DNA of 64,000 nucleotides. Source: Symbiodinium sp. CCMP2592 (taxonomy: Eukaryota; Sar; Dinophyceae; Suessiales; Symbiodiniaceae). Every line of letters begins with the position of its first letter. Within the stretch, counting starts at the first letter, position 1. Location: assembly GCA_905221615.1 (NCBI GenBank), contig CAJNDT010000001.1:3833265-3897264 (forward strand), in the 5' to 3' direction. The notes beneath the pieces were generated by a model. It saw nothing but the letters and a program-made list of their open reading frames with translations, was not told the origin of the DNA and made no database searches. The translations under genes were made by a program, and so were the position numbers. Shown here in pieces: positions 1 to 64,000 of this stretch.

Positions 1-22
1 CTCGGCATCCTTGAGATCACAG

Positions 23-106
23 GCCTCCTGGCGAGCCTTCGCCGACAGAAGGCACCTAGAAGTTCGGTGGGCTGCGATCGTCTCCATCCAGAAGGCGAAG
101 AAAGAT
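23..106 (+). CDS. Exon-like island, IQ-type helix
   Basis: An 84-nt phase-0 island lies between an AG acceptor (21-22) and a GT donor at 107. It encodes a basic amphipathic helix ending AAIVSIQKAKKD, where SIQKAKK resembles the start of an IQ motif (IQxxxRG). IQ motifs bind calmodulin or myosin-type light chains. It is the first of a series of similar islands on the same strand. No start codon is visible, so it is an internal exon of a gene that begins outside the window, if it is real. Confidence 0.4.
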
Positions 107-843
107 GTGCTTGGCTATATGCTTTACGCTATACTAAAATATACTAAAATCATGATCTACCACTTCTGCCTCTACCACTGCCACTGTAGATCCAGCACCA
201 CTAGCGCTGCTACCTGCCGTCGGTTATAACTACCCCTTGCCCCTACCCGCACCACTACCACTACCACCAGCATTACCACCAGTACTACATGCCACTACTT
301 CTATTGCTCCAGCTACAGTTGCTGCCACTGCTACAGCTGCTAGTACTGCTATAGGTACTGTTGCTGCTGCTGCTGTTGCTGCTGCTGCTGGTCCCACTGC
401 TTGCATTGAGACTTTTCTTCTTTACTGTAGCACTATCCACCACGTTTTTGTTCGTCATCGCTCCATTGTTATTCTCGCGTCCATCAGAGTGAGCGACAAT
501 ACTCGTTGAATGACCCCACGAACGGCAGGCTGGTCGTTGTTTAGTACGACCAGTACTATGGCACCCTTTGCAATACGCGCTTGTTACCATCGTCGTCATC
601 AGCGGCATTTACCTTAGGGCGGTCCGCAGGTCATTCGTGGCTACATCCACGGTCGCAACTGGCTGCGCATGCGGCACAAGTCGGCCGCGAGGATTCAGGT
701 CCTGGGGTAGGGGGTGTCTATCACATAGTCGCTTAGGAGAGTGCAGCGAGTGGCATTGCAGCAGAGGATGTTTGAAAGACACGTTTTGTCCATAGCGTCC
801 AGGCTCAAATCCCCACCCTTTTTCTCGGATTCCCTCTGCGGAG
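107..843. other. Non-coding stretch, low complexity
   Basis: This stretch holds CTG/CCA/GCT-rich simple sequence (about 175-400) that opens reading frames in several phases purely through composition. I see no gene in it. It is probably intron. Confidence 0.5.
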
Positions 844-912
844 GCACTGGTCCGGGGAATCTTCCAGCGGCAGCGGCATGCGAAGCGGCTTGCAGCAGCG
901 ATTCGCATCCAG
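844..912 (+). CDS. Exon-like island, 23-aa IQ-type unit
   Basis: Exactly 69 nt, phase 0, between AG (842-843) and a GC-type donor at 913 (CAG before gcaggg). It encodes a 23-residue basic helix containing FQRQRHAKRLAAAIRIQ. The closing IRIQ is an IQ core whose second half would come from the next exon. Its length equals that of the island at 2913-2981, and 23 to 25 residues is the usual spacing of IQ motifs in myosin necks. GC donors are common in dinoflagellates. Confidence 0.5.
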
Positions 913-2912
913 GCAGGGGGTGCTTCTGTAAATGCAAATTTGAGCAATCAATGTATGTCTATATAACTATAAATATATCTATAAATAAATATATATATAT
1001 ATATATACATACAGGTGTATGGTTATGCGGCATACAAAGAAACATACACTAATCATTAATCTCTATGATGAGTTAGTACATGCACAGAAAGACATAGACG
1101 GATAGATAGACAGATAGATAGGGCAGATGTACAAGACACAGGTAGATAGAGATATTGAAAAGGATGTAGATACAAACATAGATATCGTGCTTTTCATAGA
1201 AAAGATATAAATCCAGATATAGCTGCAGATCTAGATGTAGGCAATTTTTTGATATAGGTAGGTGGGTAGATGAATAGTCAGATAGATATTTAGGTAGTTA
1301 AATGCACACTGATATACACATACATATGAGGAAATACTTGTTATCACTCCATAGTTACATTCATGCTATGCCGGATACCAGCAGCATGTTGGCACATGAC
1401 TGTGCATATACATATGCCCAAGAACACTGACATTGCAAACACAGTTCGACTGAGTACAATGCACGCATCTGGGAAGTTGGTAGAACATAATATGGTTCGG
1501 ACAAGGTTGGGACACAAGGATGCAGCGGTATGCAACGCGAACGGCACATTTGCAATAGCTGCGGTGCCACGCACCAGTGCCAGCCTCGCAGTGCTCGGCA
1601 GCGATGTGTAACATGAGGGTAACTCGCACCCCTATACCAAGACGCTCGTGCACCAAATCAAACTGGTACTGGCTGCTGGCTCATGTGGTGGCATGCATGC
1701 CAAGACAAGCATGATCCAACATGTCAGCGGTTGAGTTCAACAACATACACATGCTAAGAGATCATCGATGCGAAGCAGTACTGCGTACAAACAGTGGTCT
1801 CAGGAGCACATCTGCAGGTGCTGAAACATACTCAGTCTATGACGGCATAGTTCAGCTGAGGCAATATACTGTTGTGACAGTGAGACACTGCTATGGGCTG
1901 GTCCTGAAGTATCTGCTATTGGCCGTTCACAGGAGTACGGCGAATGCTTCGGTGTGACACATTCAGCACCACGGAATGCATGGGCATAGTGTTGCCACCG
2001 TCAGGTGACTGAGCAAGATACGTACACTCAGCTTAGCAGCTACATGACTATATCATACATATATATATATATATGTAGGTATATTTATATGTTTTTATTT
2101 ATTCCTCCAGCAATACAATCACACCGCAGTGTCGGTTCTGACAGCTTATGACCGACATCATCGTACTGTGCGACAGCAACTGAGACGCCAACATCACGTG
2201 TTTTTGTGACAGCCGAGCGTTAGGCCAAGGTGGCAGCGGAGAGAGAGGCAAAATGATGCCTTTCATATCAGAGCAGATGAAGCGTGTGAATGCGACAGCA
2301 GTGCACAGGACCAGAAGCAGAGTATTGAAATGCAAACAGTTGTGGCATAGCCTCGGTTGTGTGTGAGTGTGTTGCCCTCCGCGTAAACTTTGCCGTCCGA
2401 CATCTGTATAAGCCTCTCATCCCCGGGACATCCTGAAGCCCTAAACCTGAGACTGTCTTATCTGGGCAGGCTCGCATTCGAGGCCTCTTTGATCGGAAGC
2501 AGGCACATGGGCGAAGGGGTTCGTTGGCTTCCCAGGGTTCAAGCTTCACAACAGGAGCTTCAAGGCTAGGTCGGCCTGGAATGGGCTCTCCGGGACTGCA
2601 GGAGAGCAGCCAGGTTTAGCGGTAAAAGAGCAACTGCTAATGAGCTAATGACTATGACTGAGACAGTCGCACGCACGGCTGCAACAACGGGACTGGTAAA
2701 AAGGACAGTACGAAGGTCAAGAGCAATATTTAGAACAACTACAGCTGCTGCTGCTACTACTACTACTACTACTACTACAGCTATTGCCACACCGCTGTAC
2801 CGCTACTACTGCCACTGCTGAACTACTAAATGTTTCTCGGTTTGACCATGAACGTCATTACGCCGGTTCCTACCACTGTCAAAGCCAGTGCTGCTTGGGG
2901 CTTGGGCTGCAG
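913..2912. other. Non-coding stretch with AT and GATA-type repeats
   Basis: It contains a (TA)n tract near 988-1013, GATA/TAGA-rich sequence from about 1090 to 1300, a TA tract near 2058-2075 and an ACT/CTG tract near 2745-2780. I see no credible exon. It is probably intron. Confidence 0.5.
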
Positions 2913-2981
2913 GTTCGGAATATCCAGACAGCTGCTACGAAGCTTCAGCGCAACTGGCGGCGCTTTCAGGCACAACTGCAG
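2913..2981 (+). CDS. Exon-like island, 23-aa IQ unit
   Basis: Exactly 69 nt, phase 0, with a CAG acceptor before GTT and a GC donor (CAG before gcagct at 2982). The product contains AATKLQRNWRRFQAQLQ, a good match to the IQ pattern (LQxxWRRF for IQxxxRG). Length, phase and donor type are the same as at 844-912, which argues that the islands are real repeated exons and not chance frames. Confidence 0.55.
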
Positions 2982-3450
2982 GCAGCTTGGTAGCTTCAAG
3001 TTTCGGGTTTAGGATGGGTACTATAGGTGAAGATGTCCGAGGCCACAGGCCCGAGTTATCTGCATACTCTTCAGACTGCTCGGATCTAATTCCACTCTGT
3101 TCTGCATCGGCAGCCATCCGGCAAAGTTGATTACCGGTATCAGGAAGCAATCATCGCCCTCACCGCGGTCGACCAATTTATTTCAGCACAGATCCTGGCA
3201 GTGCATACGTACATATATATATATACACATGTACGTATGTATGTATGTGTGTATATATATATATATAGAGATAGATAGGTTTATATGTATATAAAGTGTC
3301 CTAAATCCCGACGCTTTATTATGAAGGCCCAATGGGTTGTCCCATGCGGCAATCGTCCTCCTACACCCTGCAAGCACCCTCTGCTCGCGGTATTGCGTGT
3401 AGATCCCTTAGTATGTGCTTGCTCACAGGATCCTGGCAACTGAAGGTTTA

Positions 3451-3494
3451 CCCATAGGCCCCATAGTAGTTCCTTTTTGGGATTACCGTATAGG

Positions 3495-3531
<37 letters not shown>

Positions 3532-3566
3532 GAACGCCCAAAAGGAACTACTTTGGGGCCTATGGG
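3451..3566. mobile_element. Foldback element, about 30-bp terminal inverted repeats
   Basis: The left arm (3451-3480, beginning CCCATAGGCCCC) and the right arm (3537-3566, ending GGGGCCTATGGG) are near-perfect inverted repeats. They flank a (TA)n core (3498-3525). There is no coding capacity, so it is a MITE-like or hairpin element. A shortened relative is at 27841-27920. I could not find a convincing target duplication. Confidence 0.75.
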
Positions 3567-3827
3567 TAGCGCTTAGGGAAAGTACACTCTGTCCGAACAT
3601 ATTAGACGCGCTTAGCACAGCAGGCCGTACGATGCTTGAATTCAAGTGATACATGAGGTAATGCGAGACGAGTGGGGGGTAGATGTCATATAGTCACACA
3701 CCGACATGTCAATGTACGGTTGTATGCATACATCTACATGTGTATCTCAAGGTGTTTACATGCTCCTTGGTGTGTAGGTAGCTCTGTGTGTTTGTCCACC
3801 CGTCATGGGAAGACACTCGAGCTAAAG

Positions 3828-3902
3828 GTGAAGCAGATGGTCTACGAGCGCATGGAGGTTCTCCGTTTGAAGCGCTTGGATATTCTGCGCCGGAAGCTCC
3901 AG
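3828..3902 (+). CDS. Exon-like island, charged helix
   Basis: 75 nt, phase 0, between AAG and a GT donor at 3903. It encodes 25 residues with the heptad-like pattern VYERMEVLRLKRLDILRR. It looks like an exon of the same helical, IQ-rich protein as its neighbours, although no IQ core is present. The acceptor could lie 15 nt further upstream in the same frame. Confidence 0.5.
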
Positions 3903-4292
3903 GTGCCTTGTCTGCTGCCGGTGACAATTCTATAGGGGCATTAGAACACTTTAGGGGGTTTAGGGTTTAGGGAATTGGAAAACTTTAGGAATTGTGGGTT
4001 CATTGCTTTTCGGGCTTGAGGGTCTTCAGTCTTGCGCGTCTTAGGGTCTTAGGGTTGTACTTCGGGATGTCGGCAGAGGCATCAGGCTTTAAGGTTCATG
4101 GTTTTTGCAGCTCCTTGGCCAATGCTCTATAGTCTATAGTCTATAAGTCATATAAGATGCCCTTAGTGGCCCAAAGCCCAACTTTTCAGCTTAGCGGACT
4201 CTTTTAGAGTAGCCTTATTGGAAAGTTTGAGGTTTTTCACCCATAAAAGGTAGGTCTTTGGGAAGAAAGAAGCTGCATTTTACCCAATGCAG

Positions 4293-4373
4293 GTGGCCGC
4301 GAGTGTCGTCCTGCAGAGGAACTGGAGGCGGCATGTGGATGCTCAAAATGCTCTGGAGGAGCCGAACAAATCG
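4293..4373 (+). CDS. Exon-like island, IQ motif
   Basis: 81 nt, phase 0, with a GCAG acceptor (4289-4292) and a GT donor at 4374. The product contains SVVLQRNWRRHVDAQ, closely resembling KLQRNWRRFQAQ in the 2913 island. Repetition of LQRNWRR in two separate islands with proper splice signals is good evidence of a duplicated IQ exon. Confidence 0.6.
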
Positions 4374-4422
4374 GTCTTTAAGGAATGCTCAGCTCGAGTT
4401 TAAGCCCGATTTTTTTTTCTGC

Positions 4423-4560
4423 AGGAATCGGGCGAGCTCGAACACTCATGCACTGAGCTGTTTCCTGGCTGCCCACCCTTATGAGATTTACCAGGAGCGG
4501 AAAGAGAAGGGCGATGCCGACAAGCGCACCACGACGATGCTTCTTGCCAGAATTCAGGGC
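4423..4560 (+). CDS. Exon-like island, charged helix ending in IQ
   Basis: It follows a poly-T/CAG acceptor (4411-4422) and ends before GTTCGTGAG at 4561. The frame contains HPYEIYQERKEKGDADKR and ends LLARIQG, so an IQ start sits at the exon edge as in the 844 island. The start phase does not match the previous island directly, so another exon or a different acceptor is probably involved. Confidence 0.5.
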
Positions 4561-5183
4561 GTTCGTGAGTTTGTTTTGTCGTCCTCCCGACCGCAAAGGC
4601 TTCATTGCTACTGCTGGTACATGTTTCATCATCGTACTTAGGTTTGTTTACAATCTACACAATTATTTCCAGTCAGCATTTGCTTTCTCAATTTCTCAAC
4701 AACCTCGCTAGTTCCAGAGGGGCAGTTGCTGGCGATCGATTCGTTTCACATGCAACATTTGAAGGATGCAAGAAAGAAAGACAGATACAAAAGGGGCCTA
4801 AATACTTACCAATACGATTATGAGGGCTCCTTTCTAACATTAGAATATAATTTACCCCGCCCCCCAACCCAATTTTTATTATCAAGCCCCCTATCTTAGA
4901 TGTTTGTGCGTTCGTTTCTTCGTTTGGCAGCTTCCAGGCTCGTCGCACTTTTCCAGGGAGCCGCTGCGCTGCGCCACTACATCCACCCCTGGCGACGGGG
5001 ATGCACTTTAGGGTTTAGGGTTATTGTGGTTTGACGGGTTCTCCGATGAATTCAAGCAAGCTAGCTTCGGAAGTCGAGATCAGGATTTGGTGGTTGGGCC
5101 CCTAAACCTGAGCGAGCCGCGCACTCCAAACCCCACCCCTGCCTCACAAGCCAACAACTCCTACAATCCAAAAGCTCCCTAAC

Positions 5184-5273
5184 TTACCTTTGGTTAGTAG
5201 GGAATGGAGGAATGGGGTACAAGTATAACTACTATTACTACCATTCTGCCATTCCCTACTAACCCAAAGGTAA
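5184..5273. mobile_element. 90-bp foldback element
   Basis: The left arm TTACCTTTGGTTAGTAGGGA and the right arm TCCCTACTAACCCAAAGGTA form an inverted repeat of about 24 bp with one extra base. The short core holds ACT/TAC repeats. There is no coding capacity, so it is a MITE-like hairpin inside a presumed intron. Confidence 0.7.
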
Positions 5274-5299
5274 GCTATCCCTACACCAATTCTGACAGG

Positions 5300-5392
5300 T
5301 GGCGACATCTGCCGCCTCAGATCCAAGCCATTCTGAAGGAGCTCAAAGGCCCACTCCAAAGGACGGGAGCTGCACAGAAGGTTTCGGTTTTC
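5300..5392 (+). CDS. Possible exon, weak
   Basis: After a CAG acceptor near 5299, one frame reads WRHLPPQIQAILKELKGPLQ, which is helix-like and contains IQ. Another frame is also open. It is included because of its position in the IQ series, with low confidence. Confidence 0.25.
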
Positions 5393-7839
5393 GTCTTTCT
5401 TAAACCCTGACTTGCCCGGAATAGTAGTAACAGAAGTATGAATGAGAAGAAGAATGGTCATCATGTACGATTGATAATCATAGTAAGCATCAAGACAACA
5501 ATCATACCTTTGAGGTCGGGAGTTTGCAAATGCTTCGCCTATTCCAGGATAGTCGCTTGAGCTCCCTGGACCCTGTGAAAACGACTTCTCGTGTTGTGAT
5601 CGCTGAGGTCATTTGGTGTTGGTGTTCCTTTTTTGGGGAGGGTATGCAGCAGTTCATGTTCAGATAAAGCACAATAACTCGACAGGAGCATTGCTGGCAA
5701 CAGCAGTTTGTGTAGGTGTGCACATAAAGATGCAGATGGTATTGAAAAAGTACGATAGCCGTCACCAGCATCGGCTTAAGTAACACTGTCGTGGTGACGA
5801 CCATTGTTGTTGCCAGTTTTTGTAGGTTGTATGTACGCATGCACATACATACATACACGACCATGCATGCATGTAGTGACGTAGTGGGATGTGTCGCCTG
5901 GCAGGAGCATTGCCTTGCTCCCCGTATCCGGAAAGCTCGGCTCGGAAGAGCTGGGGCGGCGGGGCCTCAACGTGGCTGGAGTGGACCACCTCCAGCTCCC
6001 AAGCCTGACAAATAAACGCAGAGACTTCGAGCTGGGTTGTTGTGGCTTTTGATTCAAAGATGTGGGGAGAGATTGGGTTCTACGGAGCCCAAGTCGCAAG
6101 CAGAGCAATCAGAGCCCGTTGCGGAGGCTACGGCATGGAGTTCGGCGACACCCAAACCCGGCTCAAACCATGGAGTGAATCCTAAACCTAGAACCCATGT
6201 ATTATCCTTTTGCAGGTCTTGTTCCCCGAAGTAATTTCACCCCATCCGGAGCCTTGGCTGAGGTGCCCCCAGACATCAAAGGATCCGGACTTGGCTTCTC
6301 ACCTCCTCCTGCAGGTGGGCTTTGAAACTTTAGGATGCCGACGATGGTGCCTCATGTTGATTGATATAGACTTACTAGTGCTGGTGACGATGCCGGCTAT
6401 GGTGTTGATGGCGGGCGAAGAACTACAACGTGAAGATGCAGTAATAACAACTGGACTATCTCATGAATGCTGTCAGGAACGTTAAGTAGTTCTATATGAC
6501 AATGATAGTGATGCTGGTCATAACGACGATACCGAAAGCAATGGCGACAATGATGATGATGATGATGATGAAAGGAACGACGATGGTGGTTCAAACGATA
6601 ATTGCTGCTTGCTGCTAGTATGCGATCAAGGTTCACTTGTCATTAGAGATTGTGGTGCTTCACGGCTATGCCGAAATGCATCTTCGCCCCGCCGGCACTG
6701 ATGGAGGGCAGCAGCAGTAGTTCAACTTGATACAGATCATAACATTCACTACAGGGGGATCTCGTGCATAGGGTGGCAAACCGAAGGTCAGCCGACACCT
6801 GCTTTCGCACGTGCCTGCAGAGCTCTTTCCAGAGACTGTGAAGCCTTCCGGCAGCAGAAGCTTCAGATTTCACCAATGTTTTCGGAGCCAAGCAGCCCTC
6901 GACTTGGTCCACCGACCTAAGAGAGCGAGAGAGGGAGAGAGAGAGAGAGAGAGACACACAGAGAGACAGAGAGACAGAGACAGAGACACACGGACACACA
7001 GACACACGTGGGAAATCAGGAAGCTAGGACCAAAAGGAAGCGCCAAAAGATTCTCCCGTGTCCAGTGTTGCCGTTCGTCAGGAGCCTGGTCTATACCTAC
7101 AGGAAGGTCTTTCCCGTATTGCACGGGTGCAAACCCTGCATCTTACATCCGAATGTTCGAGCGCAAGTCCAAGTGTGTCAGAGTCCCTACGTCTACAGAC
7201 GACATAGCTGTCGCCAAACATCAAATCCCCCGGAGCCCTATCACGTCGAAGCTCGAACCGACGAAATCGCGCTGAAGTCCAGAAGTACTCTCACCACGCA
7301 CGCACACAACCGACCGAGCCCGAAGCCCTCTGCACCGGCTATTAATCTTGAGCAGGGAATTTCGAGTATGGTAGGAAGCCCACATTAGCTGTACAAGGTG
7401 GGCTTGCTACGCCATCGGCCATCAAGCTGTGAAGCTATACCACACCAAGGGCTTCTACACCCAGGCCAGTTCAAACTTTGGGTGATAATGCATAAGGCAT
7501 TATGGTACAGACAGCATGCATAGAAGATAATATGTCTGCAACATGTATATGAAACAGGGGCAAGCATCGCTCACGTTGATGAGTCCCCGGACAGACTACT
7601 ATAAGCTCCATAGTTCCAATGTGAAATGTGAGGGTTGCGGCTTCGGGTGATTGCCATAAATTCGGAACAGTCATGCAGGAGGAGGGCCCAAACAGCTTGA
7701 ACGGTCAAGGAGTCAAGCAGGACATCGAGGAAAGACGCCCTGGCCCCTCAGTGACCCTCTTGTACGCATGGCCTTAGCCCCAAATCCCGACACCTCACAC
7801 CCCTAGACGAAGCCTGGCGCAGCTCCAGCTTGTCCTCAG
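5393..7839. other. Mostly non-coding stretch
   Basis: It holds a (GAT)n tract (about 6550-6571) and GA/CA-rich simple sequence (about 6918-7003). Short open frames near 5930-6010 and 6210-6320 are possible exons, but I cannot choose a frame or splice sites for them. Confidence 0.4.
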
Positions 7840-7911
7840 GAGGAGATACCTGTCGGCAAGGAGATGCCTCCGCACCCCAACGACAGCCTCCACTCACTCT
7901 ACAAGGACTCC
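7840..7911 (+). CDS. Exon-like island, unrecognised
   Basis: 72 nt, phase 0, with a CTCAG acceptor (7835-7839) and a strong GTGAGA donor at 7912. The product contains EEIPVGKEMPPHPNDSLHSL. A competing frame just upstream reads LAQLQLVLRRRYLSARR, which is more IQ-like but lacks the clean donor. I do not recognise a family. Confidence 0.45.
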
Positions 7912-8067
7912 GTGAGATTTGAGGTTTCGGGTGCAGGGTGCAGCAACGGGCCTCTACAAGCTAGAGATGCCATCGCGGGGGTTGGGTCTGGAAATATACG
8001 GGGGCCTTAATAATAATAATCATAATCATAATTAATCACAATATTAATAATAACTACCTATACTATT

Positions 8068-8145
8068 TGGGGGGGAGTTCCTTATTATGATTATCGCATA
8101 ATGGGTCCCAAAAACCCTATTCTAATTATCACGGCTATATTACTT
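8068..8145. repeat. Dispersed repeat, TTCCTTATTATGA family
   Basis: It shares the ordered blocks TTCCTTATTATGA, TATCGCATAATGGG and CCCTATTCTAATTAT with 37612-37680, and looser versions with 26394-26464 and 41055-41118. It is probably a short foldback or degraded MITE. Confidence 0.5.
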
Positions 8146-9639
8146 GGTTTCGGGTTTCAGGCTGTGGGTGGCTGGCCCTTGGCTGTAGATCCGGCAACCC
8201 CAAGGAAGTCGGGGAAGTGGTATTCTACGTAGGTTTTAGGGTTGCTCTCCAGGCCCTGCACAAGCCGCAAGCAAACGTCCTATGCCACACGGCAGGATAT
8301 GGATACCTACAAGACGCGCACAGACTCGATGATGGCTTTCCCTGGCGAGGACATCATTTCTGAGTTCAGGGTTTGGGTTTAAGGTTTAGGGTGCATTTCT
8401 GGCAGTGTTGAGTGTTGGCCACTTAAGAGTGTTCGGAGTCACAGCCTTCCACGAGTCGAGCCGAGCCCAGGGATTAGAGCAATTGAAACTGCGTAAATCA
8501 AAGCTTGCATGTAGGGTTTGGGCTGTTCGGCGGCAGACGCTTGAAGTCTAAATAGGGTTTATGGAACATCAGCGCTTGCCGCATGCGCTCTTCAGGGACA
8601 GAACTCACAAGGTCCATCAGGAGCCCCATGTGGACTGATCCCATTGCCAGTACCTGGCATTTGGTCTGCTATCGTTTACCCTGTATGCCATATATGTAGA
8701 TCATAACCCAGAAAGGCCGCCTCTGGGTCAACGCGATAGCACAACGGATATCACCAAAATCTGCCCCCGAAGAGCCAAACAATAATTGACGAGATACCAG
8801 CTTGCACCTCCTTAAACTGCTCTATGGCATGATGTAAAATGAAGGCCATGCCGATGCTGACCCTGGCTGGTGCCTGGACAGTGCAACGGAGAAGATTCTG
8901 CGGACTCGGTAGCGTAGCATACTGTCGAAGATGGCTGTACGAATGCACCAAGCCAAAGAACTGCAAGGCTTCGCCCAATGTCCATGTCTGCGAGCGCATG
9001 CCGATGAAACGGCCCGGAATTTTGTCAACAGCGCTGTTTACTTTAAGCCAGCGGGCCTTTCAACCCTTTACATGGGCCATCGCTCGGTTCGACGGCGCTT
9101 CAAACACTAAGACACTGAGACAGATAACGTGCATACGCCCCACTCGCGAAACTCGAATCCCGAACACTGGGTTTGCATCGCTCTCCCCGGTGCCAAGGAA
9201 TGCCGTCCCACCATCGGCATGTGTTCCTCACTGCAGAGGTCCTAGTCACCATGAGGCAGGACTTGCTAGGTTTCTGCACTGGAACTTTGGTTCCTATAGA
9301 CCAGATACTAACACACATAAATGCATGCCCACACATTCACGTACATGCTCACATACTTCCATGCAAAACCCAGCTATATACAAAAAAGCATCGGGACAAC
9401 GAAAGTCCAAATTGTATGTCTGTACGCATATGTATATATGTATATGTGTGCATACATATATGTATCTACAAAGCAATGCGAGGATGTATGCAGTTTAGGC
9501 TATATACAGCTGCACTGCATCCCATGTGTGAAGCATTGTTTTCAGACGAATGACTTCGCGTCCCAAAGCCATCATGATCCCCTTGATGCAGGGTTTCGGC
9601 GCTGAAGAGAACAAAAACCAAAGGCCTAAGCCCCAAACC

Positions 9640-9725
9640 CTTCGTAGAACACTGAACCCTTCGTAGAACCCTGATCCCTAAGCCCCAAACCCTCAACCCT
9701 AAAACCTAAACCCTTCACCCTTCGT
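9640..9725. repeat. Degenerate interstitial telomere-type repeat
   Basis: Imperfect CCCTAAA/CCCCAAA/ACCCTT units are mixed with copies of a CCTTCGTAGAACCCTGA unit. The sense is C-rich on the + strand. Confidence 0.6.
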
Positions 9726-10758
9726 AGACCCTGGCTTGGCACCGGTGCCCCTACGAAAAGCATCATTGCGAGCAGACAGGAGCTGTGGCTTTCAAAGTGA
9801 GCAACCAAAATCCGGAATAAAGCTGTTGGAATGGCTATTCGCAATACCCCATTAGTCCATAGATGTTTATCGGATAATTTCCCTCAGAGACCTACTTGAA
9901 CCCCCAGGGTTTAGGGGTGCAGAACCGTTGAGAATCAAGAACCTGGATCTCTGAACATCAAAAGGTCCTGAAGTCTGCAAGCCTAAACTAGAACCTTACA
10001 CCCTCAACCCAAACCCCAAACCACAAATCCTACACCAGAATGACTTAAAACCTGAAGCCAACGAAGCTAGTACCTTGCCAGGCAGGCCATGGACTCGCCA
10101 GCTATTTCCACGGATGATCATCTCAAGTTCCTTCTGCAGTTTTGAGAGCGGGGTCGCAGGTCTAGGGTTCAGGGTTTGGTTCGAGGTCTAGGGCAGAGCG
10201 TTTACAGTTTAGGGTGTTGGGTTTAGGGGTCAGGGTGTGCAGTTTAGGGTGCCAGCATCACAGTTCAGACTGTCATTCTGGGCGTGGATTGTTGAACATG
10301 TTGGATGAGTTACATAGGGGCCTGAGAAATCACGAAACATGTGCACATTAGGGTTTAGGATTTACAACACTAGGGAGAGTTTAGGATGCAGACAGGGCTA
10401 GACATGAAATTCTGGGCAATCGGCACACTTCAACAGAATACATTGCGAAATCTGCTTCCAGCAATGTGGCCTTTTGATTTTGGGGTCCCCCAATAGAAAG
10501 CGGAGGTCAGGATGTCGAAATACCTAGGCGGCTTCCACTGTGCCGGGCCTGTCACCGTGCGATCGGCAGGAGCCATGTGAAGGAACAATGTCGCCTGGTT
10601 CGGGATCTCATGTATGTTTTGAAGGCCAATGAAACTTCGAGACCTAATCTGAAGTCTCACCTCAGCCATCAAGCCTGAAGAATGAAGCTTCAACCATCGC
10701 CTCCCATCCCCACCCATGACCGAGGTTCCAAGGTCTCGATGCATCTGCTGGAGCTCAG

Positions 10759-10809
10759 CTGATGGAGGCCGAGCTGCTCAGGGGTACGGTTGGCGCGTTA
10801 AAGCGTAGG
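10759..10809 (+). CDS. Short exon-like island, helix
   Basis: 51 nt, phase 0, with a CTCAG acceptor and a GT donor at 10810. The product is LMEAELLRGTVGALKRR, 17 residues. It is short, so the evidence is only its splice signals and helical character. Confidence 0.35.
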
Positions 10810-11457
10810 GTGCAGGCAGTGCACATCGGGGAGTGCGTATCTAGGCATCTAGCTAGACAAACCTACACGCATAGACGACCCACAAGCAAACACCGACACA
10901 GCCACGCTTGCACACGCGCAGACACCAACGCGGACAAGATACATGCGCACGTACAGGCACGCATATACAGCTCTAGACACGCACACACACACACACACAC
11001 ACACACGCACAGAGTCACATGCGTACCTACAGGCACATATACACAGCCCTATCAGCCTTACACACGCTTCGATGCGCGTGTCCGCTCTGCCGTCTGCATA
11101 GATGCGCAGGTGCTTGCCTGATCGAAACTTACACAAGCAGGCAGCAGAAGGTTCGTACGCTTGCGCACACAGCACAAACAGACCCATGCACACGCGATCT
11201 GTTCGCTCATGCCGACTGCAAAGCAGTCATGATGTTTGATTCCACTATCACCCTTGCAGTTTGGACGGCGAAGCAACAGTCGTTCGTACGTTTGGAGCTT
11301 GCGTGCACAATGGCATTTCACGAAGCACTGTAGCCGGCGACAAGTGTGTCATTACGGAGTTCCACCTAGCCGGTTGGAAATTGGAAAGACCTGTGACGCC
11401 AGTCAAGCCCGTGCTTGGAATTCCATTGCAATCCAACCGTAACCCTGAATCGCGCAG

Positions 11458-11570
11458 GTGCTGGCTGCGGAGCTCGAGCATCGCTTGCCCTTAGACTGGC
11501 CCAACCAGCACGGGACTGTTGCAGCGCTCGCACAGCAGCCACTTGGGATAGACATCGGAGTACATCTGCA
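11458..11570 (+). CDS. Exon-like island, unrecognised
   Basis: After a GCGCAG acceptor the frame reads VLAAELEHRLPLDWPNQHGT and stays open to a possible GT donor near 11576. The residue mix looks like real protein. The right edge is uncertain. Confidence 0.45.
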
Positions 11571-12212
11571 TCCGTAGCCGCGGATGTATGTCTGCATGCA
11601 TGTACCTACCTATGCATCATGCATGCATGCACGTAGGGAATGTTTGTCCCTCTGTCAGTCTGCAGGTGTTTATATATATATGTGTGAGCACGATGTTTGC
11701 ATATATACAGTAGAGCCATTTACTGGTTACTGGACCACTATCGATCGGCGCAATCTTGTTTACTTGCGTCCATGCTCCGCTGTTTAAAAGATAGCTTTGC
11801 GCAAGCAAGCTTTGCCGTCGCTAAAACCCTGATGCCGGTTCTGATCCTTGCAGCCAGAGCGGATGCAAGTTTTCCAGACCGACACGACTCTTTCGGTTCA
11901 TGCGTGGCTTTGAACATTCACGAACATTATGCACAGAAAGCCGTCGTTACATCCCAGGTTGGGCTCCCACATCATGGAGGCGAGGAAGGAAGCTCGGATG
12001 CCTTTGGGGCATAGGCGGGATGGTTCTGCTACAGGTCGGCCTAAACATGTACAGATGTGTTGTTGAAAGGCCGGTGCGGACTAGTCTTTAAGATTTGCCT
12101 ATACTAGACATGCTGGTCACCGACCTTCTCCACATACATGCGTATACCTGTATATCTATATCCATTTCCATGTCATGTCCATGGCTACTTCTCTTTCTAT
12201 AGACACAACATA

Positions 12213-12470
12213 TGTACGTATGTATGTATGTATGTACGTAGGTATGGATGTATGTATGTATGTATGTATGTATGATGCATGCATGCATGCATGCATGCAT
12301 GCATGCATGCATGCATTCATGCATTCATGTGTATGTACGTATGCATGTATGTATGCGTGTTTGTATATATGTGTGTACGTATGTCCGCATGTCTGTATGT
12401 CTGCGTGCATGCATCTATGCATGTATGTATGTATTTATGTATGTATGTATGTATGTAGGTACTATGTACG
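12213..12470. repeat. ATGT/TGCA tetranucleotide microsatellite
   Basis: Runs of GTAT and TGCA (perfect TGCATGCA core about 12275-12315). All six frames open here, giving Met/Cys/Tyr/His-rich false ORFs on both strands. The TGCA core is self-complementary. Confidence 0.9.
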
Positions 12471-14491
12471 GCTGCATGTAAGCATGTATGTAGGTGTCTA
12501 CATCTTACCGTATACGTATATAGACATATAGATACATAGCTGTTTTCATCCGTTTATGGCTTTGTTTGAGTGTTTGAAGGCCCTGGCATCTGTACATTAC
12601 GTATACTTTTCTATAGTTGTTCAGGAAGCCTTGCTGGGGGCTTGGAGTTGGTCCTGGCCCGATTTGTAGGATTACTGTAGGGCTTCGAGTTTTGGATAGG
12701 TTTCTGGCATACACTAGAATCCGGGTATGCAAACTCTTGGCAGTGAGGGCTTCCGATTTCGCGTCGGCGGCTTCGCGAGATCTGCACTGTCTCTGAACTG
12801 AGGAAGAGACCGGCAGGGCCAATTCCAAAGCCAAGAAAGCATCCCCTCCTCCGAAGGAGGGGGAGGGGTCCGGGTTGAGGTTTGCTTCGAACAGCGTTCA
12901 TGGCTGAGTTCAGCACCAAATCACAGCCGCATGAAAAATTCGAAGGCCCCAGCGGCATTACAGAACCCTTGTAGTGCGCTTACAGTTTGGGGACACGGAG
13001 GTCCCCGACAGGAGACTCCAAGCTTTGGAGCCAAGATCGCGAAGCCGAAGCCCGAATCCCTGAACCCGGCATCTGCACCCTGAGGCAGCTTCTTGCTTCT
13101 TGCCCACCCTCCCTCCTACCTCGTTAGAATAAAGAAATGCGTGCAATTACAAGTTATCTCTACTCCTTTCCGTGTGTATGTATGCACACGCATGTGCCAC
13201 ATGCGTATAAAAGGCCCCAGCAGTTGACCCCCAACGCAAGCCCTGTCCCGGCCTGAACCCCAAACCTGCCTGTAGGAGAGCAAAGAGGAAGGGAAGGCCG
13301 GAGATGGCAAGAAGGGCAAGAACGAGGCGGGGTTCAACGATTAGTATTATAGTAGTGTTATAGTATTAGTATAGTATTGTTATAGTTTCATTATAGTATT
13401 ACTATGTTCAACGAACCTTCGGTCGTAAAGGTGCAGGGTTACAGTTGCAGGATTCAGGATTTCTGGTTTAGGATTCAAGGAAGCCCGGTATGTTGCTGCC
13501 AACTACAGTTTAGCTTGCAGCATCTCATTGGTCAGTTGATGTCTGCTTCACTGTGCCATGGTTTGTGGGTCATGGCTTCAGCGTTTCTGTCTACTGCAGA
13601 TCAAAATTCAGAAGGGCCCTAGCAGCACAAGCCGTAAATCCTTAGCCTTCAAGCCCTACACTGAGCTCGTGGGTAGGAAGCAGACAGAGACTTTGCAGAA
13701 TCTGTGTGTGAAACGTCCGTCTTCCCCAAAATGCCGAGGTCGTTCTGTGAAGCAAGTGAGGGGCGGGGGAGGGTTCTTAGAGGTTCTTAGTGTAGCATAT
13801 AACAGGTTGCCTATATTGAGGATCCTGATTGCGTGCAAAAACTTGTTTCTCAAACCTCATAAGTAAGGTCAGGCTCAGGGACGACTGCTGGCCCCGCAAG
13901 GTGGAGCCAAACGTCCTCACGACGTTCAACCGAGCCTCCGTGGCTTGGAGCAATCCTTACCGTTTAGGGTCCAAAGGATTTAGGGTTTATGGCGGTTTCG
14001 GGCTTAGGTGAGTCAGGGCTACAGTCCAGATGCTTTCGATTGGCTTTGTGGGCTTTGGGGTCTCGGTCATCATCGTCAACTTCATTTTCACCATCGCCAT
14101 CAGCGTCACATCGGTAATAGTCAATCTCCAGGATTCCAGCAGCTCCCCCAAGTAATCCGTCCTTACCTACCTATCTGGTGGCCGACCTAACGATCTACCT
14201 CCCGTTGCCTGCGAGCCGACCCCACTTACCGCCTACACCTACCAGCATACACATGGATGCAGCTGCAGATTAGACACACACCTACCCCCACACGCACATG
14301 CCTAATGTACGCACACAAGTAGACAGAGGAGGCAGCTGGAAAGACTTATGCATACCTATGCTGGAGTACATATACATATGTAAAACTCTACATATGTATA
14401 TATAGATATATGCACACACACACACATCAGACTGCAGTCTACCATCTGACGAGTTGAATCTCCGACTGCAGACTCCAAGGGCCGAGCTCAG

Positions 14492-14569
14492 GTAATGCGC
14501 GTGATCCAGCAGGTTGGCTACCTCATGAGGGATCAGCACAAGATCATGGACTCGGTGATGGGCCTCCAG
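14492..14569 (+). CDS. Exon-like island, helix
   Basis: 78 nt, phase 0, bounded by AG|GT on the left and CAG|GTCAGA on the right. The product contains VIQQVGYLMRDQHKIMDSVM, an amphipathic helix. The matching AG|GT contexts at both edges make this one of the better supported islands of region 1. The family is unknown. Confidence 0.55.
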
Positions 14570-14764
14570 GTCAGATCCTGGGATGACGGGTGGATATGGG
14601 CGGGCGGTGTTGAGCCACGGCGGTAAATCCTAAGCCCTTAAATCAACACACGCATGCCCTAAGTCCGAATGAAACCCCCAAACCCTCTAAGCCCTTGACC
14701 CCGTCAGCCCTGAAGCATTAAGCGCCCAAACCAGCAAGCACTTCATTCCGGAAGTTCTGAGCAG

Positions 14765-14860
14765 GACGACGAGACGACCAAAGCCGGCGAGGGCGTCCGC
14801 CAAGGGCGTTTCGTGCTCATGACGGATCGCCTCTTCGAGTCTTGGACCGAACACATAAGG
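14765..14860 (+). CDS. Exon-like island, unrecognised
   Basis: After GCAG the frame reads DDETTKAGEGVRQGRFVLMT and continues DRLFESWTEHIR. It is acidic then basic and protein-like. I cannot place the donor. Confidence 0.45.
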
Positions 14861-15268
14861 CATTCATGGTTTAGAGATGCTCAGAGCGCAAGGACTTCTC
14901 AAACGCCCACGTCCCCTGTTGTGGTTTTCCGCCACCCATGAATCTCATCAGCCTGGCAGGGCCCGAACCCAAAGCCTTCACCACGTCCTCGAAGACGCGC
15001 AACGGCCGAGGACATGGCTGATCGTGCCCCGCACGACCACTGTTCCTTTGTGCTGGCGGTCGTCATGCCTCCTGCCTTCCTGGGCCGACAGAATGAAACC
15101 TTACGTTTTATGAATCCATACTGCAAGGACGGAAGCTCAGAAGACATAAGCTTGGTTCGATCTCTGGTGGAGTTTGTTAAAGACTGACACCCTTCTACCC
15201 GACTCCATGAGAAGCTCCTGGCATCCCGAAGCCGCCGCCCACCTTCCGAGGTTCCACATGATCATTAG

Positions 15269-15355
15269 GGCTCTGGCGCTTCGGCTCCTCTATCATCGGG
15301 CAGCCATCAGTCTGCAGAAGAGGCACCTCGAATCCTTCTTGGAGATGTCTGGGGG
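15269..15355 (+). CDS. Exon-like island, IQ-type helix
   Basis: It follows a CATTAG acceptor. The frame contains LALRLLYHRAAISLQKRHLE, with ISLQKRHLESFLEM as the IQ-like core (LQxxxL). A GT donor candidate lies at 15356. The frame is also open upstream of the acceptor. Confidence 0.5.
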
Positions 15356-15393
15356 GATGTTGGGGTGTAAGGGATACTGCGTAGCTGAAGCAG

Positions 15394-15510
15394 GTACCGA
15401 TACCTCAAAAAGAAGAAGAAGTCCCTCAATGCCGTGGCACCTGCAATCTGCATTCAGCGCTTCTGGCGTGGCCTCCGTACCGGGCTACAAATTGCAAGAG
15501 CTTTGGCTGG
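15394..15510 (+). CDS. Exon-like island, clear IQ motif
   Basis: After GCAG the frame has a lysine run followed by AICIQRFWRGLRTGLQ, a textbook IQ motif (IQxxxRGxxxxxL). This is the most convincing single motif in region 1 and anchors the reading of the other islands as IQ exons. The frame meets TAG at 15511, so a donor probably lies shortly before it. Confidence 0.65.
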
Positions 15511-15803
15511 ATAGACTGTATGGTGGGATGGGTACGCATCACACACGCACTAAGCATAGGTGGTCGCATGACACATATGTATGCATGAATGTATATGTAT
15601 GTAGGTATGCATTTATGCATTTTTGCATGTATGCATGCGACGTTCGACGTATGCGTGCACATCTTAATGTATGCGTGCGTGCATGCACGGCTGTATGCAT
15701 GTGCGTGAACGCAGGAACGGTATGTCACTGTCCAGGTTACCCACACCTACTCAGGCACTTAGCCGAGTGGTCTATCGAGGGAGGTATGTAATGTAGGTAG
15801 CTA

Positions 15804-15907
15804 GGTGGTCACGTGTCGAAGGGCATCGAGCCGACATTGGCTCTGTTTCGGGAGAAATGGGCCCAGACTCCCCTGAATCTAGTGCCAGAACCCCCAAACC
15901 TCCACAG
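15804..15907 (+). CDS. Possible exon upstream of an intron-sized foldback element
   Basis: After CTAG the frame contains KGIEPTLALFREKWAQTPLN and ends LHR at AG|GAAT, exactly where a foldback element with GAAT duplications starts. Whether the element is spliced as a GA-AG intron is unproven: joining at the two GAAT copies gives an open frame, but not the IQ frame of the next island. Confidence 0.4.
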
Positions 15908-15911
15908 GAAT

Positions 15912-16007
15912 CTAGGTAGGGCTTTGGGACATTTTACATTTTCCCTTATTGGGCTTAAGAGAATCTTATTTACTAATATTTTGCAAAGGCTTTTAAAGCC
16001 CACCCAG
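15912..16007. mobile_element. Foldback element, CTAGGTAGG family, GAAT duplication
   Basis: 96 bp. The left end CTAGGTAGGGCTTT and the right end AAAGCCCACCCAG are inverted repeats. The 4-bp target duplication GAAT is at 15908-15911 and 16008-16011. A second copy at 41553-41650 has the same ends, a related interior and TTTT duplications. AG precedes both GAAT copies, so the interval 15908-16007 could be removed as a GA-AG intron. Confidence 0.75.
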
Positions 16008-16092
16008 GAATGGAGATGGCAGTGGAGAAGATCCAGCACACCTACCGTGCCAAGCGGTGGAACCAACGAGCGGCAAAGTTCCTCGAGGCCCT
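16008..16092 (+). CDS. Exon-like island, IQ motif
   Basis: It directly follows the right end of the foldback element. The frame contains EKIQHTYRAKRWNQRAAKF, an IQ motif (IQHTYRAKRW). The element's terminal CCCAG supplies the apparent acceptor. The right edge is uncertain; the frame reaches TGA at 16109. Confidence 0.5.
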
Positions 16093-16320
16093 AATTCGGA
16101 TGTGGGCTTGAGTGTTTACTACAGTCTCCTTAGGAATTATTTCTTGTTTTTGTTCATATAAAACCCAAGAGAATATGGATTTGTTTTAATTATGGTTCTA
16201 AGGGGGGTATAGTTTAGGGGATACTTATTCATGAGACACCTATGGCCGGGAGTGCATGAGCCCTCCCTGCGATTTCTGCGTCGTCGCTGTGCGGAGCTTG
16301 GAGGCTGCCAGTCCATAAGT

Positions 16321-16421
16321 GGGAGTTTCCCAAAATTAGGGGTACCTTTTTTGGGGTCCCTATAATAAGGATCCTACTATTTAGGGTACCATATTAGGGT
16401 CCCCTATTCTCGGAAACTCCC
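16321..16421. mobile_element. Foldback MITE, GGGAGTTTCC family, copy 1
   Basis: 101 bp. The ends GGGAGTTTCCCAAAATTAGG and TATTCTCGGAAACTCCC are inverted repeats (about 20 bp, few mismatches). The 4-bp duplication AAGT is at 16317-16320 and 16422-16425. There is no coding capacity. Other copies: 31880-31981, 41281-41382 and the intronic 53746-53848. Confidence 0.85.
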
Positions 16422-16902
16422 AAGTCTTTACGAGACATCAAGAAATGTCCTGATGGAAAGCAGCACTTGTAAAGAAGCGAGCAGATGAGAAATGGTCTGT
16501 ACATAGCCTTGAACCCATGTAAACATGCATGAGTGCACAAGCCTGTGCAGGTAATCGAATTCCTGAATAATTTCGCATAACTTAATAATTACACTTTTTG
16601 CATGCAAATAATATTACTTACACGGCTTCATACGCCCATGCATGTGCACATGCATACATAAGCTCCGGTGCGAGCAGCTCCAATCAATGAGCCTCGGCTT
16701 CCTTGCGCCGCATACGCCAAGACTGAAACTACGGATGGATTCTTAACGACCCTAAACCCTAAACCGTCTATCCCGCGGCCTTTTGAGTCTAGACCGAGAA
16801 AGCATGCAAGCAGACCCCTCGATCCACCACAGCTGATGTTCAACAAATGTATAGCCCAAACTACACATGACGCCCTGTTGGACCTTAACTTCACCGGGAT
16901 CC

Positions 16903-17000
16903 CAACTGGAAGTTTTCGAGGCCACGCTGAGAATGCAGCGCGTATGGCAAGGAGCGATAACCCGTTTGTGGATCAGAAGGCCAATTTCTGATATCGATTT
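16903..17000 (+). CDS. Exon-like island, IQ-type helix
   Basis: The frame contains LRMQRVWQGAITRLWIRR, an IQ-like motif (MQRVWQGAITRLW). Acceptor and donor are unclear, and the frame stays open to 17097. Confidence 0.5.
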
Positions 17001-17160
17001 GGCTGTCACAACTGAAGTTGGTGTGTTCCAGGAAGGGCAGAGAGATTTGCAGCTGAAGGTGTTTGGAAAGGTGAAAGGCACATCTGTCAAGGGTAGTTAG
17101 CTTCAATCATTCGTCATCACTCGATCGTCGCATCCACTGCAAGAGCGGGGTGGGGTGTAG

Positions 17161-17268
17161 GCAGCCAGATACCGTCAAGCCCAGCAGATCCGGGACTCTG
17201 TCCGTCCACACTTTGGTCCAAACCTCCTTGACCGAGCAGCCTTGGGCCAGTGGAGAAGGCAACGGCCA
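17161..17268 (+). CDS. Exon-like island, basic helix
   Basis: After GTGTAG the frame starts AARYRQAQQIRDSVRPHFGP and goes on to LLDRAALGQWRRQRP, with a possible GC donor at 17269. The Arg/Gln-rich helical composition fits the IQ-protein series. Confidence 0.45.
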
Positions 17269-17458
17269 GCAAGGCTTTGAGGAAAACCCTGAACCCCAAG
17301 CCCTTGGGCATCGTGATTTTGAGTGCTGCCAGCTCTATAGCATGTACTCAGCGACCCAGATCCTTACTTGCTATTCACTACGCACAAAGGCTCCCTGTCG
17401 CAACCCGAGCACAGCTTCGCCAAAACGAGTTTGTTGGTGTTGTTTTGCACATCCACAG

Positions 17459-17527
17459 CGGCCGGAGGCTTCATTTAGCAGCCATTGACATTCAGCGATA
17501 TGCCCGGACCTTATCGAGACCTGGGCT
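17459..17527 (+). CDS. Exon-like island, IQ motif
   Basis: After CACAG the frame reads GRRLHLAAIDIQRYARTLSR, with AIDIQRYAR as the IQ core. The right edge is not certain. Confidence 0.5.
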
Positions 17528-17986
17528 GGGTGGTTCAGAGCCAGCGTTGTCCAGGACAGGATGTTTGGGATCGTGAGGTTGAGCCTATGCGGCGGTGGAC
17601 GAATGTGGGGGTTTGAGTGAAGTGGCAGTGCAACAGTTCAACAGTCGTCCGGTGTTTCTTTGCGATGGCGAGAGTAAGAGCTTGTTTGCATTCTTCGTCG
17701 GCTGCTCCAGGCCACGGGTGGAGCAAAGGAATAGGAACTATCAACCGGTGAACGCCACAGTAGCATCATGCGAAACGACGAGAGTCAATGACATCTTGCC
17801 AGAGACCTTAATGAAGTTACGATGTGGTCGTAATGACGACAATGATGACCCATGATGTCGACGATGAAAAGTTGATAATGGTGGCTATCGTGATGCTGGT
17901 GATGGTTAGTGACGGTGGTGATGACGATTATGAGGATGAGCATGACGATGGCTGCAGTTCCCGGTAGTCCAACTTCCTGTGCTCAG

Positions 17987-18060
17987 GCCCGTGGCCTCAT
18001 AGTGCGGGTTGCACTCGACAGATTTGGCCGCGAGCTGCTGAAAAAGAGCCAGGCCATCAG
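17987..18060 (+). CDS. Exon-like island, helix
   Basis: Between CTCAG and AG|GTTGATT (donor at 18061), 74 nt. The product contains VRVALDRFGRELLKKSQAI, an amphipathic helix. The family is unknown. Confidence 0.45.
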
Positions 18061-18120
18061 GTTGATTCTGGGACTTTGGCATTGGGGCCTATCGGGGCTC
18101 GGAATCGGAAACATTGGCAG

Positions 18121-18180
18121 GAAGTTTACAAGCACAGGCGAACACTTTGCAATGCTCGGTTGCAGACCGATCCAAACTAT
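18121..18180 (+). CDS. Exon-like island, 20 aa
   Basis: 60 nt, phase 0, with a GGCAG acceptor and a GT donor at 18181. The product is EVYKHRRTLCNARLQTDPNY. The splice signals are clean but it is short. Confidence 0.45.
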
Positions 18181-18250
18181 GTTCGCTTTGGGTTCACCAG
18201 TAGTGCAAACACCACAACGGCAGCAACCGACACTACGGCTACTGCTGCAG

Positions 18251-18251
<1 letters not shown>

Positions 18252-18329
<78 letters not shown>

Positions 18330-18330
18330 A
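18252..18330. repeat. (CTG)n trinucleotide repeat, about 26 units
   Basis: A pure TGC/CTG run. It reads as poly-Leu, poly-Ala or poly-Gln depending on frame and strand, and none of these frames is linked to a credible protein. It is probably intronic. Confidence 0.95.
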
Positions 18331-18474
18331 TAGTTCGTATTGCTGCAGCTACCACCTTGGCGAGGACGAGCGCGTAGTACTTGCCTGTGCATGCAACACA
18401 GACACAGACATCATCCCAGAGGCAACAGGACAAAATTATATGAACAAAAAAATCAAAGCCGGCAAGTCCACAAG

Positions 18475-18581
18475 TCAGTCGCGAGCCTTATGGAGGAGGT
18501 GTGTTCCTCGATTGACGGGAGCGCTGCTCCCATTGCCCCGTCCAAAACAGGCGGAGATCAACGCTCTGAGCCGACGGAAGG
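18475..18581 (+). CDS. Exon-like island, unrecognised
   Basis: Between ACAAG and GTGAGA (donor at 18582). The frame starts SVASLMEEVCSSIDGSAAPI and ends in a polar Gly/Asp/Ser stretch. The GTGAGA donor is the main support. Confidence 0.45.
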
Positions 18582-20722
18582 GTGAGATTAGCGAAAGTGA
18601 GCCTTGACTTCTGCAGACAGTGCTTCCCAGGCGTTTCGGAGAGTTTTCTTTTCGGGGTTCAGGGTTCTTTGGTTTCAAGCTTCGGCACTGGCCTTCCCGC
18701 ATTTGGAGTCTGATGTTTCTGCGGGTTGTGAGGGACGGTTGTGCTTGTGACGTTGCCGTCCTTCGCCTCCTGGCAGGTCCGACGCTGAGGGGGGCGGAGG
18801 GCACATTCAAAAGATCATGTCTGACTCGCGGATCCTGAACACCTCCCGAAACAAAATCGACCCGGCAAGGTTGCTCTAGCGTTTCCCAAAACGGCCTAAG
18901 CCCGACCTATAAACTTGGAATCCAAGATTTGCCTGGACCCTTGGCCCTCGAGCTCAAAACCCTCAGCAGAAACAAATCGGCTTTGCGAACCCTACGGAAT
19001 CCTTGAGAAACCCTTCCGAAAGCCTTACAAAATCCTATCAGGACATGTAAAACTAGCAAGTTGAGCAACAAAAGCAAACTCTCAACCCAAGGAGTATTGG
19101 GCCCGAGCTGCCTCTTTAGTCGGCAAGTGCCTGGCCCAAAGCATGGATAGTTCGACTTTAGGGCTCAATGATTTGTCGGGTCTCATTACAGTAGTTCTGG
19201 TTTTTATAGCAAGTTGAGCGTTTAGGGTTCTACAGCTTATTGGGCTGAGAGCTTTAGGATTAGTCTGGGCGAGGCTTCAGAGTTCAGGAGTTAAGGCTTA
19301 GGATGCAAGGCTTCCTATTTCCGGGTTGTCTGGGCTTCGCCGTAGCATTTAGATTGCAGGATTCGGGAGGAGGTTTGGGCTTAAATTAAAGCACGGATTC
19401 GGTGTTCACGCCACGGGACATGACAGAGCAACATGTGGACATTGCAAAAGGAGCCCCATTCATCAGCAACCACCTCTTCGCTTGTTTTTCGGCGGAAGGC
19501 TTCTAGAGTGGAGACAGTTTCGGTGTTTTGGGTTCCAGTGTTCCGGTGTCTGGAGACTTGCAGGGCTTGCCCTGCGAGCGTGCCATCTACGGCGGATTCA
19601 CAAGCTGATCATAGAAACACAAACACGGCGCTTCAGGACTGAAGCCAAGCTCGGAGCTCACACCCTAAACCCTAAAACAAAACCCTAAAGCCCAAACCCC
19701 AAACTCCAAAATCCTCAAGCCAAGCCCGGACGCGTCTCGTTTCAGCCCCCGAGCACTGATATGAGGTGCCGCATCAACCTCAGCAAACACCGGGACCGAA
19801 ACGTCGACCTCCGCAGGCGAAAGAGGGTTTAGGGTTTCGGGGCCGAGGGTTCATGGGGTTCAGGGCGAAGGTTGCAGGACAGGTAATTATGCATTTTAGA
19901 GTACTGCTTCGGGCTTGCTAGTGTAGTGGACTGGAGTGTAGTAGTTGGGTGCTTCAGGCATGTGCATGCCATGATGCCATCTGTGGTCGTCGTCCGGTGT
20001 ATCACTCCGCGCCTTCAGTTTGAGCCGAGATTTCCGTACCCTGCTGCCCCAGAGAGCTAAACTTGCAATGTCGAGGCGCTCATTGCCCATGAGCTGTGTG
20101 AACTCTGAAGCATTGCGTCAAGACTGAAAGACATACCTCCATGTTGCAGGAATGCTGCATCGACGCTGAAGTCCAAACAGGCGCGTATGTTGGACAAGCA
20201 GTGCCTTGGACCTTAGCATTGTCTGAAAAGTGAAGCACAGTGGGCTTTGCATGGTGTCTACCAGTAGTCGAGTCCATCACTTCCAGGATTTGCTTGAAAC
20301 CGCTGTTTCGAGCCATTGATCCTATCATATCAAGGGTAGGAACGCCTCATCGAGCTGCAGAGGAGTAAGAGCTGGCTCCCAAGCCAGAACGGTTAAGGGT
20401 TTAGGTTCAGGGCTTGAAGGTTTTGGGGGGTTTTAGGGTTTGGAGTTTCGGGTTGTGAGGGCTACACTGATTCTCGTTCTCGGGCATGATGCTTGCTGCC
20501 CTTCAGCTCCTGTCTTTGGTGCAAGGCTTACTCGATGCTACCATTTGTACTCCAGGCTCTGTAAACTAAGCTCTGGGGCTCACCTAGTTTTAACGACTGT
20601 TGGTCCTGAGAAGCGGGTCTGACTCCTCGATCGTAGTAATAAGCCCTTATAAGCAGTCAACTGAAGAATAGCTGGCTTTAGAAGACCAGGTCGAAAATCA
20701 AACACCATGCCACCCTCTCCAG
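18582..20722. other. Presumed intron
   Basis: It contains scattered TTTAGGG, TTCAGGG and CCCTAAA units (about 19660-19700, 19828-19845, 20390-20440). I see no exon I can support. Confidence 0.4.
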
Positions 20723-20866
20723 CTCAGGAAGAAAATCAAGATGAAGGGCTCTCTGCAGCCCATCCGATACTCCATCTTTGAGAACTTCTGCGCTGTGGCA
20801 CGGCGGTCGCAGGCCGGACATGCTTGCATCAAGGAAGTTGGAGCAATGAGCTCAGCCAAGGCTTGA
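20723..20866 (+). CDS. Exon-like island, possible C-terminal or stop-containing exon
   Basis: After CTCCAG the frame encodes 47 residues and ends in TGA (20864-20866). It contains MKGSLQPIRYSIFENFCAVA and then HACIKEVGAMSSAK. The pattern YSIFENF is reminiscent of an EF-hand entering helix, but no calcium loop follows. It could be the end of one gene, or an exon whose donor lies before the TGA. Confidence 0.5.
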   Translation, partial: LRKKIKMKGSLQPIRYSIFENFCAVARRSQAGHACIKEVGAMSSAKA

Positions 20867-21236
20867 CTGTTTACTGGTTATGCTATGCTTTCGGCATCCG
20901 ACAGACGTTGTATTATGTAAATGTTTTAATGGAACTGCATTGGGCCTTTAATCTACAAGGTTTTGTGTAGGTGTTTCAGAGCTGGCTGTGGCTGTGCCGG
21001 ACAGAGCGGCTTGCGCCCGCATCTCGTTGGCGTGGGATAAGTTCTGCCGCCCTTTAAGTGCTTTAGTGAAGTGCTTCAGCCCTCCAGCATCCAAAATTGC
21101 CCTACTCACAGCCCCTGACATGAAGCCCATCCTGAACCCTGAAGCAGAAGCCGCTGCCCAGATTTCGGAGTCCCAAACCCTCTTTACTCTCAAGCCCTGA
21201 AACCTTCAAACTCCAAAGCAAAACCTGAATCCGGGC

Positions 21237-21509
21237 ACTGGTACCCTAAACCCTAAACCCCTATAAACCCTAAGCCCTAAACCCTAAACCTTAAACCCTA
21301 AACCCTAAACCCCCTTGAAGCCCCAAACCTGCAAGCACAGGTCCAAGCAATGGTCGGCCGGTTCGGTGCCGCTCGCTCCGAGGTGTTCCTTGAAATGCAC
21401 AAGGATCTTTCAGGTGCCTTACACAAGGGTTTAGGGTTTAGGTCTTAAGGTTTAGGGTTAGGGAGGATCGAGGGTTTAGGGAAAAGGGTTCAGGGTTTAG
21501 GGAACCCTG
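21237..21509. repeat. Interstitial telomere-type clusters flanking an exon
   Basis: C-rich CCCTAAA units (21240-21312, about eight, some imperfect) lie just before the island at 21341, and G-rich TTTAGGG units (21427-21505) just after it. The opposite orientation of the two clusters means they could pair as an inverted repeat around the exon. Confidence 0.8.
21341..21413 (+). CDS. Exon-like island, helix
   Basis: 73 nt with AG|GT at the left and G|GTGCC at the right. The product contains VQAMVGRFGAARSEVFLEMH. It sits between two oppositely oriented telomere-type clusters. The family is unknown. Confidence 0.5.
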
Positions 21510-21688
21510 TGCTGCAATTGAACCATCCTTTGTTGAGGAGGAACGTCTTCGGGGGTCTTCAATGAGTGCCTTGCTTGTTATTGCATTGTCAGGCACCGTA
21601 GTAACAACGCTAGTGTTCATCCTATACTATCCCCATATCCCTATACCGGGATGAAGTACAGATGTGTATACATGTGCATGTATGCATG

Positions 21689-21729
<41 letters not shown>

Positions 21730-23020
21730 GCACAGATACACACATACATCAAGCTGCTGCGGTGCTGTGTCCAGTATGTGTGTGCAACAACGCTTCAAGT
21801 CTCAAATGCTTGGCGGACAAGGGTGCCGACACCCAAAAGAAGCCATACAAAGTCGAGACCACATGCCCTAGGCTATGTTCTGCCTCTGTCTGCCGAAGGT
21901 TAGAAGAGGTTCGCAAGTGCCACCAGCGCCTGCACCGAACGATGCCTACCGACAGCTATGCTGCGGACCCGAAGATGAAGACTTCGGTGCACGCAGCTGC
22001 GAAACGCGGGCAAGCAGCCATGTTAGTTCAGCGCAATTCGAAGAATTACGAAGCCGTGGCGAACAAGCAGACGCTTCTGCGGGACGACGAGCTAGAGTTA
22101 TGGATGAGACAGCAGTTTCAGGTGGTCAGCTGACGCTGGCCCCATGTTTCCTTCGAGGCAATGCGCTCAAAGAGCATGCATCTTGCCTCTTCGAATTCAG
22201 ATCAGAGTGCGACAGCTGCCAATGGCGCGAATCTCAGTTAGGCCTTCAGAAGCAGCCCAAAGGCAAATTGCAGATACCATACGCAATCCACCGCATGCAT
22301 GCGGCCTTCATGTTCCTTCTGCACACTCATAAGACTTTACGCCCTAAACCCGAAACCCCTAAAGAGCATGACTGTAAACATTTTTGTTTGATGAAGGATC
22401 ACATGCGCAGGTCTTAGGTTGCCACGTCAGGAGAAGGAGTGCACCTGGAAGCTTGCTCGGCATTTGTTGCCCTTGTTCCTGAAATCCACAATCTATTCGC
22501 TTCGGTTTCTATGTGTGTATATATACATACATACGTATATGTTTATTCATTTACGAGGATACATAAGAAGAGAGGCTCAAGCCTGCGACATGTATAACAA
22601 CGCAACGGGGACATTAGTCCACGTCTGCAGCTTCCTGGCTACGATGCACACGCCTCCTCTGAAAAGTCTCACCCGGCTTTACACGAGTTTCACCGCGACG
22701 GGTTGAAAATGAGTGTGCAGGCGAACTCTCCCGTACATTCTACCGCGTCTCGCAGCGAATCCGCTATCCAAGACACAGCAAGCTTATGTGCGTCGGTTGT
22801 CTGAAATTTGGCATCTGCATGCCTAACTTGGCATATTAATATATGTATATATATATATATATATATGTGTATACATATGTAAAACACAGTAGGTAGAAGG
22901 CTTTGCCCGACTAGCACGAACATTGCAACGTCCTCGCCTCCGACTTCCTTGGCCAGCAGCTCGCATACCAACGCAGGTTTAGCTGCAACCAGCGGTGCGC
23001 TATGACTTACGGAACCGCAC

Positions 23021-23118
23021 CCTGCAAGAATTTCACAGCGGAACACATCAGAGCAGCGCAGGTGTTTCAGGAGCTAGATCGCGATCAGTCGGGGCGCATC
23101 AGCAGCTTGTCCTTCTAA
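23021..23118 (+). CDS. EF-hand exon
   Basis: After CAAG the frame reads FTAEHIRAAQVFQELDRDQS and continues GRISSLSF before TAA (23116-23118). The loop DRDQSGRISSLS fits the EF-hand calcium loop at positions 1 (D), 3 (D), 5 (S), 6 (G) and 8 (I). Position 12 is Ser instead of Glu, so binding may be weak, or the second half may come from another exon. EF-hands and IQ motifs on one strand fit a Ca2+/calmodulin-type scaffold. Confidence 0.6.
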
Positions 23119-24404
23119 TGGGGGCCTCTTGGATCACCGGGTTCTGGCTTATGCCTGTTGCGCTGTAAAGTCCGCGCTTTCCGTATGAAGTTGTCCTTTC
23201 GTTTGGTGGGCCAGTCTCAGGCGCGGCAGGCTTGGATCAGTATTCGGTTTTTTCTTTAGATTCTGTGTCCTACGCAAGAGACCCTCATTCTTTGAAACTC
23301 CTATGCTCATGCTGTTTGTACAAGCCTCGTGTTCTGAACATACGGCCCAATCATTCCGACATCTATGCAGAGATAGGGACGTAAAGTACTGCATTCGTCG
23401 TAGAAGAAACCATGACCGTAGCCTAGTTTCAAGTGCGTAATGGCACAGCTCAACATGTATTGCAGTATATGCATTGCAGCATATGACACTATATTCATGT
23501 CTGAGCTGAACCCAAGAAATGGCCAAGAGTTCCCAAATCGTGCACCGAACGTCTAGCCCGATTTTTTGGGCCAAGGAGTCCCCATGTATCCTTAAGGGTC
23601 CATGTAAGCATAAATATATACTTTGGGCCTGATATACACAGGGACTACTTAGACGACTTTAAGGCCAACGTATAGATATTCTAGGGTAAGGTACACGATA
23701 GACGACCAAGAGGTGCTCCCCAAACTCTGTTACTTGTCAGTTGTAACTGTTCAGGTCTGTAGACCCCTACAGAACCCTTATAGCTATCCCTGAAAGGAAC
23801 CCCCAAAAAAGCAACTACAAGCTGCAACCCTTCGCCGGATTCTGCTGACCCGAAGATGCTCCGAGAACAGACCAAGGCTATTCCGAGTTCGTAGATTCGC
23901 TGGAGAGGGCCGAGGAGGAGCACGGAGGGGCGAACAAAAACCAATCCAAAAGGACTAAGCTTTTGTTCCTCGGCGACAGAGCTTATGGTTTAGGGTTCTC
24001 TAACCCTTATTAAGAAGCTTATGGATCCTAGAAGTCGCAACTAGTTCAGGGCTGAGCGAACACACAAATCAGCGAAGAGGGCTTCGGGATAGGCCTTCTT
24101 TGCACAGATCCAGTGGTGAGTCTTCGCTTCATTCGCCCTTGAGTTAGACTGAAGGGTCTAGGGTTCTAGAACTATTTTGTTCCTCGGATTTAATGTTTTT
24201 GATTAGGTTTGAGACGAACAAAGCGTGTTCAAGTCAAGGTTGCGGGCTCCCTGAGGAGATTGACACCAAAACACAATTCCATGGCTACTGCTGTGAGCAG
24301 GGCCAAGTCTGCTTCTTCTTGCCACCCTGAAACCTGCTACCCGACAACCAGATCAGGTCGCTTGGACCATCACTACCACAACTAATTAAACCCGACAGCC
24401 TTGT
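23119..24404. other. Presumed intron
   Basis: No supported exon except a possible acidic helix reading EFVDSLERAEEEHG near 23885-23930. Half of an AGGGTCCATGTA foldback relative occurs near 23590-23610 (compare 28067-28176). Confidence 0.35.
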
Positions 24405-24485
24405 CGAGGAGTGCCGGCAAGCGGGCATTGCGGCCGCCATGGCAGCTGGCACGACAATCGGCCATGCAGCCCTCGGCGCAGGACA
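24405..24485 (+). CDS. Ala-rich repeat exon
   Basis: The frame contains QAGIAAAMAAGTTIGHAALG, the Ala/Gly pattern that recurs in islands up to 41.5 kb. Edges are approximate. It is probably a helical repeat unit of one protein; the function is unknown. Confidence 0.45.
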
Positions 24486-24561
24486 TGGCTCTCACCTAAG
24501 ATCACACCTTTGACCCTTGGACCCCTCGTACCTGGACCTTCACCTGCTAGACGCTGAACCG

Positions 24562-24632
24562 CAAACCCTAAAACCCTACACCCTGAAGCCCTACAGCCCT
24601 AAACCCTAAACCCCCAAACCCTAAACCCTTTA
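24562..24632. repeat. Interstitial telomere-type repeat
   Basis: CCCTAAA/CCCTACA/CCCAAAC units, mostly imperfect. A separate (CTATAAGGG)n-like patch follows at 24755-24812. Confidence 0.7.
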
Positions 24633-24671
24633 AGGGTACTACCGAGCCCTGGAGGCCACAGCATCCGAGAG

Positions 24672-24742
24672 GCCGCCGACTTCGCCGCCACGGCGGCCTC
24701 CAAGGCGTCCTCGGACTTCGGCCTGGTTCCGGCCGTCACCCG
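24672..24742 (+). CDS. Ala-rich repeat exon
   Basis: The frame contains EAADFAATAASKASSDFGLV, matching the AAxKAAxAA pattern of the neighbouring islands. Splice edges are not resolved. Confidence 0.4.
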
Positions 24743-25212
24743 GGCTTCAAGGATTACTATAAGGGTACACTATAAGGGATCTATAAGGGTACTATAAGGG
24801 GTTCTATAAAATAGGAGGCCAAGAAAGGTTTAGCCTATGGGGGTTTAGTATGGATTAGGGTTTCCATAATAGGGTTCATATTAAGGCCTAAGAGTCTTAA
24901 ACGCCCCTTTTGGCCGTCACCTGGGCTGAAAGACTTACATGCAAAAATCAGTGTCGACATACACACATGCACAGGCACATGTAGATACTGTCACGCCTTG
25001 GGCAATTCATGATGCTGTTGCGAAGCAAGTGCATAAGGATGATTTGATGGTGATGGTGGTGATGATGACAGTGACGGTGATGGCAGTGGTGGTGGTGGTG
25101 GTGGTGGTGGTGATGATGATGCCCGCAATGCTGATGGCCTGGGTGATACACAGGACCACATTGAAACTGTCATGACTGAGCTGTTGCTGAAACCCAGTTT
25201 GATAACCTCCAA

Positions 25213-25284
25213 GGATGCAGCGGCCTTGGGAGGGCGAGCTGCGGGCAAACTGGCCACGGATACCGCCGACAGAGTGCAGGCTTT
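25213..25284 (+). CDS. Ala-rich repeat exon
   Basis: Between CCAAG and CAG|GC (GC donor at 25285), 72 nt, phase 0. The product starts DAAALGGRAAGKLATDTADR. The same composition and a GC donor recur at 27972 and 33971. Confidence 0.5.
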
Positions 25285-25663
25285 GGCCGGATTTTGCCAG
25301 GTCTTCTCGCAGTGATGTGAAAAGAGAAGATTAAAGCGTCATCAGAGATAGGCACTAATTAATCGCAACAAGACGGCACGCTTCTTAATCTTGGGCTTGT
25401 ATGAAATAGCCACGGCCTGATTTGGCTGCAGTTTGCTATGGTTTCCACAGGTTAAAGAGCGGAGAAGAAGTTTAAAACAGCCACGATATCGGGTTGGCAG
25501 AGGGATGGAGTCGCTCAGTTTCAACCAAACCCGTATCTGCGTCATTTGCAGAGAGTCACACTCGCACGGGCATACACACATACACACAGGCACGCACACA
25601 CAGAGACACACAGACACACTCACTCACTCACTCACTCAAGGTGGCCTCACCCCGCGCCCTCTG

Positions 25664-25788
<125 letters not shown>

Positions 25789-25868
25789 AGCTCACTCGGC
25801 ATTGAATCCTGAGGCCCATCCCACCAGTCTATGATACGTCGTTTCGGTCTTTGGAGCGGATCTCACAG

Positions 25869-25964
25869 GCGGCCGACGCAGCAGCGGAAGCTGCGGGCAC
25901 CTTTGCCACGCGTGTGGCGATCGATGCGGGTCTGACACTGGAGCAGGTGGCAGAGGAGGCCTGA
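25869..25964 (+). CDS. Ala-rich repeat exon with TLEQVAEEA
   Basis: After CACAG the frame gives AADAAAEAAGTFATRVAIDA and then GLTLEQVAEEA before TGA (25962-25964). CAG|GTGG at 25945 could be the donor, which would end the exon at LEQ, the same point as PEQ in the 37.3-kb copy. It is a good member of the repeat family. Confidence 0.55.
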   Translation, partial: AADAAAEAAGTFATRVAIDAGLTLEQVAEEA

Positions 25965-26324
25965 TGCTGCGGCAGGTCAACTTCGAAAAAGTATGGTTCA
26001 GGTCTTACAAAACCACTTTGCCATGCAGCACATGAGCAAGCATGAGATTCATCACTTTCTGCATAATTACTGAGGACGTCAACAGGTGGTTGAACACGTA
26101 GACTGCCAGGCTGCCTGTCTGTGTTTTTGTCAGTTCTGCCTTGTCTGTGTGTGTGTGTGTGTTCAGTGTGTCTGCGCATGCGTGTGTGATCGGCACTTGT
26201 TCGTGTGATTGAGCCGTGGTGACGGTCAGTCCTGATGCTTGGTGATCGTGATCTTGCTGATGGCATTGCTACATGGCACCTGCAAGCTGTATTTACACAA
26301 ACTGTCTGTCAAGACTTGGTATTA

Positions 26325-26325
26325 C

Positions 26326-26391
<66 letters not shown>
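26325..26391. repeat. (TA)n then (GA)n microsatellite
   Basis: TA repeats to about 26339, followed by a GA/AG run of about 50 bp. Confidence 0.95.
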
Positions 26392-26393
<2 letters not shown>

Positions 26394-26394
<1 letters not shown>

Positions 26395-26464
26395 GGCCTT
26401 AATTATGCCTTATTGTAATTATCGAATATTGGGCCCCCAAACCGTAGTCTAGTTCTTAAGGTCC
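26394..26464. repeat. Dispersed repeat, TTCCTTATTATGA family, diverged
   Basis: It shares TAATTATCGAATATTGGGCCC and the GTTCTTAAGGTCCC end with 41055-41118 and 37612-37680. Confidence 0.4.
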
Positions 26465-26505
26465 CTATAAGACGAAGAAAGATGAAGAAAGATCAAAGCA
26501 GAGAG

Positions 26506-26592
26506 GCAACGATCGCAGCGTGCGCGGCTGCAGAGGAGGCCGGCAGCACACCGCAGCACGTGGCCGAGGCAGCGGTGGGAACACAAGCTTGA
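26506..26592 (+). CDS. Ala-rich repeat exon with AGSTPQHVAEAA
   Basis: After GAGAG the frame reads ATIAACAAAEEAGSTPQHVA and ends with TGA at 26590-26592. AGSTPQHVA aligns residue for residue with AGSTPEQVA at 37.3 kb and loosely with AGLTLEQVA at 25.9 kb, so protein-level repetition across 11 kb of non-coding DNA supports coding. Confidence 0.6.
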   Translation, partial: ATIAACAAAEEAGSTPQHVAEAAVGTQA

Positions 26593-26830
26593 ATTATCAT
26601 GGTAACAATAATAGTAAGACTACTGACAGTAACATTAAAATAGTACTACTATAATGACAATGTTAATATTGATGGGCATATGCTTGGCTCTTCGGAGTTT
26701 CGTTCGGATGTGAGTTTCGGTCTAGCGGTCGTCCGGCTACTTCAGAGTCATGTAGCTATGAGCGGGTGACTAACATTTAACAAGAAGGCACTGTGGTCCG
26801 AACGAATCGCTGGATCCTAGTCCCGAGACC

Positions 26831-26925
26831 TTGCTTCGTCTGGAATTCCCGGCCTTCATTCGACTCATGCAAGATGAACCCCGATGCCTAAATCGTCTCC
26901 TGCCTTCGGATGAAAAACTCCGTTA
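26831..26925 (+). CDS. Exon-like island, EF-hand exiting helix
   Basis: The frame contains LEFPAFIRLMQDEPRCLNRL. LEFPAFIRLM is the typical end of an EF-hand (hydrophobic-x-F-x-E/A-F-h-x-h-M) with Ala in place of the usual Glu. The calcium loop itself is not present on this island. It is followed by a poly-C run (26932-26943). Confidence 0.5.
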
Positions 26926-26961
26926 CAATGCCCCCCCCCCCCCATGTTTTGCGGCTGGTCA

Positions 26962-27021
26962 AGGTCAGCGCCAAAGCTGCGGGGATCGCGGCAGGCCAAA
27001 CTGGCTCCAAACGACTCCTTG
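26962..27021 (+). CDS. Ala-rich repeat exon
   Basis: After CAAG the frame reads VSAKAAGIAAGQTGSKRLLE, close to the other Ala units. The donor is unclear. Confidence 0.45.
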
Positions 27022-27206
27022 AAGGGAGGTGTTAGGTGGCACAGGTGGGCGATAAATCCTTGAAGCAGAGATTTAGGTTTTGCAGTGTTTGCAAAAATGC
27101 TTCTGGTTCAGGGTGAGTCGTGCGGATATCGAGCAAACAGATTAGCTGTGGGGGATTGGCAGGATGGGCCATTCGGGCACTTCTGATGTTGCGAAGCCCG
27201 CTGCAA

Positions 27207-27269
27207 GGTGAAATGGCTGCAGATGCTGGAAACACTGCAATGAAGAGCGCAGAGATCGCGGCCAAGGTG
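27207..27269 (+). CDS. Ala-rich repeat exon
   Basis: Between CAAG and AAG|GTGCC. The frame contains EMAADAGNTAMKSAEIAAK, matching AAxKxAxIAA units elsewhere. Confidence 0.5.
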
Positions 27270-27840
27270 CCTAACCTCGAGGGGTTTCACGCTGTGGCAG
27301 GATTTTCGGTTTCAGTTCAGTTTCGGGTTTTTAGGGTTACGGTTACGCACCATGACAAGATGCGGAGCACAGGTGGAAAGATTGTAGCCACACAATCCAT
27401 AACAAGACAATATTAATCCAGCAGATCCAAGACAAATTGACATGAGGCAAGGTGCGACAAACTACAGTGCATCATACAATGTACACAATGTTAATTTAAA
27501 CACTACAACAAAACAGAACAGACTATGTGGCATGATAAGTCAAGATGAAGAACACAACATAATATAGTATTTGTACATGCATTTATACAGTGTCTCGGCC
27601 ATGATGGGAACGTTAGGCTCTAGGTCTAGTTTCCTTCATTCGTTCTAGTTTCCGTTACTCGTAATGCCTTCCAGCTTCAAGGTGCGTGGTGGCTGCAAGT
27701 AGAGACGGGCTTATCATGCCTGGCATTCGGCTATGCCTCTGTTTGTCTACATGCATAGAGACAACAAAGCGATGCAGAAATGCCCGGTGAAGTTCGAGAG
27801 TCCCGCTGTGCAAACCACAGAGCCTTTTACGGCCTTAGTC

Positions 27841-27920
27841 TTACCCTATAGTACTTCCTTTTTGTGGTTCAACCTATAAGGTAATCCCCAAAAGGAACTA
27901 CTAGAGAGCCTGTGGGTAGA
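27841..27920. mobile_element. Shortened relative of the 3451 foldback element
   Basis: Arms TACCCTATAG..TTCCTTTTTG and CCAAAAGGAACTACT..GTGGGTA correspond to the arms of 3451-3566 with the TA core missing. Confidence 0.5.
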
Positions 27921-27971
27921 GTCCGGACAAGTCCCCAATTAGCGCATCGCTGCCTTGCAGCCTCCATGCAG

Positions 27972-28016
27972 GCAGCCACGAAATCTGCGGCAACCTCGGG
28001 GCTGCCTCCTTACCAG
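27972..28016 (+). CDS. 15-aa Ala-rich micro-exon, GC donor
   Basis: Exactly 45 nt, phase 0, with GCAG before it and CAG|GC after it. The product is AATKSAATSGLPPYQ. Length, phase and GC donor equal those of 33971-34015. Confidence 0.5.
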
Positions 28017-28066
28017 GCTCCTGGATACCAGCTTCAGAGACTACGTAAACCCTAAACCCTAAACTT

Positions 28067-28176
28067 ACCCTAAAGGTCCATGTACTCATATAGTATATAC
28101 ATGGGCCTTAATGTAGTCCTTATATAGGTACATTGGGGCCCATGTATCTCTATATGGGTACATGGACCCTTAGGGT
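28067..28176. mobile_element. 110-bp foldback element, ACCCTAAAGGTCCATGTA ends
   Basis: The left arm ACCCTAAAGGTCCATGTACT and the right arm GTACATGGACCCTTAGGGT extend as inverted repeats for about 27 bp. The interior repeats CATGG/CCCATGTA blocks. A half-element lies near 23590. It sits directly against a telomere-type cluster. Confidence 0.7.
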
Positions 28177-28410
28177 TACTAAACTGATAAATTCACAAGC
28201 CGTAAACCCAAACCCTGAAAGTTCAGAGTTCATTCATGAATGAGGCTTGATTCCGTTCCATGTGCTCTCCAATTATTCGGGTCGCATAGGCTCAAAAGGG
28301 AGTGAGTATAGATGTCTTGTTCTACTTGTTCTGTCCTGCAAGCTTTGAAAGCCTAAGCCGGATGCTATACTGTTTCTGTCGGCACGAAGCCCAGGTTCCC
28401 AGCGCTCTAA

Positions 28411-28545
28411 AGAACTCCTTAACCCGAAACCCTAAACCCTGAACCCCAAATCTATTATAAAAAAAGAAAAAGCACAGATCAACAAAACAAGAAAAAGAAG
28501 CCGACACCCTAAACCAAAAAAAACCCTAAACCCTAAACCCTGAAC
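28411..28545. repeat. Interstitial telomere-type repeats with A-rich linker
   Basis: Two CCCTAAA groups (28418-28445 and 28507-28545) are separated by an A-rich segment. Confidence 0.75.
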
Positions 28546-28828
28546 CGTAATCGCCCCCCCCCGCCCCCTTCGGCCCAAATCCCCGGCGGAGACTGCGAGG
28601 CGGTAGAGGCCACCGCCACTGCTTCAGCTAGGTTCCTTGGTGGCATGGTTATATGATACCTTATCATACTAGTTGTACGAATATGATGTGATTACTATCT
28701 CACTAATATGTGATGAATATATAAATTATGCGAATATCATTTGAGTATTGCATGAATACTGTTTAATATTTAATGTTGTATGAATACTGTATAAGTAATA
28801 TGTGAGTATTACGTGAATATTCTACGGT

Positions 28829-28868
<40 letters not shown>

Positions 28869-29423
28869 AGTCGCTAGTATAATGCTATATTGAGGTTCCT
28901 GATGCCTCTGCCGGCGTGAACCGGGTGTGGTGGTTTAGTTTTGAGGGTTTGAGAGCTTTCACGTTGGAGCTGAGTGAGTACGAATCATAATCCTCCAACT
29001 CACTCGTAATAAGGGCCCGGCCATATCCAGCCTCCCCTCCACAGACCGAACTCCAAAGACCCAAACTTGAGCCCAAACTTTCCATACTCCAAACCCGAAG
29101 ATCATCAGTTCCCAACATTGAGCCTCCGAGCAGAGAGGTCTGCCAGCCGCGCGGCCATTAACGCGGGGCATCCTTATCTCATCATTGCAGAGGCTGGGGC
29201 TCGTTCTAGGTCTACGGTACCTCATTTAGCACATGTCGCCTTTCGTTTGGGTACCGTTTAGTTAGGGTTTCGGGTGCCTCGGCGCGTTTTGGGGTTTGGA
29301 TGCGGTCTTGACCGGAAGTTTCGGCCACCCAAAGATGATGCCCCGATCTGATGCTTCTTTTCTCTCTTATAGCCCCAGGCCCAAGCCCCTCAAAACTTCG
29401 CCCTCCCGGTTTCAAGCATGCAG

Positions 29424-29515
29424 GGTCCTGGAAACCACACGAACCCATGTCCTGGAGGTCACCCGACAGCTGAACACTCAGCTCGTCGCAGCATTGAAGG
29501 CCAGGATCCGGGCTG
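29424..29515 (+). CDS. Exon-like island, helix
   Basis: Between GCAG and G|GTAGGG (donor at 29516), 92 nt. The frame contains VLETTRTHVLEVTRQLNTQL and continues as a basic helix. It is one of the better islands; the family is unknown. Confidence 0.5.
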
Positions 29516-30304
29516 GTAGGGACTAGTAGGACTATTTGTGGTTCAGGGTGTTTCTTTGCATAATGGTCGTAGGGCCTTGAGTTTGAGGTGTAGGGTCAGG
29601 GCACCAGGTTGTGGATGTTCGAGCTTGAGTTCGCCCTGCAAGGCGTAGTTGTCAGATTTGGAGATTGCTGCCTTGTACATACAATCTACCCCCAATGCAG
29701 GATTTAGGGTTGCTGCTGCCATCCTAAACCAATAAAGCATAAACCCTCAGCCGTTTCTTGTCGACTCCGACCCCAGCATGGGCTCATGGATATTCTTCGG
29801 CGTAACTCTTTAGCAAATAAATTAGCCCAGAAGCACCAAGTCACTAGGAGCTCTTAGGTACTTGCAAACACTCAATCAGCAATCCGCGGTATTGGGCACT
29901 GAAGGATCAGAGAGCAGTACGACATTGGCAAGAAAAAGCACAGCACCCACACGTATATGTATATGTATATATGTATATATCTATATATATATATATATAG
30001 AGTGTAATATAACATATGACATAAGATTGTCGTATAATATATTACAATATAATATATGTGTAGATAGACTTAGGTATAGCCCCCAGAGCATACATTGCAT
30101 GAGTATATAGGTATGTACATATGTATACATATATATATATATGCACATGATACATATGTGTATATATATACACACACATCATATATTGTATGGCACAAAT
30201 GAATATAGGCATAACATCCGAGACCCCATCGAGTCTGGAGCCCTTGAAGCCCAAGTTTGCCCGCAGGATGCTGACAACGGCAAAGATTCTGCAACTCGAC
30301 ACAG

Positions 30305-30420
30305 CTCAGAATTTAAGGGTTCAGGGTCCAGAATTTAAGGGCCCAGGGTTCAGAATTTTGGGGTTCAGGGTTCAGAATTTAGGGGTTCAGGGTTCAGAAT
30401 TTAAGGGTTCAGGGTTCGGA
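30305..30420. repeat. About 23-bp tandem repeat, GGGTTCAGAATTTAA
   Basis: About five imperfect units of GGGTTCAGAATTTAAGGGTT. It looks derived from telomere-type TTTAGGG/TTCAGGG sequence that later expanded as a longer unit. Confidence 0.8.
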
Positions 30421-31233
30421 AAGCCCTAAACGCTAAACCAGGATGCTCACTTCTCTTCGGGACAGGTTGGCGCGCTAGGGATTGGGGTTTAGGATTGCTT
30501 ATTTTCGAGGTTGGGGCTGGGTGCGCTTGTTGGTGCGGCAGTCCTACATGTCTCGTGAAGGTTGGGTTTAGAGAATTGTGGGGCGTTTAGGGTCCTAGGA
30601 TCTCGATGGAGTGTGCGATTCTGTCGACATGCGTGTTCGAAGTTGTGTGTTCAGGGAGGTCTAATGGCGTAATTTCCGGGCTTACTATATGCTCTGCAAG
30701 AGCGAAGTGCTACAAAAACAGGTGCACCCTGAATCCTGCCACCGATTATTCGGGTCCAGACAAACCAGGTTTGGGTGCCCATCATGCGAAGCTCGAATAT
30801 TTTTGCTGTACTTCATAAAGGCCGCATAGGCTAAAGGCGCCCAGCTCAACGCCACAGCCAAAGCCAGCAATAACAGGCATCTAGCAATACTGGGTTCTTA
30901 GGTTTATGAAGTAAGTTACCAGAATAAAGAAACCATATTATTTTCTATAGATCCCCCATTATGGTGGCTTGACTTAAATCCTTTTGCAATAACCCAGAAT
31001 ACGCAGCTTGGATTTTGCAGTTTCGAAGCCACATCCCGGACCTTTGGTCCGAAAGTCGAGAGGGCGTTAACTTCCGTCCATGCAAGATTTGTAATATAGC
31101 ACCATTGATGACAAAACATGCATGTTCCGTAGTAATAACAATATTCATTAAGGTTCCTCAGTAATACAGACTACACTTCGATATACCTCAAATGCCCTTT
31201 TGTAAATATCAACAAGGCCCCTAGACTATTCAG

Positions 31234-31323
31234 GTCAGCCTCGCTGAGCTCAAGGAGATCTTTAGCCGCTCAAACATCGACATTCACGAGGACTTGTCAC
31301 CGGCTTGCGTGCTGGGCATCTAG
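31234..31323 (+). CDS. Exon-like island, EF-hand entering helix
   Basis: With AG|GT at the left, the frame starts VSLAELKEIFSRSNIDIHED and ends with TAG (31321-31323). LAELKEIFSR is typical of an EF-hand entering helix (L-x-x-h-F). The following SNIDIHEDLS replaces a standard loop, so it is degenerate or the loop continues on another exon. Confidence 0.5.
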   Translation, partial: VSLAELKEIFSRSNIDIHEDLSPACVLGI

Positions 31324-31879
31324 TGTTTCGTTCTTCAGTGGCATGAAGTCCTCCTGTCCTGCCTTCGGTCGGGATCCAGGGCAAGGTCTGGCGAAGATGT
31401 CTCGCGGATGTCGGTCATTGAGGGGTCTATATATAATTAATATGCGATGCCATGCTGCAATATGATGTCATCATGTGTTAAAACATGTCATGGTACATCA
31501 GATCGCATCATGCCATGACCCATCACGTCATATCTTGCCAGATCATATGTTCGCTCATAGTACTTAGTATAACTGCTGCACATGTCTAAACATTTACACA
31601 TATTTCGACATACTTAAAGATAAACACTCACATGTGAAAACTATCCTTTGAACCTGAATTAAGTGTAGAAGTCGGCAGCAAGGACATGAGTCCCACCCAA
31701 ACCTAGGGAGTTTGACCTGTGCTTGGTACTTCCGTGAAAGAAATTGCGTTGCCTGGCCAGCAGTTTGCGGTCGTCCTTCTTGACTGTAGAGGATACTGTT
31801 GTAGATACCAGATCTTGCAGGACACGCTCCGTCAGGCCGACAGGGGCGGAGAGTCTGGGTGCTGAGATTTCAGCTTCAT

Positions 31880-31981
31880 GGGAGTTTCCGAAAACTAGGG
31901 GTACCTTTTTTGGGGGTCCTTATAATAAGGATCCTACTATGTAGGGTACTATATTAGGGCCCCCTATTTTCGGAAACTCCC
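31880..31981. mobile_element. Foldback MITE, GGGAGTTTCC family, copy 2
   Basis: 102 bp with ends GGGAGTTTCCGAAAACTAGG and TATTTTCGGAAACTCCC. The 4-bp duplication TCAT is at 31876-31879 and 31982-31985. It is nearly identical inside to copy 1. Confidence 0.9.
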
Positions 31982-32535
31982 TCATGTTTTGTAAGTCATC
32001 TTCGGGTCCGAGAAGCCCCTGGACATGGTTGCCGTCGCGGCATCTTGATCATCAGGCAATCTGCACTCGGGTTCCTGCTCCGAACCGCCATGTCGTTGTT
32101 CCTTTAAGCACCAGCTTTCTTGACCTGATTGCCATCCTACTCCTTGCGAACCTTTAACCCTGCTTCTGCTTCCTGCGACAGATATGCTTGAGTTGAAGAC
32201 TGGTGCGAGGGCCCCTTCTTCCTATTCCTGTTGATGGTGTTGTCACTGTTGTTGTTGCTGCTGTTGCTGCTGTTGCTGGTGGTGGGTATCCGGCTTGAAT
32301 GTTTCATGCCCTGCCTGAACCTCAAGTCCTAAATCCTCATCCCGAAACCTCGACCCCTACAAAGTGACAGGGCTGCCTCTGAGGATAAATGAGCCCTGCC
32401 AGACAAAAAGAGAAGCTGGAATAACTAGAAGAGGCTACGCTGTATCATAATCATTACCAATATTGTTCCTTAAGGTCTCTTCAGATTTAGACTGAGGCCC
32501 ACCCCCATGCTACATCGAAGCCATGCACTGTCTAG

Positions 32536-32620
32536 GTGTTCGAAGAGATGGGCGTGAACCCAAGCAGTCTCATAAGCTTCCGGAGCTTCATGGACGTCGG
32601 AGCCTCAGATATTTCACGGG
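32536..32620 (+). CDS. Exon-like island, EF-hand-like
   Basis: After CTAG the frame starts VFEEMGVNPSSLISFRSFMD. It parallels VFQELDRDQSGRISSLSF at 23.06 kb (VF-x-E then a polar loop then I-S-F). The loop GVNPSSLISFRS has lost the acidic residues, so calcium binding is doubtful. Confidence 0.5.
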
Positions 32621-33751
32621 GTTCCTTCGGGTGAGACTTGTTCAACTCGGAGGTCCTTACTACGTCATGTACTGTTGGGGTCCCGCATTGCGACGTGTTT
32701 GAGGGTGTCCATCGGAAAATAATATACAATGCCGAAAAACCTACAAATACTCCTGTTAGGAACCCATATTGTAGTAATGGTAGAATATTCCCCCGCAGCC
32801 CCATTCCAATTTTCAAGCCGGTTGATAAGTGTTTAGGGTTAAGGGTTTAGAGTAAGGTTTGTCCCCCCCTCTCAGGTTACCCTCCGGGCTAGCCCACGTT
32901 CTGTCTGCATAGGTGCGGAACAGGCAAACCGATGAGCCTTCACTCAGAACACCCTGGTCTGCACCCAAACTGCTGCGACGAAACCCGAGTCTTTGACACT
33001 CCGAGCCCTAACCCTAGTGCTTCGAATAGCCAGATCCCGTATAAAACTCCAGTCCTGAAGTCCTGAAATCCACCTGTATGCTCTTAAAGCCAAACATGTC
33101 TTGCAGCTAGTGGGAGCCTTCTTTTGAAACTCTTGGACACCCAAACCCCCCTCCAGCCCCCAAAGCTCTGCTGCATGGAGCCTACCCACTGCCTCCGTTG
33201 TAATTGCTGGTTCATGTGACCATGTCTTTATGTGATAGAACCTTAGCTGTAAAACTTGGCATACTGGAAAGACGCTAGGGAAACCTTGAACCCTCCAGGC
33301 TCAGCCAAAGGTAGCCCCTGCTTCTCACCTTATGCTGGAGCTTGGGTTTCGCGGCTGAGGATTTCAGTGGTCGAGGGCTCTGCTGTGTCTCCCAAACTAA
33401 ACTCTTAACCCGAAACTCGGAATCCCCAAGCCTTAAGCAGTAAGCAGAAATCTCTCCATCTAAAGTCTATAAACTTGCGACAGCTCCTACTTGAATACTT
33501 GTTTTGGTACCTGTTCCTTAAAGGAACCATTATGAAAAGGAAGTCCAGACAGTGCCCGAGCCTGGTAGGAAGAGATGCTTGCAGGCCGTGGAGAAGGCTC
33601 ACGGAATTTTCATGGAGGCCCCGGGCCAAGCCTTGAAGCTGGAGATTTTTTTTTTTGGGGGGGGTGGTATGAATAACTAGAATAGGGTTCCGTTGAAAGG
33701 GTTCTCCATGTTCTGTGTCACATAGACCCTTTCCCTGATACTTTCCACCAG

Positions 33752-33820
33752 GGTCCGGAGTCCCTAGTGGCTCAGGTCATGATCAACCTACTGGGATCCC
33801 AGGAGGACCCTACTGAAAAT
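33752..33820 (+). CDS. Exon-like island, unrecognised
   Basis: After CACCAG the frame reads GPESLVAQVMINLLGSQEDP. It is protein-like; the right edge is unknown. Confidence 0.4.
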
Positions 33821-33970
33821 TCTTTGCCATCGATTCGAGCTTTTCACAGGTTCCGTGTGAGTCTCCGAAACCACAGGGTTGCGAAAGGCATGCAGTGACC
33901 TCACCCCGGATCTTGATCCAACAAGCAAATCTGAAGCCTGCCGGCTTGGACAGTGAAAAGTTACGATAAG

Positions 33971-34015
33971 GCCGGCCGTGCCGCCGCGACCGTGGCGGGC
34001 CGAGTCATTGGGCAG
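33971..34015 (+). CDS. 15-aa Ala-rich micro-exon, GC donor
   Basis: Exactly 45 nt, phase 0, with AAG before it and CAG|GCTGG after it. The product is AGRAAATVAGRVIGQ. It is a twin in length and splice type of 27972-28016. Confidence 0.5.
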
Positions 34016-35818
34016 GCTGGAGCATAGAAGGATTCAGCGCTGCCATCTCGTGTGACTGTTGCAAGAAGACTTAAACATCATCTGTTCTTTCTGTTTGGAT
34101 TTTTCTTGGTAGCAGCAATGGTGACGGTTGCAGGTGTTGAAATGAAGCCCAAGCGGTGGGTTAGTGGGTTTGGGCTGTGAAGGGGTTGTGCCTCTGCTGC
34201 GCGTTTGTGGTCCTCGTATTCTTGCTGTGGAACATGTTGCTTCTGTTGTCGTCAACATGGACGTCGGCATTATTTGTTGTCGTCACCACCCGTGTTGCTC
34301 CTGCCCCGCTCTTTCTGACGTGTCCTGTTGCTGTAGCTACTGATACTGCTACCTCTGCTCCTGCGATGATGCCGACCGCGACCAACACCACGACTACGTC
34401 TCCTCTTACTGCTCCTCTCACTCCTCCTCCTCCTCCTCATCCTCCTCCTCCTCCTGCCACTGCTGCCACCACTACTCCGGCGACGACGACGAAGACGACG
34501 ATGTTCCTGCCCAGCTTTCAACGCTGCGAAGACGACAACGAATTGTTTCACGTCACTACATCTGCAACCAACGAGGTTGAACGTCTGCATCTACCAGCAG
34601 ATTACTTTATCGCCTCCCTACAGCATTCAAGTAACAAAATGGATGTGGCGTTCTGAAACAACAATTGCTTGCGCTTTTGGCGTGGGGCTTTTGCAGTCTC
34701 TGACAAGCTGAACATTTGCCATGAGTCTAGAGCTGGGATGTCGCCAAAACGAGACCCCTGAGGCATAGTGCTGTCATATGTCTGGCTGCTGGAGATGGGT
34801 TTGGCTTGGGTGGGTCATGACAGGTCGGGAGCATTGTTTAGCATTTCACAGCTTCGTAGAACCCCAGCTTCCATCCTGCCCGGAGGCTGCTGCAGAGTCG
34901 GGGGATGATCCCGAACAGGTCCGACGGCTGCAAAGTAATCAACTAGCGAGTGAGACTTCGTGTTACTGAAGATCAGCGGCTCCAGTCCGTGGCAGGTGTC
35001 AGAATGATCGTAGATTACTGTAGCTCTTCTTGTGCTGGTCGAGAAGCGGCACGGTGCATTGATGTGGGAAGGGCTTGGGAGGATCCCTGAGCGGGCTGGG
35101 GACGTGCAACAAGAAACAGCATACCGGACAGTGGAAAATACGCAGTGTCCTCAAATGCCTTATCTTGGCTAGTCGCAGCTTGTCGACAGATCGTTGCAAC
35201 CTTGTTCTATGGCCTTGACAGATGTTGCTGCTCCATCTTTTATGATGTCCCGGAACTCGTAGTCTTCTTCCATGCCCAGCCTAAAGTCCTATACTGCAGT
35301 CTATGAGGCCGGATGTTCCTACATCTTCGTAGCAAGAAAAGAGTGCTTGCCTGTAGTGGGCCAGACGCAACATCAATGCAGTTTGTTCTTCACACCTTGC
35401 CTTACTAGTAGGGTTAAGGACGCTAAACCCTAAACCCGAAGGCATCTTTTTTCAACCCAAGACGTAGAGCAACGTGATAAATCTTGGTCATGTTGTGATG
35501 CACACGCAGTCAAAACCAAAAGTAAGCCATCCTACTCAATCTGTCGGTTCGTTCTTGTACCACACACAGACAACATCAGACAACCTTCATGTATCGGCGA
35601 AGACAAGCTGCCCCTGAATATTTGCCAGTATTTCCTCAGGGTTCCTTATCATATATATATATATATATATACACCTTATATGACAGACCCCCCCATTTTA
35701 TTCTGATATTAGTCCGTAAGGCTCCTCTAGTATAAGTCTATATCTATGACATACTCCAAACCCTATCTATTCCAATTATACTCCCTAAACCCTACACCCA
35801 AAGCCCGATGTTGACCAG
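34016..35818. other. Presumed intron, low complexity
   Basis: It includes a (CTC)n/Pro-frame tract at 34425-34456 and a (TA)n tract at 35650-35672. The long + frame from 34177 and the Arg-rich - frame opposite it are composition artefacts. Confidence 0.45.
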
Positions 35819-35884
35819 GCCGGAGAGGTAGCAGCAAGCGCGGCTTCCTCGGCTGCCAAGACAGCGGGGCACGAGGGGGTGTAG
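35819..35884 (+). CDS. Ala-rich repeat exon
   Basis: After ACCAG the frame reads AGEVAASAASSAAKTAGHEG and meets TAG at 35882-35884. It is a member of the Ala-rich series. Confidence 0.5.
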   Translation, partial: AGEVAASAASSAAKTAGHEGV

Positions 35885-36387
35885 CAGTATACGTATAACA
35901 GTCCGAATACGACAAGCAAGGATGTTCATAACACAAGCACCTTTAACGCTTTGCGCTTCAGGGCCAAGTTGGGCTCAGCTGGGCTCAGCCCCGCAAGGAG
36001 TTGCGAGTCCTTGCACCCGAGACTGCCTGAAGGTGGAATTAGGCATGTTTTTCTTACGTCAAGGACAACACGCTTCTCAGGCGGTATACAATTAGAAGAA
36101 CTCCTATCTCCCAAGCACCGGCCTTGCAAACCAATATCATGCTGCACCTTTGTCCTATTCACCCTAAAGTTGCATTCAAACCCTAAGGTAACTGTATTTA
36201 CAACTAGTTATAACCCCAGTTAAGGTACTTATAGCCTTACTTACTAAGTCCCATGATCCTCCAACTCCAGCTGTAGACCTTGGATCCAAAGCCCTTGAAA
36301 AGCCCAAAGGCCCGGCGAACAAACCTCGAAGCCCTAAAACCGGGTTTAGGGTTCCCTATCTGCTAATCCGATAAGCACCCTGCGCAG

Positions 36388-36468
36388 GACCTCGGGACTC
36401 GCTCCGCCGCAGGTTGCGGAGGTCTCCGTCGCTGCAGCCGGGAATGCCGTGCCCGGGACGGGAAACAT
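36388..36468 (+). CDS. Ala-rich repeat exon with APPQVAEVSVAAAG
   Basis: After GCGCAG the frame contains TSGLAPPQVAEVSVAAAGNA. APPQVAEV aligns with TPEQVAF and TLEQVAEE in other copies. Confidence 0.5.
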
Positions 36469-37119
36469 TTACAGGGCTTGTAAGCGGTTTTGGGCTTTTA
36501 AGGATTTTGGGAGTAATCATATAGTGTCATGTAGGGTGTCAGTCTTCTCGGTATAGTTCAGTCGTCAGGGATAGCCTTGCGTCGCAATCGGGTCGGAAGT
36601 ACCGGGTGTTGGGGGGCCTGTCCAGGTTCTCATGTGTGTGGCTGAAGAGGCTTGGCGTTTGGCATCCGGTCAGTGAGTGTAACAATGACTTGCGCCAGCA
36701 GCCTTAAGCAGATGACCGTTCAAAGTCGTAATGTACAACGATCTGCTGGACATCTTAGCTGCTTCGTCGAGGTCCGCTGTCGACGTGGCGTGAAGGGGAT
36801 GAGTGTAGATACAACAATGAAGATTGGACCAGATTGGACTTGCGTTTACAGACTCCAGCTTCCTCTTTTCAGAAACTCTGGGAGCATCGACAATTCTGCT
36901 CGTGCCAGGCATCTTTGCCGTACTCGCATAACGGAGCTTCGGATACCAACAGCAAAGCCGTACTGTTTATAACCCATACGTAAATCCTTCGACCTAACCA
37001 AAATCTGAAGGAACGCGCGTGTCAAGAATCACTGAAATAAATGCCATCATCCTGCCGCAATGTTCATATCGAGGAAGTGTACGGCTCTGGCCAGCTTCCA
37101 CATCAACAAGCATCCATGT

Positions 37120-37222
37120 GGGTGGTTGTCAAAATTAGGGTCCCTTTTGGGTCCCTATTCTAATATACCGCACCTAATATTTAGGGTACCCAAAAAAGGG
37201 ACCCTAAGTTTGACAACCACCC
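37120..37222. mobile_element. Foldback MITE, GGGTGGTTGTCAAA ends, ATGT duplication
   Basis: 103 bp. The 14-bp ends GGGTGGTTGTCAAA and TTTGACAACCACCC are a perfect inverted repeat. The 4-bp duplication ATGT is at 37116-37119 and 37223-37226. Size, duplication length and interior (AAAATTAGGGTCCC) match the GGGAGTTTCC family, so the two are probably mobilised by the same type of transposase. Confidence 0.85.
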
Positions 37223-37259
37223 ATGTCAGCCCTGCTTCTCCGCCTCCCAACCTCTCAAG

Positions 37260-37350
37260 TCTCGGTGTGAAATCTGCTGCCATCAAGGCTGCTAGTGCAG
37301 CCATCGCCGCTGGCAGCACCCCCGAGCAAGTGGCCTTCATGTCGGGTCAG
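37260..37350 (+). CDS. Ala-rich repeat exon, reference copy with AGSTPEQVA
   Basis: Between CTCAAG and CAG|GTGCGG, 91 nt. The frame contains VKSAAIKAASAAIAAGSTPE, then QVAFMSGQ. This is the clearest copy of the unit; the pattern AAxKAAxAAxxAGSTPEQVA is shared in part by the other Ala-rich islands. It lies 37 bp downstream of a foldback MITE. Confidence 0.6.
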
Positions 37351-37611
37351 GTGCGGGCAACACCTGCTTTTGGAGTTGCCGTGTGTGTAGAAGTCGCTTG
37401 GAAACTTATCTGAGACAAGCTTGGAAGGATTGTCCAATCTAAATGTTCTGTTTAGCGGCGTAATGTCTTCGCAGGTGTGTTGTGGCATGTGGCCGCAGCC
37501 CGGAACGGCCGTCTGCAATGACATAGATAGGTTTGGTACTACTGCGTGCGATGCGAGTTGCCATGCGAGCTTGAATGAAATATAGGGGCTTAAGTAGTTG
37601 CATATACTCTG

Positions 37612-37680
37612 TTGGGGTTCCTTATTATGACTATAGTATGAAGGAGCCCAAAACCCTATTCAAATTGTTAAGGCCCCCTA
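37612..37680. repeat. Dispersed repeat, TTCCTTATTATGA family
   Basis: GGGGTTCCTTATTATGACTA, then AAAACCCTATTCAAATTGTT, the same order of blocks as 8068-8145. Confidence 0.55.
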
Positions 37681-38019
37681 TAGTAGGTGCAGATCTCAGG
37701 GCTATAGGAGCCTTGTCTGAAAACCTGCGGTATGTACGAGACAACAAAAACCTACTGTATCATCATATTCTCGATCTCAACATGAACAGTCTAAGGGTTT
37801 GGGGTTTAGGGGTACTTTCCATTGGCTCCTTTTCAACAGCACAGGCTCGTGATCCCGGTTCGTCAGCATTTTTCGGGAAGCCAGCTAGCCAGCTTGACAG
37901 AGAACTGGCTTTGGGGGTTTCTTCCTTTGTAAACCTTGTACAAGTATACAGCATAACTGGGCTTCTGCGGCTTGGGCCTCACCGGTTTGCTGTTCTGCCA
38001 GAGCATGTTTCGGCATGAG

Positions 38020-38067
38020 GCCGCCGTGTCTGCTGCGCGGAAGGAAGATCTTGAAGCGACCGCACAG
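38020..38067 (+). CDS. 16-aa Ala-rich micro-exon
   Basis: 48 nt, phase 0, between CATGAG and CAG. The product is AAVSAARKEDLEATAQ, a member of the Ala-rich series. Confidence 0.45.
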
Positions 38068-40706
38068 CCGCAGGCTCGTTGAAAGCCTCTGTGAAACCAA
38101 AAGCCCACGACTGACAAGGAGGTTCCACCGTAAGAAGATACACCTTGGGTCGGATAAACCTCGTCATCTCTTCGCTGCTGCATCAGATAGTCATGGGGGT
38201 TCACATTTAAAGCAACCAGGGCCTTATTGTTTTGTGTTAAGGCTCCGTTATCGGGTCTGCAATTGTTGAATCCTGCCAGCTTTTCGTGCGGGCGAGGAAG
38301 GAATGCAAGGTTTAAGGATGTACGGGTTTCGGGTGTAGGATTAAAGGCGTAAGGCTTGTATGGTTTGTCGGATGCACACCGCAATATGTAACATTGCTGT
38401 GTCCTCCGAGTTCGCGACATCATACTGCAAGTGCGTTTGCACGTGAGTACACTCACTTGCATGCTCCCAGAGGTGTGACGATGATCGTGTTTGAGTGACT
38501 CTATCTTGTCTGTTTCGGTGCATGCCGGACATATCCACATGTGCACATTGGGAAAACGTCACTTTGTTGCCATGCTTGTTTCGTACGTTCATAGTTGTTT
38601 ATATTTTTTGCAATCTCACGTGCAGTACACATGTATTTCGTGTGTGTATATACATAAACGGTAGATGTAAACAATATCTGCAGGTATCACTGCTCCACTC
38701 TGACTCATGATGTCAGGTGGTGCTGCCAATCTTTGCGCGTGCGGCAGGCGGCTGCCACGCTTGCTTGCGAATGGTTGTGTTCTGAAGTTTGCAGCCCGGA
38801 CGGGCTGCAGCAATACCAATTGCTGTTGCAGCAATGAGCCCATGGAGATTATACTGTAGCAGCCGTGGTGGCATAGTTGATGAGCTACAAAGTAGCATGG
38901 CCGTGACGTGAAGCTGAGGATGTTGCGTTGTAGACAACGCGGAAACATCTCTGGAATCAAATCCCTTCCCGCTGAAGCCAAAAATCCAACATCGCCAGTA
39001 AGGCTGCATTCGGTTTACCCGAGATCCGATGCCGAGATACCTCACTCCACAACCCCCCTCAGACCCCTCACTCGGACCAAGCTTGAGAACCTCAAAGCCT
39101 CCAGAACAACGAAGACGCAGATTTCAGATAGAATTCAGGTGCAGCATGTGTAGTTGTTGCGTATATAAATTATGCACCGTCACATACCCGCGCGATGTGT
39201 TGCTGCAGCTTTGTTTTCTTTGCACACACACACATGCACACTTGCTCACACTGCATTTGAAGGTTTGAGCCACGTTTGCGCGAAGCACTTCGTTGCATCT
39301 GCTTCTACCAAGAGTTGTGCCGACATGTCGATTTCTTCAGTCTCACTTCGTGCACCAGGTAGGGCAGCAGCACAGCAACCCGGTGCGGGCAGAGACCTCG
39401 GATCAAGCTTTCACTTCCTCCATTCGACGAAGGGATTTCAATTTGTTCATCCCCTGCAGAAATCTGCTTCAGTTCTACCTACTGTGTTTGCTATTTTCGA
39501 GGTCATGAAATAGCGTTTGAGGGGGATGGTATTGTGCCAAAGACTAGTATTGTGAAGGGTTCCCATGGCAGGCTTCTCCGCGCTTGGAAAGACTCCTTGA
39601 TCCCACAGCCCCAGCCCGCAACAAGATAGAGCCCCATGACTACTCATGCACGTTGAACCCATAAATCCATAAATCCGAATCCTAAAAGCCTGAGCCAGGG
39701 TAAATCCCCCTAAAACCCGAAATCTACACCCCAAACCCAAAACGCAGCACCCTGAAGCCTAAACCCACCACATAGGAATCACCGATGCTGAGTGCTGAGG
39801 ACCAAGGAGCTTTAGGCAAAACAACATGCACCGTCATGAGGCCGAGACACCGCGAAAGTCATGAACCGCGCTGCCAGCGCTGCCTCAGAGGACTCATGGG
39901 CTGGTCCCGATGATCATTTTTGGGGGTGTTTGTGGCTTTCGGGGTTTGGGGTTTGTTAAGAGTTATGGGGTCTAGAAGAGAGCGTTTAGGAGTTTAGAGC
40001 TTAGGTTTGGATCTTGTTGGGAATTGTGTGGGGCCTTAACTTATTGTTGTCGAGCTAGGAGTCTTTTGTATACCAGAAGTGAGCTCTCTACAATCCTGAA
40101 ATCCTGAAGTTTAAGAACCCTGAGTTCCCCTAAGAAGCTGGACAAGCAAGTTGAAGTCAAAGTAGAAGCTACTAGGAGCTACAAAGTTGCAACATCATTA
40201 TTATACCCTATTGAATACCTATTGCCTTTAAATCAAAGCAGCGCCAATCGGCATTAGCCAATGTTCCAACTTGCCGAGGTTCACTGTACTTAGCTTTGGC
40301 GCATTATGTAGGGTTTTGGGCTTATCGGTGGTAGTATGCGGGATATGTAGACTTAGACCGTATTCTGCTCACACAGGACATCATAGGTAACGGTGGACCT
40401 GATGGAGACATGAGATCCAGAGTCCTGAGTTCCTTTTGTGTCAGCAGACTTGATACACTACAGAGTCCAAACAGGCAGCTTCATGAAACCTGTATAATGG
40501 TAGTTTTCAAGCCTTTCAAGCCTTGCAGCATACGATCTCTCCCACTTCCCTTAGACCACAACCGCAATAATCCTAAATCCGCAACTGTGTAAATCCTGCG
40601 CGGCTGAAAGGCCGGGGAGCGACTCGGCATCTTCACCACTCAGCAACTCGCAGAGGCTGCTCTCTGTGGTTTCACCTCAATATTTGCTGTCCGTTTCTTT
40701 TCGGTA

Positions 40707-40746
40707 TGTATATATATATATATATATATAATATATATATATATAT

Positions 40747-40785
<39 letters not shown>

Positions 40786-40799
40786 CATATATATATACA
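40707..40799. repeat. (TA)n microsatellite
   Basis: Three TA blocks separated by TACATACA; self-complementary. Confidence 0.95.
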
Positions 40800-41054
40800 C
40801 AGAGAAAGCTTAGCGATGCTTTGGGGAGGGACGCGGCTTATACGGAATGGCAATTCAGGGCTCAGAGACTAGGATACTGCATTGTACAAATAGTTTACTT
40901 CTGTGGCGATCCATCATGCATGTACACACACACACACGAACATCAACAGCTACCCCTACACACCTGTACATACGTATGTGCGTTTACGCTTGTACTAACG
41001 AGTGCACGTATGTATGTGCGTGGTATGGGAGCCTGAATAACTACATCTACTGTT

Positions 41055-41118
41055 TTGTGGTTTCTTATTCTTATTATCGTATAATGGGCCCCAAGACGCT
41101 GTTCTAATTATTCAGGCC
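41055..41118. repeat. Dispersed repeat, TTCCTTATTATGA family
   Basis: TTCTTATTATCGTATAATGG, then TTCTAATTATTCAGGCCCC, in the same block order as 8068-8145. Confidence 0.5.
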
Positions 41119-41280
41119 CCACATTATAGCAAGCTTGTAGATCACTTATGGTAGCCCTTATAGATCCTTTTAAAGGAGCCCTATTCTAACTTTTAAGGCC
41201 CTTTTTTCCCTTTCCCCCAACCTTCCCCGCGCCCCCCAGCCTCCTGAGGTTTTCACCCCCGTGCTCTGCACTGATCCATG

Positions 41281-41382
41281 TCAAGGTTTGCGAAACTAGG
41301 GGACCCTAATATAGGGCCCCAAATGGTAGGATCCTCATTATATGGGCCCCAAAATAAGGTACCCCTTGTTTTCGGAAACTCC
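41281..41382. mobile_element. Foldback MITE, GGGAGTTTCC family, copy 3
   Basis: The right end TTTTCGGAAACTCC is intact; the left end is mutated (TCAAGGTTTGCGAAACTAGG). The interior has the family's GGATCCT and GGTACCCC blocks in inverted order relative to copies 1 and 2. The 4-bp duplication CATG is at 41277-41280 and 41383-41386. Confidence 0.75.
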
Positions 41383-41449
41383 CATGAACCCTAAAAACCC
41401 CAAAACCCCTAATCCCTCAACTCCCTAAAGCCAGACATCGTGGTCACAG

Positions 41450-41509
41450 GCCGCCGAAGCCGCCTCCAACGAGGCCTCGCGGGTCTTGTCTTCCGGCCTG
41501 GGCCTTAGG
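41450..41509 (+). CDS. Ala-rich repeat exon
   Basis: After CACAG the frame reads AAEAASNEASRVLSSGLGLR. It is the last clear member of the Ala-rich series. Confidence 0.45.
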
Positions 41510-41552
41510 CTCCGGGGTTTCCCGGAGTGGGAGTTTGTATCGAGACTCTTTT

Positions 41553-41650
41553 CTAGGTAGGCCTTTGGGACATTGTATGTTTCCCCTTATTGGGCTTTAA
41601 TAGGACCCTATTTACGAATATTTTGCAGAGGCTTTAAAGGGCCAACCTAG
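41553..41650. mobile_element. Foldback element, CTAGGTAGG family, copy 2
   Basis: 98 bp with ends CTAGGTAGGCCTTT and AAAGGGCCAACCTAG and TTTT duplications (41549-41552, 41651-41654). The interior TTCCCCTTATTGGGCTT matches 15912-16007. Confidence 0.8.
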
Positions 41651-42336
41651 TTTTTGAGTGGGGCTGTAGTAATGCATACCCGGTATAATCAGCTTCAGCA
41701 GCTTCCGGAGGTTTCCTAGATCTTTGCTGTCTGGGTCGGAGGCATCGATGGAGGAGCTTGCTTCCGGGATGTAGGTTTCTTCGGTCTTTGAAAGGTTTGG
41801 TGTTGAGAGTTGTCGGATCAGGCTCGGACATGTGTTCCCTTGGGGATGTAAATGCCTGAGAGTCTTACTCCGGCCTTTCTCCATGAAGCTCTAAACAGTA
41901 ATCCCCAGGGAGCTTGCAGCCGAAGATATAACATCTCGTGGTCTTCTTTGTGCTATGTGTGCATCAGCCCTGTACGAGGCTCCTGGCTCAAACTTTCCTC
42001 TCTCATCATATAATGATATACTACAGTACCATATTATGCTATGCTCTATACTATGTTCTACTGGTATATGTTTAACAGGGTTAGCCAAAAGACCCGCTTT
42101 AAGCACATTCGTTTATCACATTTGATGGCTAATTTTGCTGGCCGAATTAACATGATATAAGTGGTATTATATGCTCAGAGTTTCGAGCTTATTATCCATT
42201 GCTTTGTGGGATATGAGGTGTAGTTCGGCCGTCCCCGTAGTTAGTTTTGCTCAGGTAGGAGGTCGGAAGTAGTGACATGTTACATCTTGTACCCGAAGTT
42301 GCTAGACCTCTAGCCTGCCCAAAGCCCCCCGCCCAC

Positions 42337-42390
42337 GCTCCTCGACGACATCTTCATCGCCATGCTGAGCCGGGACCTGAGAATGCGGGT
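42337..42390 (+). CDS. Short exon-like island
   Basis: The frame contains PPTLLDDIFIAMLSRDLRMR before GTGTGATAA. It is helical and protein-like, but its acceptor is unclear. Confidence 0.35.
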
Positions 42391-42671
42391 GTGATAATCT
42401 TAAAGGGGCTTATGGTTTAGAGTCTATGGTCTACTACGGTCCAAAGGGTGTTCTGGGTCCCGGTTGATTCAGGGCCTAATGTTAAATCTGGATAAACACA
42501 TAAATCTGTATGCCCTACACAAACCTTAAACCATGATTTATCTATATATTCTTGTAACATCCTGTAAGACCTTACAAAACCCCTAATTCCCATTCAAACC
42601 CCCTGGAGCGGCCATCATCGTCTTCATCATGGCGACGGTGGTGCCAGACAAGGCCGCGGTGGGCCAACTAC

Positions 42672-43238
42672 GGTCTGTGCAAGACCGTCGGTCTGTGCAA
42701 GACCGCCCCGGGGCCTTTGGTCTGCGCAAGACCATTGGCCCCATGTAATCTAAAGGCCCCCCCACCCTAAGACCCTAAGCTTCAGATTAGTTTGTTCTTT
42801 AGGTGTGTTTAGGGCACAGCCGCGGGTTGGAGGTAGGTCTGAGGCATTAGTTGAGGCATAGGCGGTTTCTTATTTTAGCGGCTGTGCTAGGGTAGGGTTG
42901 TGTTCCGGTCTGAGCAAGACCGGGAAAAGTAACGGGTCTGAGGAAGACCCAGGCGTGAGGTCTGAGCAAGACCCCGCCCGCAGGATCACATGTGATCCAG
43001 TGGACGGACGTGGTCCGCCGCGCAGCTCGTCATCGCCAAAGTAGGCGTCGGGTGCGCTTCTCAGTGGTGGTTACTGCCCGGTATGGCCCCTACAGGGGTG
43101 GGACCTTGTTCCCGGCAGATAACTCCCTGGGTCGCTAAATCTCGATGCCCAAACGGCTTGACTTGCTGTGCTGGTCCACCGATGTCCACTGGGTCCTTTG
43201 ATCCCTGCGCTAGATCGTTTTCAGGTCTGTGCAAGACC
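42672..43238. repeat. Cluster of seven GGTCTGNGCAAGACC palindromes
   Basis: Copies are at 42672-42686, 42690-42704, 42719-42733, 42907-42921, 42934-42950, 42959-42973 and 43224-43238. Each is a 5 to 6-bp stem (GGTCT/AGACC) around a 5-base GNGCA-like loop. A degenerate copy lies near 43262. Confidence 0.85.
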
Positions 43239-43528
43239 AAGCCTCGAGGTCCCCGTGACCAGTCCTGCGCAAGGGCTGGTTCACAAAAAAAAGGGGGTGG
43301 GTTCACTGTTTCGGGCATTGGCCGGGCTTCTTTGGAATTGAGTGTTCCAGGTAGTTTACTGGGGCCGTTCATTTGGAGATTTTGGCTTGGGCCACACCCA
43401 AGTAAGTTCAGGGATGTCTGGGAGTTTAGTATTTAGGGATTAAGGGTTTAGTAAGGGTTTCAGTAAGGGTCCTGGGTTTAGTTGATGCCCAGGTTTGAGG
43501 CTTTGGGATATAATAATCATAGTTTAAT

Positions 43529-44018
43529 GATAATAATAATCATAATAACAATAAATAATAATAGTAATAATAATAGTAATAATAGTAAATATATATATAT
43601 ATATATATACACATATGTATGTATATATATATATATACATATATATATATAGACTGAAGTTGCAAGGGGGATGGGTTGGATTTCAGGGCGAAGTCCTTGT
43701 CAATACCCACCACCACTCGATACCAGGTCATCCCTAAACTCTTACTACACCCTTAATTCTAATGTTTACCCTTACAAAACCCCCAAGCCTGAATCCCACT
43801 GCACCCTTAAAAACCTTACTATTCAAATATTGAACCCATGCTCTTATCAGGGTGACACAATACTGGTCACTGAATCTTGCATCAAATCTGGACATCAACA
43901 TGATCCCATATTCTGTACACCCTTCCTCAACCCTAAACCCTAAGTAGTACTAAACCGGCAAACGGGCGGACAAAATCGTTAAACATATATATATATATAT
44001 ATATTTTTTTTTTTTTTA
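43529..44018. repeat. AT-rich stretch, boundary between regions
   Basis: TAA/TAATAG microsatellite (43529-43590), TA tracts (43590-43655), then a TA tract plus poly-T (43985-44018). Telomere-type units lie at 43928-43942. Downstream of this point the sequence changes to the dense-gene style. Confidence 0.7.
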
Positions 44019-44194
44019 CCACCGCGCCTGAGGCCGACCTTGGCGGCTTCTGGTGGGCTTGCTCACTCAGGCCGGACCAATTGGGAGTGCCCCCGCCCCC
44101 ACCCGCTCACACATTGTCATGCCAGGTCCAACCCGGAGGAGGCTGGCTGATTCTTGCATCATGCACCTGTAGCTTGCTCTTTGTTAGACTTCAT

Positions 44195-44700
44195 GCAGGC
44201 CCGTGCTCATGAACAAGTTCTATGTGGGAGGCCTATGCAGGTTTAAGGTTTTTGTGCATTTTGGGAGTGGCTCTTGCTGCAGGTCCGACGATGTCTCCAG
44301 CTGGTTGGAGGCATCATCATAGCACAAGGTAGATTCGATGCTGGCTTGAAGACTGCTCTGTCTGGCAGGTCAGTGCACAGCAAGAAGTTCAAGGTCAGAG
44401 GCCGATCCGAGTTTAAGGGGCTTTGTTTATTTGTGTTTGGTTGCATTGCTCCTGGCTGCAGGACAGAAGTCTTCAGCTGGTGGGGCCGGAGGAAGGTGGG
44501 TCCTCTAGTCATGTAGCATTGTAGCCCACGGACTTCTTGCAGGTCACGATGCATCGTTGAGAAGTTCCAGGTCCGAGGCCAATCCAGGTTTAAAGTTGTT
44601 GGACAATTTGTCAGTGTCCCCCTGCTGCTGCAGGTCAACCATTATGGTGCAGTTGGACCGGAGGCATCCTTTGGGAAGGCCTGCTTCGCCTGTTTGCCTC
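44195..44700. repeat. Three diverged tandem copies of a roughly 170-bp unit
   Basis: Unit starts are at GCAGGC 44195, GCAGGT 44365 and GCAGGT 44539, with spacings of 170 and 174. Each unit has in order: a GCAGG start, AAGTTC, an RGAGGCC block, AGGTTTAA, a T-rich segment, CTGCAGG and GGAGGCATC-like sequence. Two units contain the GGTC[A/C]GAGG motif. They might be duplicated exon plus intron units; one frame gives KKFKVRGRSEFKG and EKFQVRGQSRFKV in units 2 and 3. Confidence 0.75.
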
Positions 44701-45048
44701 TGCTGTTGTTCTCTCATTTGAGTTGGCAAGAACTGGAGCATGTGTGCCTGGAGCAGTGGTTGAACGAATTCTGCCGTTCTGTACTCAAGACCGGTCGGTG
44801 GTCTCATGACACAAGAGGCAGCAACAGCTCATGCATGCCCAGGCCCCGCCCAATAGTAGGTGCTCACATACCCAGGCCAGGTCAGAAAAGGTCAGGCATC
44901 CAATTTCAGGCTCCTCTCAGTCATAGGCCATCCGGTCGGTGTAGTAGGTGCTCTAACCGGGCTGCTGGACATGCAAAAGGTGCTCATGTCTCCAGGTCAG
45001 AGGAATTTCAGCATCTAAGGTCAGACCTAGGCATTTAAAAATTCTGCC

Positions 45049-46985
45049 ATGGCGACCTCGTACGTTTCGCCGGTGACTCCGAACATGGTCTTGTATCGTC
45101 CGAGAAATTCGGGCTCACCTCGGACCCGGCTCACCGAAAACCAGTGGAATGATGCACTTTGGGTCGTGGCCAGGCTTCATTACGAATATTCAACCGTTTC
45201 ACGAGCTTCTGGTTGTGGTTCCCGGAAGCCAAGGTGTCGGCCAAAGTACGGGCGCTGGCACCAGACCTTTATGCTTGCCTCGTCAAGCTGGATGTTGATG
45301 TTTCAGGATGGATCGACGCTCGGCATTGGTTTAGCCAGGAGAGCTGTTGAGTCATAGTATGTTCACCCCTTGAAGTTGGATTTGACTAAGAACATCTTAT
45401 CCTTGATATCGCATCCGTCCTCCAACGGGGATGCTCATGCTTTGACCTACAAGTTGGTGAGAGCCTTGTCTGCACTGGGGGTTGGGTGGCTTGCTAGGGT
45501 CTATTCCTTCGATTCCCTGAGGACAATTCCTCGACTACGACCAGTCGCACATTTACCAGGACGTCTCGAAGATAATATCGACCTACATCAGGGAGAGAAT
45601 GGAGCAGCTGTGTGCCTCGACATTGCATTTATTCATGAGGTCGCACAGCACCCCTATGTCTGTGTAAGTGTGTTTCAACCCGGCCCTGCCAGGTGAGCGT
45701 TTTACGGGCAGGACGGCCCAGTGGTCGGAGGAAAAGGCAAAGGCCAGCCGGGCCACAAAGGTGGCAAGGATGCTGGCAAAAAGGGCAAGGCCAAGGACGG
45801 TGGCAAGGACCAGCAGCCACAGGAGGAGGAGGAGCAAAAGCAGAAGCGAGCGCAGGAGGAGGAACAAAAGCAGAAGCGAGCACAGGAGGAACAACAGAAA
45901 AAAAGGGCACAGGAGGAGGAACAAAAGAAGAGGCAGCTGCAAGAAGAGGAGCAAAAGAAGAAGCAAGCACAGGAGGAGCAGAAGAAGAGGCAGCTGCAAG
46001 AAGAGGAGCAAAAGAAGAAGCAAGCACAGGAGGAGCAGAAGAAGAGGCAGCTGCAAGAAGAGGAGCAAAAGAAGAAGCGAGCACAGGAGGAGGAGCAAAA
46101 GAAGAGGCAGGCACAAGAAGAGGAGCAAAAGAAGAAGCGAGCAGCACAGGAGGAGGAGCACAAGAACAGGCAGCTGCAAGAAGAGGAGCAAAAGAGGCAG
46201 CTGCAAGAAGAGGAGCAAAAGAAGAAGCGAGCACAGGAGGAGGAGCAAAAGAAGAAGCATGCACAGGAGGAGGAGGAGGCACAGAAGCGGCTAGAAGGCC
46301 AGAAGAAGGTGCGATTCAGCGAGCATCAGCCAGAGCAGCGGTCGGAGGTTGGTGAGGAGAGGTCTGAGGAGGTGGATGACAGTGATGACAGCTTCCTTCG
46401 CCATGTCCAAGAGGCGGAGGAACAGCGTCGACTCAGGGACCAAAAGGAGGAGGAGAGGCAGAATGAGAGGTGGCAGAAGGATATGGACACAATCAATGCC
46501 ACTTTGGAGGAGGCGGCACAGGCGAAGCAGATCGCACAAGCCCAAAAACAAGCGGACAAGCAGAGGAACAGGGCCGCCAGAGAGATTTGGGAGGAGCAGC
46601 AAAGGAAGCAGGCCGAGGAGCGTTTACGTGAGTATCAAGCGAAGAGAAACCTCATTGATGAGGAGGAGAAAAAACACCAGGATCAGGCCGGGTCCGAGGA
46701 GACAAAAGACGAGGAGGCGAAGGGGTCAAACGAGGAGTGGTCGGAGGAGGCTTGGCGCTCTTACCGGTGGTATAGCTGGGATTGGAAAGACGAAAACTGG
46801 TCAAAGGACAGGTCGGACACTGGAGGCTGCATGCCATGTATTCCAGTCATGTCGGCATGGGTTTGTGTATTGGCTACCTTGCACCTGCAGGTGACATGTC
46901 TTGGAAGTGCTGGCAGACATGGGACGAAGAGAAGAAGGAGGAGGAGCAGGCCGAGCAGCAGGACCAGCCTGAGTTGTCTGGTTGA
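45049..46985 (+). CDS. Lys/Glu/Gln-rich repeat protein, multi-exon
   Basis: A probable gene starting at ATG 45049 (MATSYVSPVTPNM). Proposed exons are 45049-45087, 45174-45293 (contains FWLWFPEAKVSAKVRALAPD) and 45358-45456 (donor GTGAGAG), all phase 0. Next comes a helical segment near 45530-45662 and a long exon 45722-46822. That exon is a highly charged repeat of QEEEQKKK-type units, then an acidic and coiled-coil-like region, then WYSWDWKDENWSKD. A final exon, 46891-46982, reads DMSWKCWQTWDEEKKEEEQ, with TGA at 46983-46985. The last intron, 46823-46890, joins in frame only with a GA donor. The linkage between the third exon and the long exon is not settled because two frames compete near 45530-45660. 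I do not recognise a family; it is probably an extended coiled coil. Confidence 0.55.
45830..46275 (+). repeat. Minisatellite coding for QEEEQKKK/QLQEEEQKKK units
   Basis: GCAAGAAGAGGAGCAAAAG-type units repeat in blocks of about 51 to 54 bp, several nearly identical at DNA level, indicating recent expansion. Arg/Ser-rich and Leu-rich frames over the same DNA are shadows. Confidence 0.85.
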
Positions 46986-47902
46986 CAAAGACAATTGAAT
47001 CTTGGCAGCATTTGTCTGTGCTGCAGCATGCCAGTGTGCAGGACTTTTGCTTGTGAGTGATTCCTTCTGTTCCAGGTAATGGCTGCTGGCCCGACTACAC
47101 GACTCCAGAAGGAGTACAGCTTTTGGTCAGCAGCGGTGAAAAACGGCAATGGCTTGTCTTGCAGTGCTCTTCACTGGGCTTGTCAGCAAGTTATTGAATT
47201 GGTGCCTTCGGGTTCCCTCTTGGCAGGTCTGGTACCTTTGCGACGGGCTGAGCTGTGTCAGGATCTTGCACTGCCATGGCTGTTTCTGGCAAAGCTCATC
47301 TTGGGCCTTGTGCAGGTCGGTCTATGGGGAATCCATGGTCCATTGGAGGCAGAGGATTCTGTATCCTTCTGCTTTCCTCTTGACGGGTGTTTTGTCTGTC
47401 TTCTTTGCCGGGTACATCACAGGCCTGTGTTGGTGCCTCTGCCTCTTCTGGTGTTTCATGTGATTCTGTCTTGCGGAGGTTGGTCTTCTGTGCGAGTACA
47501 TCACGGTCCGAGAGGACGGGCTTGGCCCCTTGAAAGTGTTTCTCTTCTTGGAGCCGGTCTCACAGGTCGGTCTTCTGCTCTGGACGCCAGATTCCTAGCA
47601 CTAGCAGTTTATGGGTGCTCAGAGGCTGTGTTGCTTCATAATTTGGTTGTTGCCTCCAGGTCCGGGTCCAGGACACGTGTGAGGAGGCTTTACTTTGGTT
47701 GCTTGCAGAATCGGCGCGAGTCTCGGGGACTTCAGATTCTTTGTTAGTCTTGGAGAGCAGATGTGGGCAAGTGTGCATGCAGCATTGCACCAGCAGGGGC
47801 ATGGGCACATTTCGGTTGAATGGGCTCAAGAATGGAGGGCCTACCCGGGTCAGATCGGGTCTCAGGTCCGAGTGTGTCCTCTGGGCTGCCCCGTAGTGCG
47901 CA
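46986..47902. other. Intergenic or 5' exon/intron stretch
   Basis: A possible first exon of the next gene begins at ATG 47079 (MAAGPTTRLQKEYSFWSAAV) right after CCAG. The rest is T-rich with many CAGGTC[C/G] sites. The hydrophobic 222-residue frame from 47079 looks like read-through of intron sequence, not a membrane protein. Confidence 0.4.
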
Positions 47903-49195
47903 ATGCCCGGGGGAGATCGTGAGAACCGCCGCAAAAGGAAGATAGAGGAGCGTGTGGAAACCGAGCGTGTCCCGGCCGTCAAAACATCACATGTTATTTG
48001 CTGTGTGTCTGCTTCAATCTGCAGTGGTACCACTTTCATTTTCTGGTTCTTTGAATCCAAGGTGAGCAGGACCGAACACATGAAAGGCAGCAGAATGCCC
48101 TCATGTCGGCAGCGGTTTCTCAAGGAGCCCTACAATTTCAGGCAGGGTATGTGCCTTGGCTGCCTCAGGACCTTGACTTTTCATTTGCCCATCATCTCCT
48201 GGTCTATTTGCTGCATATTCGCCCAGGACCGCGGATATGAAGCAGGCTTTGCTGCTGGAAAGGAGCAAGGCCTCCAGCATGGCTTCGCCAAGGGCGTGAA
48301 AAACATCGAGCAGCAAACCCTGTTCAAGGGCTGGAGCAAGGGTGTGTCAGAGTCTTTGGGCTGGAATAGACAAGTGACTGCCCAAGTGTTTGCCACGCAC
48401 GAGTACAAGCAGGCCAAGGAAGAGGCCGAGGCACACCGCATCTCCATGGCTGCAATTGTTGCCGACGAGGAAGCACATGAAGCAGCATCGTCTTCCTGGG
48501 AGGGCCACGGCAAATCCCAGGCCAAGGGCAAAAGCAAGGACAAGAAGGGCAAGAAGGGCTCGCCCGATGTGAAGCAGTCCGGCACCAACAAGGGCAAGGA
48601 CGCCAAAGGCCAAGGCAAGAAGGGCAAGGTCGGAGATCAGCCATCGGTGCCGAAGGTCGAACAGTCCGTGCCAATCTTCTCCAAACAGTCCCTGCCCAAG
48701 GGCAAGGACACCAAAGGCCAAGGCAAGAAGGGCGAGGTCCGAGATGAGCCATCGGTGCCGAAGGTTGGAGATGAACAGCCCATGGCGGCCTCCAAACAGC
48801 CCCCGGCCAAGGGCATGGACAGCAAAGGCCAAGGCAAGAAGGGCGAGGTCGGAGATGAGCCATCGGTGCCGAAGGTCGGAGGCGAACAGTCCATGGTGGC
48901 CTCCAAACCCCTGGCCAAGTACACCAAAGGCCAAGGCAAGAAGGGCGAGGTCCGAGATGGGCCATCGGTGCCGAAGATCCAAATTGATCAGTCCATGGCG
49001 GCCTCCAAACAGCCCCCGGCCAAGGGCATGGACAGCAAAGGCCAAGGCAAGAAGGGCGAGGTCGGAGATGAGCCATCGGTGCCCAAGGTCGGAGATGAGC
49101 CATCGGTGCCCAAGGTCGGAGGCGAACAGTCCATGCCGGCCTCGAAACAGCCCCTGGCCAAGGGCAAGGGTGAGGGGCAGTCTGGCGAGGAGTAG
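47903..49195 (+). CDS. Lys-rich protein with KGQGKKGE repeats
   Basis: The sequence reads as one open frame but is best explained with two introns: 47967-48061 (GT-AG, 95 nt) and 48142-48226 (GC-AG, 85 nt). Spliced, the N-terminus becomes a continuous charged helix ending in VETEREQDRTHERQQNALM, then RGYEAGFAAGKEQGLQHGFA. After an Ala/Glu segment comes a C-terminal half of about 36-residue repeats (KGQGKKGEVxDEPSVPKVGxE), ending at TAG 49193-49195. The repeats alternate Lys/Gly-rich and Pro/Val segments, so the tail is probably disordered and could bind nucleic acid or acidic partners; this is inference. No family is recognised. The start could lie further upstream (47079). Confidence 0.6.
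   Translation: MPGGDRENRRKRKIEERVETERVPAVKTSHVICCVSASICSGTTFIFWFFESKVSRTEHMKGSRMPSCRQRFLKEPYNFRQGMCLGCLRTLTFHLPIISWSICCIFAQDRGYEAGFAAGKEQGLQHGFAKGVKNIEQQTLFKGWSKGVSESLGWNRQVTAQVFATHEYKQAKEEAEAHRISMAAIVADEEAHEAASSSWEGHGKSQAKGKSKDKKGKKGSPDVKQSGTNKGKDAKGQGKKGKVGDQPSVPKVEQSVPIFSKQSLPKGKDTKGQGKKGEVRDEPSVPKVGDEQPMAASKQPPAKGMDSKGQGKKGEVGDEPSVPKVGGEQSMVASKPLAKYTKGQGKKGEVRDGPSVPKIQIDQSMAASKQPPAKGMDSKGQGKKGEVGDEPSVPKVGDEPSVPKVGGEQSMPASKQPLAKGKGEGQSGEE
48580..49180 (+). repeat. About 100-bp coding tandem repeat
   Basis: Five to six units carry AAAGGCCAAGGCAAGAAGGG, then GAGCCATCGGTGCC. Copies differ by small in-frame deletions, consistent with slippage or unequal crossing-over. Confidence 0.85.
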
Positions 49196-50057
49196 GTCCA
49201 GGAGAGCTGGTTCACAGTCGACACAGCCTCGGTGGACTCAAAAAATTTGCTTTTCTGAGTGAGCGAGCCTGCCTGCCTGCGCAGCCAGGGTGTGCATGTG
49301 AAAGGGCATGAACGGTTCATTTCTCATTTCACCCAGGTCGGATCAAGCAGGTGTCCCGATTTCGTTGGCGCCCTGGCTGTTAGGCATGCACTGCACAGCC
49401 TTAGTACACCTGGTACTGGACATTAACAGGATGACCGTGACATCGTGCTTGACTTGGTTGGGGCCCTGGCCGTTTGGCACAGCTTTCTTCCATGATACTA
49501 TCTACCCAGGTCTCATGAGCTTGGATTGGTGAGGTCAGAGGAGGACATGGGCTGCATGTCCACCGACGAGTTGCAGTTTTGTCATCAAGTTCCGAGACAG
49601 GACGGTCTGATATTGGCCTGCTCCGGAAAGTCGCTTGTACAAACGTGGTCAAGGCCTCGCTAGATGGGAGAAGGTGCTCTTTGCTTGTGGATGTTTTAGA
49701 TCTGCCTCTTGGCAGGTCTGGTGCCTTTACTGCTTCCCGAAAGGCAGGGCACTCAGTAGAATTATTGGGGCAATGTCGGCTTTGTCCCATTGCCCAGCCA
49801 AGAGTAGGGTCTTTGCCTTGGGGGTCTGTTGAACTTCGTTGACTTGGCTAGGTCAGAGGAGTCTCTCGTGGAGCAATGTGGTCTGGACTGCAGGTCCAGC
49901 CGTCGAGCTTTGTACTCAAGCCCACATTTCACTGCAAAGTCAGCCATTCACTTTGCAGATGTGGTGTCAGATGCATTGCCTTGCTCAGCTTGTCTTGGAT
50001 AGCTTTCGATTCAAGCAGGTCTGACGTGCTGTAGAAAATTACCAGAAGTCGGAGGCA
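49196..50057. other. Intergenic stretch with internal repeats
   Basis: It contains two related blocks of the type TTGGGGCCCTGGCCGTTTGGCA (about 49363-49388 and 49455-49481) and several CAGGTC/GGTCAGAGG sites. No gene can be assigned. Confidence 0.4.
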
Positions 50058-51415
50058 TGGCACAGACGTTCTTTGCCGTTGTCCCCAGTGTCGACTTGCT
50101 CTTCGAGGACAAGGCTGTTCTGAAGAAGGGCTTGACCTTTCACCGGTCCGACATGGATGCGAACTTTGCTGCTTGCCTGATGATGTGAGTTGTTCAGGCT
50201 GCTGCTTCTGCTGCTGAGCTGCTGCTGCTGCTGCTGCTGCTGCTTCTTAATCTAAGTGTTGTATACCTCATGCTACTCAGACTCATGCTGGTCAGAAGCT
50301 GAGGCTCGCATTCGTGCAAATGCCCGCCAACTGGGATTGAGTGTTTCCATGTCAAGCGGTGTGGACCGGGAGGCTATCGAGCGCATCCCGAAGGCCAGGA
50401 TGACGGCGCTCCTTGGGCAGAGGATCTCTGTGGTCAGTTGCCGACTGGGCCCCAGGGCCCAGTCGGCACTGTCTCAGTCCGACTTGTTGCCCAATGCCGG
50501 TGGCTTCACCTTGAACCGTCCAATGACCGCTTTGTCGGACGGTCCCCACCTACACATCACAGACAGAGACTCGCCACAGATGTGCTGAGTTATCTTGGTG
50601 TACTGTACTCCTGTGTTTTGGCATTCTTGAAATCTGTCCTGACTCAGGTATGTTCAGCTCTCTGAAGGTCAGACGTGGGCTCCTTCTTTCAACGAGGTCC
50701 GAGGAAGTGACTCCATTGCCATTGACTCCTACCGCCCAGGCTCCGTCCTCTTCGACTGGGTCACATTTTACATACTATATGCTGAAGAAACACGAGCCAA
50801 GGCATTGGCCCCCTTCCACAGCAGAAGACATCGAGAACATCTTTGTGGACATCTTGCCGTGGCTACGCTTCAACACCAAGTCTGCCAAGCAGTTCATGGC
50901 CAAGGAGGGTGATACATCGCTCGTTCTGTTCAACTCCGAGGTCGATGCAGCGGCTGCAGGTCGCATGTTCACTCGAGGTCTTCTTGGCCGGCGCTGCTCT
51001 CTTTTGTGTATCAAGACGTCTCCCTTGGTCGGAGGTCAGATTCACTATGATGTAATCCCAGAGTCTGAGTCCTTCCTGCCGTACTCTGTGGTCAGTGGTA
51101 CGGTGTCCGATCTTTGCGGCTTCTTCGAAGCAGCACAAGTTACATCGATGGCAGTGTCCCTGGTGTTCGTCGGTTCCGAGGGCGACGGGTCGGAGGTGCA
51201 AGAGCAGGACATTGCCCAGCTTTGTGAAGAAGTGCAGGAGAGCCAGTGCCTGGGTCATATGAATAAGATTGGCAAGGTCATGCTGCAAATGATTTGTTGG
51301 GAAGAGTTCATAACAACACTGACTGCTCAGGAAGCGCCGCAAGATCACACGTATGCAAGAAGAGCTTGAAAAGCTGACGGGTGAGTCTGAGTCGAAGCCC
51401 AAGGATGGCAACTAG
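50058..51415 (+). CDS. Multi-exon gene, unrecognised
   Basis: It starts at ATG 50058 (MAQTFFAVVPSVDLLFEDKA...). Likely coding segments: 50058 to about 50185; about 50290-50430 (EARIRANARQLGLSVSMSSG); then about 50745-51245, which contains DIENIFVDILPWLRFNTKSA and GDTSLVLFNSEVDAAAAGRM. The last intron, 51246-51330 (GT-AG, 85 nt), changes frame and gives a C-terminus ending KRRKITRMQEELEKLTGESE, with TAG at 51413-51415. That tail, basic then acidic, supports the splice. The segment 50430-50745 is unresolved: two frames are plausible, one containing GSVLFDWVTFYIL. Two interior GGTCGGAGG sites are exonic or 3' of the stop (51188, 51418). No family is recognised. Confidence 0.5.
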
Positions 51416-51530
51416 TTGGTCGGAGGTTTGCTGGCCTTCAGCACTTTATGTCTGTATGCATTGTGTTAAGACTTCTTCGTCATACATGTGGATTCCAGGC
51501 CGGCAGGATCGACCCATCATTTTTGCATCA

Positions 51531-52334
51531 TGAGTCAAAATCAATCCCCAACTGCAAAAGAGAGATGCAAGTGGTGGGCTATGATTACCATCAGTCTCCT
51601 GGATCTCACATGCCAGGTATGAGTCTCCACACTCTCACATGTGAGTGATCAGTGATCATTCCGGTTCGAGCATCTAGCAGGCCAAATCCACAGTCTGTCG
51701 GAATGGTCCGCCATGTGCAAAGGGCGAAAACAGTGTCATTGTCACAGCCTTTGCCTAGCAGGCCTAGCAGGCCAAATCCGCAGTCTGTCGGAATGGTCCA
51801 GCATGTGCAAAGGGCGAAAAGAGTGACATCATTGTCACAGCCGCAGAGCGACATCCGCATCAAGACCGAGAAGAAGACAGTCAAGACCGAGGTCGGAGTC
51901 GTGAAACTTGAGAAGAAGAATGATGTGAAGAAGGTCCACGGCAAGGGGTCGGAGGTCATGGTCAAAAGCGAGAAACCGAGCAAAAAATACAGACGCAATG
52001 TCGAGACGGACATAAAGAAGATGCAGGTGCGAGCAGGACCATGCTGTTCAAAGGCAGCCTTCCGGCGTTTGGTCCTGAGTGTGGTGGACGAGATTGGAAG
52101 CAAGGTCAGAGTTTCACCCGATGCCATCGAGAAGCTTCAGACCGCGTCGGAGGCTGGGGTCCGAGTCTGAATTATCATCACTCCGAGAAGCACTCGACAT
52201 GTCATGAGCTCGCTCTGCAGGCATTAATGACCAACTTCGCGCGCTCCCGTGCGCATATGAGGTCACTTCCGGCCTTGGTAGCCCTTGCAAATAGTTTGCC
52301 CGAAGATCTGCGGCAGGCACTGCTGTCCAGGTAG
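51531..52334 (+). CDS. Divergent histone-H3-like protein with psi-K-x-E tail
   Basis: The main exon runs to 52158. The intron 52159-52220 (62 nt, GT-AG) is phase 0, and the final exon 52221-52334 ends with TAG. The fold region reads RRNVETDIKKMQ, then SKAAFRRLVLSVV, then LQTASEA. This aligns with the H3 order: alpha-N (xxALxEIxKxQ), alpha-1 (xxFQRLVREI) and alpha-2 (LQEASEA). After the intron, SLPALVALANSL matches the register of H3 TIMPKDIQLARRI (shared P and LA). The N-terminal tail is Lys-rich and carries four psi-K-x-E motifs (IKTE, VKTE, VKLE, VKSE), the SUMO-conjugation consensus. It lacks the canonical H3 tail. The start is unsettled: ATG 51531 (MSQNQSPTAKERCK) is a candidate that needs another short intron. 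It could be a specialised H3 variant or an H3-fold transcription subunit. Confidence 0.55.
51670..51845 (+). repeat. 97-bp tandem duplication in the H3-like tail
   Basis: Two copies start near 51674 and 51771. They share AGCAGGCCAAATCC, CAGTCTGTCGGAATGGTCC and CATGTGCAAAGGGCGAAAA, differing by a few bases and a 3-nt insertion. At protein level SRPNPQSVGMVxHVQRAK is repeated in frame. Confidence 0.85.
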
Positions 52335-52689
52335 AACCGGTGATTGTTGGACCTGCTCTTCAACAGTCAAGGACCTTAAAAACCAGAGGTCACACATGCC
52401 AAACCCTGAAAGCAGTTCATCGTTTCTCACACTTTTTTCAGGAGGGCAGGTCTGCAGATTCCACACAAAGGTGTCGGATGGGTTTATACGGGTCTGGGCA
52501 CTGTCTTGGTCAGTGGCCTGTGACACAAGCTTCCTGAGTCCTGGGGCTGGTCGGAGGCAAAATGCATAAGTGCTGCTGCAAGTCCCGTCTGTGCTCTAGG
52601 CTGCTACATCTGTGCATGGGTCATGCCTTCCCTGCTGCCAGGCTGTGTGCCTCACAGAACACTTTCGGCCAGGGACCGAGTGGTTTTGC

Positions 52690-53370
52690 TCCTTCAAAGC
52701 ACTTGAAGTGTGCTTGCAGAAGCTTCTGTGTGAATTCCGGACATGTTTTTGTGGAACCAAGTCGACCTGTGGCAGTCTCCAGAAGCACATTTTGGTTTTT
52801 TCTGCTCCTGGTTGGCATCAGTGTAAACCTCTTGAACAGGTTTTGCAACCATCAGAATCCTTTAAATTCAAGTTTGGAGTTTAGGGTTTAGCAAATCAGA
52901 GACAAACAAAGAAAGCAGTGTTCTTTTAGTTTGGTGCTTGAAACCGACCAAATCGTGCTTTTGGAGCCTCCAAAAGCACGTTTTGGCTTGTTCTGCTCTT
53001 ATTTGGGACAGTGCAAACCTCCTGAACAGGTGTTGCAACCATCAGAAACAAGCAAAGAAGGCAGTTTTCGTTTAGTTTCGTGCTTGGAACCCACCAAATC
53101 GTGCTTTTGGCGCCTCCAAAAGCACATTTTGGCTTGTTCTGCTCCTATTTGGGACAGTGCAAACCTCCTGGACAGGTTTTGCAACCACCAGCATCGTTTA
53201 ATTTCAGGCTTAGGGTTTAGGGTTTGGTGAATGAGAAACAAGCAAAGAAAGCAGTTTTCTCTTTAGTTTGGTGCTTGAAACCGACCAAAAATCGTGCTTT
53301 TGGAGCCTCGAAAAGCATGTTTTGGCTTGTTCTGCTCTATTTTGTGACAGTGCAAACCTCTTGGGCATCT
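52690..53370. repeat. Four tandem units of 148 or 191 bp
   Basis: The marker GCACATTTTGG or its variants occurs at about 52784, 52975, 53123 and 53314 (spacing 191, 148, 191). Units share TTGGTGCTTGAAACC, GTGCTTTTGGAGCCTCCAAA, TTGGCTTGTTCTGCTC and GACAGTGCAAACCTC. Two of the spacers contain a TTTAGGGTTTAG block that the short unit lacks. TTTTGGAGCCTCCAAAA is itself palindromic. The array stops where the first recognisable exon of the next gene begins. Confidence 0.85.
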
Positions 53371-56300
53371 CCATCTGTTATGATGGGGTTTCCATTGGTG
53401 ACAGCCTCTTCTCCCGCCAAGAGAGCTTTGAGATAGTGTTTGTCTTCAGTGCAAGTGTCACCACTGGTCAGATGCAGGCATTCTTCATTGGTTGTCCTTC
53501 TGAAGGAATGGACAAGACTGGTGAACGACAGGCCGACTGTGTTGCAAGGGCATTGGAGCAGCACCCTTGGAAGCTGGGTGCAGGCAACATCAGAGGCCGC
53601 CTGCTTTCAATGATCTGTGGGGATGGTGCCATAGCCAAAGGTGGGTCGGAGGCACGACACTCTTCGACCGGCTCCGCGAACATCTTGTCGGAGCGATTTT
53701 ATCCTGGACAACACCATTTGGTCCAATGGGAGTTCTTTCATAGGTGAGAGTTTCCGAAAATAGGGGACCCTAATTATAGTACCCTAAATAGTGGGACCCT
53801 TGTTATAGGCACCCCAAAATCAGGAACCCCTCACTTTCGGAATCTCCCAGGTCAGAGGCAGCCTTTCGGCATAGTATCAGTGCTTCGGACCCAGCACAGG
53901 AACTGTTTGCACTGGCACGAGGAATGGCTCAACAGTTCGGCCATGGAACTGGCAGAGTCCTTCTTCGGTCGGTGGCTGATTTCTCTGCATCCGCTTCATC
54001 TGCAGCGGCAGACTGTGGTGGAACCAGGCAAGGAGAGTCTTTGATCCGGGTCGGAGGCAACCTGCTCAAGAACTATAAAATGTATGGCTTAGCCATACAT
54101 GCAAAGATCTTTCGCAAAAGAGAAGGTCATGGAGCCACGAGTCAGACCAAGCTGGCCACAATGGGTCGGAGGCTCCTCTCGATAGACTTTGTGACCTTCT
54201 TGTGTTGCTTCCAGGACCACCTGTTCTGCATGTGTAAAGGGCTTCCAGGGGCAGGTTTGGTTTGTGGTGATAAGAGTTTTGAAGTGATGCCCCAATCGGT
54301 GTTGATTTGGATGGTCTTCTATCAGGGCATCTTATCTTGCCTTATGTGAAGCCGGCAAATATCCACATGAGCTTTAGTAGTTCAATTCCCCACATCTCCG
54401 AGCACCATGCCCACATCATCCCGGCAGGACCTCATGGTGTCCCAGCGGATCTTCGTGCTGAGCCTCCAGCATACAGCAGACGTCCCGTGGGCTGCCCAGA
54501 AATCCTGGCAGCAGAAGCAGGCCCAGGCAAAAGCAGACCTGGAAGACCTTCACAAGCTGAGGGTACGAGCCACCGTCATCTGCTTGCTACAACACTACTG
54601 TACACATGCCGACCTCAAGAGCCTCTGTGTGGCTTTCTTATATACACGACCTGGGCGTCGCTTCCCCACATTTTCGCGGGAGCTATTCAACATATCCATT
54701 CTGCGTGTTTTTGCTGATGTACAACTTCAGGTGAATGTTGACATTAGTCAAGACACAATGTGTGTGACACCCCGGTGCACATGTCGATGGCGAACATCAC
54801 CGGAAGAGCACAGGAGGAGCCGGGTCCGAATGCAGGTCGGTGGCTTGGCAAACTTTCCTTGGCATGGGTGTTGTAATTCTTTACTTGGTCCTTGAGTAGC
54901 ACTGGGCTTGGTCACCTGTTCATCTGATGAAAAAAAAAGCCAAGGTGGACGTTCAGTGTCAGTCTTGGTACCTGAGTATGTCGCCAAGGTCAAGATGACA
55001 AAAGCTGAAGCCCAGCAAGACTTGCAGAAGGACTTGGTGTCCGTGCCCCTGCGTTATGACACCTTCAACCGCCCCCCATTCAGGTCGTGAAGTTGGAAGA
55101 TGATAGTGTAAGTCCCTGCCCATCTGTTGATTGATTGATGGTAGGTCCAGAAACCCGAAGCTTGCGCCCCTGAGGTCGGAAGTCCAAGGCTTGTCACTGT
55201 TCCACAAGCACCTCTATCAGTGTTCGACCAGCCGGTTTGTACCATATGCCCAGCAAATGGTGCAGCAGGGCTTGGCTTCTGCAGAGGGATTCCTTCAGTT
55301 GCTCATTGCAAGCTATGAGGAATACTGGCATGACGTGGGTGTGCCAAGACATATCAGCTCATTGAACGAAAACCTGGCAACTGTGTGGAACTTTGATGCC
55401 ATGTCCATGCACAGAAGCCCCGGGTCTGAGCATCTGCAGAGCCTGGACCATGTCTATGGTATTTTCAAGCCACGGCTGGCACATGTGAGGTGGCCGACAT
55501 CCCAGGATTTCCTTCATGTGCAACATGTTTGGCCCGACCAGAAAGAGATGCATCGGCAGTATAAGGTGTTGTGGAACAAGGTTCATCTGGACCGCTCTCA
55601 CTGTGAGTGGCGATCACCTGTGGAGTGTCGTGCTTCTTTAGTGCAGCCGCCAGCTATCCTCCTGACATGTCTCGGCAGAAAACTGCAGGAAGTGACACCA
55701 GAAAGAAGGTCGGTCAAAGCTGTCAATTTGACATGTCTGGTGTTTTTGATTGCAAGTTTCCTGTTGAAGCCACCCAGCAGCTTCAAAGTTCGACCAGCTT
55801 CAGTTGCTTTGCTGCAGCATGGTGGTCGACTGGAGACTGGGGCCTTCGCTATGATGACAAAGGCGCCTTTCAAGCAGAAACTCATCTTCATTTCTGAAAT
55901 CAGTTGGTCCCTACAGCCTGCTGCTGTGGCTGCATCCTTTTTTCTGGAGAAGTCAATGCACCAATTGACTTCGAGAGTCACAGGTCGGAGGACTCATTGC
56001 TGGCATGCTGCTTTCTTGCTGTTGGCTTCTACCACTGCTCAGGGAGCCAGCAGTGTTTGTGAGAGGGTCGGGTCCCTCTTACATGGCCTCGAGAAAGGGG
56101 AGAGCTCGATCCATCCGGCCCGTGTAGCCGATCGACTCCGGATCAGAGTAGCCCAGATCGAGGCAGGTGCATGGGATACAGCATCCACAGAGATTCTTGT
56201 AGTTGATAGCCCTAATTTATGTGCTGCCCTGCCAGGCGATAGGTGGTGCCCGAGATGAAGCCATTGTGGACACACTGGTAGAAGCTTTTCGCAGGAAGAA

Positions 56301-56790
56301 TCCAACGATTCAGAGGCGAGCTCAGCACAAGAGATTTGAGCGTGGGTCGGAGGTCACAGGGAATCCAACCTTGGATCGTCGGGTTGAGTTGTCGGACCTC
56401 AAGGCCAGCAGCTACTATTTGGGTCCTCTGGAGCGATTGCAGGATGAAGAAACTGCTGTCGGCTTAGAGCATTTGCTGAAGCATGCGGCCGAGGAGCGTG
56501 CACGGTCTGAGGCGGTTCACAGACCAGTGTGCTTGGATGCACAGACACGCTCGGCTTTGATGAAAGTGGTGACCCAGAGACGTGGCAGATTGCAGGTCGA
56601 TGCTTTACCGGCCTTCGTGAGAAAAGGTCGAAATGCTGCCAAAACACCACTGAGATCTACCGGCCGAAAACAAATGGCTGAATGGTTGGAGTCAGAGGAA
56701 GGTCGACAATGGAGAGCTCAACGGGATGAACTGTTACTTGGCTACTGTTTGGGCATATATTTCTGTTGCAGATGGCAGGGTGTCCTTTTG
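53371..56790 (+). CDS. hAT/ZNF862-type transposase-like gene, multi-exon
   Basis: The first clear exon, about 53371-53743, contains VTTGQMQAFFIGCPSEG, then LLSMICGDGAIAKGG, then VQWEFFHR. GDGA followed about 30 residues later by an H-x-x-x-W-E-F-F-H-R block resembles the D-G-A ... H-C-x-x-H-R core of hAT and ZNF862/KIAA1586-type transposase proteins. The intron 53744-53850 is a foldback MITE. The next exon starts SEAAFRHSISASDPAQELFA and includes GRRLLSIDFVTFLCCF. Further segments: about 54400-54840 (Cys-rich DTMCVTPRCTCRW), about 54905-55088 (KDLVSVPLRYDTFNRPPF), about 55150-55660 (LIASYEEYWHDVGVPRHISS), about 55985-56166 and 56243-56790. The last two are joined across a GT-AG intron, 56167-56242, with AGGT at both ends, giving EAGGARDEAIVDTLVEAF. 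Frames between 55660 and 55985 are unclear, and the C-terminus is uncertain. Whether it is an active transposase or a domesticated host gene cannot be told. Confidence 0.45.
53744..53850 (+). mobile_element. Introner: foldback MITE acting as an intron (family copy 4)
   Basis: The element 53746-53848 has ends GAGAGTTTCCGAAAATAGGG and TCACTTTCGGAATCTCCC, the same terminal repeats as copies 1 to 3. The 4-bp target duplication AGGT is at 53742-53745 and 53849-53852. Splicing AG|GT...AG|GT removes the element plus one duplication and restores CATAG|GTCAGAG, in frame: FFHR before, SEAAFRHS after. The intron is 107 nt. Both splice sites are therefore made by the insertion itself. Confidence 0.85.
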
Positions 56791-57534
56791 TCTTAACTTT
56801 TCGGACACCCACGAGGTGGAAGGGCTTTTCCGCTCAACCACAAGAAGCAGCACATTTGAATGATGATTGAGATGAACACTGTACAGTGGTCGGTCACAGC
56901 TGCTTTTGCAACCAGCAATGCTGCATCGGAGTCTCAGTGCTCAGCAGCTGCCACTCATGTGACGTCTTTTTGTTTCAGGCTGCTTCAGCAACCAATGGGG
57001 CTTGCCAAGTGCGCTTGCCAACTGCAACTTGTGAATGCTGCAGACCACATGCAAAACCAAAGTCGTTGCAGCAGCTCTTTCTTTGGGCAAGGCCACTCAG
57101 CATGCTGCTGACCAGAGTGATCATAACTTGTCCGTCCCAGGTGTCCAGAAACATCTTCGAGTGGCTGGCCGGGCACTTGTTCATGACACCCACATTTCCG
57201 AAATCCGGATCTTCGAACAGGTGTCTGTTGTCACCTGCTAGGCTGGGAGGAGTGACGGTCATCTCATAGCGGGGTTCATCGTGCCAGGCTCTCAGTTGTA
57301 CGTTGCCGAATGCCCCTCGGTTGTCATTTGATCATTATGTCAGGTCTCCTATGGTGCAAGACATGGAAGGATGGCTTGCCAGGCTCTCGTGTAAATGCAA
57401 CTGCTCAAAGTGTCTGTGCAAATGCTTCTGTGTCACTATGCCACTATGCAGTCCCTGCTGATCCGAGCACCTCCATGCTGTGCTTGTGTCCCCGAGAGAT
57501 TTTAGGCTCCAGGGTGCCTGCTTTGGGCTGAAAC
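56791..57534. other. Unresolved segment between two genes
   Basis: Protein-like pieces such as VSRNIFEWLAGHLFMTPTF (about 57140-57195) occur with CAGG boundaries. It may hold the 3' end of the upstream gene or a small gene of its own. I cannot assemble it. Confidence 0.35.
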
Positions 57535-59678
57535 ATGTCGTTCGGCCAGCCTCCTTGCATCATAGAGCGGGCCAAGAAGGTCAAATTGGATGACATTTCA
57601 GTGGCTGAAGGCTCAGGTTGGAGGCCATATGTTCTGTGTGTGTGTGTGTGTCTTCTGTAGCCCAGCTTGGTCCAGCAGAGATCATCTGTGCAAGCAGGCC
57701 ATTGGAGGAGAGCCGTCGTGACAAGATTGTTGATGACCTCTTGACAAGTGGCATCACAGCCTCTACACGGTCCCAGCCACAGCTCCTCATGCTGGCAGAT
57801 CAGTCAGGGCCTGCATTAGATGGTGATGTGCCTTGGCTGAGCAGGATCCTGGTTCATGGTTCATCTGTAAACCAATGACATCTGCAGTTCTTGGTGTGAG
57901 ATTCTAGCATATCTCCGTTTTGGATTAATGTTTCAGGGACGAATCCTCATCGCCGATGGCCTCCATTTTATCAGTGCCTTGAAGAAGGCCTTCGACCGAT
58001 GCCAACAAGAGACGGCACAAGGTGTTGCTGCCAGTACCACTTATGACCCCAGGTTGCTGGATGCATCTTGGCTTTGCAAGTACATATGCAGTCAAAGCAT
58101 CATTGAGGCACCCTCTAACTGACCCAGCTCATGACTTGTGCTGATGATAAGGCTTGGCAATCTGGTATCTTTATTGATATGATTGCTTTCCAAGAAGACC
58201 ATCCTGATGTCCGCTTCAGTTGGTTCAGTGCAGCCCATGATGAAGAGGCTGACAAGGCAAAGTCCACTAGTATAGTGCTGAAGATCGCTGTTGTTGAACG
58301 TGCAGTGCAGCTTGGCTATTTCTCAGGCATATCTAGGAGTAGCAGCTGTTCAGAAGCTTCCGGTCGTGTTTGTCAAGCTGTCCGGAAAAAGCATTCAGGA
58401 AGCGCACGGTCGGAGGAGATCTACAAGCAGCAACTCAGCACCTGATCCAGCTACTCGGGGTCGGAGCAAAACAAAGAATAGGCAAGTGGACGAGGGCATG
58501 GAAGACCCTGGACCCAGAGATCAAGGATTCATTGCACAGGCAGGTCCCTGTCATGTTTCATCTGTCAAGGCAATCTGGTAGGGCAACTCCGTTGCTCAGC
58601 TGTTCTTGTTCAGGCAGTGTGGTGGCTACTTGTGCTGCTGGCTGCAGGTATGAGGTTCTACCACAGTCATGGATATTCGATAACCCATTCCTTATGGGAG
58701 ATGGAGCGCGGAAGAACATGAAACTGCCGAAGGAATTCTGCAGGACAGATGAGGGTTCGGCATGAAACTGTTTGTTCTTGCCTGTGGATTTTCAGCTTCT
58801 GTTTCAGGACAGCTCTGGAGATGGCAGTGAAAGAATCTTGGCGCATCTTCAAACATTCCGAATGTTGTTCATCAGAACTGTGCATTGACAAAGCTCATGC
58901 TGGTGACTGGTCTTTGCTGCCATAGACTGCAGATGCCTCACATTCTGGCTCTTTGGCAGTTCCAGTCCGAAGACATAGCATCATTTCTAGCAGAACCCGT
59001 GGAAGTTGAATCCAAGAGAGTGCAGTTTGTTGACAGAGTTCCGTTCCCCAGGCATAAAATTCTTCTTTTTCAACGGGTGTCAATATGCTATCCATATTAA
59101 TTAAACACATTGAATTCAGGGATACAAGAAGTAGGGTTGCAGCCTCCACCATGTTGATTATCGACGACGAGGAGAATGGTGGCTCACCTGATTTGGGTGC
59201 AGCCAGTGCGGCTGTGGCTGCTGCTGTGGATGATGATGATGATGATGATGATGCCATAGATTTTGGCAAGCCGGCAGCTCCTGATAGGTCCTCCTCGGCC
59301 CGCCCGGTTCAGAAAACGAACACAGCATCGACGAGAATCACCGAAGAGGTTGAGGATGACTATGTTCCTTTATGCTTTGGTGCTGTAGGAGACTCCAAGC
59401 CGGAATCAGCAGCCCTGGCAACTGCAGCTCCAACAGATGTTCCGAAGAAGAAGAAGAGAAAAACCTCCTCGTTGTCCGAGACTGCCAAAGCGGGAGGCAG
59501 CAAGCCGAAGCCTGGGAAAATGGCCCAGCGGGTGCGATCAATAAAGAAAAGGTCTGGTCAGAGGGAGGAGCCAGACCCACGTTCTGCTTCTGATATCGAT
59601 GCAGAAGTTCAGCAACTTTTCAAGACGGGAGGCCGGGCCAAACATGCTTGTGTGCCGGTGTGTGACATGGCAATATGA
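57535..59678 (+). CDS. Multi-exon gene with ParB-like segment and acidic/basic tail
   Basis: ATG 57535 gives MSFGQPPCIIERAKKVKLDD. Introns 57617-57660 (44 nt, containing (GT)n) and 57852-57936 (85 nt) join three open exons in frame. The third starts GRILIADGLHFISALKKAF, which resembles the V-x-D-G-x-H-R-x-x-A-L box of ParB/sulfiredoxin-type domains; the Arg is replaced. Later segments: about 58150-58340 (DKAWQSGIFIDMIAFQEDHP), about 58430-58590 (LLGVGAKQRIGKWTRAWKTL), about 58650-58750, about 58805-58880 and about 58930-59040. A final exon, about 59120-59678, has poly-Asp (59229-59253) and a KKKKRK basic cluster, suggesting a nuclear protein. Frames conflict near 58400-58450 across a GGTCGGAGG site. 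It may continue into the methyltransferase-like exons that follow. Confidence 0.45.
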
Positions 59679-59708
59679 GCTGTTGTGCTGAATTTCTATG
59701 AGAGGCAG

Positions 59709-60798
59709 AATCTTGCTGGAGATATTTTGTGGAGCAGCCATGATTGTCCAGGCCGCCAGAAGTGTAGGCCACTGTCCAGCAATGAAGACTAAGAATGAAT
59801 GCAGTCCCATGTCATAGGTTTGTAAGGTTTCTGCATTCCCTGCCACTTCGATGCTGGTTCATTGCAACCAGTGCCCCATGCCAGAGGTCTTGTGGCAGTG
59901 GGCTTGGATTCCAAGCAGGGTGAGGATGTGACAGACCCGGCAATTTTGGACAAGATTTTGTCGTGGATCAAGGCGGGGCTCATACTGGCTGTGGCCCAGC
60001 TGAAGTATGCAGCACATCACAGAGTGTTGCATGGAAGTTCCATGGGTCATTGAGTACTCTAAACAGCCCAGTCCTTGAGTTAGGTATGGTTGTCACCGCC
60101 GTGCAACTCCTTCAGCCGGGCAAGGAGGGGTAAGAAGAAAAGAGGCCAGCGCCGTGGATTTCCAGCTGCACTTCGCTCCAAGCAGCAACCATGGGGATTA
60201 CCGGAGCTTGATATGACTGTCGCTCGGCAAAAGCTTCTAGTGCTCAGCAAAGTTGGCATGATTCACAACATGTGCAGTGTCACTCAGTTTGCTGAGCCAA
60301 CTCCTTTTTTTGCTCATATTGCAAGATCAGGATCGTGACAGGTCAAAGGTGCGGATGGGCAACACATGCGTCAGAGCTGCACTTTCCATCATAGATGTGT
60401 GCTGTGGACACCGTGTTCCCGTGGTGCTGGAACATCCACAAACTTCCTGGATGTGGTCGCTTCCGGAACTGTCAGAGCGGATGGAAAAGACCAGCACACA
60501 GGACATTGCCTGTACAATGTGTGCTTTCGGGACATTGTACAAGAAGCCCATGAGGCTATTCATGTGGAACTCGACTTTTCAACCAGAGAACCCCAAGTGC
60601 ATCAAGTGTAAACCGAAGAAGGAGAAACCCGGTCGACGAGGACCAGTTCTGTGCAGTTTTACAGGTAAGGCCCACAGCAGGTTGAGTGGGGCCATGTCTC
60701 AGGGAAACAAAAAGTTCAAGACCAGTGGTACCGAAGAGTACCCTGCTCCTTTTGCAGACTGGGCACTTCGTTTATTGATGGGCAAGACTGAGTCTTAA
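59709..60798 (+). CDS. Cytosine-C5-methyltransferase-like gene or domain
   Basis: The first exon, 59709 to about 59801, reads RILLEIFCGAAMIVQAARSV, like methyltransferase motif I (F-x-G-x-G/A). The second exon, about 59893-59990, has AVGLDSKQGEDVTDPAILDK. The intron 59991-60083 (93 nt) then joins LILA to VWLSPPCNSFSRARRG, where PPCxSFS resembles catalytic motif IV (PCQ-x-F-S). The intron 60252-60348 (97 nt) is phase 0. The following exon contains VPVVLEHPQTSWMW, similar to motif VI (E-N-V/P), and then a Cys pair ENPKCIKCKPKK. It ends at TAA 60796-60798. Motifs I, IV and VI are in the right order, but motif X and the target-recognition part are not recognised. Methyltransferase-like domains of this type are known in dinoflagellate retroelements (de Mendoza and colleagues, from memory). 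Activity is unproven. Confidence 0.5.
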
Positions 60799-61035
60799 CT
60801 GTGAGTTCATATTGGACTCGGGATTCAGCAGAAACTTGAAGGTCTGAGGCCATGGATGCTACACGGAAAAAGATTTCTGAGCTACTCTGACTGCTGCTCA
60901 TTCAATCTTCCCGCCTGTAAGCTTCGACTTGTTAAAAGCCTTTGACAAAATCTCTATCCAAGGTCCATGAGGATGGTGGAAAGGGGCTGAGCCTCGACAG
61001 CAAATGTTTCTGTGGCTTAGCTGCGTGTATAACTC

Positions 61036-64000
61036 ATGGCTCATGTCCTGATTCCAAGGAGTGAAACCGCATTCAAAAAGGATATCTGTGCCCCGCTCGG
61101 CTACCTGGCCCAATGGCAGAACTATGCTATCCGCACGTTCGGCCAAGTTGCGACGGGTTCACCGGCTTTCGGCCGCTTGATCGAGACACTACAAACCCGG
61201 CAGGGATTGGAAAAGGTGAAATCCTGCCAGCAGTCCGGCACTGCGCTACATGGAAAATCATCGAGCGACATAGGCATTCAGGACCTGCTTCGAGGGGTTT
61301 CGGTGTAACATCATGTTTCACTTGCAGAGTCTGGGCACATGCTCCGTCATTATAAACAATCTGCTCGACAGGAAGTGAACCAATTGTGGCTCGAGTTCAA
61401 GAAGCAGAAAGCTGGTGCAGCCTTGGTCAGCAAGAAGCCCGAAGCAACCATGAAGGAGGAAGCAAAGGATGCGCCCACCGGTCAGACACAGACTGAGACG
61501 CTCAGCGATACGGCCACTGCCAGTGGCACAAGCATCGAGGTGGTCGACCTCTCGATGACGGTGCTGCCGGAGGAGCCCGAAGATCCGGTTCAGAAGGCAG
61601 CCCGAGAGAAGTCACATGCCGAGCTGGACCATGTCTTTATCCAAACGGACAAGTCTCTCCTCCTGGAGGCAGTCATTCAAAAGATGACAAATTCGTCTCA
61701 GAAAGTGTGCTGCATTATCGATGCTCAGACGAGCAGGGCCAAAGTGAGCTTGGACTATGTGGAGATATTCAGAAACTTTGTGGTCGGCCATGGTCTGACG
61801 CGCTACAGCTTCGTGGTGATAGTCGGTCAGAGGCCAGGCTTCCAATTCTAAGAAAGTGAGTTGGCCGATGGGACCCAAGCTTCAGCCTTGTCCAGGATTG
61901 ACCTCCTTCATGCGGTGCACACCAAAGTAGCAGCTCTTTTTCGAGGGGACCGAGTATCAATGATCCAGATGACATCGGGATCAGTGATGCAGACTGCCAA
62001 GTCGATGCCAGGCTTCATGGTAGTGGTCCACTCCCTTGCCGCATGACTCTGATCGGATTTCCGTTTTGGTTCACCTGGTGAATTTTGTTGTTTCCATGGA
62101 AAAGACACTCAGGCTGTGCAAGCTGATATGCCATATGTGGTGAATATCTTGCGGCACAGGGCCACCCCGGCAGAACAGATCCGCAAGCGCTGCCTTCGAC
62201 GTGACTGCCCACTTCGTGATGACACGGACAGGTCGGAGATGCTTCCGGAAGGTGCCCTAGTGGTCCAAGAGCAAGCTTTTTTTCAGAGGGCGGTCTTCTT
62301 CTGACTGAGTGTGAAATTTTCAACCATTGGGTGTTCTGGCAGTAAGGAAAAACAGTCCCGGCTAATCACGAGCTCCCGGAGGACGATCGGGAAACCGACC
62401 CGTTCTCCGTTGAGCCAGCCGATGAAGGAGCCACAGCCACATCGGTTCTTGAAGACGACACACCGCCGGGACTTCCCGGCACTGGCAATGACAATGATTC
62501 TGGTCCGAGGGATTACCTCATAGATCTCTGGCCTTTTGCCCGGCCGGTCGGTAGCTTGGCAAAAACAGTGTGTCCCAGGCACAATCAAAATCTTAACATC
62601 TCCTTTGTGGTCTAAGTACTAAGGCTACTATGAACAAGTGTTGGATGAGATCCTGAAGGCCACGGGCTGTCAGACCATTCTTGTTATGTCAGTGTCCGCG
62701 CATCCTGCTCCGTGGATTGCTGTGCGCAAGCTGCTGCATGCGGATTCCAGATTGCATTTGTGGAAATACTAAGCCCGAACTGAATGACGAAGCCTCGGAA
62801 AGAGACAGTTCTTAGCTCAGGACTGCTTTGTACTGGCAGACCGCTTGCGCCGCCATTCGATGGCACACGCAAAGGAAATTGCCCTGCAATATTTTTACCG
62901 TGTGGCATACAAGGACCTTGACAAACGCACAGGACCACGGAAGAGGCTTCTGGGCCAAGCGGACGTACAAGTGATGATGAGCCCACACATCTCGGGGCAA
63001 CAGATCATCGAGTTTTTGGAGGTGCCCGTTGATTCCTCAGTGCCTTTTTCTGGTGTGGCTTGGCTTGGCAGTTGAAGCAGACTCTGCCTGTGTCCTGAAC
63101 TTCTGATACTTCTTGCTGGTACTTCGATTCATTCCATCCAATAAGGTAGATCAAGTGCCCACTGACTTGCCAAAGTTTCTCAACGGCCTGGTGGACCGCG
63201 AACTGGAAAAGAACAATCTGTACTTGTAGAGCAATGAGGGTCGCGGCAAAGGAGTGTATGTATTCAAGCCTGTGCCTGAAGGGGAAACAATTCTTGAAGC
63301 TTCGTGCCTCATCTTCAGTGGCTGGCCGGCCTTGCTTGCATTCCTTCGTGAACATCCGGGTCAGAGTGATGCAGCTGCTGGGTGTGCAACTAGTGATGCC
63401 AAATTCGAATCAGACAAACTCTCTCCCAGCTTGCTCCAGCCTTGCTCAGGTCATGCGCCTGCAAGGAGTTCTCCAGTGTCAGGTTCCGAAGACGATGTAT
63501 TGTGTGCTCTTAGGAGCAGCACGGTTTGTGAACTCATACCATGGAGCACGATCTTCTCCGAATGCTGAGTGGTGTCTCGATGCAACGAAGGGAGCAAACC
63601 CTGGTGCCCTAGCTGCATCTTCCATTGTATTTTGTCGGCTGATTTCCGGCCAATGCACACACTGTGCCCTGCAGGATGCCTCAGCCTGAAGGCAAAGACG
63701 CGCAACAATTGCGGCATCGGTGCAAAGTGTGAGGTTCTGGTCAGTTATGGGTTGGACTATGATTTGACTGGTGCCAAGCCACTCTCATGCACCGTTGTTT
63801 TGTCGCTATGTTATAGATTTTGACAATTCGCTATCCACTGATGGTGCATTCCGTTAATTCATTGTAGCTGGGCTCAGGAAACCACGTCTGGAATCCTTCT
63901 TCAAGGCCAAAGTCGAGGGCGAGGGAGTGCAGGATGTGAAGATGGAGACCAGGTCGGAGGCGGAAGCCGCTGCCAAGGAGACAGAGGAAACTCCGCAGGA
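61036..64000 (+). CDS. SET-domain-like gene, multi-exon, 3' end beyond window
   Basis: A candidate start is ATG 61036 (MAHVLIPRSETAFKKDICAP). Segments follow at about 61328-61850 (RHYKQSARQEVNQLWLEFKK), about 61852-62043, about 62106-62290, about 62364-62540 (acidic, DYLIDLWPFARP), about 62630-62765 (GCQTILVMSVSAHPAPW) and about 62818-63040. The next segment, 63146-63360, carries NEGRGKGVYVFKPVPEGETI, like the SET N-terminal box (G-x-G-V-x-x-x-x-x-I-x-x-G-E). Exon 63483-63603 has ARFVNSYHGARSSPNAEW, like the SET N-H-S-C-x-P-N box. The intron 63604-63674 leads to NNCGIGAKCEVLVSYGLDYD, like I-x-x-G-E-E-L-x-x-D-Y-G-x-x-Y. The intron 63771-63867 (97 nt, phase 1) leads to a Lys/Glu-rich tail. The NHSC His and Cys are replaced, so catalysis is doubtful. 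An in-frame TAG occurs at 63227-63229 unless a 39-nt intron is used. Confidence 0.5.

Follow-up and report, generated by a model that had tools for sequence, protein, structure and literature searches.

A foldback MITE family with mostly ANNT targets as a probable repeated source of introns at duplicated AGGT sites in Symbiodinium sp. CCMP2592

We analysed a 64-kb stretch of DNA from Symbiodinium sp. CCMP2592 (hereafter the window), in which two copies of the tetranucleotide AGGT enclose a 103-bp foldback element within a coding region (Table 1). When the element and one AGGT were taken out, a continuous reading frame was obtained (...WEFFHR|SEAAFRHS...); with the element left in place, the frame ended in a TGA directly at the junction. 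A foldback MITE in a duplicated AGGT, with a frame that is open after its removal, was thus confirmed at this locus. A preliminary description of the same DNA had reported the reopened frame (FFHR to SEAAFRHS), and the frame computed on the emptied site agrees with it.

Table 1. MITE copies, target duplications, coding exons and putative intron in the 64-kb window
Feature	Position	Strand	Remarks
MITE family copy	16321..16421	.	AAGT at 16317-16320 and 16422-16425; outside any recognised exon
MITE family copy	31880..31981	.	TCAT at 31876-31879 and 31982-31985; outside any recognised exon
More distant 103-bp foldback	37120..37222	.	other ends GGGTGGTTGTC; duplication ATGT
MITE family copy, decayed	41281..41383	.	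duplication CATG or ATGT/ATGA
Upstream coding exon	53366..53743	+	5'-truncated copy of multicopy gene; open frame 53235-53744
Left AGGT of target duplication	53742..53745	+	GT is the putative splice donor
Putative intron GT...AG, 107 nt, phase 2	53744..53850	+	
Foldback MITE, 103 bp, terminal inverted repeats	53746..53848	.	ends without own splice sites
Right AGGT of target duplication	53849..53852	+	AG is the putative splice acceptor
Downstream coding exon	53851..54230	+	frame open to 54346; provisional 3' limit

The ends of the element recur elsewhere in the window. Searching the 64 kb in either orientation with GGGAGTTTCCGAAAA at up to two mismatches placed left ends at 16321, 31880 and 53746 and right ends at 16407, 31967, 41369 and 53834. 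Because these were the only such matches in the window, the four copies have common ends, in line with the terminal inverted repeats that had been noted for the element at 53746 and the three further copies. Two of the window copies were 86% identical over 90 bp. The nhmmer scores of the four copies follow by construction, as the model was built from those same four sequences.

Target duplications were searched with offsets of -2 to +2 at each element end. At offset 0/0 we found AGGT (53746), AAGT (16321) and TCAT (31880), the latter two as given in the preliminary description; the copy at 31880 had a second match, CATG, at +1/+1. For the copy at 41281 the same description had given CATG, which we also found at 0/0, beside CCAT at -1/-1. 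This assignment is uncertain because the left end of the copy is decayed and because ATGT/ATGA, with one mismatch, is the alternative when the right end is placed by eye at the CTCCC seen in the remaining copies.

The foldback at 37120-37222 folds into a nearly perfect hairpin, for which -65 kcal/mol is predicted when its flanks are included, and possibly represents a sister MITE family whose length and target rule are the same. Other inverted-repeat candidates with matching 4-bp flanks lie at 3461-3556 (GGCC), 5180-5277 (TCCC) and 43444-43752 (TTAA), some of which may be due to chance. Rfam and tRNA searches of the 64-kb window gave no match. A coding-like tandem repeat with units of 27-33 bp and very strong 3-base periodicity occupies 45754-46341. 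The peridinin-chlorophyll protein family (PF02429) marks dinoflagellates, and it had 143 matches in the genome and none in 14 control genomes. One tandem PF02429 array (C722:112087-149624) differs from the main arrays (C1035 and C2391): units of ~97 bits are mixed with units of ~60-68 bits, and several weaker ones contain stops.

Relatives of the window element were sought in the whole genome (1,098,105,373 bases, 5,383 contigs), and 40 of 1,568 first-look candidates were scored. Eleven of them, the window copy included, had the same flanks, and 29 lay elsewhere. An exact 4-bp duplication was present in 21 of the 29 dispersed copies, and 20 of these 21 fitted ANNT, the lone exception being TTAT; the TCAT of the window copy at 31880 also falls outside ANNT. 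A two-ended pattern with ANNT on both sides gave 6,278 forward and 6,261 reverse matches, whereas the reversed pattern, used as a control on the same genome, gave none. This pattern demands ANNT and is therefore blind to other targets, and its two sides need not be identical. Since most of the ~100 matches listed were one element matched on both strands, we estimate that ~6,500 elements with ANNT on both sides are present in the 1.1-Gb genome. Two further collections, one of viral contigs and one of genome contigs, yielded no match to the two-ended element pattern.

The elements are short and non-coding, carry terminal inverted repeats, are flanked by a duplication of constant length (4 bp) and are dispersed in high copy number, as is characteristic of MITEs. 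A literature search on 4-bp duplications yielded no assignment of the family to a transposon superfamily. Typical copies begin with GGGAG and finish with CTCCC. With ends that lack both a starting GT and a final AG, only AGGT among the 16 ANNT targets supplies both splice sites, and it does so on one strand only.

The preliminary description had proposed a genome-wide search with the element ends to count AGGT targets. A search of this kind gave 98 matches with AGGT on both sides (56 forward, 42 reverse), beside the 12,539 oriented ANNT matches; the AGGT pattern read backwards had no match in the same genome. AGGT is not a favoured target overall, because AAGT gave 216 matches (119+97); AGCT was found at 8 places (7+7 matches). 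Clustering by 150-bp flanks reduced the 98 copies to 84 independent sites, and the largest cluster consisted of the 11 copies of the window gene. The oxygenase (C4940), FKBP (C363), AA9 (C5281) and PPR (C4949) copies described below each stood apart from all other AGGT copies in this clustering. Element length over the 84 independent copies was 92-117 bp, in a search pattern that allowed only 90-118 bp. Their nearest-neighbour identity had a median of 91% and a maximum of 97%, which does not bear out the current activity implied when the copies were first described as active. Exonic AGGT copies did not appear younger than the others by nearest-neighbour identity (Mann-Whitney p 0.22; the exonic list of 15 was partly picked by eye).

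A 93-aa query representing the window gene in its predicted spliced form was searched against the genome. The 11 filled copies appeared as half matches, the upstream one having a TGA at the junction, whereas intron-less relatives read straight through; these were C879 (53%, residues 1-92), C2813 (46%, residues 1-91, where 91 codons occupy 273 nt) and further, weaker matches. In four intron-less paralogues that we fetched, FHR|SEAA corresponds to FHRADAA, FHRAHCA, FHRIDNA and FHRANTA. No residue was gained or lost at the junction, and the length differences of these paralogues lie ~10 residues upstream of it. The intron-less paralogues thus provide an empty site at the protein level. No close empty site of the window gene was found at the DNA level in the genome, where the 22 half-matches belonged to 11 copies, all of them filled.

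All 11 copies were stop-free over the 723 spliced nucleotides tested, and all have kept both AGGT. In their exons, 9 codons varied synonymously (169.3 sites) and 7 nonsynonymously (553.7 sites; one-sided Fisher 0.0042), and variable sites were more frequent in the element (9/103) than in the exons (17/723; Fisher 0.0026). In the most diverged copy, L007, dS was 0.053 and dN 0.009, and the element differed at 6/103 positions, near the synonymous rate. The divergence of the element exceeded that of synonymous sites in two other copies, L008 (6/102 differences vs dS 0.024) and L009 (4/103 differences and a 9-bp insertion vs dS 0.012). In the downstream exon alone, variation was synonymous in 3 codons and nonsynonymous in 5; the synonymous excess comes mostly from the upstream exon, and constraint after the intron is therefore weakly shown.

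A comparison over 1,983 bp showed no difference between the window copy and the C3668 copy (100% identity). The window copy is identical to copy L002 from 53366 on and unrelated upstream of that position, where seven other copies compared continue together. This identity and the unrelated upstream sequence lead us to conclude that the gene copy in the window arose by a recent duplication and is truncated at its 5' end. Its intron would be inherited, and the first proposal, in which the insertion event itself had been caught at this site, was dropped on account of the identical 1,983 bp. A tandem array of ~146-bp repeats (52819-53379) adjoins the truncated gene start. Pfam searches with nine ORFs of the window and with the host frame after removal of the putative intron gave no match for the window gene and two sub-threshold matches overall. 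A protein search in IMG/VR with the host gene gave five pattern matches, none of which was confirmed.

For each of the 84 independent sites, we removed the element together with one AGGT and determined, with flanks of 480 bp, the length of the open frame that runs across the emptied junction. Frames of at least 180 codons were found at 15/84 sites in sense (the strand reading AGGT) vs 3/84 in antisense (Fisher one-sided 0.0024, two-sided 0.0048). At 20 non-AGGT control sites, none of the 40 strands reached 180 codons (Fisher 0.0025); these controls omit 8 of 28 non-AGGT copies, which had no exact duplication, and two of them (L014 and L015) have common flanks. The sense excess depends on the chosen cut. 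It was 23 vs 18 at 120 codons, a length reached by 6/40 control strands, and 17 vs 10 at 150 codons (p 0.10), 15 vs 3 at 190 codons and 11 vs 2 at 200 codons (p 0.009). Two of the three antisense frames of at least 180 codons face long sense frames (L090 and L043). When all 84 sites were taken together, the spanning frames had a median of 79.5 codons in sense and 85 in antisense (paired one-sided test 0.037). Since the sense median does not exceed the antisense median, most AGGT copies lie outside visible exons. With the element retained, each of the 16 exonic candidates would contain at least one in-frame stop. The common donor consensus is GTRAGT; the usual donor at the AGGT copies, GTGGGA, is not a strong match to it.

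Pfam domains were sought in 28 of the 84 sense frames (the 30 longest minus L088, L127 and L074, plus L117, chosen by eye) and in the 24 longest of the 84 antisense frames. Matches at or above the curated cut-off were found in 7/28 sense vs 0/24 antisense frames. They comprise two PPR proteins (L022 and L079), an AA9 LPMO (L128), an ion transport protein (L064), an FKBP isomerase (L054), a 2OG-Fe(II) oxygenase (L107) and an ankyrin repeat protein (L112). Sub-cut-off matches occurred in three sense frames (L086, L090 and L117) and in two antisense frames. The Pfam match crosses the junction in L107 (residues 24-97, junction after 66), L128 (59-194, after 166) and L112 (41-83, after 66) and barely does so in L064 (147-325, after 320); the FKBP match of L054 (99-191) begins downstream of the junction (after 91). 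Alignments with homologues of solved structure were ungapped at the junction for L107 (6jyv, query residues 25-111) and for L054 (4dz3, query residues 4-112, junction after residue 12). Besides the split copy itself, a second oxygenase query returned a single weakly similar relative (43%, residues 1-51), which was set aside. Frame and domain evidence thus places similar sequences as putative introns in unrelated genes, namely PPR, FKBP, 2OG oxygenase, AA9, ankyrin and ion-channel genes and the window gene.

From the sequence data, we conclude that a foldback MITE with mostly ANNT targets has very probably given rise to introns, repeatedly and in independent genes, where it was inserted into AGGT in the sense strand of exons. 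As seen in the sampled copies, the MITE carries no splice sites at its ends and inserts at 4-bp targets, mostly ANNT, with duplication of the target; an unseen transposase would carry out the transposition. After insertion into an AGGT of a sense-strand exon, the AG|GT of the left copy would provide the donor and that of the right copy the acceptor. Because AG|GT is present in both target copies, the spliceosome could excise the element with one AGGT without altering the coding sequence, as suggested by the sequence, the reading frame, the paralogues and the constraint. The same roles had been assigned to the two AGGT copies in the preliminary description, and the intron-less paralogues, the constraint on the spliced frame and the parallel insertions argue for them. 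Folding of the element may draw the two splice sites together. In the window gene, the intron would have been gained once in an ancestor, and the gene would then have been duplicated with its intron to at least 11 copies. Parallel gains are likely in the seven genes with Pfam matches above cut-off (two PPR, FKBP, 2OG-Fe(II) oxygenase, AA9 LPMO, ankyrin and ion channel) and probably occurred in several genes without a Pfam domain. We also lean, with less confidence, towards the further proposal that an unspecialised MITE without splice signals makes introns repeatedly purely because the ANNT target rule of its transposase includes the proto-splice site AGGT.

Alternatively, the MITE may be a specialised introner with its own splice signals that was selected to make introns, which we regard as unlikely. 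Such an element could use its foldback to bring two splice sites together, its CTCCC end is pyrimidine-rich, and Symbiodinium introners that carry a 3' splice site have been published (PMC9860276). However, the typical ends GGGAG...CTCCC offer neither splice site, AGGT accounts for only 98/12,539 oriented matches, and we estimate that ~98% of the copies counted have targets unable to give both sites. It is considerably less probable that the element broke a dying gene and stays unspliced, the restored frame being a trivial effect of removing an insertion. The window copy is indeed a 5'-truncated duplicate, and the codon counts of the downstream exon taken alone would fit this explanation. Against it, the spliced frame is constrained over the 11 copies together while the element drifts, both AGGT are intact in all of them, long frames are in excess in sense over antisense, and domains above cut-off were found in sense only. 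It is scarcely credible that the MITE landed in an older intron or that an older intron was converted, since, although dinoflagellate genes are intron-rich (PMC11453091, PMC11114475), the boundaries already contradict it (the whole intron is the element plus one AGGT), the paralogues are intron-less at the same position and the same geometry recurs in unrelated genes.

The putative formation of introns from a MITE at AGGT bears on the question of why inserted transposons get spliced. A review describes both this question and the choice between target preference and element sequence as the deciding factor as not understood (PMC3443670). The two effects are separable here because a single genome contains one near-palindromic element both at AGGT and at thousands of sites where the target differs, and strand provides a second internal control besides the target. 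The origin of new introns becomes countable in a single organism. If the proposal of an unspecialised MITE is true, 'introner' would be a property of the target and not of the element, and the copies at the other 15 targets and at antisense AGGT would be built-in controls measuring selection on intron gain.

In the literature searched, we noticed no published account of this particular MITE family; Roy et al. 2023, on dinoflagellate introners, may include it. The introner elements of Amoebophrya resemble it in being dinoflagellate introns with inverted repeats and direct repeats of 3-5 nt, but their definition is based on non-canonical introns whose boundaries vary (Farhat et al. 2021, PMC7789003), whereas the putative introns described here are GT-AG. 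Florenciella introners likewise have no splice site of their own, both being supplied by the insertion site (PMC9860276, Fig. 2E); they belong to a different lineage from the window MITE, and the legend of that figure does not state whether the target is a duplicated AGGT. Closer in host are the introners of Symbiodinium microadriaticum, for which 4-bp duplications have been reported (Gozashti et al. 2022, PMC9860276, Fig. 2B). They share with the present family the 4-bp target duplication, the terminal inverted repeats, a donor derived from the duplication and a dinoflagellate host. They carry their own 3' splice site (PMC9860276), whereas in our case the acceptor AG would also come from the duplication. 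The geometry we propose is that of the AGGT model of intron gain by transposon insertion, in which the insertion duplicates AGGT and both splice sites result (PMC3443670). For transposon insertion in general, that review lists 35 events, which it takes as indirect evidence; compared with the model it describes (PMC3443670), the present data contribute several independent candidate cases from a single genome, in which thousands of sister copies at targets other than AGGT serve as controls. Both the AGGT model and Symbiodinium introners with 4-bp duplications are already published, and this MITE family is a further case with good internal controls.
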